Assembly: GCA_025558095.1 (NCBI GenBank) | Contig: JAIVFI010000005.1 | Span: forward strand, 806,001-870,000 | From: Hyaloraphidium curvatum | Taxonomy: Eukaryota; Monoblepharomycota; Hyaloraphidiomycetes; Hyaloraphidiales; Hyaloraphidiaceae | Direction of reading: 5' to 3' | Length of the DNA stretch: 64,000 bases | In this document: in pieces, positions 1 through 64,000 of the stretch | How positions within the stretch are numbered: the first letter of the stretch is position 1 | Layout of the letters: each line of letters opens with the position of its first letter | Made by a program: the position numbers and the translations under genes | The notes under the pieces: generated by a model | The model's input: only the letters and a program-made list of their open reading frames with translations | Databases searched by the model: none | What the model was told of the DNA's origin: nothing

Positions 1-100
1 CCGCGGGGTCCACCGCAGGCAACGCGTCGAACGGCGTCCCTCGCGACGGCAACGCCACCGGGAGCAGCGCCGCGTACTCCAGGCTGTCAAAAAGCGGCAT
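1..100 (-). CDS. N-terminal fragment of an unknown protein, cut by the left edge
   Basis: A minus-strand ATG at 100 opens a frame that runs without a stop to the window edge (33 codons, beginning MPLFDSLEYAALLPVAL). Codon composition matches the neighbours. No family can be recognised from this much sequence, and the frame could also be a chance GC-rich opening. It would be a tandem neighbour downstream of the TPR gene on the same strand. Confidence 0.35.
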   Translation of the reverse strand, partial: MPLFDSLEYAALLPVALPSRGTPFDALPAVDPA

Positions 101-261
101 GACCGCGGTCGATTGGGGGAAACTCGCTCTGCATGAAATCTCTTGCTTCGGACTGTTCATCTGGTTGGCACGAGATCTGTCGCCGCAGGTGCCCGTTGAT
201 CGTTCGTACCATCGCTCATTACTGGGCACCCAAGGTCCCGGCTGCAGGCATCAACGACCCT

Positions 262-2013
262 TCATGCGCTCGTCTCCGGCCCATCCACCTCGGCGGCCCT
301 CCGCCCCTTTGCCTCCCTCGCCTTGTCCTCCACTTCCCTGAGCACCTCCTCTGCCCTTTTCTGCAGCTCCCCGTCCCCCGCCTTGCCCGCCGCCGCAACC
401 AGCTCCTTCAGCTCCGTCGCCGCCTGCGCGTACCATCCCTGCGCCTCCAGGATCACGGCATGGTTGAACCCGGCCGCCTTGAGGCATTCCGCGCACGCCG
501 GCTCCCGCGGCCGCGACTCGGCCAGCAGCTTCGCCGACTCGGCCCACTGCCGTGCCATCCTCAGGTCCGCCGCATATCCCGTCGCCTTGGGCCCCATGCT
601 TTTCGCCAGCGGCGGCGGCGACCCGTCCGGCAGCGGCGCCTTCCTCCTCGCCTGCCTGTACACGCCATCGGCGAGGTTGCACATGATGGTCGCGCGGCGG
701 CACACGGCCTGCCGGTCGTGCTTGTCGGCCCAGGTGAGCGCGGCGTAGAGGTGGTAGATCCCGTCGCCGTAGCTCCCGCGCGCCGTTGCCTCCTCGAGGG
801 GGTGCCGCAGCGCGGGCGGGACGGCATCGTTACCGGCCTCGATGTGGGCGGCGAGCTTGATGAGGAGCACGCCGACGGCTTCCTGGCCGAGCGAGACCTC
901 GAGGGGCGTGAGCCAGGACGGCGGGTTAGGGGGAGTGAAGGGGAGCCGGGGACGTTGTCGGGCGGCCTGCGAAGGGGCCAGCTGGGAAGGGACGGCCTGT
1001 GAAGGGGCCGGCTGGGAGATATCCGCCGGGGGAGCGGCACTCGAGCTGTCGCCAGCCACCGAGCCGGGCCCGCCATCGGCGTTCGGTCCCGCGACACGTG
1101 GCGCCGACGCCTCGGCCGCCGCCGCCGCGCCGTCCTTGGCGTTCGGCGCCGCGTCCATCCGAGCGACCGTCTGCAGCAGCGCCGCCCGCCGCTTCCCGTA
1201 GTCCTGCACAATGCTCTGCATCTCGGGCCGCGTCCCAGGCTCCCGGAACGACGGCCACATGTCCGCCAGCGTGAGCTTCATGAAGGTCGCGATGGCCACG
1301 GCATCGGGCGCCGGCGGCGCCTCCATCGAGTTGAACAGCTCGATGATCTGCATGCCCAAGGCAAACTGCCGCCGCCAACGGCGCTCCCTATCCTCCTTGG
1401 ACTCTTTTCCCAGGGCATCGGGGCCGATGGCGCCCGCCTCGAGCGCCCCCAGCGCGCGCTGCAGCACCTTGGCCCCGTCCAGCGGACGCCCCATGCCCTC
1501 CAGCAGCTCCGCCTCGCGCACAAACAACCCCACCATGCCCTCGGAATGGCCCGGCATGCCGCCCTCGAAGGCCGCGCGGGCCGCCTGCTCGTACAGCGAG
1601 ATCGCGGCGTCGGGTACGTCTCCCCGTGCGTCCACGATTGCCGCCCGCTGCAGCAACTTGAGGGCCTCGGGCGGAAAGGCATTCAAGTCCCCGAAGCGGC
1701 GCGGGAGGAAGGCGTCCGAGGCCCAGATCAGGCCGGCGGCGCCCAGCGCGGCGAACATCAGCCGGCGGTGGGCCGCGGAGGGCGCGGCGTGCGGGGCGTC
1801 CCGCGGCTCGGTGCCCGGCCGGTAGAGGAGGAGCGTCGTGCGGTTCGGGCGGGCCGTGACGATCCGGCGGTGCGGCAAATGGTGCGAAGATGCGGAGTTG
1901 CGTGGGCCGGGAGGGTGGCGCCCTCCCGGCCCGGCAAAAGCGCCGGGCACCGGACGCCCGGCCAGCAGCATGTCCAGGCAGCTCGAACAGCTGCGGCCCA
2001 TGTGGTTTCGCAT
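262..2013 (-). CDS. TPR-repeat mitochondrial membrane protein, Mgr3-like
   Basis: The product is 583 residues from the first ATG at 2013; the frame is open further upstream but only with a TTG, so an ATG at 2013 or 2001 is preferred. The N-terminus is basic and Ser/Arg-rich like a mitochondrial presequence. It is followed by one hydrophobic segment (LMFAALGAAGLIW) and then helical TPR-like repeats (AISLYEQAARAAFEGG, AKVLQRALGALEAG, ATELKELVAAAGKAG). This order resembles the fungal Mgr3/YKL133c family, adaptors of the i-AAA protease on the inner membrane. A Ser/Pro/Gln-rich low-complexity insert separates the two TPR halves. The Mgr3 assignment is by architecture only; TPR content is the firmer statement. 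Confidence 0.6.
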   Translation of the reverse strand: MRNHMGRSCSSCLDMLLAGRPVPGAFAGPGGRHPPGPRNSASSHHLPHRRIVTARPNRTTLLLYRPGTEPRDAPHAAPSAAHRRLMFAALGAAGLIWASDAFLPRRFGDLNAFPPEALKLLQRAAIVDARGDVPDAAISLYEQAARAAFEGGMPGHSEGMVGLFVREAELLEGMGRPLDGAKVLQRALGALEAGAIGPDALGKESKEDRERRWRRQFALGMQIIELFNSMEAPPAPDAVAIATFMKLTLADMWPSFREPGTRPEMQSIVQDYGKRRAALLQTVARMDAAPNAKDGAAAAAEASAPRVAGPNADGGPGSVAGDSSSAAPPADISQPAPSQAVPSQLAPSQAARQRPRLPFTPPNPPSWLTPLEVSLGQEAVGVLLIKLAAHIEAGNDAVPPALRHPLEEATARGSYGDGIYHLYAALTWADKHDRQAVCRRATIMCNLADGVYRQARRKAPLPDGSPPPLAKSMGPKATGYAADLRMARQWAESAKLLAESRPREPACAECLKAAGFNHAVILEAQGWYAQAATELKELVAAAGKAGDGELQKRAEEVLREVEDKAREAKGRRAAEVDGPETSA

Positions 2014-2351
2014 CGTGGCCGGCCCAGGAAGGGGCGCCGCCGGGTGGGGATGTTTGGGTGGCGGCAACTAGAGAATCCGTCAACCCAAACTGCACGGCCT
2101 GTCCTCGCGGACTCGGATCGAGGGCGGCAGGAAGGCTTCAGAAAGCACGGGCGTTAGAGAGAGAGACATCGAAAGTACTTCGTCTTTTAGTCAGAAGCCC
2201 GGACTCGGGTCCGCCGGTCGTCCAGCTCCTCCAACTCCTCCAGTAGCCCATGCCCTGGCATCTGAGCACAGATCACTGTCAAATGTCCGTCGAAACAGCT
2301 CAGATTCATCTCAATCCCCCCGTCCCTTCCCTCATCCGTCCTCCCCGCTGG
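2014..2351. other. Intergenic region, no gene seen
   Basis: This 338-bp stretch lies upstream of the TPR gene and beyond the 3' end of the next minus-strand gene. Openings in it are short and lack protein-like composition. It should contain the TPR gene promoter, but I see no distinctive element. Confidence 0.4.
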
Positions 2352-2965
2352 TCAGAGCGCCCCCTTCCGCGCCGGCACCTCGTTCGCCCTCTCCTCATTG
2401 GGATCCGCCACCGGCACCTCCACCCCCCCGATCTTCCCCTCCGGATTCCACGAACTGGTCCTTATCGTCCCATCATCGCTCCTCCCCTCCTCGTCCAGGT
2501 TCCCGGGACCGTGCTCCACGTGCGCGCGCTCCGGCTCCCCCGACGCCTTCGAGGTTGGGAGCTCGGGCGGGTACGGGGAGCGCGGTCAGGGTGCCGCTCG
2601 GAGAAGGTGGGGAATTTCGAGGCGGGGAAGAGGTGAAGGGGGGAGGGTCCGAGGGTGCCCATGCCGGGGGCGTTGGGGTCGCCCGAGCCTGTCTGTGGGA
2701 GGATTCGAAAGCCCGCGGTTAGCCGCGCTCGGGCCATGCCGACGCCATGCTGCGCTCCCACCTTATCCGTCACGATGCTCGTCGACGGGTCCGACGACGC
2801 AACGGGCATCGGGTTCAATCCCGCCGGCATGCCCTCGGCGATGGACGCCGAGCCGCCCGTGTCCTCTTCCCCCTTGACCCGGACCGAGCTGCGGCGCTGA
2901 GGTGAGCTGAGGTGCTGTGGAAGAACGGGAAGGGCCCACGATTCTTTGCTGGCCTCGCTGGCCAT
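2352..2965 (-). CDS. Hypothetical small acidic protein, exon structure partly unresolved
   Basis: The start is the ATG at 2965 (MASEASKESWALPVL). A 69-nt in-frame intron at 2693-2761 has donor GTGGGA, branch GCTAAC and acceptor CCCACAG. The last part reads in another frame and ends with SSWNPEGKIGG...PARKGAL before the stop at 2352, so a second junction or a frameshift lies between about 2560 and 2690; I could not find a good GT donor there. The product is hydrophilic with no membrane segment or known domain. The conserved-looking C-terminus is the best reason to believe it is coding. Function unknown. Confidence 0.4.
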
Positions 2966-3303
2966 GCTTTGTCGGTTTGTGAGGGATGACGTGGTGGTCG
3001 CGGGCGCGCCCCGCAAGCCGCGGACGATCAGGGCCAACACTCGGACTCCGAGATGACTACTGGCTGGATCAAGATCAACTTTCTCAAGAGAACAGAAGAA
3101 GTAAAAGCAGATTTCTCCAGCGGCGAGGCTATAGCTCATGTTGGACTACGGTGGTCTTCGCGGCCTTCTGAACTCCTTCTGTACCAAGGCTGATGATCTC
3201 ACACCGTCGAGTAAGCTCGGCTGGTTTCTCAATCCGCCGCCGCAAATGCCCCATGCCGCACACGCATGCATTCGGGACAAGAGCTTTTCATCGAATGTTG
3301 TCT
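2966..3303. other. Intergenic region, no gene seen
   Basis: This 338-bp, comparatively AT-richer stretch lies between two minus-strand genes. It contains only short openings without recognisable protein and probably carries the promoter of the gene starting at 2965 and the 3' flank of the HSDL2-like gene. Confidence 0.4.
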
Positions 3304-4620
3304 TTACAGCGCCGAGCTCCGCGACCCCGCCAGCGGATCCCCCGACGCCCTCTCGAGCACCTTCCTCTGCGGCAGCCGGAACCGGTACTTCGGATCCACC
3401 CCGCAGTCCCTGAGCTCCTCGTCCCGCCGCGACGGGTCCACCTTGTACTCGGCGGGGTCGATGCCCTGCGACGCGACCACGTCGGTGTCTATCGTGAGGT
3501 TGCCCGTGTAGTCGGCCGGCTGCATGACGATGGTGTACACGGCGTCGGCCTGCACGCCCGTATGGTAGCAGTAGGGCGCCGAGGTGTCGGAGAAGCGGAA
3601 GCGGACCGCGGCTGAACGTGCGGGGCGCGGGTCACGGGCCGGATCCGGAGACGGCACCCGCACGACGCACCCGTGAAGACGAACTTGCGCGGCCACAGCC
3701 CGTTCACCGCCACCCCCGCCGCGCGCAGCTCCTCCGCGTGCCCGAGCACCTGCAGCGACATGCCCGTTTTCGCTGTCCAGTAGCCGGCGCCGATCGCGAA
3801 CGGCTCCGTCGTGATCGGCGGGCACATGGTGATCACCTTGGGGTTGCGGCCCGCGCGCGCAGAGGCCTTGAGGTGCGGGATGCAGGCCTTGGTGACCAGC
3901 CAGGTTCCCCTACAAGAACAATGAGCGCTGGGGATCCGTTCGCCTCCCGGCGCGCCGGCTTCACCTGTTGTTTATCTATGGAGGAGACCGTGAGCGCTCG
4001 GTGTGCGTCGGGTTCCCGGCGCGCCGGCCTTACCTGGTGCACCAAGTCAAATTCCTTGACGCTTAGCTGCTCGGTCTGCTGCGTGTGGAGGGCAGATGCG
4101 TTGTTGATGAGAATGTCTTGTCGAGGGGGAGGAGAGTATTCCAGGTGAGGGAGCACGGGAGGGTGCGGGAAAAGGTGAGCGAGAAGGAGCGGGAACTAGT
4201 GAGCGAGAAGTACAGAGTCGGCCCGAGCTCCGGCCCCACCGATGCCCCCGAACGCGTCCACGGCGGCCTGCACGGCCTTGAACACCTGCTCCTCGCTTCG
4301 GATGTCGCACGGCAGCCCCAGCGCCGCCGGTGCCCCCGCTGCCTTGCACTCCTCTTCCGCTGGAAGTCAGCCGCCGCAAGTCCGTGCCTCAACCCTCGAA
4401 TCCCACCGGCGGCCGAGTATATCGTTCCCGGGAGCTTCGAATGCGGGTCCGTCGTCTTTCCCGTGATCACCACGCGGGCGCCCTCCCGGGCGAGGCGGAC
4501 GGCGCAGGCGAGGCCGATGCCGCGCGTTCCGCCGGAGCTGCCGGGGGCCGCCTTAGCTCCCCGCATAACACGAGATCGCGATGGGACCAACACGAAGACG
4601 ACCTTGTCGCGGAGGGACAT
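3304..4620 (-). CDS. HSDL2-like short-chain dehydrogenase
   Basis: An SDR oxidoreductase of the hydroxysteroid dehydrogenase-like 2 type, 306 residues after splicing. Seven exons join in frame with introns at 4538-4591, 4360-4406, 4117-4239, 3976-4033, 3910-3964 and 3612-3670. The spliced protein shows the cofactor loop SGGTRGIG, GKTTDPHSKLPGTIYSAA (diagnostic for this subfamily), NNASAL, and the active-site region GYWTAKTGMS. It lacks the C-terminal SCP2 sterol-carrier domain of animal HSDL2. Exon 5 is only 11 nt (3965-3975) and restores a conserved segment between FDLVHQ and GTWLVTKACIP; its two flanking introns are related in sequence. The C-terminus SAL is not a canonical PTS1, so peroxisomal location is unproven. 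Confidence 0.85.
3946..4028 (-). repeat. Duplicated intron sequence around an 11-nt microexon
   Basis: The introns at 3976-4033 and 3910-3964 both begin right after CAG and share a palindromic core GCCGGCGCGCCGGGA (forward near 3946-3962 and 4011-4028) and an AGCGCTCA block further on. They look like two copies of one intron, with the microexon ATAAACAACAG between them. Confidence 0.65.
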
Positions 4621-4689
4621 GGCGGTACCGGAGACTATGGGCAGGGGGAGACACCGTTGAGTCAAGGGATCGACCGACGCCGCGCGGAA

Positions 4690-4697
4690 GTAAACAA
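4690..4697 (-). promoter_or_regulatory. Forkhead-like motif TTGTTTAC upstream of the HSDL2-like gene
   Basis: GTAAACAA on the plus strand, 70 bp upstream of the minus-strand start at 4620 and about 220 bp upstream of the carbonic anhydrase start, in their shared divergent promoter region. The octamer is AT-rich in a GC-rich window and recurs upstream of other genes. It matches the core recognised by forkhead factors; binding is inference. Confidence 0.35.
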
Positions 4698-4917
4698 ACG
4701 TCCGACGATCCTCCTCCGCGGATGCTTCGCCAGCATGCGCATGCAATGCAATAGCCATTGCTGGCACCACCTGGCACTTTGGCCCGGCCCAGACGCCCGA
4801 TGAGGTCCGGGATGCCGTTCACCTCTCGCGATACGCAAGGGCACAGGAACACCCCCGCCTCGGTAAACAGGCCCTGAGACTCTCTTCGTGCTCCCCGCCT
4901 CCATCGCCATTCCTTCA

Positions 4918-5833
4918 ATGTGGACCGCTGCGCTCCGGTCGGTGGCTCGGGCGGCACGTGCCGCGGCCGCCCCGCGGGCCGGCGCAGCACCGCCAGCACG
5001 GTCCCTGCTGCGGGTGCGACCTCCCACAGCACTGCACGCGCCGGTCGGGACCCCGATCGCGCTCCGGAGATTCGCGGGGACAGCCGCTCCCGCCGCCGCG
5101 GCGGAAGGGGACGAGGAAGTCCGCACGGACGTGCTGACCAAGGAGGAGCAGGCCCGGCTCACGCCCGCGGAGGTCCTTCGCCGGCTCAAAGAGGGCAATG
5201 GGACCTATGTCTCGGGTGATGTGACCTCCCGAGACCACGTCGAGCAGGTGGTTCCCTCGATTGGACGCGCCGACTGCCTGTGTGCTGACCAACAACCGAC
5301 GACGGCGAAACATTCCGATGTCCCAGGTACGCAAGGCCGCCAAAGGACAGTACCCCAAAGCCGTCGTCCTGTCCTGCCTCGACTCGAGGGTTCCCGTCGA
5401 GGACGTGTTCGACTGCGGCATTGGCGACCTCTTCGTCGCCCGCGTCGCTGGCAACTTCGCCAACACCGACATCATCGCCAGCATGGAGTTTGCCTGCAAG
5501 GTTGCGGGGGCCAAGCTGGTGCTGTGTCTCGGGCATGAGCACTGCGGTGCGGTCAAGGGAGCCATCGACAAGGTCCAGCTGGGTCTGCTCCCCAAGATGC
5601 TGGAAAACATCGAGCCCGCCGTCGAGGACGCCCTGGCACGCTCCCCGGGGACGAAAAGGACGAGCGCAGACGAGTCTTTCGTGCACCTGGTCGCGGAGCG
5701 CAACGTGGCGCTGGCCGTGGACAAGATCCGCCGCGAAAGCGAGGTCCTGCGTGCGCTCGAAGCCGAGGGGAGCATCATGATCGTCGGTGCCATGTACGAC
5801 ATGGACACGGCTGAAGTCGTCTTTATGGAGTAG
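4918..5833 (+). CDS. Beta-class carbonic anhydrase, mitochondrial
   Basis: Converts CO2 to bicarbonate. The mature protein is 278 residues from two exons, 4918-5247 and 5327-5833, separated by a 79-nt intron with a GTGCTGAC branch site. The zinc ligands and catalytic Asp-Arg pair are in CLDSRVPVED, and HEHCG supplies the other ligands; GNFAN and the C-terminal VGAMYDMDTAEVVF are also typical. The N-terminus from the ATG at 4918 is rich in Ala and Arg with no acidic residues (MWTAALRSVARAARAAAAPRAG), a classic mitochondrial presequence. An upstream in-frame opening at 4888 was not used because it lacks ATG. It diverges from the HSDL2-like gene. Confidence 0.93.
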
Positions 5834-5980
5834 AAGGCGGCGGCATTGGAAAGCGCTGAGTGTGCATGGATCGGCGGGCGGAGGCACAAGGCGGAGGCGA
5901 CAATAGACAAACCTCCCCACCGTCCAACCCCAAATCATCAACGCATCGTTAGCCGACCGGGCTGCGCCCTCTCCTTCTCA

Positions 5981-7063
5981 ATGGCCGAGCGGGCATCGCC
6001 CCATTTCGTGGACGTGGACCTTACGCCCACGCTCGTGGACGCGCTACTCCGCCCGCACCTCTATGAGCGCTGCGTCGCGGTGGAGCGGATGCCCGTGGGC
6101 TGGAACAACCTCGCCGCGCGCGTGTTGCTGGAAGACCCCTCGGGGGTGCGGACGGACCGCCTGTTGCGGCTGTCCAAGGCCACCTGGCCAAGGGAGAAGA
6201 TCGAGAACGAGGTCGCCGCGCTCGAGGTCGCGCGCGCGATCGACTTCGGCGGGGTCGCGGTGCCCCAAATCCTCGCCCACGGCTTTGCGGGCGAGCATGG
6301 CGACTTTCATTGGCTGCTCATGGACTTTCTCCCGGGGCGCAACCTCGAGGGCGTGTGGAGGACACTCTCACTTGAAGACAAGGAGCGCGTGCTCGACGGC
6401 GTCGCCGGCATCGTCCGCGGGCTGCGCTCCGTCCGCTTCCCCACCATCGGAGGGTGGAAGATGGCGCCCTCGGGGCCGGGGATCGGGCCGTACTTTGACG
6501 GCGGGTTCGGGCCCTATGCCCGGGAAGCGGAATACCTCCTCGACCGCCTCGAGAAGCGGCTCTCCCGCGTCCTGTCATCCCCCGACGCGGCCTTGGCGGC
6601 GCTCGGCGCCCATGTCTCTTTGATGCTCCCCCGTATCCGTGCGGCCGTGGAGGCACTCCCCCACTCCGACACGGTCCTCTTCCACGGGGACCTCGCCTTC
6701 CGCAACATGCTCGTCGTCGGCGCCCCCGGGCACGCCCGTGTCTCCGCCTTGCTGGACTGGGAGTGGGCCGGCGCGATGCCGGCGTGGTGCGACTTTGCCG
6801 GCGCGGAGATGCTCGAGCCGGACGGCAGCCCCGCGGACGAGGACGAGGCCGCGCGGATCAGGGAGGGGCTCAAGGGGAGGGAGCTCGGGGTGTACGAAGC
6901 CGCGCCGGGGTTCCGGACGCGGGAGGCGGTGGAGGGGCTTTCGGACGCGCTGACGCTGTGGCGCCTGGATTCGGGCATGGACACGGCGGAGGAGGCCGTG
7001 GGACGGATCCAGGACAAGCTCGATGCGTTGCTAAACGGCATGGCTTCTTCTACTGTACTCTAA
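5981..7063 (+). CDS. APH-family phosphotransferase, fungal type
   Basis: Intronless, 360 residues. It has the protein-kinase-like fold of aminoglycoside/choline phosphotransferases: an N-lobe around ARVLLEDPSGVRTDRLLRLS, the Brenner motif HGDLAFRNML (catalytic Asp and Asn) at about residue 233, and LDWEWAGAMPAWCD as the metal-binding counterpart of DFG. Fungi carry many such proteins of unknown small-molecule substrate; antibiotic resistance should not be assumed. The start is the ATG at 5981 just before the conserved region. It follows the carbonic anhydrase in tandem with a gap of about 150 bp. Confidence 0.85.
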   Translation: MAERASPHFVDVDLTPTLVDALLRPHLYERCVAVERMPVGWNNLAARVLLEDPSGVRTDRLLRLSKATWPREKIENEVAALEVARAIDFGGVAVPQILAHGFAGEHGDFHWLLMDFLPGRNLEGVWRTLSLEDKERVLDGVAGIVRGLRSVRFPTIGGWKMAPSGPGIGPYFDGGFGPYAREAEYLLDRLEKRLSRVLSSPDAALAALGAHVSLMLPRIRAAVEALPHSDTVLFHGDLAFRNMLVVGAPGHARVSALLDWEWAGAMPAWCDFAGAEMLEPDGSPADEDEAARIREGLKGRELGVYEAAPGFRTREAVEGLSDALTLWRLDSGMDTAEEAVGRIQDKLDALLNGMASSTVL

Positions 7064-7095
7064 AGCCGCGCGACCCGCGCCCCCTCAGCGACAGT

Positions 7096-8379
7096 TCACC
7101 CCTTCCCGAAGCGCACACCGCCGTCCCCCTGCGTCCCACGCTTCTTCTCCTCGAGGTATCTCCTCACCGCGCTTCCGAGCCTCCTCGCCCCCTCCTCGAG
7201 CCGTTCCTCCCCGTTCCTCGAAAAGTTGAGCCGCATCCCGTCCTTCAGGTTCCCCTCCGGATCGAACACGCTCGAGGGCACGAACGCGACGCCTTCCTGC
7301 CCAGCGACGCCGTACAGCGCGTCGGTGTCGATCCCCGTCCCGGGCTTGGCCCGGGCCCAGATGAACATGCCCCCGGGGGGCAGCTCCCACTCGAACCATT
7401 CGCCGATCTCTTTCCCGAGGGCGGCCGCCAGCGCGTCCCGCCTCCGCTTGTACGCGTCCCTGATCACAGGCCCGTGCGCGACGTCGGCGCCGGCGAGCAG
7501 CAGCTCGTACGCGATCGCGTGGCACAGCGACGACGACGCGAGGTCCGCCGAGGATTTGGCCAGCGCGAGCTGCCGCATCATCGCCGGGCTGGCCGCGGCC
7601 CAGCCGACCCTCAGGCCCGGCACGAGAGACTTGGAGAGCGTGCCGAGGTACACCACCGGGCCGTCGTACGGCTGCCCCGGGCGCTCCGCGGCCCTCGCCG
7701 ACGCGTCCATGGATATCAGGCTGGGGGGTGCCGGCCCGTCCAGCTGCAGCGCTTCGTACGGGTCGTCTTCCACCAGCCAGACGTTGGCCTCAAGCGCCGC
7801 GGCGAGCACCGCCCTGCGCCGCTCCTCGGGAACCAGCGCCCCCGTCGGGTTGGAGTAGTTCGGCACCGCGTAGACGAACTTGGCCTCGCGGAAGACGGCG
7901 ACCATCGCGTCGTGCGGCGCGTCCCAGTCCAGCTTCGCGTAGCCTGGCCTCCGCGGTCTCCACGCGTCCAAGGCGCCGAGGTACGTTGGGAATTGGGCGA
8001 CCACCTTTTCCCCGGGATCCAGGAGGATCTTGCCCAGCAGGTCGAGCGCCTGCATCGCCCCCGTGGTCAAGATCACGTTGTCCGCGGTGAAGCAGCCCCC
8101 CGTGGAATCCGACATCCTGTCCGCGACGAGCTGCCTCAAGTCCCCCATGCCCTCGCAGGGTCCGTACTCGGCCGCCTTTGCCCCGTGCCTCTCGATCGCT
8201 TTGGCCGACGCCTCCTTCAAAAGGTCGAGCGGGTAAAGCTCCGCCGCCGGCAGCCCGCCCGCGAGCGAAACGACGTCCGGCCGCCCCGACAGGGTCAGAA
8301 AGTGCCGCGTCACCGAGTTGGCGGTGGCGTCCCAATCTGAGAACGGGGGAAGCGCGGGCGGCGTGTCCCCGGAGGGCAT
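7096..8379 (-). CDS. PLP-dependent aminotransferase, LysN/2-aminoadipate type
   Basis: A fold-type I class I/II aminotransferase of 427 residues, intronless. Features in order: SLAGGLPAAELYPLDLL, the glycine-rich YGPCEGMGDLR, TTGAMQALDLLGK, the NPTG loop in NYSNPTGALVP, VEDDPYE, and the Schiff-base lysine in LGTLSKSLVPGLRVGW, followed by the substrate-binding Arg in RLNFSRN. This set is characteristic of LysN/KAT II enzymes that transfer the amino group of 2-aminoadipate or aromatic/branched amino acids. Start ATG at 8379; upstream frame uses non-ATG codons. It converges with the APH gene. The exact substrate is unknown; the LysN-like form is common in bacteria, so transfer is possible. Confidence 0.85.
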   Translation of the reverse strand: MPSGDTPPALPPFSDWDATANSVTRHFLTLSGRPDVVSLAGGLPAAELYPLDLLKEASAKAIERHGAKAAEYGPCEGMGDLRQLVADRMSDSTGGCFTADNVILTTGAMQALDLLGKILLDPGEKVVAQFPTYLGALDAWRPRRPGYAKLDWDAPHDAMVAVFREAKFVYAVPNYSNPTGALVPEERRRAVLAAALEANVWLVEDDPYEALQLDGPAPPSLISMDASARAAERPGQPYDGPVVYLGTLSKSLVPGLRVGWAAASPAMMRQLALAKSSADLASSSLCHAIAYELLLAGADVAHGPVIRDAYKRRRDALAAALGKEIGEWFEWELPPGGMFIWARAKPGTGIDTDALYGVAGQEGVAFVPSSVFDPEGNLKDGMRLNFSRNGEERLEEGARRLGSAVRRYLEEKKRGTQGDGGVRFGKG

Positions 8380-8608
8380 TTCGGCAAGGGAGATTGCGGG
8401 AGACGGGAGGTTCTGGAGGTGGCGCTGATCGCCGATCGCGGACCCACGAACCCGCACGCCCAACACCCATCACACGACTCTTTGCAAGCGAGAGAGGCGG
8501 CACGGATGGGAGGATTGCAAGAGGAAGAGGGACGAGAAGTCTTGATCGGTGCGCCCGGAATCACGGCCAAAGCTCTACATCGACATGCCCGCTGCCGTCA
8601 AAACGCGA

Positions 8609-9741
8609 TCACTCCACCAGCTCAAACTCGCCCTCCACGGTTCTTCCGTACTGCCCCCTGTGCCTCTCCCACAGAGACCTCAGCGCGGCGATGTACACCG
8701 CGAGCCATTTGTCGACGACCGCCGGATCACCCTCCGCCCCGCGCGGCACGGCGATCGGGGTGCCGACGACCGCCTTGAGGCCCTTCTGCGGCACGCGGGG
8801 GAGGAGGAGGAAGGGAGGGGTGCCGGGGACGGGCATCCAACCGAGCCATTTCTGGCGCGACAGGGAGTCAGGAGACAGCGAGAATGTTGGGGGTTGGGCG
8901 GCGACCCACCTTGCAGAAGCCGGAGAAAGCGTCCCAGAGCATGCCGCGGGGAGGGGGAGGGTACAGCTCGTTCTCGCCAAAAATCCAGACCGGCACGAGC
9001 TTCGCCCTGCTCGATCACTGAATCGTCGGCGATCCGCGTCCCCGGCTGCCGAGGCACCCACCCCGTCCGCATGGCCATCCTCACCAACCCCTTGCGCCTG
9101 TGCAGCACAAGCCTGTTGCTCCCGACGTACGCCTGCTCCGCCGCTCCGCCGGGGACGAGGTACATCGCCCTGCTCTCGCCCTTGTCGCCTCCCTTGAGCC
9201 AGGTCTCCATCGCCTTGGGGCTCGCGCTCATGACCCCGCCCGCTAGGACCATCTCCCTCACAAACGGCAGGGCGAACTGCGCCGTCACGGTGGTGCCTCG
9301 CAGCCGGCAGTACCCCTTTTCGACCGAGACGAGCTCCGGGAACGCCTCGGCGAAGGATTCGGTGAGCATCAGCGCGGCCCACGTGCCGTTGCCGAAAGCT
9401 CCGTGAGGGTGCGTGCAAAAGAGGTAGCGCTCGCCCGGCTGCGCGGCGTACGATTTCCAGCCGGCGTCGAGGACGACTTCCCCGCCGAGGCGCCGCACGA
9501 TGCGCCGGGTGAGCGGCCACGCCCGGATGCGGGGCTGCAGCCACGCACGCTTGCCCTCGAGCGGCGCGGTGTCGAGGAACCAGGCCCAGGAGGCGTACAG
9601 GGCGAGGCAGAGGAGGACGAGCGGGTTGACGAGGGAAAGCCACAGCGAGGCGACGAGGAGCAGGAAGGCGGGGGCGGTGAGGGAGTAGGGCTGCGACAGC
9701 AGCGATGCTGCGATCTCGAGTAGGGTGGCGCTGAGGGGCAT
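8609..9741 (-). CDS. Diacylglycerol acyltransferase 2 (DGAT2/MOGAT family)
   Basis: Makes triacylglycerol from acyl-CoA and diacylglycerol (or monoacylglycerol) at the ER. The 339-residue protein comes from three exons with introns at 9007-9061 and 8852-8909. Two hydrophobic stretches near the N-terminus form the usual membrane hairpin. The catalytic signature is CTHPHGAFG, then VPGGAAEQ, the RKGLVRMAMRTG block and, across the first junction, VPVWIFGENELY. All DGAT2 blocks are present, and the splice joins restore them exactly. The family has mono-, di- and wax-acyl members, so the acceptor is not fixed by sequence. Confidence 0.92.
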
Positions 9742-10294
9742 TTTCCGAAGCGGGTGGTTGCTAGGCGCTTGGACGTCAGGTGACTGGTTGGTGTTTGGGG
9801 AGCGATGAGTCAGTGCGAAGGTCAAAGCTCCTCGCGCCTGCCGCGGCCGCCCAATCAAGAAAACCGTTTGCAGGAGGGTTTTGCCCATGGAGAATTGCCG
9901 CTGGACACCATGCTGCTTTGCTTTGATTTCCGGCCGACGCCTGAGATGGGCGTGGCTGCGATGTCTGCTTCTGTCTGCCCCGGAGGAGTCAGACGACGGA
10001 CCCAGGGCGTTTTACGGTAGAGAGCCAAACGAGCCAAGACCGTCGGCGAGCTCTAGGAACGCGAATTTCGTCCCTACGGACGACAAGTCCAGTGCGATGC
10101 TCGATTGGACTGCCGCGAGGAGGTGTCCAGGGGAGTTTTTCGGCGGAACTGGCATTCAAAGTGTCTTGATCTCGAGCTGGACCCGGGCTTGGGCGCGATT
10201 GAAGCCTACGAGGAACCCTGAGAGGCTTGCGTTTGGTCCGACTTCAAGGGTCAGGGTCAGGGTCAGGGTGGCGGTAGAACGCGACTTCTAAAAC
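9742..10294. other. Divergent intergenic region
   Basis: This 553-bp stretch separates the divergently transcribed DGAT2 and multi-span membrane genes and should hold both promoters. Short openings inside it show no protein family. The only structured element is a hexamer microsatellite at 10247-10269. Confidence 0.45.
10247..10269 (+). repeat. AGGGTC microsatellite
   Basis: Just under four tandem copies of AGGGTC, ending 25 bp before the start codon of the membrane gene at 10295. Probably part of its 5' leader. Confidence 0.85.
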
Positions 10295-11887
10295 ATGACG
10301 CCCGCCGAGCTGCTCGCCGTGCTGCCGGACGTCGACACGCCTCCTCCCGAGCTCCCGGGATTTCCTCCTTCCGAGGGGGATGCGCTTGCGGCGGCCGCGG
10401 CTCGCCTCGCACGCGAAACCGCGCCGTCGCGCGCCGACCTCGCCCGCGCGGCCCGCCGGTCGTCGCGGCTGCTCGGCGCCGTCGCCGACGCAATGCTCGG
10501 TCTCAGCAGGAGCGCCGCGAAATGGGCGTACCTCGGAGGGACGCTGCTCGGGTGCTGTGGCGTCGTGACGGTCATGGCGCTCTATCCCGTACTTGCCGGC
10601 ACAACGGCACCCTTCGGGGCCGCAAAAATTGCCGCGGGCACGGCGGGCGTCGCCGTGTTCATTCCCGGCTTCCTGGCACTCAGCGTGCTCGCGCACTTGC
10701 GCGTCTGGCCGCTCCTCATGGACCCCTCGCGGCACTTCCTGCACGGGCTGTCGCGGTGGCTAGATCTCGTCGGCGGCAAAGTCGATTCTTCAAACGAGCT
10801 ACTTGAGATGGCGCAGAGACTTGTGCCGGAGGAACGGCCTGGGACGGAGACGCAGCCCGGAATGACAAAGGATGAGGAGCACGCTGCCCACCATTCGGGC
10901 CCGTCGGAGCTGGTCTGGCACGTCCTGGACGACGAACATTGCCCCTGCCCCGCCCCTGGGTGCGCCGGCCGCCTCGCCACGCTCGAGGCCCTCTACTTCC
11001 TTGCTGAGGCCGCCCTGCGCTTTGCCATGGTCATGGCAGCCTTTTCCATAATCCCCATGATCACCCCGCTTGCCACCAAGCGCCTGCTGTGGACCACCTG
11101 GTGGGGCTGGCTGATCGGCGTCCTGACTCTCGTGGGCGGTTCTGCCGGATGCACCGTCACGGTGATGCCTGTGCAGTTCCGGCGCCCGCACCCGCCAATG
11201 CTGGCCCTCTCGCGGCGGCTGCAGCACCGCGCGGTGAGCCTCAGGATCGGCGCCATGCTGCGGGGTTACGCAGAGCTGCTGGCCGCGGACCAGCCCCCAA
11301 GATCGGACGACGACGGCCAACCCCGTCCGGCGCCTCCCTCCGACTACGCCGCCCTGCTTGCGCAGCTCGCCCGCTCTTGGGCCACCGGCGCGCGCGCGCA
11401 GACCGCCGCCGCACAGCTCATCGTCGCCGCCGTGCTCTTCCTCCTCCCGGGCGCCGCGGCCAACCTCGCTGTCGGCTCCTGCATCCCCGCCTGGGAGGCC
11501 TTTGTCGTGGCCTGGTGGCTCACCTACTCGGTTACCTACCTACTCGAGGTCGCCGCGGCCAATGCCCGCTCGGGGGCCGTGCTCTCGGCCGTCCGCGCCG
11601 GCCGCGCCGCCGCGCTCAAAATCATCTCCGCATCGGCGGAACGCGACGCCTCCTCCCCCTCCCCGGACCCGCGGCATCGCGCGCTGAGAGAGGCCCTGGC
11701 GGCCCACGCGGACAGGCTCGGCGCGTTCGCGGGCAACGTCTCGCTGACGCGGTTCTTTGGCCTCGAGGTGACCTACGGGACAGCCAGGGGGCTGCCTGTC
11801 ACGGCGCTCACGGTGCTGTTTGCCCTGTGGGGGGTGCTCAGGGGCATGGGGGTCTACGTCGTGTTCGAGTCGTACTGCTACGGATAG
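10295..11887 (+). CDS. Multi-span membrane protein, unnamed family (paralogue 1)
   Basis: Intronless, 530 residues. After a hydrophilic N-terminus it has about seven or eight hydrophobic segments, for example LGGTLLGCCGVVTVMALYPVL, AAQLIVAAVLFLLPGAAANL and the last one VTALTVLFALWGVLRGMGVY. Between the second and third segments lies a cytosolic or lumenal stretch with CPCPAPGC, and a later GSCIPAW motif. It ends FESYCYG. The gene at 56662 has the same layout (CPCPAPAC, GGCIPLW, ending CPTYG), and a C-terminal relic lies at 39809. I do not recognise a characterised family; a channel, receptor or transporter are all possible. Confidence 0.8.
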   Translation: MTPAELLAVLPDVDTPPPELPGFPPSEGDALAAAAARLARETAPSRADLARAARRSSRLLGAVADAMLGLSRSAAKWAYLGGTLLGCCGVVTVMALYPVLAGTTAPFGAAKIAAGTAGVAVFIPGFLALSVLAHLRVWPLLMDPSRHFLHGLSRWLDLVGGKVDSSNELLEMAQRLVPEERPGTETQPGMTKDEEHAAHHSGPSELVWHVLDDEHCPCPAPGCAGRLATLEALYFLAEAALRFAMVMAAFSIIPMITPLATKRLLWTTWWGWLIGVLTLVGGSAGCTVTVMPVQFRRPHPPMLALSRRLQHRAVSLRIGAMLRGYAELLAADQPPRSDDDGQPRPAPPSDYAALLAQLARSWATGARAQTAAAQLIVAAVLFLLPGAAANLAVGSCIPAWEAFVVAWWLTYSVTYLLEVAAANARSGAVLSAVRAGRAAALKIISASAERDASSPSPDPRHRALREALAAHADRLGAFAGNVSLTRFFGLEVTYGTARGLPVTALTVLFALWGVLRGMGVYVVFESYCYG

Positions 11888-11954
11888 TGGCAGGAGATGG
11901 AATCCCGAAAGAGTTGCGCCGTCGAGCTCCGCGTGTCCGAGCGCCTCCATGCCA

Positions 11955-12533
11955 TTACGACGTCGCAAAGCAGACGAGGTACAAAAAATCATCCGTCCGC
12001 ACCGCCGCCATGCGGAAGTTGCCATCCCACTGCAGGCAGTACGCCTCGGCGTACGGCGCCTCGTGTTCGCCCGGGGGCAGCCACGCCCGCCACTGCTCCC
12101 CGCCGCACTCCCTCGCCACGAACGCGCGGAACGCCGCGCCGCGCCCGGGTTGAGGCCGCACGAAACCGGTGCCGAAATCCTCCAGCATCCGCGACAGAGG
12201 TGCCAACGGGGGTGCGCCGCGCTCGGCGTCCTCCCGCGCCTGCTTCCGAATCCAACCTCCGCCGAGGTCGCGCCCCACGCGCCCCACGAACTGCGTGAGG
12301 CTGCCCGGCCACATCGCGGTCGGTGCGATAAAGACGGCTAGCTCCGCGTCACCGTGCAGCAGGAATGCCGTGAGTTCCATGGCCCGCACGAGGCGGTCGT
12401 TGGTGCTTCGAGGGAGGATCCGGTGATTCTCGACGTCGATCCACGCGACGGGACCGCCGGACGCGTCGAACGTGCCGGGCGTGGCAACGGTCGTCCTCTT
12501 CTGCTCGCTGAGCTCCGTTCCTCCGCTCTCCAT
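11955..12533 (-). CDS. Hypothetical protein
   Basis: A 192-residue frame from the ATG at 12533; the frame stays open to 12620 without an ATG, so an upstream exon is possible. It contains a plausible globular stretch (VAWIDVENHRILPRSTNDRLVRA, split here by a Trp-rich region with GGEQWRAWLPPGEH and YCLQWDGNFRMAAVRTDDFLYLVCF). No signal peptide, membrane span or known family is apparent. It converges with the membrane gene, only 68 bp away. Confidence 0.55.
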   Translation of the reverse strand: MESGGTELSEQKRTTVATPGTFDASGGPVAWIDVENHRILPRSTNDRLVRAMELTAFLLHGDAELAVFIAPTAMWPGSLTQFVGRVGRDLGGGWIRKQAREDAERGAPPLAPLSRMLEDFGTGFVRPQPGRGAAFRAFVARECGGEQWRAWLPPGEHEAPYAEAYCLQWDGNFRMAAVRTDDFLYLVCFATS

Positions 12534-12833
12534 TGATTGCGGCCCGTCGCTCCAGGTCAGTGGCACAGCGACTGGCGGGGGACACTGGTCCGCGAACGCG
12601 CAGATTGCGGCCCTCGGCACAATGAAATGGCTCTCCGAGATCCTGTCGTGGGTGGTGAAAGCTTGGAGGTGAATCCGAGCCCTAGAGCGACGCTGAGTTG
12701 GGGAGTGGAGTGTTGTTTACCGCCGTCTCAAAAAGGATGCCAGGGAACTCCGATGAGACGGCGCGCCAAGACGAATGCTGAGGGGTGATTCAATACAGAA
12801 GTACTGTCACGAACGACGCACATACATGACACG
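12534..12833. other. Intergenic region upstream of the 12533 gene
   Basis: A 300-bp gap between two minus-strand genes. It contains a TTGTTTAC motif at 12713-12720, and a GTAAAC...CCCACGACAG stretch that could be an intron of an unrecognised 5' exon of the gene starting at 12533. No separate gene seen. Confidence 0.35.
12713..12720 (+). promoter_or_regulatory. Forkhead-like motif TTGTTTAC
   Basis: Lies 180 bp upstream of the minus-strand start at 12533. Same octamer as at 4690, 16682, 53794 and 56369. Confidence 0.3.
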
Positions 12834-14737
12834 CTACAGCGCCGCCTTGGGACCCCCAGCGATCAGCGCCCTGTTGAGCTCCGCGAGCGCCTCCACGTCC
12901 ACCTTGACCAGCCTGCGATCGTACGTCCACAGCCCGTTGACCTCGCCTTCCACGTCGCTGGCCTGCGTGTACACCGCGGCGGACATGCCCGCGGTGCGCA
13001 TGGGTAGCAGAGATCCGATCTTTTTCGTCAGGGCGGCGAGGTAATCTTCCCGCGATCGATACGTTTGGTAGCCCCTTGGCCAAATGTCAGGCGATTGCAC
13101 CAGAGCGGCAGTGCGGAGTCTCACCAATTTGTCATGCTCGGATCCCAGAGGTGCCCCTCGACCGGCCATCCAAGGCCGCCGTATTCCCCAAGCACGACCG
13201 CGCGCTTGCCGTCCCCCACAGGCTGTTTTGTCACCTCGTGGTAGCTGTGCTCCGACCTGACGTCCCCCGCCCCGACGTCGTTCCACCCCGTCACCGGGAT
13301 GCACAGCCGCGAAGGGTCGAGCGCCTTGACCGCCGCCGCCAGCCTCGCTGTACCGTACTGCCCCCACCCTTCATTGTGCACCACCCAGCCCACCACGCAC
13401 GGCTCCGACCCCAGCGCCCTCACCATCGCCAGCGCCTCGCCCTCGTGCGCCGTCGCCGCCCCCGAGAGCCGCAGGATCTCGCCCTCGTCCCCGGGGAACG
13501 TCCTCTGCGCCGGCGTGAACCCGCTCGGCACGTCCTGCCACACCGCCAGCCCGATCCGCGAGCAGTGGTGGTACCACCTCCTCGGTTCGACCTTGATGTG
13601 CTTGCGGACGAGGTTCAACCCGCATTCTTTGAGCCGGGCGAGCTCCCATTCCAGCGCGGCGTCGGAGGGGGGCGTGTGCAGGCCGTCGGGCCACCAGCCT
13701 TGGTCGAGCGGGCCGTGGAGGAAGAGAGGGCGCGAGTTGAGGTGGATGGCGGGTTGCAATGAGCCGGGGGGCAGGGCGATCGAGACGGTGCGGATGCCAA
13801 AGTACGAGGTGACCGTGTCGAGCGCGGGGCCGTCCGCGGAGAGGGAGGCATACAATGCGCGTTCCGAGGCGCCGTAGCGCGGGAAGCGCTTCGTCCTGTC
13901 GATCAGCTGCTGCGGTGCTTCGACACGGACCAGCTCCGCCTTGAGATCGTACAGGAACGGGTCGTCGGGCGACCAGGTCCGCGGCGACGGGATCTCCAGG
14001 AACCCGGTCCGGTTGGCGCGGACCACTGCGGTGGCCACCACAACGCCCCCGGCCGATGCCGTGAGCCGAACCGCCAGCCCGTCGTCCGCGAACTCTTCGG
14101 CGTCCGCCATGGCCTCCACACGCACCGTCCGCAGGTCCGGCTCGGGAGTGACGCGCAGCTCGGCGATGTAGCGCTCCGGCACGGGCTCGAGCCACACGGT
14201 GCCCCAGATGCCCGAGACGGCAGTGTACCATATCCCGCGCGGCCGGAGGGTCTGCTTCCCCCTGGGCTGCTCGGCTGCGTCCGAGGGGTCCCACACCGAC
14301 ACGAGGATCTCGTTGTCCGGGGTCCCGTCCTTCAAGAAAGCCGTGATTTCGAACGAAAAGGGCAGAAACCCGCCCCGATGATGGCCGACCAGCGCCCCGT
14401 TGACCCAGATGGTGGTCTCGTAGTCCGATGCCTCCAAGTTGAGCCGCGTCCGGGGGCCCCACGCATCCGGCAGCGCGAACCGCCGGCGGTACCACATCCT
14501 GTCCGCTTCCGTGACCCTTTTCTGGACGCCAGAGAGCAGCGACTCCACGGGAAAGGGTACGTTGATCCGGAGCGGAAAGGCCGAAGGGGCCGGGGCTGCC
14601 CGCGGGAGGAGCGCAAAGTCCCACGCGCCGTTGAGGTTGAGCCATTTCGCGCGGGCCAGGGCGGGGCGCGGGTACTCGGGCCATGCGTTAAACGCGTCGA
14701 TCGCGGCGCCGAAGGGCGTGAGCATCGAGGGGGACAT
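12834..14737 (-). CDS. Glycoside hydrolase family 2 (beta-galactosidase/glucuronidase-like)
   Basis: 617 residues from two exons with an intron at 13075-13124 (donor GTGAGA, branch CCTGAC). Order of domains: N-terminal sugar-binding jelly roll (WYRRRFALPDAWGP, ASDYETTIWVNGALVGHHRGGFLPF), an immunoglobulin-like middle domain, then the TIM barrel. The barrel has NLVRKHIKVEPRRWYHHCSRIGL, the acid/base Glu in VGWVVHNEGWG and the likely nucleophile Glu in VVLGEYGG. There is no signal peptide, so it may act inside the cell or after non-classical export. It is shorter than LacZ and closest in layout to small GH2 enzymes found in bacteria and fungi; the sugar specificity is not readable. Confidence 0.87.
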
Positions 14738-14910
14738 TCCGAGGAGGAGCTGCCTTTGCGACGCGTTTCGCGGCGGTCGAGATCAACAGGATGCCACGAA
14801 GCTCGCGCGACTGCGAATCCTCTCTATGGATAGCATCTAAGCCGCATAATAGAATAGGCACGAACTACTTCGACGGTACCGTGATTGTATCGTGAGGCGG
14901 CGGCTTCCGA

Positions 14911-16642
14911 TCACCACCTCCGCCGCCGTGCGGCCGCGGTGACCGACGCCGTGGTGCCCGGGACCGCCCCCGTCGTCGCCGCCCCCGTGAGGGTGGTCGC
15001 GGGCGTCAGTGGCTCCAGCGACGCGGTGGCCGTCCCCGTGGTGCGCGGCACCGAGAAACTCGTGACGCTGTCCGGATCCAGCGACGCCGAGGGCGGCTGC
15101 ACGCTCCCCGTTGTCACGCCGTTGGTCGGGAGCAGCGTCGGCGTTGGCTGGACAAAGGTCTCGGTGGTGGTGCGCACGACGGTGGCCGTCGAAGGCGGGC
15201 AGACGAGCGGGCCCGCCGTTTCGTTGCCCACGAGGCACTTGCCGTAGCCGCGCTGGCACGAGTCGGTGCACATGTTGATCGTCACTGCCGGGGGCGTGTC
15301 AGCGAGTGATTCTCAGTTTCCACCGCGCAGCAGGGCGGTACCCACGCTGCGAGCCCTCCTCGTTGAAGCAGAACCCGGTGCGATGGCAGCACTGGTTGTT
15401 GCGGCACCGCGTGCCCAGGTCCGCCCCGCAGCGGTTGTCCTCGGCGAGCGGCAGCGAGGTGCAGGCCACGTAGACCGGCGTGCCGGACGACACCGTGGTG
15501 CTCACGCCGGGGCCGATGGTGGGCTCGGGGTCGGGGCACTCGAAGTAGGCAGGTTCGGCGGGGGCGTCGGCGAAGGGCACCAGGAAGCACTTGCCGAAGC
15601 CGACCTGGCGGAAAAGGGCAGAGTCAGTTCCCCCGTCACGTCAAGGTGATCATGGCCGATTCCGACCTGGCAGGGCGGGTATCCGCACCATTCCCATCCC
15701 GAATCTCCGCCATCGTCTTGGCAGAACCCGAGGGTGCTGCAGCACAGGTTGTTGGGGCAGCGCGTGTTGAACTCGGCCCCGCAACGGCCGTTCTCCGACA
15801 CGGGCAGCTCCGGACAGGCAGTGTAGACCGTCGTCCCCGAAGAAACGGTGGTGAGGGTGAAGAGCGGGCGGGTGCTCGTGGTCTCGGTGCCGGTGGGGGA
15901 TTCCGTCGGCGGGGGCGTGGGGTCCGTCGGCGCGACGGTGGTGGTCACGTCGCACACGAGGCCGGTCGAGACGGGGCCGTCGCCAACCAGGCAGCGGCCA
16001 AAGAGGACCTGGCAGCCGGTGCCGCAGTAGGGCTGCTCGTCGACGCCCAAGGCCGGCTGGCACCACCTGATCCAGATACCAACGCAAAGCACGGGATCAA
16101 CAACATGAAAAGCACGGGATCAGTACGATAAAGGAAATCAGCGGGCTTTCAACCCACCCGTAGGCCGAGCAGCACGACCAGTCGGGACACCGGCTCCCGA
16201 ACTCGCTGCCGCAGCGGGCGCCGGTCGTGGGCGGTATGGTAGGGCACGGCTGGTAGATTGTAGTGCCGGCCGACACTGTGGTCAGCTGGTACTCCGTGAA
16301 GCTCGTCGGCGGCGTCGATGTCGGACACGGGATGTCCGCGGCGACGTCCGCAGCACGCAGGCACGTCCCGTAGCCGAGCTGGCAGCCGGCGCCGCACCAC
16401 GCCTCGCCCAGCAGGTCGGGCGCCTCGGAGCACCAGCCAAACACGGAGCAGCACGCGTCGCCGGGGCACCGCGTGCCGAACAGGTCGCCGCACCGCACGC
16501 CGGCCGTCTGGGGGATCGCCGGGCACGCCAGGAAGACGGGCTGGCCGCCGACCGTGCCCGTCGGGACGCTCTGCGCGGCGGCACTGCGCGCGAGGGCCGC
16601 CGCGGCGGCAACCGCCAGCGCGATTCGCGCCGACCGCGCCAT
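14911..16642 (-). CDS. Secreted multi-CBM18 (hevein-like) chitin-binding protein
   Basis: 505 residues from four exons; introns at 16067-16157, 15605-15666 and 15285-15345 rejoin broken chitin-binding modules. A cleavable signal peptide follows the ATG at 16642 (SARIALAVAAAAALARSAAA). At least four Cys-rich modules follow, with patterns such as RCGDLFGTRCPGDACCSVFG and CCSAYGWC...CGTGCQ, matching CBM18 (CG..C....CCS.xG.C). Modules are separated by Thr/Ser/Pro-rich stretches (TTVSAGTTIY, TTTVAPTDPTPPPTE) likely to be O-glycosylated, and the tail is also Thr-rich. Expected at the cell wall or extracellularly, binding chitin. Arrays of CBM18 are typical of chytrid fungi. Confidence 0.88.
16086..16122 (+). 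repeat. 14-bp direct repeat within an intron
   Basis: AAAGCACGGGATCA occurs at 16086-16099 and 16109-16122, inside the first intron of the CBM18 gene; the intron (91 nt) is longer than most here, as expected from a short internal duplication. Confidence 0.8.
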
Positions 16643-17041
16643 GTGTGATTGTGGGATGGCGGCCGGTCGGGCGGGGCGGGGTTGTTTACGCTTTGTTTGG
16701 ACCCTTCGCGCTCCGATAGGCATCCGGGAGATCCGAGGCCACAAAAGGGCCAATTCCACCTTGCCTGACAGGTTGTGTGCCTATGAAGCTCAAGCTTTCG
16801 GAATCCGTAGTCTCGCAGGCATTTTCAGGCTGGCATGCACATCCATTTCGTGACTGGGCGCGGGCGCGCGAGCTACAGCGGTTTCGCCTGCTACCTCCTC
16901 GTAACTCGCTTCAATATTCTTGAAACATAGAGTACATCTCTTTCGGAGTGCTCTGCAATCAGTCTCTCGTTTCGCCCGACGATTTATCCGCCCCGGTGCT
17001 GCGCAATGCACCCCACTGCGCATGCAGCTCGAATCACAAAC
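16643..17041. other. Divergent intergenic region
   Basis: 399 bp between the CBM18 gene and the DinB-like gene, transcribed away from each other. Carries a TTGTTTAC motif at 16682-16689. No coding sequence seen. Confidence 0.45.
16682..16689 (+). promoter_or_regulatory. Forkhead-like motif TTGTTTAC
   Basis: Forty bp upstream of the CBM18 gene start at 16642. Same octamer as in other upstream regions of the window. Confidence 0.35.
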
Positions 17042-17800
17042 ATGGACGCCGCACCGTCTGCCCCGACCATGCCCGCCGTCCTGCAACCGAATCTCCTGCT
17101 GCTCGCGAAGCACAGCCGCTGGGCCGTCAAACGGCTCCTCGCCGGGTGCGCGCAGCTGTCTCCCGAGGACCTGTCGCGCGACATTGGCCTCCCCTTCCGC
17201 TCCGTGCGCGCGACCCTGAACCACATGTGCGTCCTCCCGTCTCCCGCCGTTCCCTTTGCCGCGGCTGACGCGCGTCCCGTCCCCCGCCAACCCCAGGGCG
17301 CTCGCCGACACCGTCTGGATGCACCGCCTCGGCCCCTCCCCCGTCCCCGCGCCCACCTTCGACCTCTACAAGATCGGGCCCCTGTGGGTCCCCGACACCG
17401 ACGCCGGACAATGGGACGCGCCGCCGGGACTCGAGGCCGAGGGCTCGGCCGAGGCCGCGCTGCTCGCGTTCGCGGACTCGTGGGTGGCGCTCGTCGAGGC
17501 GATGTCGGAGGAGGCGGCGAGAGGAGAGGTCGAGTACGTCCACCGGGATTGGACCAAGAGGACGAAAAGAAGGGGCGAGGCGCTGAACCACGGTGGGTTC
17601 TGCTTGCCGATGGCCTTGTCCCGGCATGGACTGAACCCACTGGCGCAGTGTTCAACCACCACACGCACCACCGCGGCCAGGTTTCGGCGGGGCTGTACAT
17701 CCTCTCCGGGCTGACGGGCAAGAAGGAAGCCAGGGTTCCATCGATGGACCTGCATTTCTTCATCGAGGAGACGGAGGCGGGCAAGGCCGATCCAGGTTGA
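17042..17800 (+). CDS. DinB-like four-helix metalloprotein
   Basis: 210 residues from three exons (introns 17227-17296 and 17593-17648). The spliced protein has the DinB order of histidines: helix with LAKHSRWAVKRLLAG, then RATLNHM-ALADTVWMHRL (first metal His), and finally NHVFNHHTHHRGQVSAGLY, where the HxxxH metal site is rebuilt exactly by the second splice. DinB/YfiT superfamily members bind divalent metal and often act as thiol-dependent transferases; the reaction here is unknown. The start is the ATG at 17042. The family is mostly bacterial but occurs in fungi. Confidence 0.8.
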   Translation: MDAAPSAPTMPAVLQPNLLLLAKHSRWAVKRLLAGCAQLSPEDLSRDIGLPFRSVRATLNHMCVLPSPAVPFAAADARPVPRQPQGARRHRLDAPPRPLPRPRAHLRPLQDRAPVGPRHRRRTMGRAAGTRGRGLGRGRAARVRGLVGGARRGDVGGGGERRGRVRPPGLDQEDEKKGRGAEPRWVLLADGLVPAWTEPTGAVFNHHTHHRGQVSAGLYILSGLTGKKEARVPSMDLHFFIEETEAGKADPG

Positions 17801-17971
17801 GGCGCCTGTAGTGCATTCAACCTGATTGGCACTCTCTTGAGGATTCGCAGTGAAAAAAGCGGCGATGCCGGGCCTTACATGTGAAGTCAGTCAGGAGGAC
17901 GCCCCCCACAGCGAAGAAACTCTGACTCCACTTCATCCCCACGCCAACGAAAACAGCATTGAGGGCATCGA

Positions 17972-19206
17972 ATGGCGGCCGGACTTTCCGACATCGCGGA
18001 CGATGCTCTCGCGCGCCCGGGCTTGGGCACGATGCCGCCGGAGCTCCTGGCCGGCGTCCTCTCTTTCGACTGCCTCTCCCTCGCGGACCTCTTCTTCCTC
18101 CGCAGGCCTTTCGCGACGCCGCCAACGACGAGCTCATCGGGCGCGTGCGCTTGACGGTGAAGGAGGAGCGGGATTCGCGGGCCTTTGTTGCGTTCGCGAA
18201 CGAGGCCAGGCTCACAGGAACATCCCGCCTGGGCGCCGATTCCCGCGGCATCCTTGGGCCCGCGAGCGTGGGGAACCTGCTCCGCCTCGCGGGGGCGTCG
18301 CCGTACGAGTTCGCGACCCTGGAGATCCCGGCGGATTTGTACCGCTTCACGACCAAGATGGGCATCGCGGCCCGCCACCTGGGGACGACCTCGGTCTCGC
18401 TCCGGACCCTGCTCGACTTCATGGCAATGCGAGGCCTGTTCCCAACATTTGATGACCCCCCCGAGCAAAATTGGCAGTGGTCTATGCTCATGGAAACGGG
18501 GCTTCCGGCGGCGGATCTCATCTCGGCGTTGCGCGCCACCAGGCACCTGTCGATCTTTGAACGATGGAGGTTGCTCCAGATGCTGGCGCCGATCACCGTC
18601 GATGATGCCGATTTGTTTTTGCGGGACGCTGGCGATAGCGGGCACGTCAACCCCCTCGAATTCGAAGTCGACCGGGTGCAGGTGGCGACGCAGGTGCTCG
18701 GCTCGATACGGATGCCCGTCGCGACCATCATGGCCCTGCTTGTTCGGTGCCCGTGGCCTGCAGAAGAGCGCGGCAGGCTCCTGGGCCTGCTCCTAAAGCG
18801 GTGGATCGGAGGTTCGGTCCTTTCGATCTCGCTGTTCATGCCCTTCTTCTTCGTGGACCACCTGTGGCGCCGCGATCTGCCGTTGCAGGCGTCAACCGCA
18901 ATGCAGCACGGAGCGAGATTGGGAGTGGAGGACGCGGCCAAGCTCCCGGATCGCGTGTTGGTCTTTGGCACGGAGGGCGTGCAGCTCGACCGCGTCCTCG
19001 ATTTTGTGCGCAGTGCGACGGGGGTTCCGTGGCGGGACATCCTGCACAAATGGCTGGATAAACTGCGCTCGGAGCCCGGGGAACAGGTCGGCCAGCGGTT
19101 CGACCTCTGGCCGGGATCGTGGCAGCGGCTGAAGGCGCTGCTCGACGAGTTCGACGTGCCGGTGCCGCGGTGGTTGGCATCCGTCTGGGCCGACTTTCCG
19201 GAATGA
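17972..19206 (+). CDS. F-box-like protein (family member 1), apparent frameshift
   Basis: The ATG at 17972 opens an F-box-like segment (LGTMPPELLAGVLSFDCLSL ADLFFL). Near 18105-18125 the coding frame changes: the rest (FRDAANDELIGRV onward, about 360 residues) reads in another frame to the stop at 19206. A 50-nt intron ending CCGCAG before GCC TTT CGC could repair the frame but would remove half of the F-box, so a one-base frameshift is also likely. The C-terminal block DRVLDFVRSATGVPWRDIL...VPVPRWLASVWADF recurs in the genes at 19292 and 41656. Presumed substrate-binding region of an SCF ubiquitin ligase; this is inferred from the F-box alone. Confidence 0.6.
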
Positions 19207-19291
19207 GGGAGCAGGATGTAGCTGGCACCGCTGTGACTCTACATTGGGGCGGTGCGTGTATGCGCAGCGCCATCCGGAACCCCATCAAACA

Positions 19292-19756
19292 ATGGCACCG
19301 AAGAAGCGAGTTCGTCCAAGGATGGCCGCAGCTGCTGCTTCCGAGGCTGCCGACGAGGGCGACGACTCCCTGCAGCGGCCGACGCTGGGCACGCTGCCGC
19401 CGGAACTCCTCTCCGCCGAAGGCCAAGCTATGGACCTCAGGTTCGCGTTCAGAGTCCTTGGCCTCCTGTTTTCCTCGAACGCCGCAGTCTGTGCCAAGGA
19501 CCGCGTCCTGGACTTCATCCGCGCGGCCGCTGCCGCGGCGCCGTGGAGGGAAGCCCTGCTGAAGTGGCTCGAAACGGTACGGTCGGCCAGGGAAGAGCTG
19601 GAGGGCGAGTTTTTCGCCTTCGAGGGAGCGCGGGAGCACCTGGAATCGATGCTGCGCGAATTCAACATCCGCGTGCCGCGCTGGCTATCCGGCGTATGGG
19701 CCGAGCTTCACCGAGTCTGGTTCACTGATTCCAGGTCGCGCGGCGAATTGCTCTGA
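19292..19756 (+). CDS. F-box-like family member 2, internally deleted
   Basis: 154 residues from the ATG at 19292, immediately downstream of member 1. It starts with a basic N-terminus, keeps only the first part of the F-box (LGTLPPELLS) and jumps to the family C-terminal block (KDRVLDFIRAAAAAAPWREA ... RVPRWLSGVWAEL). Compared with member 1 about 250 central residues are missing. It looks like a tandem duplicate that lost its middle; whether it still functions is unclear. Confidence 0.55.
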   Translation: MAPKKRVRPRMAAAAASEAADEGDDSLQRPTLGTLPPELLSAEGQAMDLRFAFRVLGLLFSSNAAVCAKDRVLDFIRAAAAAAPWREALLKWLETVRSAREELEGEFFAFEGAREHLESMLREFNIRVPRWLSGVWAELHRVWFTDSRSRGELL

Positions 19757-19910
19757 TTCCAGGTTGGCTGGCTGCCGGCTTCAGGGGGTCGCTCCCCCCG
19801 CCGCTACTTCCCTTGCTAGCTTCGCGCGGAGCGCGGCCGCGGAGGCTACCTGTGTATGACCTGGCATGCCTTATGTTTTCTAGATTCATCTTGTTTGACA
19901 ACGGAGTCTG

Positions 19911-21051
19911 TTACGCAAGCCAATGCCGCGGATCCAGCAGCCCGAAATGCCCCGTCCCCGGCACCACCTCCAGCTCCGCGCCCAGCACCTCGGCGAGGTA
20001 CCCCGACATCTCTTTGGACACCAGCACGTCCTCTGCCCCGTGCAGCACCCTGCACGGTACCTCCAGCTTGCCCACCTCGAACCCCCACTTGGCCCGCGCG
20101 TCCGCGTGCCGAGTGCCCAGCACCGTGCGCACGTCGTGCAGGGGGCCGGCGATGCCGCCGCGGAAGGACTCGGCGGTGGTGCTTTCCCACAGCGCCAGGA
20201 CGGCGGGCGTGGAGAGAAAGGCGCGGTCGGGCGGTGGGAGGGATTCGAGCATGCCGCCGGTGAAGTAGCCCATGGGGTTGACCATAACCGGGGCGGCCAG
20301 GGTCTGCGAACCGCGTCAGCTCAGCAATGCAGAGCGTTGGCGAGGTCGCACCCACCCATAGGGCCCGCAGCACGAAGCCGAACCCGGAGGCGACCACCCT
20401 GTGCGCCATCTTGTTGGTCCCGGCGACGGCATCCACCGCGCCCGGCGGCGGTTCCACGAAGCCGGCCGGGCCGAGCAGCACGAGGCGCCCGACGCGGGAC
20501 GGGAACAGCGACGCGAACGCGATCGCGGGGGCCGCGCCGAGGGAGAAGCCGACGACGTCGGCTTTCGCTCCGGGCGGCAGGAGAGAGGAAAGCAAGGTAT
20601 CCAGGTCGCGGGCTGTCGATGACGGGTTCCCTGCGGGATCAAAGTCCGAGTATCCGTAGCCGGGCCTGTCCGGGCAGACGACGCGCACCCCGCGCTCTGC
20701 ACATGTTCTGTCCATGTCCAGGAGCGGAGGCAGCCGCGAGCCGGGCTGGCCGTGCAGGAAGAGCACCGTCTTTCGCGCGTCGGCGGGGCCGTAAGACGCG
20801 TACGCGAGCGTTCGCCCCGACGGCAAGCTAATCGAGGCCGGCTCAGCGTGCCACTTTTCGAGGGTCCCGGGAGGAACGGGTGCTTTCGACGGAGATGCTT
20901 TCGCGGCTTCGATGCGCGACGCGATGTGCGGCACCGACGTCGGCGTCGGCCGCAGGGCGAGATACAGCCCGGCGCCGAGCGGCACCGCCGTTGCAGCGAG
21001 CACCAAGACGCGCTTCGGCGTGAGATCGGAGAGGAGCGATTCGCCCGGCAT
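19911..21051 (-). CDS. Membrane-anchored alpha/beta hydrolase
   Basis: 362 residues from two exons; the intron at 20304-20355 has donor GTGGGT and branch GCTGAC. An N-terminal hydrophobic segment (RVLVLAATAVPLGAGLYLAL) would anchor it. The hydrolase domain has the oxyanion strand LFLHGQPGSRL, the nucleophile elbow GFSLGAAPA (Ser), the late Asp region VLHGAEDVLVS and the catalytic His in GTGHFGLLDP. The start is the ATG at 21051, with an alternative at 21069. Substrate unknown. It is divergent from the epoxide hydrolase, only about 90 bp away, so the two probably share a promoter region. Confidence 0.85.
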
Positions 21052-21140
21052 GGTCTTCAATATGCGCACGCTGATTGGGCGATGTTATGCGGCCGCAGCC
21101 ATCCAGCGTCCAGCGTCGGCACTTCCGCTGCCCCGCCAAG

Positions 21141-22421
21141 ATGCCCTCCAAGATCGACCCGAAGGACCTTTCGACCTTTCCTACCCTTGCGTCTGTCCGC
21201 GTCAATGGGATCACCATGAGTCCGTGCCCCGGCAGTGCGTCAGACGCGCCCTCACCCCCGAACAGAGTACGTCGACATCCCCGCCGAGGGCACGCAGCGC
21301 GGCACGGTCGTGTTCGTACACGGGGTACGTGGCAGACCATGCACCGCTCCTCGTTTCTTGGTCGAACGCGCCCTCTTTATCAGTTTCCGGAGTTCTGGGC
21401 GGAATGGCGGTACCAGCTGGCGTGGGCCATGTCTCCCGCATGTGCCTCCCGCTCCGCTCACAGCCGCACAGCTACTTCTCCTCGAAAGGATACCGCTGCA
21501 TCGCCATGAACACGCGCGGATACAACGGGAACGAGCCCCACGCGGGGGAAAAGGACGTCGAGGTGCGGGACAAGAACTTCGGCATGGGACAGATGGCGCA
21601 GGACATCAAGGAGCTCCTCGACCACCTGGGGATCAAGAAAATGTTCCTCGTCGGGCACGATTGGGGATCCGTTGTCGTCCAGCGGTTCGCGCTGCTCCAC
21701 CCGGACTACGTCGAGAAGCTTGTCACCATCTGCATCCCGTACAACCCTCCGGCCGACCCGTTCGTTCCTTTGGACGAGGCGGTGAAGGTCGTGCCGATAG
21801 TCAGCTACCAGCGCTACTTCTGCACCGACAAGGCCGAGAAGGACATTAACGAAAACATCGAAGAGTTCATTGGTGGGTTGCTGGTTCGGCGCCTTTCGGT
21901 CCGGTGTCTCACAAACGCGCCTCAAGACATCTTCTTCCGCTACGGTGACCCGAAGATCGGCGGCGTCACCATCGGCGACATGTGCCACGCCGTCTCCCCC
22001 ACCAACGGCATCATCGACTGGGCCCGGTCGCTCGCCCTCCCGAAATCCACCCTCCTCTCCGAATCCGAGGCCAAGGAGTACGCGGATTTCTACCGCTCCA
22101 TAGGCGGGATCAACGGACCGCTGCAGTACTACCGCAGCGGCGCGCAGAGCGCCAGGGACTTCAAGGGCAAAGGGCCGGGGATCAACGTCAAGACGCTGTT
22201 CGTTGCGTGCGAGTTCGACCCGTTCTGGAAGGAGCCCTACGTGCTGGGCAACCAGCTGGTGCCGGGGATCGAGGCCAAGGTGGGATTGGTGCTGCGATTT
22301 GGGACGACGTGGCGGCCCGCTCACATGTTGTGCGCAGATGATCAAGGGCGCCGGTCATTGGGTCGCGTACGAGAAGCCCGACGAGCTGAACAAGGTGATC
22401 GAGGAGTTCATCGAGGCATAG
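21141..22421 (+). CDS. Epoxide hydrolase (soluble, alpha/beta type)
   Basis: 337 residues from six exons; introns at 21220-21265, 21325-21383, 21422-21471, 21873-21926 and 22280-22337. The spliced protein has the oxyanion motif HGFPEFWAEWRYQL, the nucleophile Asp in LVGHDWGS, a cap domain with a Tyr-containing segment (VSYQRYFCTD), the acid region FVACEFDPFWKE and the catalytic His in KGAGHWVAYE. These match epoxide hydrolases that open epoxides to vicinal diols, rather than esterases, because the elbow residue is Asp. Probably cytosolic. Its 3' end converges with the next gene with under 50 bp between stop codons. Confidence 0.88.
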
Positions 22422-22468
22422 ACGGCAACTCGTGCTGGTATTTCATTATTGTACAGAAGGAGCAAAGA

Positions 22469-25400
22469 TTATGCCGGTCCGGGCCCAGGCGTGAACCCGG
22501 GTGACGTCGCAACGGGGTACTGCCCCTCGCCGAGGCTCGGGGGCGACGGCATGCCCTGCACAGACGGTTGCGGAGTGCCTCCGCCGCCCGATCCAGAGAA
22601 CCCGAAATCGAAGGACATCTCGGCCTGGCGGAGCTGGTTCCCGTCCGCAGCCATGCCGGGGTCCGCGGGAAACATCTGCGCCGGATCGGCCACACCCAGG
22701 CCGCCAAACTGCGCCGCGCGCTGCTGGTTCGCGAATGCCAGCGACCGCAGGAGCTCCTGCGCCTGCGGGGATGCCACGCCGGCCTGCTGCTGGTGGAGGA
22801 GGAACGCGAGCTGCTGCCCCGACAGCGGCACTGCGCTGCGCGGCCGGGCCTGCTGGCGCTGCTGCTGCGCCTGGGCCAGCCGGAACTGCGCCAGCCGCGG
22901 ATCCTGCGCGAACTGCGCGGCGCCGGCGTGCTGCGGGTTCTCCAGCAGCAGGCGCTGGGCGTACTGGTGCAGCTGCGCCGTGCCGGGGTTGGCGCCAAGC
23001 GCGACGGCCGCCGATTGCGCGCCGATCGCCTGGATCAGGTTGGTCTGCCGCGCCTGCGAACGCTGAGCGGCGTCGGGGGCAGGGTAGTACATCTGCCCCG
23101 GGGCCGTCTGGGTGCGACGGGGGGCGGGGGCGGGGTTGCGGATGCCCTGGGCGGCCTCGACGGCCGCGGTGATGGCCTTTGCTGCCACCCGTGCCGTGGC
23201 GGACGGCGCGGGCTGAGCTGGCTGCACAAGCTGCGCTGGTTGCGATGACTGCACAGGCTGCGATAGCTGCTCGGGCTGCGCGGGGGGGTTGCAGACGGGC
23301 TGTGCAGGCGGGGTGCCGGGGGAGGAAAGGGGGGAGTCGATCGTGGGTGCCTTGGGCGAAGACACCTGGGCGGGTTCCGGCCGCCCCGCAATAGCCTGCC
23401 GTGCGGCGGCGTTGCCCTTGCCTTTCCGCGCAGCAGCGGCGCCGGGTTCCTTCTTGACCGCGGGTGCCCGCGCCGGCTTCTTCTTGGGCCTTTCCGGCGC
23501 CGTGGGCTGGGGTTCCGGCTCGGCTTGCGGCGCCCGCGTCTTGGACCTTTCCGGCGCTGGGGGCTGGGGTTCTGGCTCGGGTTGCGGCGAAAACGCGGGC
23601 ACCTCGACCGCGGCAGGTGCCTCGACCGCGGCGGGTGCCGCCGCCACCGGTTCCTGCGCAACTCCCGCGCTTCCCGGCCCGCTCAACACCCTCCGCACCG
23701 CATCCTCGACCACCGACCCGATCCCCCTCGCCGCCGTCGCCCGCAGGATCCGCACCTCCCCGCGCAGCTCGCTCCGTTCCTTCCGCAGCATCTGCACCTC
23801 CTCGCGCAGCTCGTCCCGCTCCTTCCGCACCTTGACCAGCTCCTTTGCCACGTCGACCTCCCAACGCGCGACCTCGGAGTCGCGCAGGGCCGTGGCGGCT
23901 TGGACGGCGCGGGCGAGGTGGCCGGACAGTTCGGCGGCGAAATGGTTCTCCGCGTCGGTGGGGGCGGCGGAGAGAAACGCCGAGATGGAGCGCTGGAAGT
24001 TCGGGGAGGAGGAGGTAGGGTCGTCGCCCGCCGGGGGCAGGGCTGCCGGTTGTGCGGGGAAGGTCGCGGCCCGGGGAGCAACGGGGGAGCTGCTCGCGGC
24101 CGCCGTCGACTCGGAGCCCGGCGTCCCGGAGCCCGCGGCGATGACCTCCCTGGCACTTTTGGCCATGGGGTTGGGCAGCGCGCCGCCACCGGCCCACGGC
24201 ACGAAGAGCAGGTTGGGCGCGCCGGGCACTCCCTTCCATTTCTGCGCTGGGGCCGGCGCAGCGTTGGGATCCTCCGGGGGCGCCGCGGGCAGCGACTCCG
24301 TCGGTGCCGCTTTTGCAGCCCTTGCGGCTGCCGCCACCTCGGGCCCATATGCCGCCAGCCATTCCTCCGTCGCTTGGAACCCCGGCAGGGGGTTGGCCGC
24401 GATCCACTCCTTCAGCGTCCTCGGCGCCCCCGGCTTCATCATCCCAAGGCCGGCCGCCAGCGCCGCCACGTTGTCCAGCCGCTTGGGCGGCGTGAGCACG
24501 AGCACGTTGCCGCCCGGGTGTTGAGCGCGGGAGCGGAGGAAGCGCAGGCACGAGGCGAACTGCACGCGCCAGAGTCGGAGCTCCCAGTGCGGGCAGTCGG
24601 CAATGGGGTCGGGGTGCGGGACGCGGGAGGGGAGGGCGGCGAGGAGGGGGATGAGGGAGCGGGCGGGGAGGCAGAAGACGGCGATTTGGGCGAGCTGCGG
24701 TGCGGGGTTATGAGGAGTGTCAGCATCTTGCCAGCCTGGCAAATGAAAAACACCCACGTTCAGCTCGATCACCTTGGCCCGCATTATGTGGGCGATCCGG
24801 TGGTTCCACACGCCGTTGCCAACGCGAAGCGAGCCCCACTCGGTCATCCGTTCCTTGCCTTTGGTCGAGCACAGGTCGGCGAACCTGTCCAGGAGCACCC
24901 GTCCGTGCAGTATGGCCCGCTCTGCCACGACCAGGGAAGAGCACTTCCACACAGAAAAACGCGCGGCGTCCACGGCAGTAAATGTGGAGAACGAGACGGG
25001 GAGCAGCGGGCCCCACGCCGCGGGCCGGCGGATCCGGGCAGGATCGGGCGGTACGCTGTCGAAATAGGGCTGGGAGCCACCGGGGTGGTCGGTATCGTCC
25101 GAATCGGGCAGCTGGTCGGCGATGGTCTCGACAAACGCGGCCGATAGAAGTCGCGAAGGGGGTTTCGGCGGCTTCGGAGGAGCGTGTGGCGGCCCGGCGG
25201 CCGAATCGTCGGCGATGTCGGCGAGCGCCTCTGCAAAACCCTCCGAAATTGATGGCGTTGGCGTCGACGGCGGGCCGGGCGGGGCAGGCGAGCCCCCCGT
25301 GCTTCGCGGCACGCGCGGTGTCGCCCCCGGCTCCCCCGCCGGCCCCGGCGCCGCGGGCCCCGCCGCGACGCCGCCGTCATTTTCCCATAATTCCTCCTCC

Positions 25401-25588
25401 ACGGCGCCGCCGTCGCCGTCGATTTCGGCGAAGGAGCGCTTCCGCCCGCGGGGGACGTCCGCCGCGTCCTCCGCCGGCGAGGAAGTCGTCGACGCCGCGT
25501 CATCGGTGTCGTACGCGTTCAGGCCGGGGAGGTGTCGCCGCCGCGTGGTCGCCATGCCCGGCGGCGGCGCGGCGGGATCCGCCTCCAT
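22469..25588 (-). CDS. Large low-complexity protein with coiled coil, unknown function
   Basis: 1018 residues if the 63-nt in-frame intron near 24690-24755 (donor GTGGGT, branch GCTGAC, acceptor CCGCAG) is removed. The ATG at 25588 is preferred, with 25555 possible; the frame is open further up only with GTG. Layout: disordered acidic/Pro N-terminus with a KR-rich patch, a folded region of about 200 residues (LPVSFSTFTAVDAARFSVWK to LDNVAALAAGLGMMK), Pro/Ala linkers, a charged coiled coil (VRKERDELREEVQMLRKER) and a long Gln/Ala/Pro-rich tail. This composition suggests a nuclear or RNP scaffold, but no domain is recognised. Confidence 0.65.
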   Translation of the reverse strand: MEADPAAPPPGMATTRRRHLPGLNAYDTDDAASTTSSPAEDAADVPRGRKRSFAEIDGDGGAVEEELWENDGGVAAGPAAPGPAGEPGATPRVPRSTGGSPAPPGPPSTPTPSISEGFAEALADIADDSAAGPPHAPPKPPKPPSRLLSAAFVETIADQLPDSDDTDHPGGSQPYFDSVPPDPARIRRPAAWGPLLPVSFSTFTAVDAARFSVWKCSSLVVAERAILHGRVLLDRFADLCSTKGKERMTEWGSLRVGNGVWNHRIAHIMRAKVIELNVGVFHLPGWQDADTPHNPAPQLAQIAVFCLPARSLIPLLAALPSRVPHPDPIADCPHWELRLWRVQFASCLRFLRSRAQHPGGNVLVLTPPKRLDNVAALAAGLGMMKPGAPRTLKEWIAANPLPGFQATEEWLAAYGPEVAAAARAAKAAPTESLPAAPPEDPNAAPAPAQKWKGVPGAPNLLFVPWAGGGALPNPMAKSAREVIAAGSGTPGSESTAAASSSPVAPRAATFPAQPAALPPAGDDPTSSSPNFQRSISAFLSAAPTDAENHFAAELSGHLARAVQAATALRDSEVARWEVDVAKELVKVRKERDELREEVQMLRKERSELRGEVRILRATAARGIGSVVEDAVRRVLSGPGSAGVAQEPVAAAPAAVEAPAAVEVPAFSPQPEPEPQPPAPERSKTRAPQAEPEPQPTAPERPKKKPARAPAVKKEPGAAAARKGKGNAAARQAIAGRPEPAQVSSPKAPTIDSPLSSPGTPPAQPVCNPPAQPEQLSQPVQSSQPAQLVQPAQPAPSATARVAAKAITAAVEAAQGIRNPAPAPRRTQTAPGQMYYPAPDAAQRSQARQTNLIQAIGAQSAAVALGANPGTAQLHQYAQRLLLENPQHAGAAQFAQDPRLAQFRLAQAQQQRQQARPRSAVPLSGQQLAFLLHQQQAGVASPQAQELLRSLAFANQQRAAQFGGLGVADPAQMFPADPGMAADGNQLRQAEMSFDFGFSGSGGGGTPQPSVQGMPSPPSLGEGQYPVATSPGFTPGPGPA

Positions 25589-25999
25589 CTCCCCGGGGTG
25601 GGACGCGGAGCGCTTCTCAACGAAGGTTCCACCGCCGATCGTCGACCACCCACCGAACACGGGAAGCAGGCTAAGAGGAAGCTGCGGATCCGATCGAGCT
25701 CTTCAGGATGTATTGCATCCGAGAGATTCCGATTTTGATTTCAGTCTCTCTTGGGATGCGACAGCGCCGCGGTCGACTCAGGTCGCCATCAGTGATTTCG
25801 CCTTTCGTTCCCGTGTCTCCGGCAAGTCCTTCCCCTTCGGCTGTCGACGGATCTTAGGATAGCTTGATTTCTTTGCTGTCCGGCCGAAAACTGCTGGATT
25901 TCCGGTCTTGGACGTCGATTGCCCTCCTTTGCCACACACCACCAACCGCGACCACTCGCCGGTCCGCATCCTCCCCGCCCACCTCGGGTTGCGCCCACG
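25589..25999. other. Divergent intergenic region
   Basis: 411 bp between the large low-complexity gene and the FAHD1 gene, transcribed away from each other. Relatively AT-rich in its centre. No coding sequence or repeat recognised. Confidence 0.45.
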
Positions 26000-26916
26000 A
26001 TGGCCCGCAATTTCAAAGATTTCCACCTCTTTTCCCGGAAAGTCATCGGCATCGGCCGCAACTTTGCCGAGCACGCCAAGGAGGTGCCTCCCCGCTCGGC
26101 GAGCCTCCGTCGCCTTCTGACCGACGCGGTGCCCCTTCGCAGCTCGGCAACGCGGTCCCGACGCGCCCCATGTTCTTCCTGAAACCCCCGTCGTCGATCG
26201 TGCTCCAACCGAACCCGGTAGAGCAACCGAAGGACGTTGAGCTCCACCACGAAAGTCCGTCCCCGCGCCGCGCCCCCCTCTCCTTCACTCACCTCGCCTC
26301 GCGCGGCAGTCGAGCTCGGCGTCGTCATTTCCCGCAGCGGCCGCGACATCCCCGCCTCGCAGGCCGGCGACCACGTGGCGGGGTACTGCCTCGCGTTCGA
26401 CATGACGGCGCGCAACGTGCAGGACCGCGCCAAAAGGGCCGGGGCGCCGTGGAGCGAGGCCAAGGGGTTCGATACGTTCACGGCGATCGGGTGCGGATAT
26501 CGCGTGGCGGGGAAGGAGGATTGGGCTGACGGGTCGTTGCAGGCCGTTCCTGCCGAAAGAAAAGGTGCCGGATCCGCACGACGTCAGGCTGTGGTGCTCC
26601 GTAGACGGCGCGATAAAGCAGGACGGCACGACGCGGGACATGATCTTCAAGTACGGCGGCGCGCTCTTTCCCCGCGTTCTTCCCTCTAACCGGCGGGCAA
26701 CAACCCAGGATCCCCGACCTCATATCCCACGTCTCGCAGATAATGACCCTCGAGGAGGGCGATCTCATCCTCACCGGCACCCCGGCGGGGGTCGGCAAGG
26801 TGGAGGCGGGGCAGGTGCTCGAGGCCGGGATGGGCAGCGGGGCGGACAAGGAGGGTCTGGGGAGGATCAGGTTTCCCGTGGTGCGGAGGCCGGGGAAGGG
26901 GATGTACGGGTGGTAG
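26000..26916 (+). CDS. FAHD1-like acylpyruvase/oxaloacetate decarboxylase
   Basis: 230 residues from five exons; introns at 26084-26142, 26255-26309, 26491-26542 and 26651-26708. A single-domain fumarylacetoacetate-hydrolase-fold enzyme. Diagnostic blocks after splicing: GIGRNFAEHAKE, FFLKPPSSIV, HHEIELGVVISR (metal-binding Glu pair), FDMTARNVQ, PFLPKEKVPDPHDVRLW and EEGDLILTGTPAGVG. Length and order match FAHD1, which cleaves acylpyruvates and decarboxylates oxaloacetate, usually in mitochondria. No clear presequence is visible. The start at 26000 is the only ATG compatible with the family N-terminus. Confidence 0.92.
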
Positions 26917-27187
26917 AAACCGTCTCTCGTGGCGTGCAGATTGCTGGCATAGGATGCACTGAGGCGACGGTCTGGTCTGGTCGATCCGCCGGACATGCGG
27001 TCCGGGCCGTCCCCTGAAAAACGCGAGCGCTTCCGATCCGGCGCTCGGCGACGAAAAGCCCAAGATCCATCTGTCGACCCCAAGAATGGTTGCGAAGGCC
27101 GCGGCGGCTGAAGCCAAGCGCAAGGACAGCAGCCCACCAGCCCAAGTCCGTCAGACCTGTGACGAACTCGAACTCGGTCGGCCGCAA

Positions 27188-29332
27188 ATGCGCTTATCCC
27201 TGGCGCTCCCGCTCGTGGCGCTCCTCGCAGCGGCCGCAGCGGCCGCCCCGCACCCCTGGCTCGCCGTGTCGTCCGACGGCCAGCAGCCTCCGCAGCAAGT
27301 GATCCCCGGAGCCCAGAGCGATGCCCTCCCCGATCCGGGCTTCGTTGCGAGCATGCCGCCGAACTTCACCCGGACCGGCAATGCGTTTGCGATCTCCGTC
27401 GGGGTGGCCAACGGAACGTTCCTGCCTCTGGCCCCGCTCCCCAGCGAACGGTTTGTCATTGGAAACGACGACAGGGTCCGCGTTCACTACACCTTGTCAC
27501 ACCCCTGGAGCACCATCGTCATGCTGGATGTTGACGGGGGCCTCTGGTGGGTGCCGCGCGTGTCGGCCGGCTGGCGCCGACGCTGTTGTGGACGTTTCTG
27601 ACGGCGGCGGCTTCAGTTCTGGCGCCATAATCGGCAGGTGGCACGTCCTGACGGCGGCACACTGCATCTACAAGGACTTGGGCGATGGTGTTCCTGGATT
27701 TCACGATCGTAGGACGATATGGGTCACACCCGGACGGAACGAGGACTATTGGCCCTTCGGTCGGGTTGCGGTGCACCGGATGTGGGTGCCGAGCAGATAC
27801 GCGGAGCTCGCGCAGAACAGGTTAGTCGTGTTGCGTCCTCCGGGAGCGGTCCATGGAGGCGCCAGGGCTCACCGGGTCGACCAGCGCGTACAACTCGCAA
27901 CTTGCCGACTTCGACTACGCTGTGATCGAGCTCTGGACGCCAATTGGCGACATCACTGGAACGCTCGGCTTTGGGTACGGGACGAGCTACAGGGGCTGGA
28001 TGAACACTGCGGGGTACCCCGGGGACAAGCCACTTGGCACCATGTGGTTTGTCAGCTGCCAACATGACTTCGACGCCACCAAGGTTCAGTTTCACACCCA
28101 TTGCGACATTTTGGGCGGACAATCGGGCTCGCCGTTTTTCGGCATGAACAACCGCGGTCAATGTGGGTTTCTCCCCCGCTAGCCGGAGCCCGCAGGAGGC
28201 TGTCGCATCAAGCTGACGTTCGTCGCAGACATTATAGTTGGCATCGTCGGCTGGGGCAGTCCCTCAGTCAATGGCGGGCGTGCCATCACCGAGGATGTGT
28301 GGAGGTTCATTCACCAGGTCTACCCCAACCCGGCGACCCAGCCGCCCGATCCCTGCGATGCCGGCAGGGGCGGTTGCACTGGAGTCGCAAGGTGCTTCTT
28401 CATTACAGAGTATGGGACGGTATCATGCATCTGGTAGGAGCCAATCGTGCAGCAAGAAGCGCGCGTCTGAATACCCGTGCAGCCTTGGGATAGGAGACGG
28501 ATGGGGCAGGGGATGCTTGCCGCCCCCAGACCCCTGCCTGACCAGCAACGGGGGCTGCCATCCGCAGGCTACATGCACCAATAACGACGGCTGGCCCAGC
28601 TGCTCGTGTCCTGCTGGGTGGACGGGCGATGGGCGCAGCTTCTGCTTGCCACCGAACCCGTGTTCAATTGCGAACGGCGGATGCCACGCGCAGGCCACGT
28701 GCGAGAACCGGGGCACATATGCGCAATGTACCTGCCCCCCCGGATGGCTCGGAGACGGCCATTCTTGCGCTCCCCCGTCTGTGGACCCTTGCCTTTCCAA
28801 TAACGGCGGCTGCCATCCGCAGGCCATCTGCACCAATAATGCCGGCAGGGTAAACTGCGCGTGCTTCGGCGGATGGACGGGCAACGGGTGGTCCTGCTCG
28901 CCGCCAAACCCATGCCTAAGGAACAACGGCGGATGCCACGCGCAGGCCACGTGTACAAACAGCAACGGCTGGGCGTGGTGCTCGTGCAGGAGCGGATGGA
29001 CCGGGGACGGCTACCGCTGCGAGCAAGCACGTCCCAAGGTCGGCGTCCGCATCGCCGTCATGAACACCTCGGTACGGCGCGGACGACGGGTCGATCTGAG
29101 GGCGACTCTCACCCGGGTTGACAACCGGCGCGCGATCTCCGGGGTGCGACTTGTGTTCCGCATTGGGAACCGCGACGTGGGGAGCGCGACCACCAACTCG
29201 CAGGGCGTGGCTACGTTCTCCTACTCGGCACCGACGTCCCTTGCTAGGGGCCATCAGACGGTGACGGTGCGATTCGGGGGAAGCTCGAGCTTTAGCTCGG
29301 GCTCGTCGACGGGCAGGCTGGCGGTAACTTAA
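27188..29332 (+). CDS. Secreted V8-like serine protease with EGF-like modules and Ig-like tail
   Basis: 631 residues from five exons (introns 27547-27616, 27821-27884, 28163-28228, 28434-28482). A signal peptide (LSLALPLVALLAAAAAA) precedes a trypsin-fold domain with the full triad: CSGAIIGRWHVLTAAHC (His), LADFDYAVIEL (Asp) and GGQSGSPFF (Ser). Then come five Cys-rich EGF-like modules of the pattern PCxxxNGGCHxQATCxNxxG, the first rebuilt by the last splice. The C-terminus (VGVRIAVMNTSVRRGRRVDL...GVATFSYSAP) is a beta-sandwich like bacterial Ig-like surface domains. Extracellular. The mixed bacterial-type and animal-type modules are unusual; the EGF identification is firm, the tail assignment is moderate. 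Confidence 0.85.
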
Positions 29333-29583
29333 GCGGGGTATGCGGTGCGCGCAGGCTGGCAACTATCGGAGCTCAGGCGCCGCATGTCCGCGTATGGATA
29401 GGCTTGCATTGAATTGATATTTCCGACAAACAACCATCACATGATCAGTCCCGTCCCCCGCCTCCACCGTGTCCTGCTGTAGTCCGCCCGGTGGCGTTGT
29501 TCCGCGCATCCCGCCTCCTCGTGATTGAGGCGCTTCATCAGACAGCCGAGCCTTAACGCACCAAACATTAAGCCGGCAGCACT

Positions 29584-30332
29584 ATGCCCTCCCCCGGTAC
29601 CAACCTCGCGCTCGTGGCCTTCACCCATCTGGCCCTGCGCCGCGCTGCAGCCCTCGATGCCCTCGCAGCCTCTGGCTTGCCGAGTCTCCCTGCGCTCGAA
29701 TACCCCTCCGACCTGGCCGATCCCGACGCCATCTTCGCGTGGTCGCAGCAGCGCTACAAGGAGCTAAACGTGACGTTCCCGCCCGAGCTGCCGGCGGCGA
29801 GGGCGGACAAGGACTGTGGCGGATGCCCGCGCGGCAAGGTTCAGAGGCAGTCGGATCGCAAGAAGGAGTCTGATGGGTGGGCCCGGATCGCTTTGCAAAC
29901 CGCGTCAGGAGCCCAACTGATTGTTTCCGCCCGCCACAAACTGCAGATGCTCGGTGGTGCCCGATCTCTGGTTCAAGAAGTGCTGCAACGGCCACTACAG
30001 CTGCTACCGTAAGTGAAGCCAAGCACGCCGACCCCCGCAAACGGATACCGATCTCTCGCTTCCCGCCCCCGCACAGAAACCTGCGGCTCCAAAAAGCTCC
30101 GTTGCGACACGTCGTTCCTCGCGTGCATGCACGATCGCTGCTCCGAGTCAATTTCCTCCTCAGGTCCAAATGCCGCGACGCCGCCAACGCCTACTTTGCG
30201 GGGGTGGTGGCGCTCGGCGGTGCGGCCCACTGCAAGGATCAGGAGAAGTACTGCGAGTGCGCTGCAGCGGGGGGCGGCACGCGGTGCAGGAGGGGAAAAA
30301 GGCTGGAAGGAAGGAGGGAAGTCGCGTGCTAA
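29584..30332 (+). CDS. Phospholipase A2-like Cys-rich protein, calcium-site Asp missing
   Basis: 197 residues if introns at 29877-29946 and 30009-30076 and a 17-nt GT...AG element at 30147-30163 are removed. The spliced core reads VPDLWFKKCCNGHYSCYQTC, then KLRCDTSFLACMHDRC and CRDAANAYFAGVVALGGAAH with further cysteines, the spacing of small secreted PLA2s (group XII/conodipine-like). The catalytic His is present in CCNGHYSCY, but the neighbouring Asp that binds calcium is Tyr, so it may be inactive or have another role. The 17-nt element could be a frameshift rather than an intron. No convincing signal peptide. Confidence 0.6.
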
Positions 30333-30535
30333 GCACCATCCCGCGGGATTGCAAAGTTGTGTGAATCAGTCAATCCAATCTCGATGAAGCAATCGCCGCT
30401 TTTGCAGCCGAGATCCGTGCCTCGTTTGCGGCGTGTGGGGAAAGCGGACGAGGATGATGGCAAGGACGGCCGGACACGTCACCACCCCCCTCCACCCTCC
30501 CGCGCGTCCACCAGAGTTCGCCCATCTTGGCCACC

Positions 30536-32486
30536 ATGGAGGATCCCCACCCAGTAGCTCGGTCCCTTAGTGCCGCGCGGTTGCCATCGGGCGTCCTGCA
30601 TGCGTTCGAACGCCGCACCTCGGACAAGCGGCTTGACTTCGGCGACGGCCTCGTCATCATCTTCCCCTGCCGCGCGGCCCCGGCCGAAGCCGTCGCGGAC
30701 CCGGAAGGCACCCTCGCCGAGGAGCTGGTGCCGCACGACGACACCCCTGAGACCCCGATCGAGAAGTTCCGCGAGCGCCGCGCGTCCGACCTCTCCGACT
30801 TCCGCGTCGTCAAGTTCGAGCCCGGCGAGCAGAGCAACCCGCAGAACTGGTCCGAGGGGAAGAAGTGGTTCTGGACGATGTTTGGGAGCTTCCTCGTGCT
30901 CAACGCCACGCTGGCGAGCTCCGCGCCGTCGGGCGTCGCGACGCTGATGGCGGAATACTTCGACGCATCGCACATGCAGGTCACCCTCATCATCTCGCTG
31001 TTCGTTCTCGGCTACGTCGTCGGACCCCTGATCTGGGCGCCCCTGTCTGAGGTCTTTGGGCGAAGGCCGGTCTACATGATCTCGTTCGCTGGCTACACCG
31101 CCTTTAACCTCGGATGCGCGCTCGCAACCACCATCGGGGAGATGCTGGCGTTTCGGTTCCTTGCAGGGTGGGCGGCTTTTGACGAACTCGATTACCATTG
31201 TGCGCTGATCTGGTTTCGCGTTGATTTGCCGCCCAGCACCTTCGCCGCTGCCCCGATCACCAATTCCGGAGGCGTCCTCACCGACATCTGGGAGCCCAAG
31301 GACCGGGGCAGGCCCATGGCCTACTTCGGTCTCGCCCCCTTTGCTGGCCCCGTGCTCGGCCCCGCGATCTCGGGCTTCATGGGGATGCGCTTTGGTTCGC
31401 ACCAGCCTCTGTTCTGGCTCCTCTTTGCCTTCTCGGGGGTCTGCTTCGTGGCGCTGCTGTGGATGCCCGAGACGTACGGGCCGGTGTTGCTCCGCCGCAG
31501 GGCCGAGCGGCTGAGGGAGGAGACGGGGAGGACGGTGGACGAGTGCAGGGCGCCGATCGAGGCCAGCGGGCGGACGATCGGGCAGGTAGTCGCCACGAGC
31601 TTCGCGAGACCGCTGAGCTTCCTGGCTACGGAGCTGATCGGTGGGTGCTAGGCATCTTCTCGTCGTTGCCGCAACGCCACGACCCGGAGATTGTGGTACC
31701 CACAGTTTCGCTCGTCACGCTCTACACCAGCTTCGTCTACGGCGTGCTCTACTTGCTCTTCGGCACCTTCGTAAGCTCCACGCCAGCCGCGATCGTGACC
31801 AGCTAAACTCCGGGGCAGCCGATCGTCTTCGTCGGCATCTACCACTTCAACCCCGGCCAATCCGGCATCGCCTTCCTCTCCATCGGCATCGGCGCGTTTT
31901 TCTCCATCCTCGTCCTGAACAGGGTCTTCAACGCACTCTACCTCCGCCGCCCCGACCCGCACGGCCGCCTCGTCCCGGAATGGCGCCTCCCCAGCTGCTT
32001 CGTTGGCGGCCCGCTGTTTGCCCTCTCCATGTTCTGGTTCGGATGGACTGCCAATCCCTCGATCCACTGGATCGTCCCGGCGCTGGCGGGGATCCCGATG
32101 GGCGCGGGCGTGGTGGGGGTGTTCACGGCCACGCAGAGCTACCTGGCGGATTGCTACGGTATTTATGCGGCCAGCGCGATCGCAGCCAATACGGTCGCGA
32201 GGAGCACGTTCGGGTTCGCGTTCCCGCTGTTCTCGCAGCAGAGTGGGTGCCCAGTCGCCGCGGAGTTGGGCCGGTCGATGACGCCTCCGAACAGTGTACG
32301 GCTCTCTCGGCGTCGCGTGGGCATCCACGGTGCTCGGGTTTGCAGGACTGGCCCTCGTTCCCGTTCCTTTCCTCTTCTTCAGGTGAGCTGGTCGTGGCAC
32401 CGGCTGATCGCGGGGGGCTCATTTCCTCTGCGACATCAAGGTACGGCGAGCGCATCCGGGCGCGATCCAAATTTGCGAGGAGCTAG
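30536..32486 (+). CDS. MFS transporter, fungal DHA1 polyamine/drug type
   Basis: 552 residues from six exons; introns 31168-31236, 31641-31705, 31771-31818, 32243-32294 and 32383-32440. A long cytosolic N-terminus ends in SNPQNWSEGKKWF, the fungal motif before TM1. Twelve hydrophobic segments follow, with the intracellular loop signature GPLIWAPLSEVFGRRPVYM and the TNSGGVLTDIW and MAYFGLAPFAGPVLGPAISG blocks. The end YGERIRARSKFA is the conserved C-terminus of this subfamily and is rebuilt by the last splice. A plasma-membrane proton antiporter for polyamines or drugs is the expected role. Start is the ATG at 30536; the upstream TTG is not used. Confidence 0.9.
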
Positions 32487-32667
32487 AAAGATGCTAGAGT
32501 AGCTGATTGATGAGCAGTAAGGCCGCTGTCCGGAGATAGCTTGATCGAGTACGGCTGCGGCCTTCTGAGAGGCCAAAAAACGCGTCGTCACGGCAAGGTC
32601 GATTTCGGCACGATTCGCGACTCAAGACGCGCCTCTATCTGTTGAATCAAAGCTGATATTATTGAAC

Positions 32668-33429
32668 ATGGCTTTGCCGTGGCGTCTGGACGGCCGCCGC
32701 GTCCTGATTACGGGTGCCTCTCGGGGAATCGGCGCAGCCATCGCGGAAGCACTCGCCGGCGCCGGCGCCTCGGTCGCCGTCAATGCCGCGACACCGGAAT
32801 CGGAGGAGTGCGCCGCGCTCGCCGCGAAGCTCAACGGATTCGCGCTGCCGCTGGACCTCGGCCCGCCCGGCAGCGGCAAGCTCCTTGTGCGGCAGGCCGA
32901 GGCCGCGCTGGGGGGCCCGATCGACGTGCTCGTGCTCTGCGCGGCGATCCAGATCGAGCGCGAGTGGGACGAGGCGCTGCCCGAGGACATGGACCTGCAA
33001 TGGAGCATCAACCTCCGCGAATCCCTCGTCCTCGCGCAGACCATCGTCCCCGGCATGTGCGAGCGTGGCTGGGGCCGAGTGGTGGGCATCTCCTCGGTGC
33101 AGAACGCGCGGCCGCACCCGCGGATGATGGCCTACGCGGCGCTCAAGGCCGGCCTTACCAACGCACTGCGCAACCTGGCAATCGTCGTCGCGGGCAAGGG
33201 GGTCACCGTGAACGTGATTTCCCCTGGGGCAATGGACACGCCGCGGAACGAGCCGCTGCTGAAGGACCCGGCGGCGCTGGACAGGATGCTGCAGCGGATC
33301 CCGATGGGGAGGCTGGGGAGGGCGGACGAGTGCGGGGGGGCTGCGCTTTTCCTCTGCTCCGACGCCGCGGGGTACGTCACGGGGGCCGACATCCCGGTCG
33401 ACGGCGGGCTGGCGCTCGGCGGTTTGTGA
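32668..33429 (+). CDS. SDR family oxidoreductase, bacterial-like
   Basis: Intronless, 253 residues. Classical SDR: NAD(P) loop TGASRGIG, the catalytic Ser in GISSVQN, YAALKAG (Tyr and Lys), VISPGAMDTP and the C-terminal GYVTGADIPVDGG. The overall form is that of bacterial FabG/gluconate-5-dehydrogenase-like enzymes, and the lack of introns, where neighbours have several, fits acquisition from bacteria. Start ATG at 32668; the upstream TTG in frame is ignored. Substrate cannot be assigned. Confidence 0.88.
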   Translation: MALPWRLDGRRVLITGASRGIGAAIAEALAGAGASVAVNAATPESEECAALAAKLNGFALPLDLGPPGSGKLLVRQAEAALGGPIDVLVLCAAIQIEREWDEALPEDMDLQWSINLRESLVLAQTIVPGMCERGWGRVVGISSVQNARPHPRMMAYAALKAGLTNALRNLAIVVAGKGVTVNVISPGAMDTPRNEPLLKDPAALDRMLQRIPMGRLGRADECGGAALFLCSDAAGYVTGADIPVDGGLALGGL

Positions 33430-33505
33430 GGGGAGTATGTGTTCTAGTTCTAGTTCTCTAGCAGAGTGCAGTGTGGGTATCGAGATGTACAGAGAATTCC
33501 AACTG

Positions 33506-35909
33506 CTACCCCGAGCCCGACGGTTCGCTCGGCCCACCCTCATCCAAGCCGTCGAGGCAGGCGAACCTGCCGCCTTGGTGCACCGAGCGATCATCGCCCC
33601 CGGGCCCAGCCGCGCCGGCCAGGCGGGCGAGAGGCCGAGAGGACGCGGGCGGAGCATCATCCACGGCGCTGCGCCGCGTCGCCGCCTTGGCCGCCGCCGC
33701 CATCGCCGCCTCGGCCTCCCTCCGCCTGGCCCACAGATCCCCCGCCCGCCCGTGGTATCCATGCCACGCGCTGATCCGCACCATGTTCCGCAGCCACCGC
33801 GAGACCACCTCGTCCCGCCCCGCCGCGGGATCGAACGGCCCCTCGCCCCGCACCCCGGGCGGCAACGTCGCGCGGAGGCCGTGCCGCGGGATCCCCAGCC
33901 GCGCAAAGACCTCCGGCCAGGATCCCGCCTCCACGATCCGGTCGATCGCGCGGCACTCGGCCACCAGCTTCCCGGGGAGCTCCTCGGGCGGATGCCCCAG
34001 CCGGGCAAACAGCGCCCCGGCATCCAACCCCCCCGCGCGCACCAGGCCCGCAAAGGCTACCTGGAACAGCACCAGGCGGATGCCCACCCTCCCCTCCTCG
34101 AACATGGCCCGCATCCTTTCCGGCGCCGCCCCCTCCTCCCCCCTCACCTCGGCGAGCCAAGGGTGACGGCGCAACGCCCACCGCACCATCCGCGCAAACA
34201 CCTCCTGCGCCACGGGCAGCGCCATCCTGTCCCACCCCAGCCCCTCGTCCCCCTGCACCGCAAGCAGGAGCACGAGGAGCTCGCCCATGTCCGGGATGGC
34301 GGCCTTGTGCCTCGCCGCCGGCCTGTCGCGGAACGCGCGCAGGCGCAGCGCAGCGAGCCCCCGCACCGCCGGCTCCGAGGCGCACAGGGCGAGGAGCAGG
34401 TGCACGAGGTGGCAGTAGCCCGTCAGCGCGCGCTCAGAGGCGCGGAGCAGGTCGCCGCCGGTCGAGGCGTCGCGGGAGAAGCGCACGACGGCGGTGTTGG
34501 CCAGGCGGCAGAGGGCCGCGAGGAGCTTGGCGTGGGGCGGGTCGTGGAGCGCGGAGGGGAAGCAGCGGTCGTGGATGGCCACGAGGGACCGGCGGATGGC
34601 GGGGAGGGCGGCGTCGTAGTGCGGGCGGCTGCGATCGGGGGCCGGAGGTCAGCGGAAACCCATCCGCGTGCTAGCTGCGGGACACCAACCTGAACGCCAG
34701 GGGGAGAAAGTGCGTGAACCGGTGCCCAAACACTCCCGTCCTCACCCCGCACGCGTCGAACGCCTCGAACGAGAGCACGTCGAACTCGCTCGACGCCTCC
34801 ACCCTGTCCCCCCTGCCATCCGCGGCCGCCACGTCCACCCCCACCCCCAGCATCCGCCGCGGGTCCCCGAAGGTGCGGGGCAGCGGCGTGCGGAGGTAGA
34901 AGCACGCGAGCTCGCGGCGGATCTGGAGGTTGCGCGCGCGGGCGAGGGCGTCGAAGCGGGGGTAGGCGCTGCGGAGGGCGACGAGGGAGGAGTCGGGGAG
35001 GCGGTCGGCGAGGTAGAGGAGGAGGTCTTCGTGCAGGGTGTCGAGGTGGCAGGGCCCTCGGGGCTTGCTGGCAGCGGGTGCCTGCTTGCCCTTGGCCGTG
35101 TCCTTGGCCGCGGGTGTCTTGCCCCTGGCCGCGGGTGTCTGCGCAGCCCCGACCACCGGCACTTGCATGGGGGTGGTCCCCGGAACGGGCTGCGGCTCTG
35201 GCTTGGGGGTGACGGGCGCCGGCGTAGGGCGGTTGGGGGTGACGGGGCCGGCGCCGGTGGGTGCGTTGGCCGCTGCCGCTGCGCGGACCTGCAGCGGCGG
35301 CCCGCTCCGCTGGAAGGCGAGCACCGGCCCCGTGGCAGCCACCACGCTGTGCAGCGGCGGAGGCGGGGTCCGGGGCCGCGGGCTGGCCCGGGCCCCGCGC
35401 TGCGCCTCCAGGGCTTCGCGGCGCATGGCCTCCCACTCCCGCTGCCGCGCTGCCCTCCGCTCCCGCCGCTCCTCGCTCGTCGGCGGGCCCCACCGGGTCG
35501 TGCCGCCGTACTCCTGCTCCACGTCCCGCGTGGTGAAGAAGCTCAGCAGCTGCACGAACACGGCGCCGAGCGTGTACCCCGGCGTGTACCCGATGCGCTG
35601 GCGGGTGAGGGTGCCGGTGAGCACGTCGCAGCAGATGAAGCCGCCGAACACGTTGGGGTGCCCGTCCAGCAGCCCCTGGCGCTGCGTGCGCTCGCCGACC
35701 GCCACGCGGGGGGCCTGCGACGGGTAGTCCTCGGGGATATCGACGTCGAACTCCAGGGGGGAGCCGGCCCGCGGGCCCGATGCGGGGGTGAGCGTCAGCC
35801 GCAGGCGCCGCGCGTCGTCCGTGTGGTCGACGCGGATGCCGGGCACGGGGTCGGCGGCGAGGGCGGCGAGCTCGCGGAGCAGGCGCTGCATGCCGGGCAT
35901 GGTCGACAT
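33506..35909 (-). CDS. E2-fold (UBC-like) plus F-box fungal protein
   Basis: 780 residues from two exons; the 61-nt intron at 34629-34689 (branch GCTGAC) joins HRFTHFLPLAFS to RPHYDAALPAIRRSL. The N-terminus (1-170) is an E2 ubiquitin-conjugating fold: SPLEFDVDIPEDYPSQAP, HPNVFGGFICCDVL (candidate active Cys) and GYTPGYTLGAVFVQLLSFF. A long Pro/Thr linker follows, then an F-box-like segment (LDTLHEDLLLYLADRLPDSS) and a large helical C-terminal domain with FGHRFTHFLPL, a motif I associate with fungal proteins of this layout. It may bridge E2-type and SCF functions. Whether the E2 part is catalytically active is unknown. Confidence 0.75.
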
Positions 35910-36413
35910 GGCGGCGATGATTGCGGAGGCGGTGGAGCAGTCGCTGGCAAAATGCGCCTTTTATGGCCCGCTCTCAACGGGCCCTTGCTGTGCACCTGAG
36001 TGTGGGCTGGTGCCGCTGGCTGACTGAGTGACTGACTGATTTCCGAGGAACGCGCATCGACGATTGAGTGGAGAATTGGAGCGGCACAGCAGCTCATCGC
36101 GGTGAAAGTGCTTGAGAGTCGCCGTGGGCGGTCGACACCGCGAGAGGGGCGTGGGCCATGCCGCCGCGAAGCACCAGTGTTCAAGACACCGCGGCCGTCG
36201 AGGGACTCGAGGCGCCACGGTGACGCCATTTTCGACGGAGTTTGCCTTGTTTCGAGAGGGGCAGACGCGTCTAGAGGCGACGAACGCGCCGAAATCGACT
36301 TTCAACATGGACGCGTTCGCTATCCGGGTCTCTGAGACGTCCTCGGTCCCGCCGCCGCCGCCGGCGCCATTTCCGACCCGCCGACGAACTCTCCGCTTGG
36401 CAGGCCATTTCTT
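35910..36413. other. Divergent intergenic region
   Basis: 504 bp between the E2-fold/F-box gene and the ModA-like gene. Contains only short openings in all frames; it should hold two divergent promoters. Nothing else recognised. Confidence 0.45.
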
Positions 36414-37112
36414 ATGCCCACGCTCAACGTCCTGAGCGGCGGCGCCGCGCACGCCCTCGTCCTCCGCGCCGCGCCGCCCTTCCTTGCCGCCACCAGCCTC
36501 TCCGTCGGCCTGACCTCGGGCGCCGTGGGCGCGATGCGCGACGCGCTGCTTGCCGGCGCCCCGTGCGACCTCGTCATTCTCACCGATGCGATCGTCGGGG
36601 AACTGCAGACGGCGGGGAGGGTCGGGCCGGGGGTGCGGCTGGGCTACGTGGAGACCTGCGTCGCGGTGCCCGAGGGGGAGCCCCTCCCCTCCTTGGCGGA
36701 CGAAAGCGACCTGAAGCGGGCGCTCGAGATTGCGGCGGGGATATACTTCCCGGACCCGGAAAGGGCCACGGCGGGGATCCACTTCCTCTCGGTCCTCCGC
36801 CGGCTCGGCCTCCTGCCCGCGCTCGAACCCCGCCTCCGCCCGTTCAAGGACGGCCGCACCGCGATGGCAGCCATGTCGCTGGACTCGCGCGCCGGCGAAA
36901 CGGGGCTGCTTGGGTGCACGCAGGAAACGGAGATCCTCGCGACGGAGGGAGTGCGCAGCGCGGGGGCTTTGCCGGGGGGTTACGGCCTGAAGACACCGTA
37001 TGTGGCTGCGGTGGTACTGGGAGCGCCCCTGGAGAAGGAGGCGGGGTTGTTGGCGCAGATGCTGGGGGACGGGGAGGGGGCGGAGGCGAGGCGGGAGTGC
37101 GGGTTCCGCTGA
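36414..37112 (+). CDS. ModA-like periplasmic-binding-fold protein without signal peptide
   Basis: Intronless, 232 residues. Sequence blocks fit the molybdate-binding/ABC solute-binding type 2 fold of bacteria: LNVLSGGAAHALV at the start (first ligand loop), PCDLVILTDAIVGELQTAGRV, then GIYFPDPERATAGIHFLSVL and the C-terminal IPxx-like KTPYVAAVVLGAP. Bacterial relatives are exported and feed an ABC transporter, but this one begins directly at the fold with no signal peptide, so it is probably a cytosolic binding protein or regulator. No transporter partner lies nearby. A bacterial origin is likely. Confidence 0.7.
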   Translation: MPTLNVLSGGAAHALVLRAAPPFLAATSLSVGLTSGAVGAMRDALLAGAPCDLVILTDAIVGELQTAGRVGPGVRLGYVETCVAVPEGEPLPSLADESDLKRALEIAAGIYFPDPERATAGIHFLSVLRRLGLLPALEPRLRPFKDGRTAMAAMSLDSRAGETGLLGCTQETEILATEGVRSAGALPGGYGLKTPYVAAVVLGAPLEKEAGLLAQMLGDGEGAEARRECGFR

Positions 37113-37329
37113 GGGCCGGGGGCGGGCTTCCGACGATCAGCTCGATCGGGCGGTCGAAGGGAGGTGCTCGTGGGCATTTAATCCGTCCTTGTACCCCCGC
37201 CGACCCGTTGTTGTGGTCCGGAAGCCGCATCCTTGGGGATCGAAATCGAGGGTCCTTGCGCACGGCCACCACCCATTGTTTGGCCTCGCCCGAATCCCAA
37301 AACACCGCGGCACAACGAGCGCCGACACC

Positions 37330-37715
37330 ATGGCGCGCCTCCTGCTGCTCCTCCTCGTCGTCCTGGCGCTCCTCGCCGGGCCCGCTCTCGGCCTGTAGGT
37401 CCCCCCGCGCTCCCGCACGGCCGGGCGGCATTCGGACCCCACTCACCCCCCGCGCAGACCGGCACCCAACGTGCCGGCCGAGGACCGGGCCGCCCCGGGC
37501 GCGCGCGCGGTGTTCCGGCGCTCGTGCGGCGAATGCGCCTCCTCCGAATTCTGTGGGTCGCAACCTCTGCCGGTGCAGGGGCGGAGGACTAACGGCACCC
37601 CGGCACGGCTGCAGGCGAGTTCGGCTACCCCGGCGCGCCCGAGTCGACGGTCGCCTGCATCGAGTACGGCACGGAGCTGGGGGAGCTTTATCGCCGCTAC
37701 GGGGGCGATGTCTGA
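37330..37715 (+). CDS. Small secreted Cys-containing protein
   Basis: 86 residues from three exons found by splicing: introns 37395-37457 (donor GTAGGT) and 37553-37614 (donor GTGGGT, branch GACTAAC). The first exon is an almost pure signal peptide (MARLLLLLLVVLALLAGPAL). The mature part has four cysteines (SCGECASSEFCEFGYPGAPE ... VACIEYGTE). No family recognised; small secreted proteins of this kind occur in fungal secretomes. All three frames join exactly and end at a TGA at 37713, which supports the model. Confidence 0.6.
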
Positions 37716-37870
37716 AGGACGGGCCGGGCGGACGGCACTGCGGGGGCAGGCCAGGCTTCGGGGATGAGAGGACTTCGGACGGCACACCCATGCTTCTGTC
37801 TTCGTCGCCGGACGAGGTTAGATCCATTAGAATAGCCACCATTGCCCGCGGCTGCCCTCCGAACCCCGGG

Positions 37871-39556
37871 TCAGGCCGAAATGACCGCCGTGCCCGCCGG
37901 CATCTCCTTCGAGGGGCCGACGAGGTCCACCTGACGGATCGTGAGGATGTTGGTCCCCACCGGCAGCGTTGCCGTCACCGAGTACTGCCCCCGGTACGAC
38001 GTCCGTCAGCCCGCGAAGGCCGCGAAGGGTTGCCGGGCGACACCCACCTGCGCGTCCGGCCGCACCCTCGCGCTCGCCGCCTCGGTCCCGTTGGAGAAGA
38101 GCTGCACAGTCGCGCCCACCTCCCCCAACCCCTCCACCGTCGCCTGGTTCCCGCTGACCGTCGGGCTGCCAAACACCTCCGGCGGCCCCGGCAGGGTGAT
38201 GGGCACGTTGCCCGCGATCGACGGGTCGGAGGTTCCCGCGGGGGTGGTCTGTACGACGGTGAGCTCGTTGATGCCCAGGGGGGGTGGGGAGGGCGTGGTG
38301 ATCCTATAGGAGCCGTTGGAGGAGGCGGTGGTCGAGCCGAGCTGTAGGGTGGTGTTTGACCGGAGGGTGACGAGGGCGTTGGCGAGGGCGGTTCCGGAGA
38401 CTGTGAGGGTCTTGTTGTTGTTGAGGATGGTGCTCGCGACCTTTGGCGGGAGGGGGATGCGGGCAATGCCGGCTGGGGCGGGGAGCGAGTCGGCGCCCTT
38501 TAAGTCGCGAAGGACGACGGAGAGCATGTAGGTCCCGCTGGTGAGGTTGGAGCTGCGGAGAACGAAGGCGCGGGAGGCGGGGACGCGTGTTTGGGCGACG
38601 GTGGTGCCGTTGGCAAGGAGCAGGGCGCGGAGGCGGGGAGCGCCAGAGCCGGAGACCATGGCGACGTTGGCCGAGACGACGGTGGAGTCAATGGTGGGCT
38701 GTTTGGCACCCAGAACGTTAGAGGCTGCTCGGAACCGGAGCGCGCCGTCAAACGACTTACCCGAGGAGGCCTGGAAACGGCAATCGAAGTCCCCGGACCG
38801 CTCCCCGCCGTGAAACTCTCCAGCGCCTGCGATGCGCCGGCCCTGAAGATGCCCAGCCTGGTTCCGATCGGGAGCTGCGGCACCGCCAGCGCAAGCATCC
38901 CCGAGCCATCCGTCCGCCCGGTGGAGATGACGGTCCCCCGTGCGGACCTGGCGCCCGTGCGGAGGAGCTCGAAGGGGGAGTTGGAGATGGGGGAGTCGGG
39001 AGGGCGCTTGTAGCCCCCGTCCGAGTCCGAATCGTAGAAGACTCGTGCTCGAATGGTGCTCCACTGCACAGTAATCGGTGAGAAAAGGGGAGACATGTCG
39101 GGCCTGCATGCCAGCGGCCACCCACGGGGGCCATGGAAACCGTCCGCGTGACCACTTTGGTCGTCGTCCCCGGCACCGTCGTCGTCCTCGTCGAGCGGGC
39201 CGCCGGACAGCACGGCTCCCCGCTCCCAGCTCCCGGCGGGCAGGTGAGGCACAGAGTCCTCTCCAGCAGGGCGTGCGGTTCCGTCGGCGAGAGCTCTCCG
39301 CGCCGGGCGGCTCTTGCCGACCGTGTGGCGGTCACGGTGACCGTCCGCACCCGCGTCGTGGAATACGCGGTCGCGGTCGTCGGTCCGGGAGGGCGGGCCG
39401 GGCAGCAGCAGCCTGCAAGGCCGTCAGCACGCGGCCGGAATCCGAAGGCGGAAACAGACCGCCGGCGTAGAGACAGCCCCTGCAGCACGTCGGGGGCGTC
39501 GCTGAGGAGGCTGCAAGTAGAGTCGCGAGGAGGAGGAGGAGGAACAGGGTCCGCAT
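37871..39556 (-). CDS. Secreted surface protein with prealbumin-like and Ig-like repeats
   Basis: 483 residues from five exons; introns 39413-39459, 39064-39125, 38699-38760 and 37985-38047. A signal peptide (MRTLFLLLLLATLLAASSA) is followed by Cys-rich and Thr-rich segments, then an SdrB/Cna-B-like prealbumin domain (ARVFYDSDSDGGYKRP ... GTVISTGRTDGSGMLAL). After this come bacterial Ig-like repeats (KTLTVSGTALANALVTLRSN, QATVEGLGEVGATVQLFSNG). These repeats are typical of bacterial adhesins. Likely a cell-surface or extracellular-matrix protein; no transmembrane tail or GPI signal is clear. Splice joins all preserve frame. Confidence 0.72.
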
Positions 39557-39808
39557 CGTGTTGCGAAGGCCGCTGTTTGGGGGTGTTGTGTTGGGGGACG
39601 GGCGGCGCAGCAGCGAGAACCCGCCCGCACTCCGCCCGATGCGCGGCCGCTGGACCCGGGAATGTGGCGAGCTCAGCAACAGAACAGGCGAGATCACCGC
39701 CATAAGCGAGCTCTACACTTCGGCCCTCACGGAAGTTCGGGACCTCTTCGTTCTCGCTAACCCACCATCCGCGCCCCCATCCTCCCTCGTAGCGCATTTG
39801 GCTGGAAC

Positions 39809-39979
39809 GATATGAGGGCGAGACCCGCGCCCAGCAGAGGCTCTTCCTCGGCTTCGTGATTGGATTTGGCTCGTTCAGGGCCCTGCTGGTGTCGCTGGTG
39901 ACGGTTGCGTTCGCGGCATGGGGCGTCGCGAGGGGATTCGTGGTCCGCGTGGTGCTGGACAATATCTGTCCGAATTGAG
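39809..39979 (+). pseudogene. C-terminal relic of the multi-span membrane family
   Basis: An open segment of 56 codons (RAQQRLFLGFVIGFGSFRAL ... ending VVLDNICPN, stop at 39977-39979) matches the last 50 or so residues of the genes at 10295 and 56662: a helix, a conserved aromatic-Gly pattern, one hydrophobic segment (SLVTVAFAAWGVARGF) and a final Cys-containing tail. No upstream part of the family is visible before the divergent secreted-protein gene at 39556, so it appears to be a truncated copy. A distant spliced first exon cannot be excluded. Confidence 0.55.
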
Positions 39980-40189
39980 AGCCAGGGAAACCGCATCCAT
40001 CAAATAGCAGCCGACACATGCAGCAGATGCGCCTCAGTGCCTCGAACTCCAAGTTCGGCAAAGCCCTTTGAGATTGATTGCCCGGTCCCACCCATTTCCG
40101 CCTCTGGCTCGGTGCACAGGCCACGAGTTCCATGTCTCGGACACGTAGATTTACGCGGGTGGACCTCTAGCTCCGCGTTTCCGACGGCA

Positions 40190-41599
40190 ATGTCGGTCCT
40201 GACGGTCTTTGAGAACGACCGCGTCTCCGTCGGACCGGGCGCGTCACAACTCACGGCGGCGGACCGCGACGCGCTTCTCGCCCTCTCCGAGCGGTGCGAC
40301 GGATTCTGCACCGCGGAGGAGGGTGGCGTGCGGCTGGAGGGCCACTGCGGGCTGGTCGCGCTGCCGTCGGGACGCCTGCTCGAGGTGCTGCCAAAGGTGC
40401 TGGACCGCAGGGGACGAGGGGTGGGACGGGGATTCGCGGAGGACTTTCTGGGGCACACGGAGCAGGCAATTGGGGAGCAAGCGGTGGGGCAGCTGGATAG
40501 CACCTCGCCGGCGTCTGAGTTTGTCGGCATGCTCGTGCGGATGCTCGGCCTCGCCGGCGACGACTTTGCTATGTACCGCATGGATTCCTCCGTCGGCCAC
40601 GTATCGACGCCGCTTACAGGCGGCCTGCTCGAGGTCTTTGTCTCGGCCTTCCTTTCGCACGTGCACATCCTCGCCCTGGGGGGGCTGCACCAGGACTACC
40701 GCACCGTCGAGGGCGACCTCGGCGCCGTGCGCGGGCGGATCCAGCTGCAGCGCCAGGCGACCACCCTGTGGAACAGGAAGGACGCCGTTGCCTGCTCGTA
40801 CGACGAGCGGTCGACCGACCACGCCCTGAACCGCGTGGTCAAGGCGGCGTTGGTGGTCGTGTCGCGGTTCGGTCTGCCGCCGGATCAGGCGAACCGTTGC
40901 CGGCAGCTGCTCCTGCTGTTTCGAGACGTGGACCTGGCCGGCTTCGACCCCCTGCGGACGCTGCGCACGCCGCGGTTCGACCGCCAATCCGCCCGCTACC
41001 GCCCCGCCGTCGAATGGGCCGCCCGCATTCTCCGCTTCGAATCCCCCGCCGCCCTCGCCGGCCACCTCCCCGCCCCCGAGATTCTGTTCGACATGCCCCT
41101 CCTCTTCGAATCCGCGGTCGGCGGCATCCTTTCCCGCCGCGCCACGGAGCGCGGCCTCCACGCGGACCTGCAGCGGGCCGGGTTCCTCGTGACCCTCCTC
41201 GGCGACGAAAACACGGGCATGGTCCGCATGCGCCCGGACTACATCCTCCGCGACCGGGAGGGAAAGGTGCTCGCGGTCGGCGACGCCAAGTGGAAGCCGC
41301 TGGACCTTCTCCAAGGCAACCTGCTCCCGCGCAACAAGGACGTGTACCAGCTCTCGGCCTACGCGTACGGTTTCGACGCCGACGCGGCCATCATCTACCC
41401 GTGGTTCGCGGACTACGACCGGCGCAGGATGAGGGAGACGACGCTGGTGCTGCCGGCCACGGTGCCGGGCAGGCCGCCGAGGAAGATCACCATCATCCTG
41501 CTGGACGTGCGGAGGGACGACTTGGGGGTGGTGATGCACGATCCGAGGGCGGCGTCGCTGTTTGTGGATCTGCTGCTGGGTCCCCAGGAGAGCGTGTAG
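40190..41599 (+). CDS. McrC-like nuclease subunit of a McrBC-type system
   Basis: 469 residues, no clear intron. It has the McrC layout: an N-terminal region with LEGHCGLVALPSGRLLEVLP (like the GRLEILPKI motif), a middle region with GDLGAVRGRIQLQRQ, and a C-terminal PD-(D/E)xK nuclease with RPDYILRD ... VLAVGDAKWKPL (41232-41296) followed by DVYQLSAYAYGFDADAAIIYP. In bacteria McrC binds McrB, activates its GTPase and cuts DNA at modified cytosines. The catalytic Asp and DxK residues are intact. Start ATG at 40190; the frame is open earlier without family resemblance. A McrB-type GTPase is encoded 18 kb away at 59689-62720. Confidence 0.85.
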   Translation: MSVLTVFENDRVSVGPGASQLTAADRDALLALSERCDGFCTAEEGGVRLEGHCGLVALPSGRLLEVLPKVLDRRGRGVGRGFAEDFLGHTEQAIGEQAVGQLDSTSPASEFVGMLVRMLGLAGDDFAMYRMDSSVGHVSTPLTGGLLEVFVSAFLSHVHILALGGLHQDYRTVEGDLGAVRGRIQLQRQATTLWNRKDAVACSYDERSTDHALNRVVKAALVVVSRFGLPPDQANRCRQLLLLFRDVDLAGFDPLRTLRTPRFDRQSARYRPAVEWAARILRFESPAALAGHLPAPEILFDMPLLFESAVGGILSRRATERGLHADLQRAGFLVTLLGDENTGMVRMRPDYILRDREGKVLAVGDAKWKPLDLLQGNLLPRNKDVYQLSAYAYGFDADAAIIYPWFADYDRRRMRETTLVLPATVPGRPPRKITIILLDVRRDDLGVVMHDPRAASLFVDLLLGPQESV

Positions 41600-41655
41600 C
41601 GGTGTTACTGAAACGTGGAACACGCTGCGTGTTCGACCGGGGTCCCCCGCCGAGC

Positions 41656-42165
41656 TCATTCCGCACCCCTCTTCGCGATGAAGGCAGACGACCACCGCGG
41701 CCTCGCGACTTTGAGTCCATCCAACAGCCGAAGGAGGCGCTGGCTTGGAGCTAAAGTGTGGTCCCTGGGATCCGAGAGCAATGCAACGATCTCTTTATGT
41801 TCCCGCCGGAGCCATTCCACGACCATCTCGTCCCAAGAGAACCGGTCCAGGTGCCGCACAAAGTCCAGTGCGAGGTCCGCCGATGCATCCCTGTCCTGGA
41901 GGAAAGAGGAAAGGAACTCGCGCACCTCGTCGAGGTCGAAGCCGAAGGATGCGACGCGGTTCTCGCGGCCGGTCCTGAAATCCGAGTCGCGGATCGGTGT
42001 TGTGACGAACCGGTGGAACGTCTGAAAAGTTCCTTGTTGGCAGCGTCCCGCAGCGAACGGGATAAGGAAGCAGAGGTCGGCCAGGGAAAGGCGGTCCGCG
42101 ACGCGGGCGAACACCTCGGGCGGCAGGGACCTCCAGGCCGGGCGGCGGCGGGGCGACCATCGCAT
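41656..42165 (-). CDS. F-box-like family member 3, short
   Basis: 169 residues from the ATG at 42165. It carries an F-box-like start (SLPPEVFARVADRLSLADLC) and the family C-terminal block (LALDFVRHLDRFSWDEMVVE ... VARPRWSSAFIAK) seen at 17972 and 19292, with a shortened middle. Convergent with McrC, 57 bp between stops. SCF adaptor role is inferred from the F-box only. Confidence 0.6.
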   Translation of the reverse strand: MRWSPRRRPAWRSLPPEVFARVADRLSLADLCFLIPFAAGRCQQGTFQTFHRFVTTPIRDSDFRTGRENRVASFGFDLDEVREFLSSFLQDRDASADLALDFVRHLDRFSWDEMVVEWLRREHKEIVALLSDPRDHTLAPSQRLLRLLDGLKVARPRWSSAFIAKRGAE

Positions 42166-42247
42166 CAGAATACATCGAACAACACCCCTTCAGTGGTACG
42201 CGGAAAGTTTCAATTTGAGAGCGATAGAGGACGTTGAACTGCGAAGG

Positions 42248-45212
42248 ATGGGACGCGCGTCCGCGCCCGCCGATTCCACCATTGCGTCCCTCCGCCCCGG
42301 CACGTCCGGCGCCTCCTCATCGAGCGTCCGCGCGCCGCGCCGCAGGATGCCGCCGCAGGAGGTGCGGTGCCGCGCCTTTTCCCCGCCGCGAGGCGCTAAC
42401 CGACCGTCCGCGGTCCTCCTTGCGTCGCCTATCCACGCCACTTTCGGCACCTTAAACACCGCGGATCTATTTCCTAGACATCGCCGCTGATCTATGACGA
42501 CGAGGAGGCTGCGGGAGACGCGTCGCCGCCCCCGCGGCGCCCGCGGGACCGCCGGCGAGCCCCGTACCCCATCGCGGCCCCGCAGCCGCCCGAGCTGTGG
42601 TCGTCGACAGAGAAGTGGCTGGGCGCCGCGGCAGTTTTCTTGCTCGCCCTGTCGTGCATTTTCGGCGGGCTGTACGTGGCCGGCCCGCACGTGGACCTGC
42701 CGCCGCCGCCGCCGCCAAAGGCCCCCGACAACGACGCGCCGTGCATGACCCCCGACTGCGTCGTCACCGCCGCCGGCATCATCTCGGCCATGGACACAGC
42801 CGTCGACCCGTGCACCGACTTTTTCTCCTTCAGCTGCGGCGGCTGGATCAGGGCCAACCCCATCCCCGACTACAAGTCGCGCTACGGCTCGTTCGACCAG
42901 CTCTCGGAGCGCAACAAGAAGGTCCTCCGTGAGATCCTCGAGCAGCCGTACGAGGTGACCCCCTCGGTGCCGTTTGCCGAGCGCGGGGTGGACAAGGAGA
43001 ACTGGGACCGGTTCAGGGCGCTGTACGACACGTGCCGCAACGAGACCCGGATCAACGCCCGCGGCATCGCCCCCGTGCGCGACCTCGTCACCCGGATTCG
43101 CACCATCTTCCCGCTGCCGGCCACCGAGTCGGCCGATTTCGCGGCGGCCGTGGCGGCGTTCCACACGCTCGACGTGTCGGTGCTCTTCAGCTTCTACGTG
43201 TCCGAGGACCAGAAGAACCCGGACGTGAACACGCTGTATCTGGACCAGCGCGGGCCGCTGGGGCTGCCGAGCAAGGAGTACTATTTGGACGCCAAGGTGG
43301 TGCCCGTCTACAAGGTGGGTGGACGGCTCGCGGTGTGCCACACTCTGGCTCACAGATAGTGTTCGTCATCTGCCCACAGTCGGTCATCGCGGACGAGCTG
43401 CGCAATGTCTTTTCGGCCAACACCACGCTGAACGATACCTACCCCGCGCCTGCCGACACCAACTGGACCCTCGTCGCCGAGACAATCTTTGACTTTGAAT
43501 CCAAGGTGCGCCTGCCACCTTTTTTGCATTTTGCCCACGATGTGACGCCAATTTTCGCAGCTCGCCAACATTTCGCTCCCCGAGGACGAGATCCAGGAGC
43601 AGAACAAGACCTACAACCCCTACGAGCTCGCCGCCCTCGTCTCGTCGGCCCCCGGCTTCGACTGGAAGTCCTACCTACAGCACCGCTTTCCCGCCGACAC
43701 CTTCCCCCCCTCGCTCATCACCGACAAGACCGTGCTGATCGTCGGCATGCCCGCCTACATCGGCAACCTCACCGCGCTCCTCGGCACGACCCCCGCCGAG
43801 ACGCTCGAGTGGTACTTCACCTGGCAGTCGGTGCAGTCCTTTGGCGGCGCCGTCTCCGAGGCCGCCAAGGAGCCGCTCAAGCGGCTGCGCGAGGTGCTCA
43901 CGGGGGTGCGCTCGACGACGGTGCCGCCGCGGTGGGAGGTGTGCGTGGACTCGACGGACGGGCTGATGGGGTTCGCGGTGGGCAAGTGGTTCGTGGACAG
44001 GGTGTTCACGCCCGAGGCCAAGGCCGCGGCGGACGGGGCGATCGACTACATCAAGAAGATGATGGTGGCGAGGCTGCCGGAGCTCAAGTGGATCGACAAC
44101 CAGACCATGGGGCTCGCCGTGGAGAAGGTGCAGAGCCTGAAGAGGAAGATCGGGTGGGTCGTCCGCAGACCTGGTGCCTCTTGAGCTCCAGCTAACTTCA
44201 ATTCAGATACCCGCCCTACATCCTGTCGCCGACCAAGCTCAAGGAGCGCTACGCCTGCTTCGAGGTCGACACGGTGGACTACTTCCAGAACCTCGTCAAC
44301 GCGGCGCGCTACGGCGTCATGCGCAACATCAAGAAGATCACCCAGCCCGTGGACAGGGACGAGTGGGGCATGACGCCGCAGACGGTGAACGCGTACTACA
44401 ACGTGGGTCCGACGTTGTCAAATTACCGTCGAAGGAGCTGACTTGGCGTCGTTCTGCTCCAGCCCACCTTGAACGAGATCGTCTTCCCCGCCGGCATCCT
44501 CCAGCCCCCCTTCTTCTCGCCCAGGTTCCCCAACTACATCAACTACGGCGCCATCGGCTCCGTCGTCGGCCACGAGCTCACCCACGCGTTCGACAACAAC
44601 GGCCGCAGCTACGACTCCCAGGGCCGCCTGCGGGACTGGTGGACCGAGGAGACGGCCAAGGAGTTCGTCAAGAGGTCAAAGTGCTTCGTGGACCAGTACG
44701 GAAAGTACACGGTGAAGGATTCGCAGGGGAGGGAGGAGCACGTGAACGGGAAGCTGACGCTGGGGGAGAATCTGGCGGACAATGGAGGGCTGGCCAGGGC
44801 GCTGGAGGCGTGGAGGGACGAGTACGGGAAGGGTGGGTGGCGCGATCGGCCGTGTGGTCACCCCTGAGCTCACTCACGTCATGATTCTGTCCACCCACAG
44901 GAATCCCCGTCATCCTCCACCGCAACTTCATCCTCCCCGGCCTCAACTACACCCGCGAGCAGATGTTCTTCGTCGGCTTCTCGCAGGTCTGGTGCTCGCT
45001 CGTGCGGCCCGAGACCGCGATCCAGAGGGTGGGTTCCTTCATCGCCGCGACCTGGACTCTGGCTCACCTTCATTCAGATCCGCACGGATCCGCACTCGCC
45101 GGCCAACTGGCGCGTCATCGGGGCGCTCACGGACTCGCAGGACTTTGCCAACGCGTGGGGCTGCGCCAAGGGGTCGCCGATGAATCCGAACGACAAGTGC
45201 ACGCTGTGGTAG
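42248..45212 (+). CDS. M13 metallopeptidase (neprilysin/ECE-like), membrane anchored
   Basis: 832 residues from eight exons; introns 42362-42477, 43315-43379, 43506-43560, 44154-44206, 44403-44462, 44833-44900 and 45029-45077. A cytosolic N-terminus precedes one membrane anchor (WLGAAAVFLLALSCIFGGLY), giving type II topology. The ectodomain starts with the M13 Cys pattern (TDFFSFSCGGWI), and has NAYYN before the catalytic core, zinc motif GHELTHAFD, ENLADNGG (third ligand and Asp), and the conserved ending GSPMNPNDKCTLW. It should cleave extracellular oligopeptides. The first exon (42248-42361) and its 116-nt intron are the least certain part; all other joins restore family motifs. Confidence 0.9.
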
Positions 45213-45365
45213 CCTGTTTCCGGGGGCGACGAGATGTAAATCTGTCTCACAATGGACGATGGACGTCTACTTTGGGGGCTCTCGATGCGTCCACCCATCA
45301 TCACTCGCCTTTACTCATTTCGCACGAATTCACGGAACGGGCGCCGCAGCCCGCGTTTCGGCCCG

Positions 45366-47295
45366 ATGCCCAGCGCCGCGTCGACATCAACGGTGTCGCC
45401 GGCATCCGAAGCCGGCGGCGCGCGGCGCAGGGAGTCCGGCGGCGCGCCCGGCGCGGTTTCGCACCGCCGCGGCGGGCGCGATCCCCTCCCGGCCCCCTCG
45501 CCGGCGAGCCCGCCCATCCGAGCGGAAATTGCCGAGCTCGAGCTCTGGGAGGCGTTCGACGCGGTCGTGAACGAGCTGGTCCTGTCGCGGACGGGGAGGT
45601 GCGTCGTCGCGGGCCGGCGGTCCCACGGGGGACGGTGCGCGGGTGTTTGTGGCCGCGCTGCGGGGCTGGGGACCCGGGAAGTCGCGTGCCTTTAAGGAGG
45701 AATGGTTTTCCCGCCGTCATTTTGGCGGGGGAAGGGTGCGCTGGGGATCCAGGGGCAAGGATCGCGGGGTGCGAATCGCGTCCCTCGCACCACTTCGGCG
45801 CCCCCTCCCACGGTCAGGAGCTCGCCGCTCATCCCGTTCTTGCCTTCCTCCCGCAGGACCATCTTCCCCTCGCTGTCCTACGCCGTCGAGCTGCCGGCCG
45901 ACAAGCGCTACGGCATGCAGATCTCCTTCCGCCACTACGACGACACATTCTACCGCTACGACAGCCGCGCCCGGATGTGGGAGTCGCACACGGACGTCTG
46001 GACCATCAAGAAGGGGATGACCATCGCCGACGACGAGGGAATGAAGCACACGCACCCCGCGGGCGTGCGGAAGGGGTCCTACTGGTGCGGTCTCCTCGAA
46101 CACCGTGCTGGACCTCGGGCTGACCTCCCCATCTCCGCAGGAACGAGCACGGGGTGTCGTTCGCCCACGTCCGCATCACCAACGACCCGTACAACGACAA
46201 ACTCTGGGCCAACCCGAAGGAGCGCTCCTGGGTGTCGGGCTGCTTCCTGCTGAGGACCTTCACCAACTACATACCCGTGCTCCACGTCGTCGACCACAAC
46301 GGCAAGGAGGTCGCGACGTTCGAGTTCGAGGCGACCAAGTTCATCGCGGTCAGCCACTACCTGAACCCAAAGCTGCGCGTGCTCAAGGCGGTGGGTTGAT
46401 CTGAGCAGCAGGATCTCCATGTTGTTGACCAAATTTCCAGACCCAGAACCCGAACGCCCACAGCGCCAAGCGCCACGTCGTCACGGTCAACACCAAGGGG
46501 CCCGCTCGGGGCATGGCCAAGGCCAAGAAGCCCACGCCGGAAAAGGAGGATCCTCCCTCCTCGCCCTCCGAGTCTGATCTGGAGTCATCATCCGACGACG
46601 AGCCCGAGGCGCCCGAGCCGGGGCCGCAGCCCCGCTCGCGTGTCCTCGCGCAGGCCACCGTCGAGCCCCCTCCTGCGCTAAAGCCTGCTCCTCCGCCGCC
46701 GCGCGCGGTCCCTCCCAACCCGTCTCCGCCGCCGCCCGCTCCCGCGCGCCAGCAACCCTTGCGCCGGCCCGCCAAGCCGCCCGCCAAGGAGCTCCGCCAG
46801 CGCCCGAAGCCCGCGCCCGCGCCCGTGCCGCCCCCGCCTGCCCGCATCGTCGCGGAGCGCAAGAACGCGGACGATGGGTTCTTTGGAGTGCGGTGGAGCG
46901 CCGAACTGCTCCCGTTCGCCAGGGGCCAGGGCCGTCCGGTGCGCGTCGAGTTCGGGCCGTACGACAGGGACGGGCTGCGGATCAAGGAGCTGTTGGAGGC
47001 CCCGGGCATGAGCGAGGATTCGGAGGAGGAGACGGAGGACTCTGAGGAGGAGAGCGAGGACGAGTTCGTGCCCTCGAGGTCGGCTGCGGCGCGGGAGCAG
47101 GGCAAGGACGAGGCGGAAGCCCCGTCGCCGGCGACACCGATGGACGTGACCCCCAACGTGCCGTCGTCGTCGCCCACGGACGCGGGGCGCCAGGCGCTGG
47201 CGAGCCCGGACCGCATGTCGACGGGTCTCAAGAGGCAGGCCGAGCCGATGATGGGCGAGGAGAAGCGGATGAAGGGGATGGTTGCGGTGGCTTAA
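45366..47295 (+). CDS. T-box transcription factor
   Basis: 521 residues from four exons; introns 45599-45856, 46085-46140 and 46391-46440. The DNA-binding T-box spans about residues 57-250: ELELWEAFDAVVNELVLSRT (start of the domain), TGRTIFPSLSY, GMQISFRHYDDTFYRYDS, WNEHGVSFAHVRITND, and FEATKFIAVSHYLNPKLRVL (the conserved FIAVTAYQN block). The C-terminal half is acidic and Pro-rich (SESDLESSSDDEPEAPEPG) with a basic Lys/Arg patch near the end, as in an activation region with NLS. Alternative ATGs at 45252 and 45285 are in frame. T-box genes occur in animals, their protist relatives and early-branching fungi. Confidence 0.85.
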
Positions 47296-47417
47296 AGGAG
47301 TGGATTCGGGCGTGATTTATTCAGTTTCGCTGTAACATGTTCATCTGGCCCGTGTATTGATGTGTCGTCGACAGGGTCGCCCGTCCCGTTGTCCGACAGC
47401 TTTCGCTGTTTGACAGG

Positions 47418-48860
47418 ATGTCTTCCGACGCCGTCCCGCCCACCGCTTGCCCGTCGGCTCTTCCGTTTGAGGTCATCGACTGCATCCTGGGCTTCCTGAG
47501 CGACGACCGGCGCGCGCTGCTCGCGTGCGTGCGCATCCGGGTTCTGCACGATTCTGCGGCGCTTCACCTGTGGAAGCGCGTGGAGATTCCCAAACCGACG
47601 ATGATGGAGCCACTGGAGCCCGCGCACAAGCATGCCATGGAGATCCTCCGGCGCCCGGTCCCGCGGCGCCCGGGCGAGAGGCGGGTTGCGGGGAGGGCCA
47701 TCGAAGGCCCCCGCACGCGCAAGAGCGGCGGCCGGCCGTACGCGCACTACGTCCGCTCGCTGGAGATCCGCGCCGGGTATCCCGAGATACGCACGACGGA
47801 CTTGTCTGACCTGCTGCGGAACTGCGCCGGAAGGAGGCTCGAGTCGCTTGCCTTTTCCGCGGACGAGGAGCAGTTTCCCCGGTGGAGGGACGCTATCGAG
47901 TCGGCGCCAGACCTCTTCGGCCAGCTCACGGAGCTCAAACTGTTCAAGTTGGACAGAACGTGGACCGGGCTGCGGGACTGGCTACAGCAGTTCTGCGGGC
48001 TCCGGTCCCTGCTGGTGGAGCACCCGACTTCTCAAGCTCTGCAGGCAGTCAGAGAAGCATTTGCAGCTTGCAAGACTCTGGAAAGACTGGCCATCTGGGG
48101 TCTCGTCACGGGTGCGTTGAACTTGGCGGAGCTGGTGGGTGGCGATGGGCATCGGTTGAGGAAGCTGGATTTGGCGTATCTCCCTGCTTTGGAGTCTCTC
48201 AACCTACGGGAGTTCTGCCATACCACGGACTGGCCAGGATTCCTGCCTTGCATTCCAGAAAGCCTGACTTCGCTCGAGCTTCATTGGCGGTACAACGCCC
48301 AAGACGCGGAGATTGCAAAGCTTTTCGTGCAGCGCTTTCGCGGGCTGCGCCATCTGTACCTCGAGATCCCCTTCGATCAAAGCTTCCTCGACAAAAGCAT
48401 CGCGTCTCTCACGCAGCTGCGCAAGCTGGAGCTCGTTCACACCGGGTACGCGGAAGAGCCGCCTTCGCTTCCTCTGAAGGCACTCGCGGGGTGTGCAAAG
48501 ACGCTCGAGATGCTGCGTACTCGCGGTCTCCGCATCTCGGTCTCCGGCCCGCCGCTGCCCGGTTTTCCCGCCGTCACGGACCTCGATCTCGACATACCCT
48601 GGCAGTATGCGAGAATGGACTTGTTCAACATGTTCACCCGGCCGCCGCGCTTCCCGCGCGTCAGGAGGCTGTGGATGCGATGGCTCGATCACTGGGCCTA
48701 CATCGGAGCCCAGACCGACAGGATCGAACGCGCCGTCGCCACGCTGCCGCAGCTCAACACGGTCTACGTGGCTGAGTCGGCTCCCACCGAGATGCTGGCA
48801 GACCTGAAGACGGCCTTCCCGACGATCGCGTTCGCCAAGGCGCGGCGCCATCGCCGCTGA
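47418..48860 (+). CDS. F-box and leucine-rich-repeat protein
   Basis: Intronless, 480 residues. An F-box at residues 14-45 (ALPFEVIDCILGFLSDDRRA) is followed by irregular LRRs: RSLEIRAGYPEIRTTDLSDL, LESLAFSADEEQFPRW, LTELKLFKLDRTW, LRKLDLAYLPALESLNLRE, SLTSLELHWRYNAQD, LRHLYLEIPF. It is the standard plan of SCF substrate receptors in fungi. It differs from the F-box-like family at 17972/19292/41656. Substrate unknown. It follows the T-box gene on the same strand with a gap of about 120 bp. Confidence 0.8.
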   Translation: MSSDAVPPTACPSALPFEVIDCILGFLSDDRRALLACVRIRVLHDSAALHLWKRVEIPKPTMMEPLEPAHKHAMEILRRPVPRRPGERRVAGRAIEGPRTRKSGGRPYAHYVRSLEIRAGYPEIRTTDLSDLLRNCAGRRLESLAFSADEEQFPRWRDAIESAPDLFGQLTELKLFKLDRTWTGLRDWLQQFCGLRSLLVEHPTSQALQAVREAFAACKTLERLAIWGLVTGALNLAELVGGDGHRLRKLDLAYLPALESLNLREFCHTTDWPGFLPCIPESLTSLELHWRYNAQDAEIAKLFVQRFRGLRHLYLEIPFDQSFLDKSIASLTQLRKLELVHTGYAEEPPSLPLKALAGCAKTLEMLRTRGLRISVSGPPLPGFPAVTDLDLDIPWQYARMDLFNMFTRPPRFPRVRRLWMRWLDHWAYIGAQTDRIERAVATLPQLNTVYVAESAPTEMLADLKTAFPTIAFAKARRHRR

Positions 48861-48966
48861 TTGATGCTATGACGCGAGGCTCGAAGCTTCGCAAATGGAC
48901 CCTCCGTGAATTAACCGTTGTTTGAATTCGATGTCATATCATTCCTTGTCAAAGCTTCCTGTACAA

Positions 48967-50787
48967 TCAACCCCGGCTGCCAGACGCCTCGCCCGCCGAC
49001 GTCCCCTCCACAGCTCCGGATGCCGACGCCGCGCCTTCCCGCGCGGCACCGTCCACCGTATCCGCGCTCGACAGCGCCGTCATCCTGGCAATGAGCCCGA
49101 ACAGCTGCTCCTCGATCTCCCTCGCCTCCCTCAGCCGCGCCTTGATCCCCGCCCTCGCGCGCTCGTCCAGGCGCACCAGCTGCGCGTCGGTGAGCGAGTC
49201 CAGGTCGTCGGGGATGGTGGGCGCCGGTGCCGGAGCCGGAGGGGGCGCGAGGCCGCCGAATCCGGGCAGCCCGCCGGGGACGAGGCCGGGGGGGAGGTCC
49301 CCCGGCGCCAGGGGCTGCATTCCCGGGATGGGGAACACGCCCTGCGCCTGCGGCGGGCGCCAGCCCGGTGGCAGCCTGTCCGCGGGTATCGGGATGGCCG
49401 GGGGCATCGGCCAGGCAAAGGGGAAGGGAGCGGGCGGGGGCTGCGCCGCGGCGGGAGGAGGGGCGGCGGCCGGGGGAGCGCCGAAAAGGCCGCCGAGGTT
49501 GAGGGGGAAGCGGGCGGCGGGTTGGGGTGCTGGTTGGCCGGGTGCGGCGGCTGGGGGAGGGGCGTCGACGAGGACGGAGCGTCGGCTGTGGGTAACAGAC
49601 ACGGTCCGTTAGCTGCCGAAAAGAGGCAACCGACCATCCGTCAACCCACCAAGTAGGACAGCTCTGCTGCCTTTCCAACCAGCTTCGAAGGCAGTGAAAG
49701 TGGAACATGTGCCCGCACGGCAGCCTCTTTGGCCTGTCTGGCCGCTGCGGCGCCCCGGGCTCCGCGGCCGTCATCTCCTCCCTGCAGATGATGCAGACCC
49801 CGTCCGACGCCGCCAGCTCCGCGGCCGTGGCGTCGGGGTAGCGCACGTCCATGTTGGCCGTCGCGCGGCGGTACCGCAGCAGGTCGCGGACGCGGGAGGC
49901 GAACGAGCGGAGGGTGAAGTAGAGGTCGCGCACGATGTGGAGGGGGAGGCCGTAGAAGTGCACGACGAGGGCGAAGAAGAGGAAGTAGGCGACGAGCTTG
50001 CAGAAATCTGGAGGTGTTTGGAGGTCAGGTGATGGTGGGCAGGTGACTTCAACGGCCGGGCCGAACCAACCGACGATGAGGTCAAGATAGAAGATGATCA
50101 TCCCCTTGTCCTCCCACGGCTGGTCGTCCCTCAAGTCCACCGTGTGCAGCGCGTACTTGACCAGCGTCGCAGCAATCTGCGCGGCCAGGATCGTGTACTC
50201 GAAGCCGAACACGATGACGGCCGACGGACCGCGCTTGAGCGTGCGGTCCACAGCGCGCGAGAGCATGTACAGGTCGAAGGCGAGCAGCAGAAACATGGTC
50301 GGCAGCATTTTTAGGTGCGAGCGGAGGGTCGGCGCCGGGCCCTGCTCCATCTGAAGGGGTGGAAACCGATCGGCAAACTGAGCTCCTCTTCGGCATAGGA
50401 GGAACCCACGAAATCGACCCTGTCGCCCGCAATCCAGTGCAGCACCTTCGCCCCTAAAAGCACGCCGAAGAACAGCACGAATTCGGCTCCGAACTCGTCG
50501 CGGAACACGGTCATTGCCAGGCACGTCTCGGTGACGGCGAACCACGACCGCTCGTAGAGGTGCTCGACCTCGACGGCCCGCAGCGGGCCGAAAACGGCGC
50601 GGACGGCCCGGCGGCCGGCGTTGATGCCGACCGCAAAGGCCGCGGCGAGCAGCACGAGCACCGAGCCGCCCGACTTGGAGAGATGCACCATCGCCGGGAA
50701 GAACTGGAACGCGCGGGCCGCCAGCGACCGGAGCACGACGAATATTGCCGCCGCGAAGGACGCGGCGGAGAATGCCGCCAGCCGCAT
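48967..50787 (-). CDS. HRD1: Hrd1/synoviolin ER ubiquitin ligase
   Basis: 544 residues from four exons; introns 50351-50409, 50008-50070 and 49586-49649. The N-terminal half has about six membrane spans (FVLFFGVLLGAKVLHWIAGD, TMFLLLAFDLYMLS, AYFLFFALVVHFYGLPLH). The RING-H2 finger is CIICREEMTAAEPG, PCGHMFHFHCLRSWL and, across the last splice, SCPTCRR. The Pro-rich cytosolic tail ends with a helical segment (LVRLDERARAGIKARLREAR). This matches Hrd1, the E3 of ER-associated degradation that ubiquitinates misfolded ER proteins with Hrd3 and Ubc7. Start is the ATG at 50787 directly before TM1. Confidence 0.92.
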
Positions 50788-50965
50788 CGGGTCGGCCGTC
50801 GGGGAGAGAGGGGTGGGCGTCCGTGGTGTCGACGTGGCAGCGACCGTGCGGAATCCCGGCCCACCTACTCCCTCACAAAGCTGAACGGCGAGACGTCGCT
50901 GCAAACGAAACACTACAGAAAGTTTCCTAATCTATCCGCCATTTACGTCCACCCTTTCCGTTTAT

Positions 50966-51984
50966 GTGAGTCGCGTGAGTATTGGGCGCGCCCAGGGGTG
51001 CCAGCCGCAGTTAAAGAAGTCCAACGTGGCTTGTCGGCGTGCAAAGGCTCGAACCACAATAGCCCGGCTAAGAGGAGGAGGAGGAGGGCCGCTGACTTTA
51101 GAGGACTACGCGGAGCAGTACAGAGATGTCGACCAAGAAGCCGTCGCACAAATCGTCGCCGAGCAACTACATGCCACGCTACTTTACGACGTTTGGCTCA
51201 AAATTCGGAAAGACCTCGAAAAGCAAGCCGCTCTAGACCTTCGAGACGTCGGAGACATCGGCTATGAGCCCAAATTGGACGAGAAAATGGATCGGGTCCG
51301 ACAGCTGACCCTGTTGCCTGGCGACCCTGACCGTGGGTGTGACGGGCACTATCCTGCCTTGCCGACGAGCCGCCCTTGCAGGGTATGTTAGCGCCGAGAT
51401 CACGTACTCGAGACCGTTTGGGGTGCAGTATGTGCCCAAGTGCGTCCTGATGGCCCGGGAAATGCTCGACAGCTCTGTCGTGCCTTCATTCGTCAAGACG
51501 AGCCAGTTCAAAACCAGTTTCAAGGCCTGGATCGCCAAAGTGCCCGCGGTCCTGGCGAATGGTGTTGGTGTGCGTCCGTTTGTGGGAGCGATTGCTGCTC
51601 ACCGTCCCATTCAAGCCCCATCCACACCTGCAAACCTGGGACGGCTTGCGCCTGGTACTGCTCAAGAGGTTCGGGCATTGGTCGTGGAACCAGGCGAAGC
51701 GTTTCGTGGTGGAAGGAAAGGTACCTCTGGAGAAAGGATATTTCGGCCGCCCGAACGACAAGCACCTCGGGATCGATGTCACGGAGAAGAAGGGCAGCGT
51801 TGGGGTCGAAAGCTGGACGTTCGACAAGGATCCGTCTGCGCCGGATGGTGGGGACGACGATGAGGGCGGAGACAACGATGCTGGAGATGCTGGGGACGGG
51901 GACGTGGCGACAACGACGCATCGTAGGATGGTAGGACGAAATTCACGAAGTGTATTGTCTGGTGTACGGCCCATGCGAGCATAG
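50966..51984 (+). CDS. Unknown protein, frames interrupted
   Basis: Three successive openings in different frames look coding: LTLEDYAEQYRDVDQEAVAQ to KMDRV (to about 51295), AEITYSRPFGVQYVPKCVLM to AKVPAVLANG (about 51320-51560) and LLKRFGHWSWNQAKRFVVEG to the acidic C-terminus ending at 51984. Base composition is less GC-rich than the neighbours. I could not place convincing introns at both frame changes and there is no ATG in the first opening, so the start is unresolved; the gene may have a distant first exon or be decaying. No family recognised. Confidence 0.35.
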
Positions 51985-52081
51985 AGTCCATAACCCCTAC
52001 GTACCGTCAGCGAATGTCTCCAACCCACTTTGCCCTCGGAACATGCGTCCCGGAAGGGTCCTTTCGCCGGCATCCGCCGGC

Positions 52082-52815
52082 TCACTTGCCCTTCGCCGCC
52101 TCGACCGCCTCCCCGATCACGTCCGCAACCTTCCCCGGCACCGACATGAACGGCGAATGCGACGCCTCCAGCTCCACCACCTTTCCCCCCGACCTCCTTG
52201 CCATCGCCCTCTGCACCTCGGGCAGGATCGCCCTGTCCTGCGTGGCCACGACGTAGGTCGTCGGCACCGTCTTCCACGCGGCAGAGGTGACCGGCTGCCC
52301 GAACGTGATCCCCGGCTGCGGCCCGAGCCTGGCAACGGCGGCGGCGGCTTCGGCGGGTTCGCAGTCGGCGTACAGCGCCGCCCCGGCCAGCGCCGGGTCG
52401 AGGAGCAGGGTGCCATCCCCGCGGGGGCGGATGGCCGCGGCGAGGTCCGCGTTGTTCCTGACGGGGATGCCCCTGAGGTCCATCAGGGACTCGCCGGCGT
52501 CGGGGCAGAAGGCCGCGAGGTAGACGAGGTGCGCGACCTTGCCGGCGCGACCTTGCCGGCGGACAGGGAGGCGGCCTGCGTGATGACGACCCCGCCGTAC
52601 GAGTGGCCCACGAGGCAAACGGGCTCGTCCTGGGCATCGACCAATGCGGCGACGTGCGCCGCGTCGCCGTGCATGTCGCCGAGGCGCAGCGCGCTGTCGC
52701 CGTGGCCGGGCAGGTCCACCGCGCCGGCGTCGATGCCGCGGCGGGAGAGCTCGGGGAGCAGCTTGTCCCACGCCCAGGCGCCGTGCCACGCGCCGTGCAC
52801 GAGGACGGCTTTCAT
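52082..52815 (-). CDS. Alpha/beta hydrolase of the methylesterase/HNL type, frameshifted by a tandem duplication
   Basis: The ATG at 52815 opens KAVLVHGAWHGAW (oxyanion motif) and LVGHSYGGVVI (nucleophile Ser elbow). The frame then breaks at a perfect 14-bp tandem duplication (52533-52560). Beyond it, in another frame, the protein continues with HLVYLAAFCPDAGES, TTYVVATQDRAILPE (Asp region) and LEASHSPFMSVPG (catalytic His). Without one repeat unit the gene would code for 239 residues, the normal length of plant-methylesterase-like hydrolases found in bacteria and fungi. It may be a recent pseudogene, an assembly error, or (less likely) the 14 nt GT...AG unit could be spliced. Confidence 0.7.
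52533..52560 (+). repeat. Perfect 14-bp tandem duplication
   Basis: GCGACCTTGCCGGC occurs twice in a row inside the hydrolase gene and shifts its frame by two bases. Confidence 0.95.
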
Positions 52816-53076
52816 GACGGGGGCGGCGGGGAGGGGCCGGGCGTGGGGCGGGTGGGAGGCGGATTTGCGGGGCGGAAGCGTCGGCGTTGGGCTGTGCTGC
52901 GCGCAGCAATCTCGCACGTGGTACGCAACAACCGGCGGCCCGGTCTGACGTGAAGTACTGGAGAAAAGAAGGTGGGTGCTGGGCTCTACGAATTGGATGC
53001 ACATCCTATGCCTCCCGCAGCGGGTTGGGGCACAGCAAAGACCCAAAGAGGAGCACGCCATAGAACCAGACCAGTT

Positions 53077-53706
53077 TCAAAGGTAGTACACCAACGCGAC
53101 CGCCATGATGCTCTTGATCACCGCCCCGGGCAGGAACGGCACCACGCCGTGCCTCCACGCGAACCCGGGCCCCACCCTCCTCGCCAGCCACGGCGCCCCC
53201 GACGCCATCCACAGCCCGCCGACGGCCAGCGTCGCCGCGTGCGCCACGCAGAAGGAGGCAAAGAGGTCCCATGCCCTGCGGCCCGGCCAGAGGAAGCCGT
53301 CGGGTTGGCGTCCGCCGCGGGGAGCGGCATCCCGGAAGCCTGCCCCCGAGACCGCGGCGGCGACGGGGAACGAGAGCACGTACCCCGCCCCCAATCCCCT
53401 GAAAAACGGCACGGTACCCGGTCCGGGCGCCAGCACGGGCGCCCCCGCCGCCGCCAGCGCGGCGTACGCGCCGAGGCACGCCGCGCCCCTCCACGGGCCC
53501 AAGAGCGCGCCCAGGGCGCACGCGGCGAGGGTCTGCATGGTGAACGGGGCGGCGGCCCCCGGCGGGTGGAGCGAGATCCGGGCGGAAAGCGCGCAGAGGG
53601 CGGTGCCGCCGAGCGCGAGGGCGGATTCGTAGGCGGCCCGCTGCGGCGGGGCCGGCGGAGGCGGGAGGAGCGTTTCGACGGGGGGAGGCGGGGCCGCATC
53701 GGGCAT
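53077..53706 (-). CDS. BioY-family biotin transporter (S component)
   Basis: Intronless, 209 residues, start ATG at 53706. After a Pro-rich N-terminus it has six hydrophobic segments with the BioY core: SARISLHPPGAAAPFTMQTL (the family P.T.QT motif), GALLGPWRGAACLGAYAALA, AGAPVLAPGPGTVPFFRGLG and AGYVLSFPVAAAVSG, then HAATLAVGGLWMASG. In prokaryotes BioY imports biotin alone or with EcfAT. No ECF energising genes are near, so a solitary carrier is implied, on the plasma membrane or an organelle. It is divergent from uridine phosphorylase with 121 bp between starts. Confidence 0.82.
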   Translation of the reverse strand: MPDAAPPPPVETLLPPPPAPPQRAAYESALALGGTALCALSARISLHPPGAAAPFTMQTLAACALGALLGPWRGAACLGAYAALAAAGAPVLAPGPGTVPFFRGLGAGYVLSFPVAAAVSGAGFRDAAPRGGRQPDGFLWPGRRAWDLFASFCVAHAATLAVGGLWMASGAPWLARRVGPGFAWRHGVVPFLPGAVIKSIMAVALVYYL

Positions 53707-53793
53707 CCTCGGAGGGAAAGGAAGTTCGGAGGCGCGTTGGGCGCGTTTCGGTCGGGGGATCGAGGGCAGGACGCGTCCGGGGACGGGGTACTC

Positions 53794-53801
53794 TTGTTTA
53801 C
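53794..53801 (+). promoter_or_regulatory. Forkhead-like motif TTGTTTAC between BioY and uridine phosphorylase
   Basis: Ends 26 bp before the uridine phosphorylase start and lies 88 bp upstream of the BioY start, in their short shared divergent promoter. Confidence 0.35.
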
Positions 53802-53827
53802 GCGCTGCCCAACGACGCGCCTCCGCG

Positions 53828-54601
53828 ATGGAGCCCAACGAAATCCCCCTCCTCGAGTTCGACCCGTCGCCGATCGCGGTGATCAACGCCGCCTCGAAGC
53901 ACGGCACGGCCCCCCTGCCCGTCGCCTTCCCGCGGCACGCGGTCCTCTGCTGGTTCGGCGACGTGGTCGCCAAGCGCACTTCTTCGCTGGAACGCGTGTA
54001 CGCCGTGCCGTTCGAGCACGGCGAGCACCCCATCCACATCGTGGAGCACAGGGGGAAGGAGGTCGCGCTGGTCAGCGCGGGGGTGGGCGCGCCGGCGTCG
54101 GTCATGACCTTCGAGTGCGTGCACGCGCTGGGGGCGACCAAGATCGTCGGGTGCGGGGGCGCGGGCATCGTCAGGCCGGGGTTCGACCCCGGGCACGTGA
54201 TCGTCCCCGTCGAGGCGATCCGCGACGAGGGGACGTCGTACCACTACGTCCCGGCGGGGGAACGCGTGTTCCCCGACCCCAAGGCGCTGGAGGCCATCGA
54301 CGCCACCCTCAGCGAGCACGGGGTGCCGCACGACCGCGGGCTGACCTGGACCACGGACGGGTTCTACCGCGAGACCCCGGCAAAAGTGGCGCGCCGGCGG
54401 GAGCAGGGATGCATCGCCGTGGAGATGGAGGCCGCGGCGCTGTTTGCCGCGGCAAAGTTCCGGGGCGTGCAGTACGCGCAGTTTCTGTACGCGGGGGACG
54501 ACGTGTCGGCCGAGGAGTGGGATCCGCGCGGGTGGGACAGCCTGCACTCGGTGCGGGAGCGGCTGCTGGACCTCGCGTTGGACGCCGTGCTGCGCATCTA
54601 G
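53828..54601 (+). CDS. Uridine phosphorylase-like nucleoside phosphorylase
   Basis: Intronless, 257 residues. Phosphorolysis of uridine to uracil and ribose-1-phosphate in pyrimidine salvage is the expected reaction. Blocks of the PNP/UDP family: ALVSAGVGAPASVMTFECVH, GATKIVGCGGAGIVRPGFDP (phosphate/ribose binding), and the signature GCIAVEMEAAALFAAA, whose Met-Glu pair binds ribose. The form is the bacterial hexameric Udp type, and the lack of introns fits transfer. Start ATG at 53828 in good context (GCGATGG). Confidence 0.87.
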   Translation: MEPNEIPLLEFDPSPIAVINAASKHGTAPLPVAFPRHAVLCWFGDVVAKRTSSLERVYAVPFEHGEHPIHIVEHRGKEVALVSAGVGAPASVMTFECVHALGATKIVGCGGAGIVRPGFDPGHVIVPVEAIRDEGTSYHYVPAGERVFPDPKALEAIDATLSEHGVPHDRGLTWTTDGFYRETPAKVARRREQGCIAVEMEAAALFAAAKFRGVQYAQFLYAGDDVSAEEWDPRGWDSLHSVRERLLDLALDAVLRI

Positions 54602-54691
54602 CCGTCGGCTCCATTAAAACTTATCGAATCTTGAGCGTGCTTATTGAATGGAGCAGCGGATGTGGTCGAGCAGCGAAGCTGGGGCAAGGAT

Positions 54692-56221
54692 ATGGACGCC
54701 AATTGGCCACAAGGCACTCCAAAATCTCCGCTCCAAATCCCTCCGGCGAATTCGGCGACCGCTCGCTCGACATCCGCCGCAATGCAGCTCGTTTCCACGC
54801 GGCTCTCCGCGGCGCAGCTCGACGAGGCCCGCGGGATCCTCGCCGGCGTGTCGGAGCCGCCGCCGCCGGCCGCCGCCGAGCCCCGCGCCGAGCGCGCCGA
54901 CGCGCGGCCGCCGACGTTCGAGGCGTTTGCGCGCATCCGGCCGTTTTCGCCCGGCGAGGCGCGCGAGTGGAATTCCGCGCTGCCGCGGGGGGGCGGCTGC
55001 CTGCCGGGCTTCGCGGCCACCTTTCCGCCCGAATCGCGGACCGCCGACGTGTTTAAACGCGCCCTGGAGCCACACGTCGCGGCGGCGCTGGCGGGCGGCG
55101 CCGTCACCGCGTTCTGCCACGGCCACACCGGCGCCGGCAAGACGCACACGGCGCTCGGCGCGCCCGGCGACCCGGGGCTGTTCGAGCTCGCCGCCTCCGC
55201 CCTGCTGGCCGGCCTCGCCCCCGGGCTGGCGCTGCACGCGCGGTTCCTCGAGCTGTACGGCGCCGCGGCGTTCGACCTGCTGGACGCGCGCAAGCCGGTG
55301 CACCTCCGCGAGGCGCGCGACGGCTCGCTGCGCGTGCGGGGCGAAACCAGGCTGCTGGGCGACGGGCGCGTGGCGGTGCTCTCGCAGCGGCGCGAGGCCG
55401 TGCGCACGGGGGCGGACGCGGCGCGGGTGCTGGCGGCCGGCTGCGCGCACCGCTCCGCCGGGGCGTCGTCGGTGCACGACCGGTCCTCGCGGTCGCACGC
55501 GGTGCTGGAGCTCGAGGTGGTCAGCGAGGAGCTCGTGCGGGCGCGCGATGCCGTCGCCGAGGCCGAGGCGGTCGAGGTGCAGGCGGGCAAGGCCGCCGCC
55601 GACGGGACCATGGCGTTCTGGGCCGGCGGGCTGCTGGCCTTCGGGGGCGCCGCCGGCCACCGCACCGCGGCGCCCTCGTGCGACGCCGACGGCACCGATC
55701 CCGCGGCGTGGCTGGCTTCCCTGCGCGCCGCCGCATCCATCGCCTGCACCGCCTCCCGCATCGCCCTCGCCGCCCAGCAGTCCCACGACGCCGCCCGCGC
55801 CCGCGAAGCCGCCCTCCTCTCGTCCCCGCGCCCCGGCGCCCCGGCCGTCGGCGGCAAGATCACCCTCGTCGACCTCGCCGGCGCCGACCGGGACCACCGC
55901 ACCGTGGGGACCGACACGACGCCCAGGGAGCGCGCCGAGTCCGCGGCCATCAACCGCAGCCTGATGGCCGTGCGCGCGTGCATCCGCGCGCTCGCGACGG
56001 GGGAGGGCAGGCCGCCGTTCAGGGACGCGCCGCTGGCGAGGGTGCTCGCGCCGGCGCTGCTGGGGACGGGCGCGGCGACGGTGGTGGTGGCGTGCGTGTC
56101 GCCGTGCGGGAGCCGGGCGAGGGAGACGCGGGGGACGCTCGAGTACGCGAGGATGGCGGCGGGGGCGGCGGAGAAGGGGAGGGCCGGGAAGGCGGGGGGC
56201 ATGGGGGCGAGGGAGATGTGA
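54692..56221 (+). CDS. Compact, divergent kinesin motor protein
   Basis: Intronless, 509 residues from the ATG at 54692 (54782 is an alternative; the upstream TTG is ignored). Motor features in order: FARIRPFSPGE (beta 1), the P-loop GHTGAGKTHTALG, FLELYGAAAFDLLD, switch I SSRSHAVLELE, and switch II ITLVDLAGAD with NRSLMAVRACIRAL after it. An insert of about 110 residues lies between switch I and II, and there is almost no neck, coiled coil or tail after the motor. The set of catalytic motifs is complete, so ATPase activity is plausible, but it cannot dimerise through a normal stalk. Subfamily not assignable. Confidence 0.82.
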   Translation: MDANWPQGTPKSPLQIPPANSATARSTSAAMQLVSTRLSAAQLDEARGILAGVSEPPPPAAAEPRAERADARPPTFEAFARIRPFSPGEAREWNSALPRGGGCLPGFAATFPPESRTADVFKRALEPHVAAALAGGAVTAFCHGHTGAGKTHTALGAPGDPGLFELAASALLAGLAPGLALHARFLELYGAAAFDLLDARKPVHLREARDGSLRVRGETRLLGDGRVAVLSQRREAVRTGADAARVLAAGCAHRSAGASSVHDRSSRSHAVLELEVVSEELVRARDAVAEAEAVEVQAGKAAADGTMAFWAGGLLAFGGAAGHRTAAPSCDADGTDPAAWLASLRAAASIACTASRIALAAQQSHDAARAREAALLSSPRPGAPAVGGKITLVDLAGADRDHRTVGTDTTPRERAESAAINRSLMAVRACIRALATGEGRPPFRDAPLARVLAPALLGTGAATVVVACVSPCGSRARETRGTLEYARMAAGAAEKGRAGKAGGMGAREM

Positions 56222-56661
56222 CCCGGCGGGGGCTGTTTGCATCTCGGAGCAACGACCGAAATCGCTGGCGAGGACCCATCCGCATCTCCGGCACGAAGTC
56301 TGCCCAGTAGCGGCTTGGCAGCTTCTCATGAGGCCCCCGACGATGAGCGCCGTGGGGGCGCCAACCTGTTGTTTACGGGGGCGCTTTTGAGACGGCCCCA
56401 AGTTGCCTCCCACCGCGTTTCGACGGTTCGAGCCGGCTCCCGCGGCACGCCGAGCAGCCCACCGTTTACCACGGCCGCGACTGCTTCGGGTGCGAACCGC
56501 GATCGGGCCCGGGCTGCCTCGGAAGGCGCCTCGGTCTACAACAAGGACACGATCCGTCGCGGCGTGAGCAGCGCCCTCGACGTCTCCGGCTGCCCGAGAA
56601 CTCTCGAAAAGGGCGCCGTTGACTCTCGTCGCGGAGTCTGAGGCCCCTTTCCACCTACAAG
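56222..56661. other. Intergenic region
   Basis: 440 bp between the kinesin and the second membrane-family gene, both on the plus strand. Holds a TTGTTTAC motif at 56369-56376. No coding sequence recognised. Confidence 0.4.
56369..56376 (+). promoter_or_regulatory. Forkhead-like motif TTGTTTAC
   Basis: Lies 286 bp upstream of the membrane-family gene at 56662. Same octamer as at four other upstream sites. Confidence 0.3.
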
Positions 56662-58125
56662 ATGGCGGCCCTTGGCGATCACGTCGCGGAACCTCCGCCG
56701 GCCTCCGTTCCCCTGTCGTTCACCCCCGAGGACTGGCTGCTCCTGTTTCCCGAGGCCCCGGTCAGCGACTCGCCCCTCACGCCGCCGCCCGTCGACCCTG
56801 CCGCCGAGCTGCGCACCCTGCGGCCGCCGACACGCGCGTGGCTCCTCGCCGCGCTGCCCACGCCGCTGCTGCGCGGCCTGACCCGGCTGCAGCTCGCGCT
56901 GTCGCCCTTCACGCAGACCATGAGCGTGAGCACCGTCGCCGCGACCGTGCTGTCGCTGGTGTTTGCGACCGCGTGGGCGTTCCGCACGCCCCTCCTCGGC
57001 ACGCGGCAGCTGGTCGCCGGCACCGTCGTCCTGGCGGTGGCCGGCCTCGCCAACGTCGTGACGGCACCGGCGACCGACGTGTCCCTCGCGCGCTCCGTGG
57101 ACCCGCGGCACCACCCGATGGGCCAGCTGGCCCTCTGGTCGGAGACGGTCCGCGACAAACGGGCCTCGCAGCTGCTCGGCCACGAGGATGCCGACGGCGA
57201 GCTCTGCCCGTGTCCCGCTCCGGCGTGCGGGGGAAGCATCCCCGGCGCCGTCGGCACCGGCAAGATGGTCGAGCTCGCGCTCCAGCTGGCCGCGTGCCTG
57301 ATGGTCACCGCGTTCTTCATCGGCTGGACGCCCCTCTTCGGCATCCTCGCCGCGCAGACCTGGTCGACGCCCTGGAGCACCGCCCTGGCCGCCCTGACCG
57401 TCGCCGCCAACGTCGCGCACTGCTCCCGGCTCACCGTCGCCAACGTCTGCGCCCGGCCCGGGTTCATGGCGCAGGAGCTTTCGCTCCGCCTGCACCACCG
57501 CGCCGTGTTCCTCGCCCTGCGCGACCTCGTCGCCCGGTACACCTCCCGCCTCGCTGTTCCGGGCGACGCCGCGGGCACGTGCGACGATCTCCGCAAGAAG
57601 GAACCCTTCGTCGCCCTCCACGCCTCCCTGGTCCCCGAGTGGCAGAACCGCCTGGCTTCCCTCGACATGTTCGTCTCGATCCCCAGCATGCTGGTCCTCA
57701 CTTTCTTCGTCAGCGGCATCATCTACGTCTCCACCGGCGGCTGCATCCCCCTCTGGCCCGTTGCGTACCCGATCTACGCCCTTGGGGAGCTCCTCCTCGT
57801 CCTCCTCAACTTCACCGCCAGCAACTCCCAGGTCCTCCGCATCTCCCGGCTCTTCTCCGCCGCGGAGCGGCAGCTCGCGGACCTCGCGGCCTCGGCCCCC
57901 GCCGGCCACCCCGCGCTGCCCGTTCTGGAAGCCCGCCTCCGGCAGCTCCGCCTGTGCGCGGACGGCGCGCCCTACACGGCCAGGCTGGCGGGGGTCGACG
58001 TCACGGGGGGCGTCGTGAGGGCCCTGGTGGTCACGGTGTTCTCGGTGGCGGTCGGGCTGTTCACCCTGCTCAAGGGGGCGGGGGTGGCGTTCACGATCGA
58101 GACGTTCTGCCCCACGTACGGGTGA
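56662..58125 (+). CDS. Multi-span membrane protein, unnamed family (paralogue 2)
   Basis: Intronless, 487 residues. It shares layout and motifs with the gene at 10295: N-terminal soluble part, two early spans (SVSTVAATVLSLVFATAWAF, LVAGTVVLAVAGLANVV), the CPCPAPACGG loop, further spans, GGCIPLWP, a cytosolic helix with leucines and arginines, and a last span VTVFSVAVGLFTLLKGAGVA before the CPTYG end. Sequence identity outside motifs is low, so the duplication is old. Function unknown. It is convergent with the F-box gene at 58213. Confidence 0.8.
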   Translation: MAALGDHVAEPPPASVPLSFTPEDWLLLFPEAPVSDSPLTPPPVDPAAELRTLRPPTRAWLLAALPTPLLRGLTRLQLALSPFTQTMSVSTVAATVLSLVFATAWAFRTPLLGTRQLVAGTVVLAVAGLANVVTAPATDVSLARSVDPRHHPMGQLALWSETVRDKRASQLLGHEDADGELCPCPAPACGGSIPGAVGTGKMVELALQLAACLMVTAFFIGWTPLFGILAAQTWSTPWSTALAALTVAANVAHCSRLTVANVCARPGFMAQELSLRLHHRAVFLALRDLVARYTSRLAVPGDAAGTCDDLRKKEPFVALHASLVPEWQNRLASLDMFVSIPSMLVLTFFVSGIIYVSTGGCIPLWPVAYPIYALGELLLVLLNFTASNSQVLRISRLFSAAERQLADLAASAPAGHPALPVLEARLRQLRLCADGAPYTARLAGVDVTGGVVRALVVTVFSVAVGLFTLLKGAGVAFTIETFCPTYG

Positions 58126-58212
58126 TGAGGGGAGCAGGAATGAACCCGGTGTGACGTTGGACTATCTATGCAGTAATGTGGCGAGCCCTCACAATCCGTT
58201 TCAAACCAGTTC

Positions 58213-59601
58213 TCACACCGTTCCTTGCCCCGCGGTATCCGCGTCGGTCTGCGCTGGTTCCAAAGGCGCCTGTTCCTCCTGGTCCTCGACCATTTGGAGG
58301 TATCGCTCGAGGCCGTCGGGGTCGTCGGCGAACAGGTCGGCGCAGTCCGCGTCATCCAGCATCCTGACCAGGCGGGCGCCCCGCATGATTGTTTCCATGC
58401 TATCGGGTTCGTCCAGTCCCATGTGCAGAGCATCCGTCCATCTTTCCTCCCAGTTCATGCACGGGCGTTCGGAGAGGCGGCGTAGGCCGTCGACGAAGGC
58501 GCGGAATCCGGCTTCGGATTGGGAGCGCGAAAGCCGCAGGTGTTCGACATGCAGGGATTGCAGCGAGCCGGGAAACCGGAGCGTCGCAAGATCGTTCACG
58601 CTGATGAGGCCAATGAACCATCGGCGCAGGCCCCGCATCCGTCCGATGACACCAAGAACATAACTCCAGTCCCCCATGAATCGCACCCCGTAGTCCCCTC
58701 TGCAGTCGAGCTCCACAGGCCGGAAGTCCTCGTGATCCGTGAGGTACTCCAGGAGCCTGTCATCGCAAAGAGCCCAGCGCTTCCATTTCCTCACGATGGG
58801 CATGATTTCTGCCGCGTATTCTCGTGTCTGGGGGTCGGTAAAGTGGTCTGGCAGCGCCAGCCAGAAGCTCTCCTCGTGCCGCCACGGAAGACCCTGTCGA
58901 AGGTCCTTAGGAGCATCGGGGGAACGTAGCCATGGACGTCTAGCGTCTTCAGGGCGGGGCCCGAGCGAAACGAAAAGGGATGATGTTCCGGGTTCGGGAC
59001 GTCTTCGCACGGGAGCTCCAGTGTGAGGTGCTCCAAATGGAGGAACCCGCGCTCAAGAAGAAGCCTCAACTCCAAACTAGTGCTGATGGTGACAGACAGG
59101 CGTCTGATGTTGGTGAAGCTGTGGAGCATTCGCGGGAGGAAGCCGTAAAGAATGCCGGTCGCGTCCACGTTTCGGACGAAGGATGCCCCCGATCCTTAGG
59201 CGAGTTTCCATAAGTCCACGGGGTACTCCGACCGGCTTTTGAACCGCAGAGGCCAGCATTCTGAATACAGAACGGGCGACAGCAGCGCCTGGCATCAGCG
59301 CGACATGAGGGACATCTCGAACAGGGTCGTGTCGAAACGGGCGAAAGAGCTCGGCGATGCGAAGGAGGAGCTCCGGCGGCAACCGCGGCCCGTCGTCGCG
59401 CTCATGCAATTCTCCCGAGCCCGCAGCATCGGTCTCGGGCGGGAAACCGTGGCCTAGCTCGCGAACCGCGGCCCGCAGCCGCTCGATCTCGTGTTCGAGG
59501 ACCGCGTTGCGCAAGCGGAGCGCGTCCAGCTCCCGAACCGCGTTCTCGAGCAGTTGCGAGAGGGCAATAGGTTCCATAGGTACGATTCCTGTTTCCGTCA
59601 T
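58213..59601 (-). CDS. F-box protein with coiled coil, probably disrupted
   Basis: From the ATG at 59601 (59577 also possible) it encodes a coiled coil (LENAVRELDALRLRNAVLEH) and an F-box (GPRLPPELLLRIAELFR). The rest of the protein is spread over two further frames: GFLPRMLHSFTNIRRLSVTI ... HLEHLTLELPCEDVP (LRR-like) and LPWRHEESFWLALPDHFTDP to the stop at 58213. A 46-nt GT...AG intron could join the last two. Between the F-box and LRR parts, the frame with SEYPVDLWKLA hits a TAA, so either an unusual intron, a sequencing error or a real nonsense change is present there (about 59185-59260). Confidence 0.55.
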
Positions 59602-59688
59602 ACTTCGTTCGGCGAAGGGGGAAGGAAGGAAATGGGGATGCCCGTCCCTCGAGCGCACGATTCGTGGCAATCATCTCCTTGTTCAAGC

Positions 59689-62600
59689 CTACTCGTACAG
59701 TCCTCTGAACGTATCAGCCGTCCACACATCCGCATCCGTCATCGAGTGCTTCTCAACGTCCCTCGCCGGGCCGAAAGTTCCGCCGCGCGCGGCAGCCGGC
59801 AGCGGCCCGCCCCTCGCAGGAAACAGGTCCGCGGGCCTCACGGACGTCGTCCTCACGAAGGGCGGAGAGCCTGCGGTGTGCAGCACGGCGGCAACCTTGC
59901 CCGTATCGTCGAAAAAGTACTCGCGCAGCAGGGGGATGATCTTGTCCTTGAACGCCGCGCGCAGGTCGTCGAGCGACTCGACCCCGGGGAAGTACGAGTG
60001 TCCGATGGCGTGGTCCCGGTCCAGGAAGAACTCGACGCGGTCGTTGAGGGCGCGCAGCACGCGGGACAGGTCGATCCCGTCCACCTCGCGGGGAAGGAGG
60101 GATTCGTCCGGCCTGATCTCCACAAAGGCGAACCGGCGCCGGAGAGCAATGTCGAGCAGCGCAATGGAGCGGTCGGTCGAGTTCATGGAGCCGAACAGGT
60201 CCACGTTGGGCGGCACCGAAAAGCTCCCGCTGCAGCCTGGGAGCCGGATCCCCACGCCGCGCTTATCGGGTTCGATGAGGGTCAGGACCTCGCCAAACAC
60301 CTTGCCGACGTTGGCACGGTTGATCTCGTCCACGAAAAGAGCGTACCGGTTCCTCTTGTCCCGGCGTGCGCGCTCGCAGAGCCGCATGAAGACGCCCGGC
60401 GTCATCTCAAAGTGAGAAGAGGTCGACCCGTCCGGATTCTCGAAGAGAACCGGGCGCAACCCCACGATAAAGTCCTCGTACGAGAAAGAAGGGTGAAAGG
60501 TGACAAACTCGTAATGGTCGGAGTAATCGCGCATTAGTTCCAGGAGCTTCCGCGTCTTACCGGTACCAGGAGGGCCGTAAAACACCTTGAGCTGCGGAGA
60601 CGCCACCTGCTCTTCAGGCTCGTCCTTGACAGCCTCACCGGCCGGCCCGGCAAGTACCAAAGCGAGCTGGTCCGCCTCGCGATCTTCGTCAAGGTCCCCG
60701 ATCCCGATCCGCCGCCTCTTGGCCGGCGTCCGGCGGTCCCCTTCTGCTGCCCGCTTCCGTGCCTCCGAAGCAGTTCCATCGCTGCTCCCGGCCTCGGCCT
60801 CGGGCTCAGGCAGGACGGGCGCCTCTGGTTCGGGTTCCGGTTCCGGGTCCAGTGCAGGCGGCCGGAGCAGCTCCTCCATTTCGGTCCTCTTTTCCCACAC
60901 CGCCCAGTCCAGCGCCGTTCTGCCCTTGGAATCCGGCACGATCAAATCCACTTTCTCCTTCGCCTCGACGAGGAGCCTGACGATGTCCAGCCTGTTCATC
61001 TGGACCGCGAGGAGGAGGCCGGTTTTGCCGTCCTTGTCCTTGGCGTTAAAATCGATGCGCTCGGCGGCGGCTTGGGAGGACAAGAAGTAGGAAACGACGC
61101 TCGCCTTGCCGACAACACACGCGTTTTGGAATCCGGTCCTTTTGGCCTTGTCCACGGCGTCGAGGTTGGCCACCTTTCGCGGATCTTCCGCGAGATACTT
61201 GACGAGATCGATCTTGCCTTCGAAGCACGCGCCACCAAAGACCGAGCGCCCGGTGTTGGTACCGACCGTGTACTTGGCATCCGCCATCTTCTGCCCCTCG
61301 CGCGACTCCAGCAGCACGTCCAGCAGAGTCCACTTGCCGGCCTGGGCGGCGATCTGGAACGCAGTCATGCCATCGATGTCGGCGGCATGGCAGTCGACGT
61401 TGTCGCTTTCTAGCAGCTGCCTGACGGCCATGTACTTTTCCGCCTCGCAGGCAAGGAGGAAAGCCGTCGCGCTCCTGCGGTTTGCGCGGACGTCGGGGTC
61501 CACGGCAGGGTTTTGCAGCATCAACGCAATCGCGGCGTTGTTGCCCTTCCGGCAGGCGTACATGAAGGCACTGCGGCCTTCCAGGTCCACAGCATTGGGA
61601 TCGAGCCTGTCGGTGTAGCGGAGCAGGACAGCAATTACGCGCGTGTGGCCCTCCGACGCAGCATGGTGAAGTCCGGTCCAGCCGGAAGCGTCCAAAATCG
61701 TCGGGTCCACCGCACCGTTGGAGTCCTCCATGAGCCGCTTGACCACATCCGGATGGTCGTAACGGCAGGCGAGAAGGAAGGCGGTGGAACCGTTCTCGTC
61801 CACCATGTTGCAGGTCGCGCGGGCCCTTTCGTCGGCCAGGAAAAGGTCAACAATTCGCGCCTCGCCACGCGAGCAGGCGAACATAAACGCTGTTAAGCCC
61901 TCTGCGTCCGCAGAAGCAATGTCCGTACGGTCATCTGCAAAAAGAAGGCGGACGATGTCGGCGAAACCGTGCCGGGCAGCATAGGAGAGCACGTTGTCGT
62001 CGTAGGAATCCCGCTGGTTCACGTCGACCCGCCGCTGGGGCTCGTCCAGGAGCATCTTGAAGATATCGGTCCGATGCTCGACGCAAGCGGACATCAGAGG
62101 CGTCACGCCTTTGTGGTCCGCGGCGTTCAAATCTGCGCCGCCGTGGGCCAGCATGGCGCGAAGCGCGCCGACACGATTGTTGTGCACCGCAAGGTACAGC
62201 GCCGTCCGGTTCATGTCGTCCTGCGCGTCCACTTCCAAGTCTGCCCGCGCTAGCAGAGACTCGACGATGAGCTCGGCGTCGCCGTTCACAGCAGCAATCA
62301 TGAGGGCGTCATGCCGTGAGCCGTACGGACGTTGACGTCCAAGTTGGGCTCCATGACCACCAGGAGCTTGACAACGGCCGCCTGGCCCTTTGCAATGGCC
62401 CTCAGCAGTCCTTCCGTGGCCGCGGCGCCCATGTCGTCAAGAAGCTTCTCCGTCAGAACATGGCGAACAAAGTTCGTATCGCCGCGTGAGCAAGCCTCGC
62501 AAAAGGCATCCGCGGCCACTGTTCCGGGTGTGCGTCGCAACGTCACGACAACAGGCGGCGCGGACCGAGGGGGAGGCGGGAGCGGAGCAGGTGGGAGCGG

Positions 62601-62720
62601 ATGTCGGGGAGCCTGAGCAGCGCGGGCGCGCTGAACAGGTTTCCGCTGGGGAGTTGTCCGTGCCGGAGCCTTTTTGCTCTTGGCTTTGCCAGCTGCGCCT
62701 CCATCGCCGCCCTCCGACAT
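59689..62720 (-). CDS. Ankyrin-repeat McrB-like AAA+ GTPase fusion
   Basis: About 1010 residues. A basic Pro/Lys N-terminus is followed by roughly 13-14 ankyrin repeats (for example DHKGVTPLMSACVEHRTDIF, DASGWTGLHHAASEGHTRVI), an acidic Pro-Glu linker, a bipartite basic stretch KRAAEGDRRTPAKRRR near residue 660, then the McrB-type motor: Walker A FYGPPGTGKT near 715, FHPSFSYEDFIVGLRP, Walker B LFVDEINRANVGKVFGE near 790, the McrB signature GSMNSTDRSIALLDIALRRR, and the C-terminal lid. The usual McrB N-terminal DNA-binding domain is replaced by ankyrins. One base appears missing at about 62305: the first frame ends HGMTPS while the second begins LMIAAVNGDAEL. No introns were found. Confidence 0.85.
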
Positions 62721-63483
62721 GTCGGCGTGCGCGGAGGCTCAAATGCTGCCTTATCGGAAGCGTGCCGCAAGAGCCAGAGCCGAGCACCGAGGCCGGAAAG
62801 AAAGAAATAGTCAAGAAATAGCTCCGAAGAAGGCCCAAGGGCAAGGAGAGCGCTGCCGAGGAAGTCCCAAACACGAGCCGGAACGGTGCCCAGCATTCAC
62901 GGGGTCCGGAGCCCTCCAAAGGACTGAGATCCTGGGGATTGTTAGTTTCGAGGCAATATCTGGGACGATCCCGTGGTTAGCGGGGCATCCTCGAAGGCCA
63001 GTCGCGCAGTGGAACAGGGCGGTCGGGGAGGCCGAAGGAGGACTTCCGTCGCGCCGCCGCGCTCGTGCGCCGTCGTGCGCCCGCAAAATGGAAGAATCTT
63101 ACCAACGGTGAAGATTCCGGGCCCATGGCTCCTTATCGTGGAGCCCTGTGGTAGGGGAATCGGGCGGAGTTGTCCCGGGCGAGGCTGCCTGCCGTATGCG
63201 TCGGCGTCAAACCGCGGGCGGACTGCCTCACCCGCTTGGCCCGAACGACGGCCAACAACAAGAACATCACGGCGCCCTCTAGATTACGATCTTTCTTTTT
63301 GCGCTACATCTACTTATTACATCGATCCGAGCTCGGTAGCGTGAGGTTAGCAAGAACGATCGCCCAAAAGCAGCAACGAACAGAACAGGATGTAACAGAA
63401 CCGCAAGGCACGGATGGCCGACACGTGCGGCGGAGCGATAAGGTCCGATGAGCTCAAGAATCACGGCCTGCGCAGCAGCGCCG
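62721..63483. other. Intergenic region upstream of the ankyrin-McrB gene
   Basis: 763 bp between two minus-strand genes, the longest gene-free stretch in the window. It includes the ankyrin-McrB promoter and the 3' flank of the PRP39-like gene, with an AT-richer part at 63280-63410. The openings in it (largest about 145 codons at 62674-63111, plus strand) have no protein-like features; I see no gene. Confidence 0.45.
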
Positions 63484-64000
63484 TTAGTGAGCACCCCACG
63501 GGTTGGCAGCACCGACGCCGTTGCCCTCAGCCTTGGCCGCCTTGCTCGCACCTCCCGCGTCGTCTTCGGCCTTCCGCTTCCGCGACGCCGAGCCACCGGC
63601 AGATCCGGCAATGTCCTTCTCCGCGGACGCGGTGATGGCAACGAACGACGCCATGTCGTTGCCGCGCTCCATCAGGAAGTCCAGGTATCGCTGCGCGAAG
63701 TCGCGCTTGTCGTCCTCGGGGATGGTGGCGAGGGATTTCATGGACTCGAAGAAGGCGCCCACGTCGGCAGTCGCGGTCTCACCTGAAGCCAGGAACGCAT
63801 GAGACGACATAGAGGAAAGCAGCGCGCGAGCCACGCTCACCTGTCTGGGCAAGCTCCAGAGACATCCAAGACGCCCAGAAGTACTTGCAGCCCTTGCACG
63901 CCTCGACGTTGTCCTTGTACGTCTCCCTGGCACCTTTGGTATCCCGCGAATGATATGCCAGGATCCGCGCCTTTTGCGAAACGAGCAAAGACCTCCCGTT
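63484..64000 (-). CDS. PRP39-like U1 snRNP splicing factor, C-terminal part
   Basis: Cut by the right edge. Two exons are visible, joined by a 58-nt intron (63783-63840). The first has HAT-repeat sequence (ILAYHSRDTKGARETYKDNV, KYFWASWMSLELAQTG), and the second ends the repeats with FAQRYLDFLMERGNDMASFV, followed by a basic KRK tail and an Ala/Gly-rich end. This combination matches the C-terminus of PRP39, which helps U1 snRNP recognise 5' splice sites in the nucleus. Other HAT-repeat splicing factors are possible but the YLDFLMERG block fits PRP39 best. Confidence 0.68.
   Translation of the reverse strand, partial: TGGLCSFRKRRGSWHIIRGIPKVPGRRTRTTSRRARAASTSGRLGCLWSLPRQVSVARALLSSMSSHAFLASGETATADVGAFFESMKSLATIPEDDKRDFAQRYLDFLMERGNDMASFVAITASAEKDIAGSAGGSASRKRKAEDDAGGASKAAKAEGNGVGAANPWGAH

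Follow-up and report, generated by a model that had tools for sequence, protein, structure and literature searches.

An ankyrin-repeat McrB GTPase and linked McrC genes in a fungal genome

During the analysis of a stretch of 64,000 nucleotides from a fungal genome (the window, C5:806001-870000), a protein was recognized in which a McrB-type AAA+ GTPase follows an array of ankyrin repeats, and a McrC gene was found in the same window. As judged from sequence and predicted structure, the catalytic residues of both proteins are intact and the motor is related to bacterial McrB. The original prediction described a single ankyrin-McrB system. This system is present, but the description was incomplete: it is one of three McrBC systems found in the genome, and at least one other, on contig C10, carries leucine-rich repeats (LRRs). 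The chances are about even that these are domesticated, repeat-gated McrBC systems, acquired from bacteria, in which the reader was replaced by eukaryotic repeats and which would perform protein-aimed DNA cutting, probably for defence.

The ankyrin-McrB protein and its motor

The features recognized around the ankyrin-McrB gene are as follows.

59689..62301, minus strand: ankyrin-McrB ORF of 870 aa, consisting of about 14 ankyrin repeats, a low-confidence linker with an NLS-like stretch, a McrB AAA+ GTPase and a low-confidence tail
60850..62301, minus strand: ankyrin-repeat array (Pfam and genome matches)
60709..60756, minus strand: bipartite NLS-like stretch KRAAEGDRRTPAKRRR (KR, 10 residues, KRRR; motif reading)
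59692..60630, minus strand: McrB-type AAA+ GTPase module (profile searches, motifs)
60553-60576, minus strand: Walker A, GPPGTGKT (motif)
60310-60336, minus strand: Walker B, FVDEINRAN (motif)
60166-60186, minus strand: MNxxDRS signature, here MNSTDRS (motif)
60130-60144, minus strand: arginine-finger region, LRRRF (motif)
62298..62720, minus strand: upstream ORF of 140 aa, not in the frame of the main ORF; basic N-terminus, one or two ankyrin-like repeats

Ankyrin families span most of residues 1-480 of the 870-aa ORF (Pfam; Ank_2, E 3.9e-66), and AAA_5 covers residues 574-724 (E 4e-13). About 14 repeats were counted by eye, in line with the 13-14 originally proposed, and the three motor motifs reported behind them (GPPGTGKT, FVDEINRAN and MNSTDRS) were all located. 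Residues 482-566, between the ankyrins and the motor, show low predicted confidence in the AlphaFold model. This stretch carries the NLS-like sequence, which was likewise recovered by motif reading and may direct the protein to the nucleus. Pfam detected a single AAA unit and no tandem in the 870-aa ORF, with ankyrin and AAA families alone and no DUF3578, EVE or YTH family. Legionella-effector names from NCBIfam were rejected for this ORF, since they reflect the ankyrin repeats alone and lie far under their cut-offs.

The region 59689-62720 had been taken as one frame, which is not the case. Its first 140 aa (62298-62720) lie in another frame, and the frame changes around 62298-62301. The ankyrin repeat pattern, read by eye, carries on over the junction near 62300 from the 140-aa ORF into the main ORF. 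An intron was excluded as the cause because the repeat is gapless across the junction by the same reading. The frame change is either real or a sequencing error, and it is possibly a sign of decay. The ankyrin array has 103 matches in the same genome including itself; the other 102 are weaker, the best of them showing 39% identity over 360 residues. With 102 further matches in the same genome, this kind of ankyrin array is native to it.

The NCBIfam McrB model PRK11331 matches the 870-aa ORF with the E-value 3.4e-33 and 115 bits versus a cut-off of 637; therefore, the ankyrin-McrB is McrB kin and not an equivalog. When a profile built from all three motors was compared with PDB profiles, the McrB proteins of Thermococcus gammatolerans (E 1.5e-54) and Escherichia coli (E 1.8e-50) were retrieved, versus 5.3e-07 for the next family, Cdc48. 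This resemblance to McrB goes far beyond chance. The AlphaFold model of the ankyrin-McrB shows pLDDT >90 across most of the motor, and its top matches with Foldseek are McrB chains (6ut5_C, E 8.6e-14, 31% identity).

Clustering with dynein or midasin was one opposing outcome named in the original prediction, and it was not observed. In a quick tree of 47 rows, two dynein domains (L018 and L021, places of PF12774) and two midasin-like domains (L008 and L015, so termed solely because their ORF carries several AAA_5 units in a row) from the same genome fell outside all McrB rows, the fungal ones included (split 96*). This separation and the single AAA unit exclude dynein/midasin kinship of the motor. 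The McrB trees of 42, 104 and 82 rows were made without an outgroup. The Walker A, Walker B and NxxD features of the McrB signature, as described in the available parts of PMC7680126 and PMC11090510, are all present in the ankyrin-McrB, here in the form MNxxDRS, and the protein is placed among bacterial McrB. On this sequence and model evidence, the motor is of the true McrB lineage. The profile search and phylogeny proposed as a check thus bore out its identity.

The McrC gene, the host genome and two further pairs

The product starting at position 40190 had been put forward as a partner candidate, and it proved to be a McrC with active-site residues.

40190..41599, plus strand: McrC of 469 aa in one open frame, with a McrC fold and a PD-(D/E)xK nuclease (PF10117, Foldseek, alignment)
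40982..40984, plus strand: McrC Arg265 (aligned with TgMcrC Arg263)
41237..41290, plus strand: McrC nuclease motif, Asp350 at 41237-41239, Asp365 and Lys367 at 41282-41290 (alignment)

This protein matches PF10117 with the E-value 1.4e-44, and its predicted structure (pLDDT 80.5) matches TgMcrC (6ut7_G, E 2.9e-19, Foldseek). It was aligned with 27 of at least 38 bacterial McrCs. Asp350, Asp365, Lys367, Asp384 and Gln387 are invariant in all 28 sequences, and Arg265 is nearly invariant. Asp350, Asp365 and Lys367 align with Asp340, Asp354 and Lys356 of TgMcrC. In the available part of PMC7680126, TgMcrC Arg263 is described to stimulate the McrB GTPase, and the roles of the active-site residues are given. 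The McrC fold, the PD-(D/E)xK active site and the stimulating Arg/Lys are therefore all recognizable in the window McrC. The gene lies 18,090 bases from the stop codon of the ankyrin-McrB on the opposite strand. Phylogeny suggests that the two form a pair, and no nearer McrC was found.

The genome comprises 31.9 Mb in 55 contigs. A kinesin gene lies inside the window, and three dynein heavy chains (PF12774) are on C38, C4 and C16. Chitin synthase gave 13 matches, several of them pieces, at four loci on C18, C6, C29 and C39, and the Zn2Cys6 cluster gave 96 matches versus 0 in 14 prokaryotic control genomes. These matches indicate that the host is a fungus, in agreement with the eukaryotic setting of the original prediction.

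The genome search, which intron-split copies of either gene could escape, scored all four motor candidates and all three McrC candidates. It yielded three McrB-type motors and three McrC genes (PF10117 E-values 3.0e-44, 9.9e-21 and 2.5e-18). Every motor has a McrC on its own contig (C5, C1 and C10). The pairs outside the window are as follows.

C10 312541-314949, minus strand: motor ORF of 803 aa, head to head with the McrC
C10 315108-316562, plus strand: McrC, head to head with the motor
C1 1304323-1305582, minus strand: McrC, head to head with the motor
C1 1306767-1308062, plus strand: motor, head to head with the McrC

The C1 and C10 McrCs retain Arg in the stimulating column as well as the PD..DxK residues. 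In all three motors and three McrC genes, the conserved regions are open and the catalytic motifs are present. The C10 motor carries LRRs ahead of the AAA domain (Pfam; LRR_6 24.6 bits vs. cut-off 23.4, LRR_1 21.6 vs. 20.6; whole-protein E-values 2.2e-05 and 1.6e-04), and this LRR region has no other match in the same genome at E 1e-3. A canonical GT-AG intron is predicted in the C10 motor gene, and its removal links an upstream exon in frame. An LRR-like piece upstream of the C1 motor is under every Pfam cut-off (E 0.06) and broken into pieces in a gene model that is unsure; no Pfam match was found in the first C1 exon or in five neighbouring ORFs.

Identity is 61% between the motors of C1 and C10, and 33-37% between either of them and the C5 motor. 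The fourfold (silent) sites between the C1 and C10 copies are saturated (0.70-0.75 different), while no frame is broken across the 311 and 410 codons compared, where identity is 62% and 44%. These copies have thus been kept for a long time; with dS saturated, dN/dS is not usable as a rate. GC3 is 0.59-0.69 in the C1 and C10 genes versus 0.80 and 0.89 in the C5 pair.

Bacterial relatives and origin

A scan of prokaryotic genomes revealed at least 42 bacterial loci with a related motor. Matches at E 1e-20 or better were found in 65 of 398 genomes of the Kurthia phylum and 39 of 398 genomes of the Roseibium phylum; at most 30 places were taken from each, and the bacterial sample is accordingly partial. 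Among the matches listed, McrC adjoins the motor on the same strand within 500 bases at 38 of the 42 bacterial loci, and two of the four exceptions (L077 and L079) include just part of the motor. None of the 107 bacterial or viral loci among the matches listed, part of which covered about 1.5 kb per side around the motor, showed a match to the ankyrin array. The viral scan yielded at least one distant McrB locus (L080, 29% identity), in which no McrC match was seen.

In the quick tree of 104 rows, six bacterial rows join the C5 motor (96*), and a set of seven rows holds it in the 82-row tree (99/97). The original prediction placed the ankyrins where a reader would stand, and this agrees with the bacterial relatives, which carry other N-termini at this position. 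The close relative L130 has an EVE domain ahead of the motor, above the cut-off (E 3e-7), and L138, one of the six bacterial rows near the C5 motor, has a sub-threshold EVE match.

The C1 and C10 motors are placed away from the C5 motor, a division that recurs in broad outline in the tree of McrC. The motor and the McrC of C5 both belong to a broad part of the trees composed of Pseudomonadota, Bacillota and Bacteroidota. Their nearest rows differ: a Kurthia row (L042) for the motor in the 42-row tree, and a weak 86/52 fork with L053, L066 and L078 for the McrC in the 41-row tree. The joined McrB and McrC tree places C5 no finer than within a set of 21 rows.

A single clade of the three fungal systems was rejected with McrB of 42 rows (p 0.00074), McrC of 41 rows (p 0.0051), the joined McrB and McrC of 38 rows (p 0.0026) and a careful tree of McrB of 82 rows (p 0.0141). 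It was not rejected with the quick tree of McrB of 104 rows (p 0.367). The 82-row tree was chosen after the 104-row result, with 22 more rows removed (near-copies, long rows and two viral rows), leaving 82 of 107. Rows L077 and L079 are absent from all trees. L063, L068 and L075 were left out of the McrB trees of 42, 104 and 82 rows and of the joined 38-row tree, and were kept in the 47-row tree; their McrCs were kept in the 41-row McrC tree. L145 and L153 were excluded for lacking a Walker A pattern match or for being shorter than 180 residues, and two L080 rows were dropped from the 47-row tree by the Walker A pattern. With one origin rejected in four of five tests, at least two acquisitions of McrBC from bacteria are likely, though not proven.

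Possible function and relation to known systems

The proposed mechanism is that whole McrB-McrC systems came to the fungus from bacteria, most likely at least two times. The modified-DNA reader before the McrB motor would have been lost, and eukaryotic protein-binding repeats would stand in its place, ankyrins in C5 and LRRs in C10. The repeats may hold a partner protein or sense a protein of an intruder. The AAA+ modules would assemble into a GTP-driven ring, probably a hexamer, and the McrC encoded 18 kb off would dock on the ring, boost GTP hydrolysis via its arginine and bring the nuclease. The ring would then pass DNA to the nuclease, and the DNA to be cut would be marked by the partner, not by a modified base. 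Most likely, it would serve to defend against foreign DNA, perhaps inside the nucleus.

Ankyrins as a rule bind proteins. The residues of both ring and nuclease are preserved, and the fusion protein shows no reader. The most economical interpretation is thus that a protein directs or triggers the ring. Ten matches of cytosine-methyltransferase domains (PF00145) were found in the genome, and thus a reader of m5C could be hazardous to the host if its DNA is methylated. Against the proposal stand the frame change near 62300, the fragmentary LRR part of C1, the differing nearest rows of the C5 motor and McrC, the one tree test that did not reject a single origin, surroundings that contain nothing indicative of defence as such, and the 18 kb that separate the C5 motor from a McrC on the other strand.

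The same distance and orientation, together with the long low-confidence linker that separates the repeats from the motor, would suit a motor co-opted for a cellular task that involves no nuclease. In that case, the ankyrin-McrB would be a GTP-driven scaffold or remodelling ring, and the McrCs would either work solely with the C1 and C10 motors or have an activating role. PcdA of Staphylococcus aureus belongs in the McrB family. In the available part of PMC10602043, it is described as derived from a phage restriction system and now acting in cell division. Such a role is unlikely for the ankyrin-McrB, as the window McrC retains its nuclease residues and shares a broad part of the tree with the C5 motor, whereas the C1 and C10 McrCs lie elsewhere with their own motors. 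Decay after transfer, in which bacterial genes landed, fused to repeats by chance and drift without function, could account for the frame change near 62300, the broken LRR part of C1 and the lower GC3 of the C1 and C10 genes. However, it is very unlikely, given that the conserved regions of all three motors and McrCs are uninterrupted and retain the catalytic motifs, and that the C1 and C10 copies retain 62% and 44% identity while their silent sites are saturated. Bacterial contamination of the assembly would explain the bacterial kinship of the motors, but it is nearly excluded by contigs of 0.8-1.6 Mb, the kinesin in the window, the three separate sites, the fusion to a kind of repeat abundant in this genome and the predicted intron in the C10 gene.

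Immune receptors of fungi and animals combine a repeat domain, a ring NTPase and an effector, and NLR/STAND receptors may carry ankyrin or LRR repeats. The fungal proteins resemble them in the fusion of such a repeat sensor to a ring-forming NTPase. It is conceivable, though quite unlikely, that the repeats sense a trigger upon which the nuclease destroys the DNA of its own cell, as abortive defence or in self/non-self recognition. Unlike these receptors, the fungal proteins have a McrB-type GTPase, N-terminal repeats and a nuclease as a separate protein, and no STAND (NACHT or NB-ARC) family was found above the Pfam cut-off in the fungal motors. As a tentative extension of the repeat-gated McrBC reading, these systems might add a third kind to the repeat-NTPase immune receptors of eukaryotes. 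McrBC would have been acquired at least two times and each time refitted with protein-sensing ankyrins or LRRs in exchange for the modification reader, and the output would be a GTP-powered, protein-aimed DNA nuclease.

Some components of the immunity of eukaryotes have their origin in bacterial defence. To our knowledge, restriction enzymes are not counted among these bacterial ancestors. If fungal McrB-McrC pairs were refitted with such repeats, ankyrins or LRRs, a restriction system would have become a protein-gated nuclease, which suggests that a sensor of eukaryotes was built from a defence system of bacteria. They would be a case where the hazardous part, the reading of modified DNA in a host that possibly methylates its own DNA, went, and the motor and nuclease stayed. 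A direct question is what ligand the repeats bind, and whether binding turns on DNA cutting.

McrBC, as described in the available parts of PMC11090510 and PMC7680126, consists of a reader that attaches to modified DNA, a GTPase ring that drives DNA movement, and McrC, which does the cutting. The fungal proteins share with the Type IV McrBC of E. coli K-12 and T. gammatolerans an McrB AAA+ GTPase with Walker A/B and MNxxDRS and a matching fold, as well as a McrC with the stimulating arginine and the PD-(D/E)xK nuclease. They differ in that the fusion is located in a fungus-like nuclear genome, in that ankyrins are found on McrB instead of a modified-base reader (DUF3578, EVE or YTH), and in that motor and McrC do not form one operon, being 18,090 bases apart in C5 and head to head in C1 and C10. 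Thus, the proteins belong to McrB and McrC on every sequence and structural feature tested, and they do not qualify as modification-dependent Type IV restriction, with no reader on the fusion protein and no operon. As far as the sequence tells, the C5 system would work like McrBC, aimed by something else.

The EVE domain is described as a modified-base reader in the available part of PMC7641849. In bacterial EVE-McrB fusions such as L130, one of the nearest relatives of the ankyrin-bearing motor, it stands before the motor, whereas the fungal protein has ankyrins in its place. The CoCoNuT branch of McrBC, as far as the available part of PMC11090510 describes it, also combines an McrB-like GTPase with altered front-end domains and a McrC-like partner. 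Coiled coils and an NxD motif characterize CoCoNuTs, whereas the fungal fusion has NSTD (NxxD) and ankyrins; NxD was not found in the ankyrin-McrB. According to the same part of that article, eukaryotic sequences were excluded from its analysis, and no McrC homologs have been reported alongside animal McrB homologs. No eukaryotic McrB-McrC pair or ankyrin-McrB fusion was found in the titles and abstract openings listed from the open-licence literature, which is weak evidence of absence. In the available part of the preprint PMC13142454, known regulatory domains were not found at the locus of amoebal TIR proteins, which were transferred from bacterial defence along a path similar to that suggested here for the fungal McrBC.

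Head-to-head McrB/McrC pairs on two other contigs

Outside the window, the Hyaloraphidium curvatum genome encodes two further McrB/McrC pairs, both arranged head to head, on contigs C10 (fetched loci L002 and L030) and C1 (fetched loci L027 and L028).

C10:312541-314949, minus strand, McrB with leucine-rich repeats (LRR-McrB)
C10:315108-316562, plus strand, McrC
C1:1304323-1308062, third McrB/McrC pair

For the C10 LRR-McrB, a 5' exon and a GT-AG intron are predicted. In its neighbourhood, an ORF at 309495-310805 resembles a forkhead factor by eye. At the C1 locus, a stretch reading KR...RKIQR is encoded in the first exon. Upstream of the motor there is a tandem duplication of 42 bases, and a broken LRR part is possible.

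The Walker A variant GPPGTSKT was observed in three of the 107 listed McrB motors: those of C1 and C10, and a Cellulophaga gene (L075, 5128-6900), the sole non-fungal one. A contig from the viral collection (L080) carries two McrB-like genes in tandem (3232-5193 and 5200-6963), and its fetched stretch includes no McrC match.

ORFs beside McrC and the ankyrin-McrB

Four ORFs are located between or beside McrC and the ankyrin-McrB in the window, together with a kinesin-like ORF.

41659-42189, minus strand, ORF
47361-48857, plus strand, ORF
58216-59052, minus strand, ORF
59080-59670, minus strand, ORF, F-box/LRR-like by eye, LPPELLLRIAELF
54644-56221, plus strand, kinesin-like ORF (PF00225, E 1e-47, two stretches)

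The first four show no Pfam match at E 0.01; an F-box/LRR-like appearance was recognized by eye in some of them.

Methyltransferases, dyneins and repeated matches

DNA cytosine-methyltransferase matches (PF00145) are found at several positions in the genome, including C12:523184, C12:548189, C4:762134, C4:158154 and C31:108515. Only three dynein heavy chains were revealed with PF12774 (C38, C4 and C16), which is few for a flagellated organism, and this low number possibly reflects flagellum loss.

Zn2Cys6 matches on C40 (80236, 85427 and 90618) are spaced by 5191 bases, and equal-scoring matches are common to small and large contigs (C1/C52, C33/C53 and C10/C51). Tandem copies, or alternative haplotypes present in the assembly, would account for these patterns.
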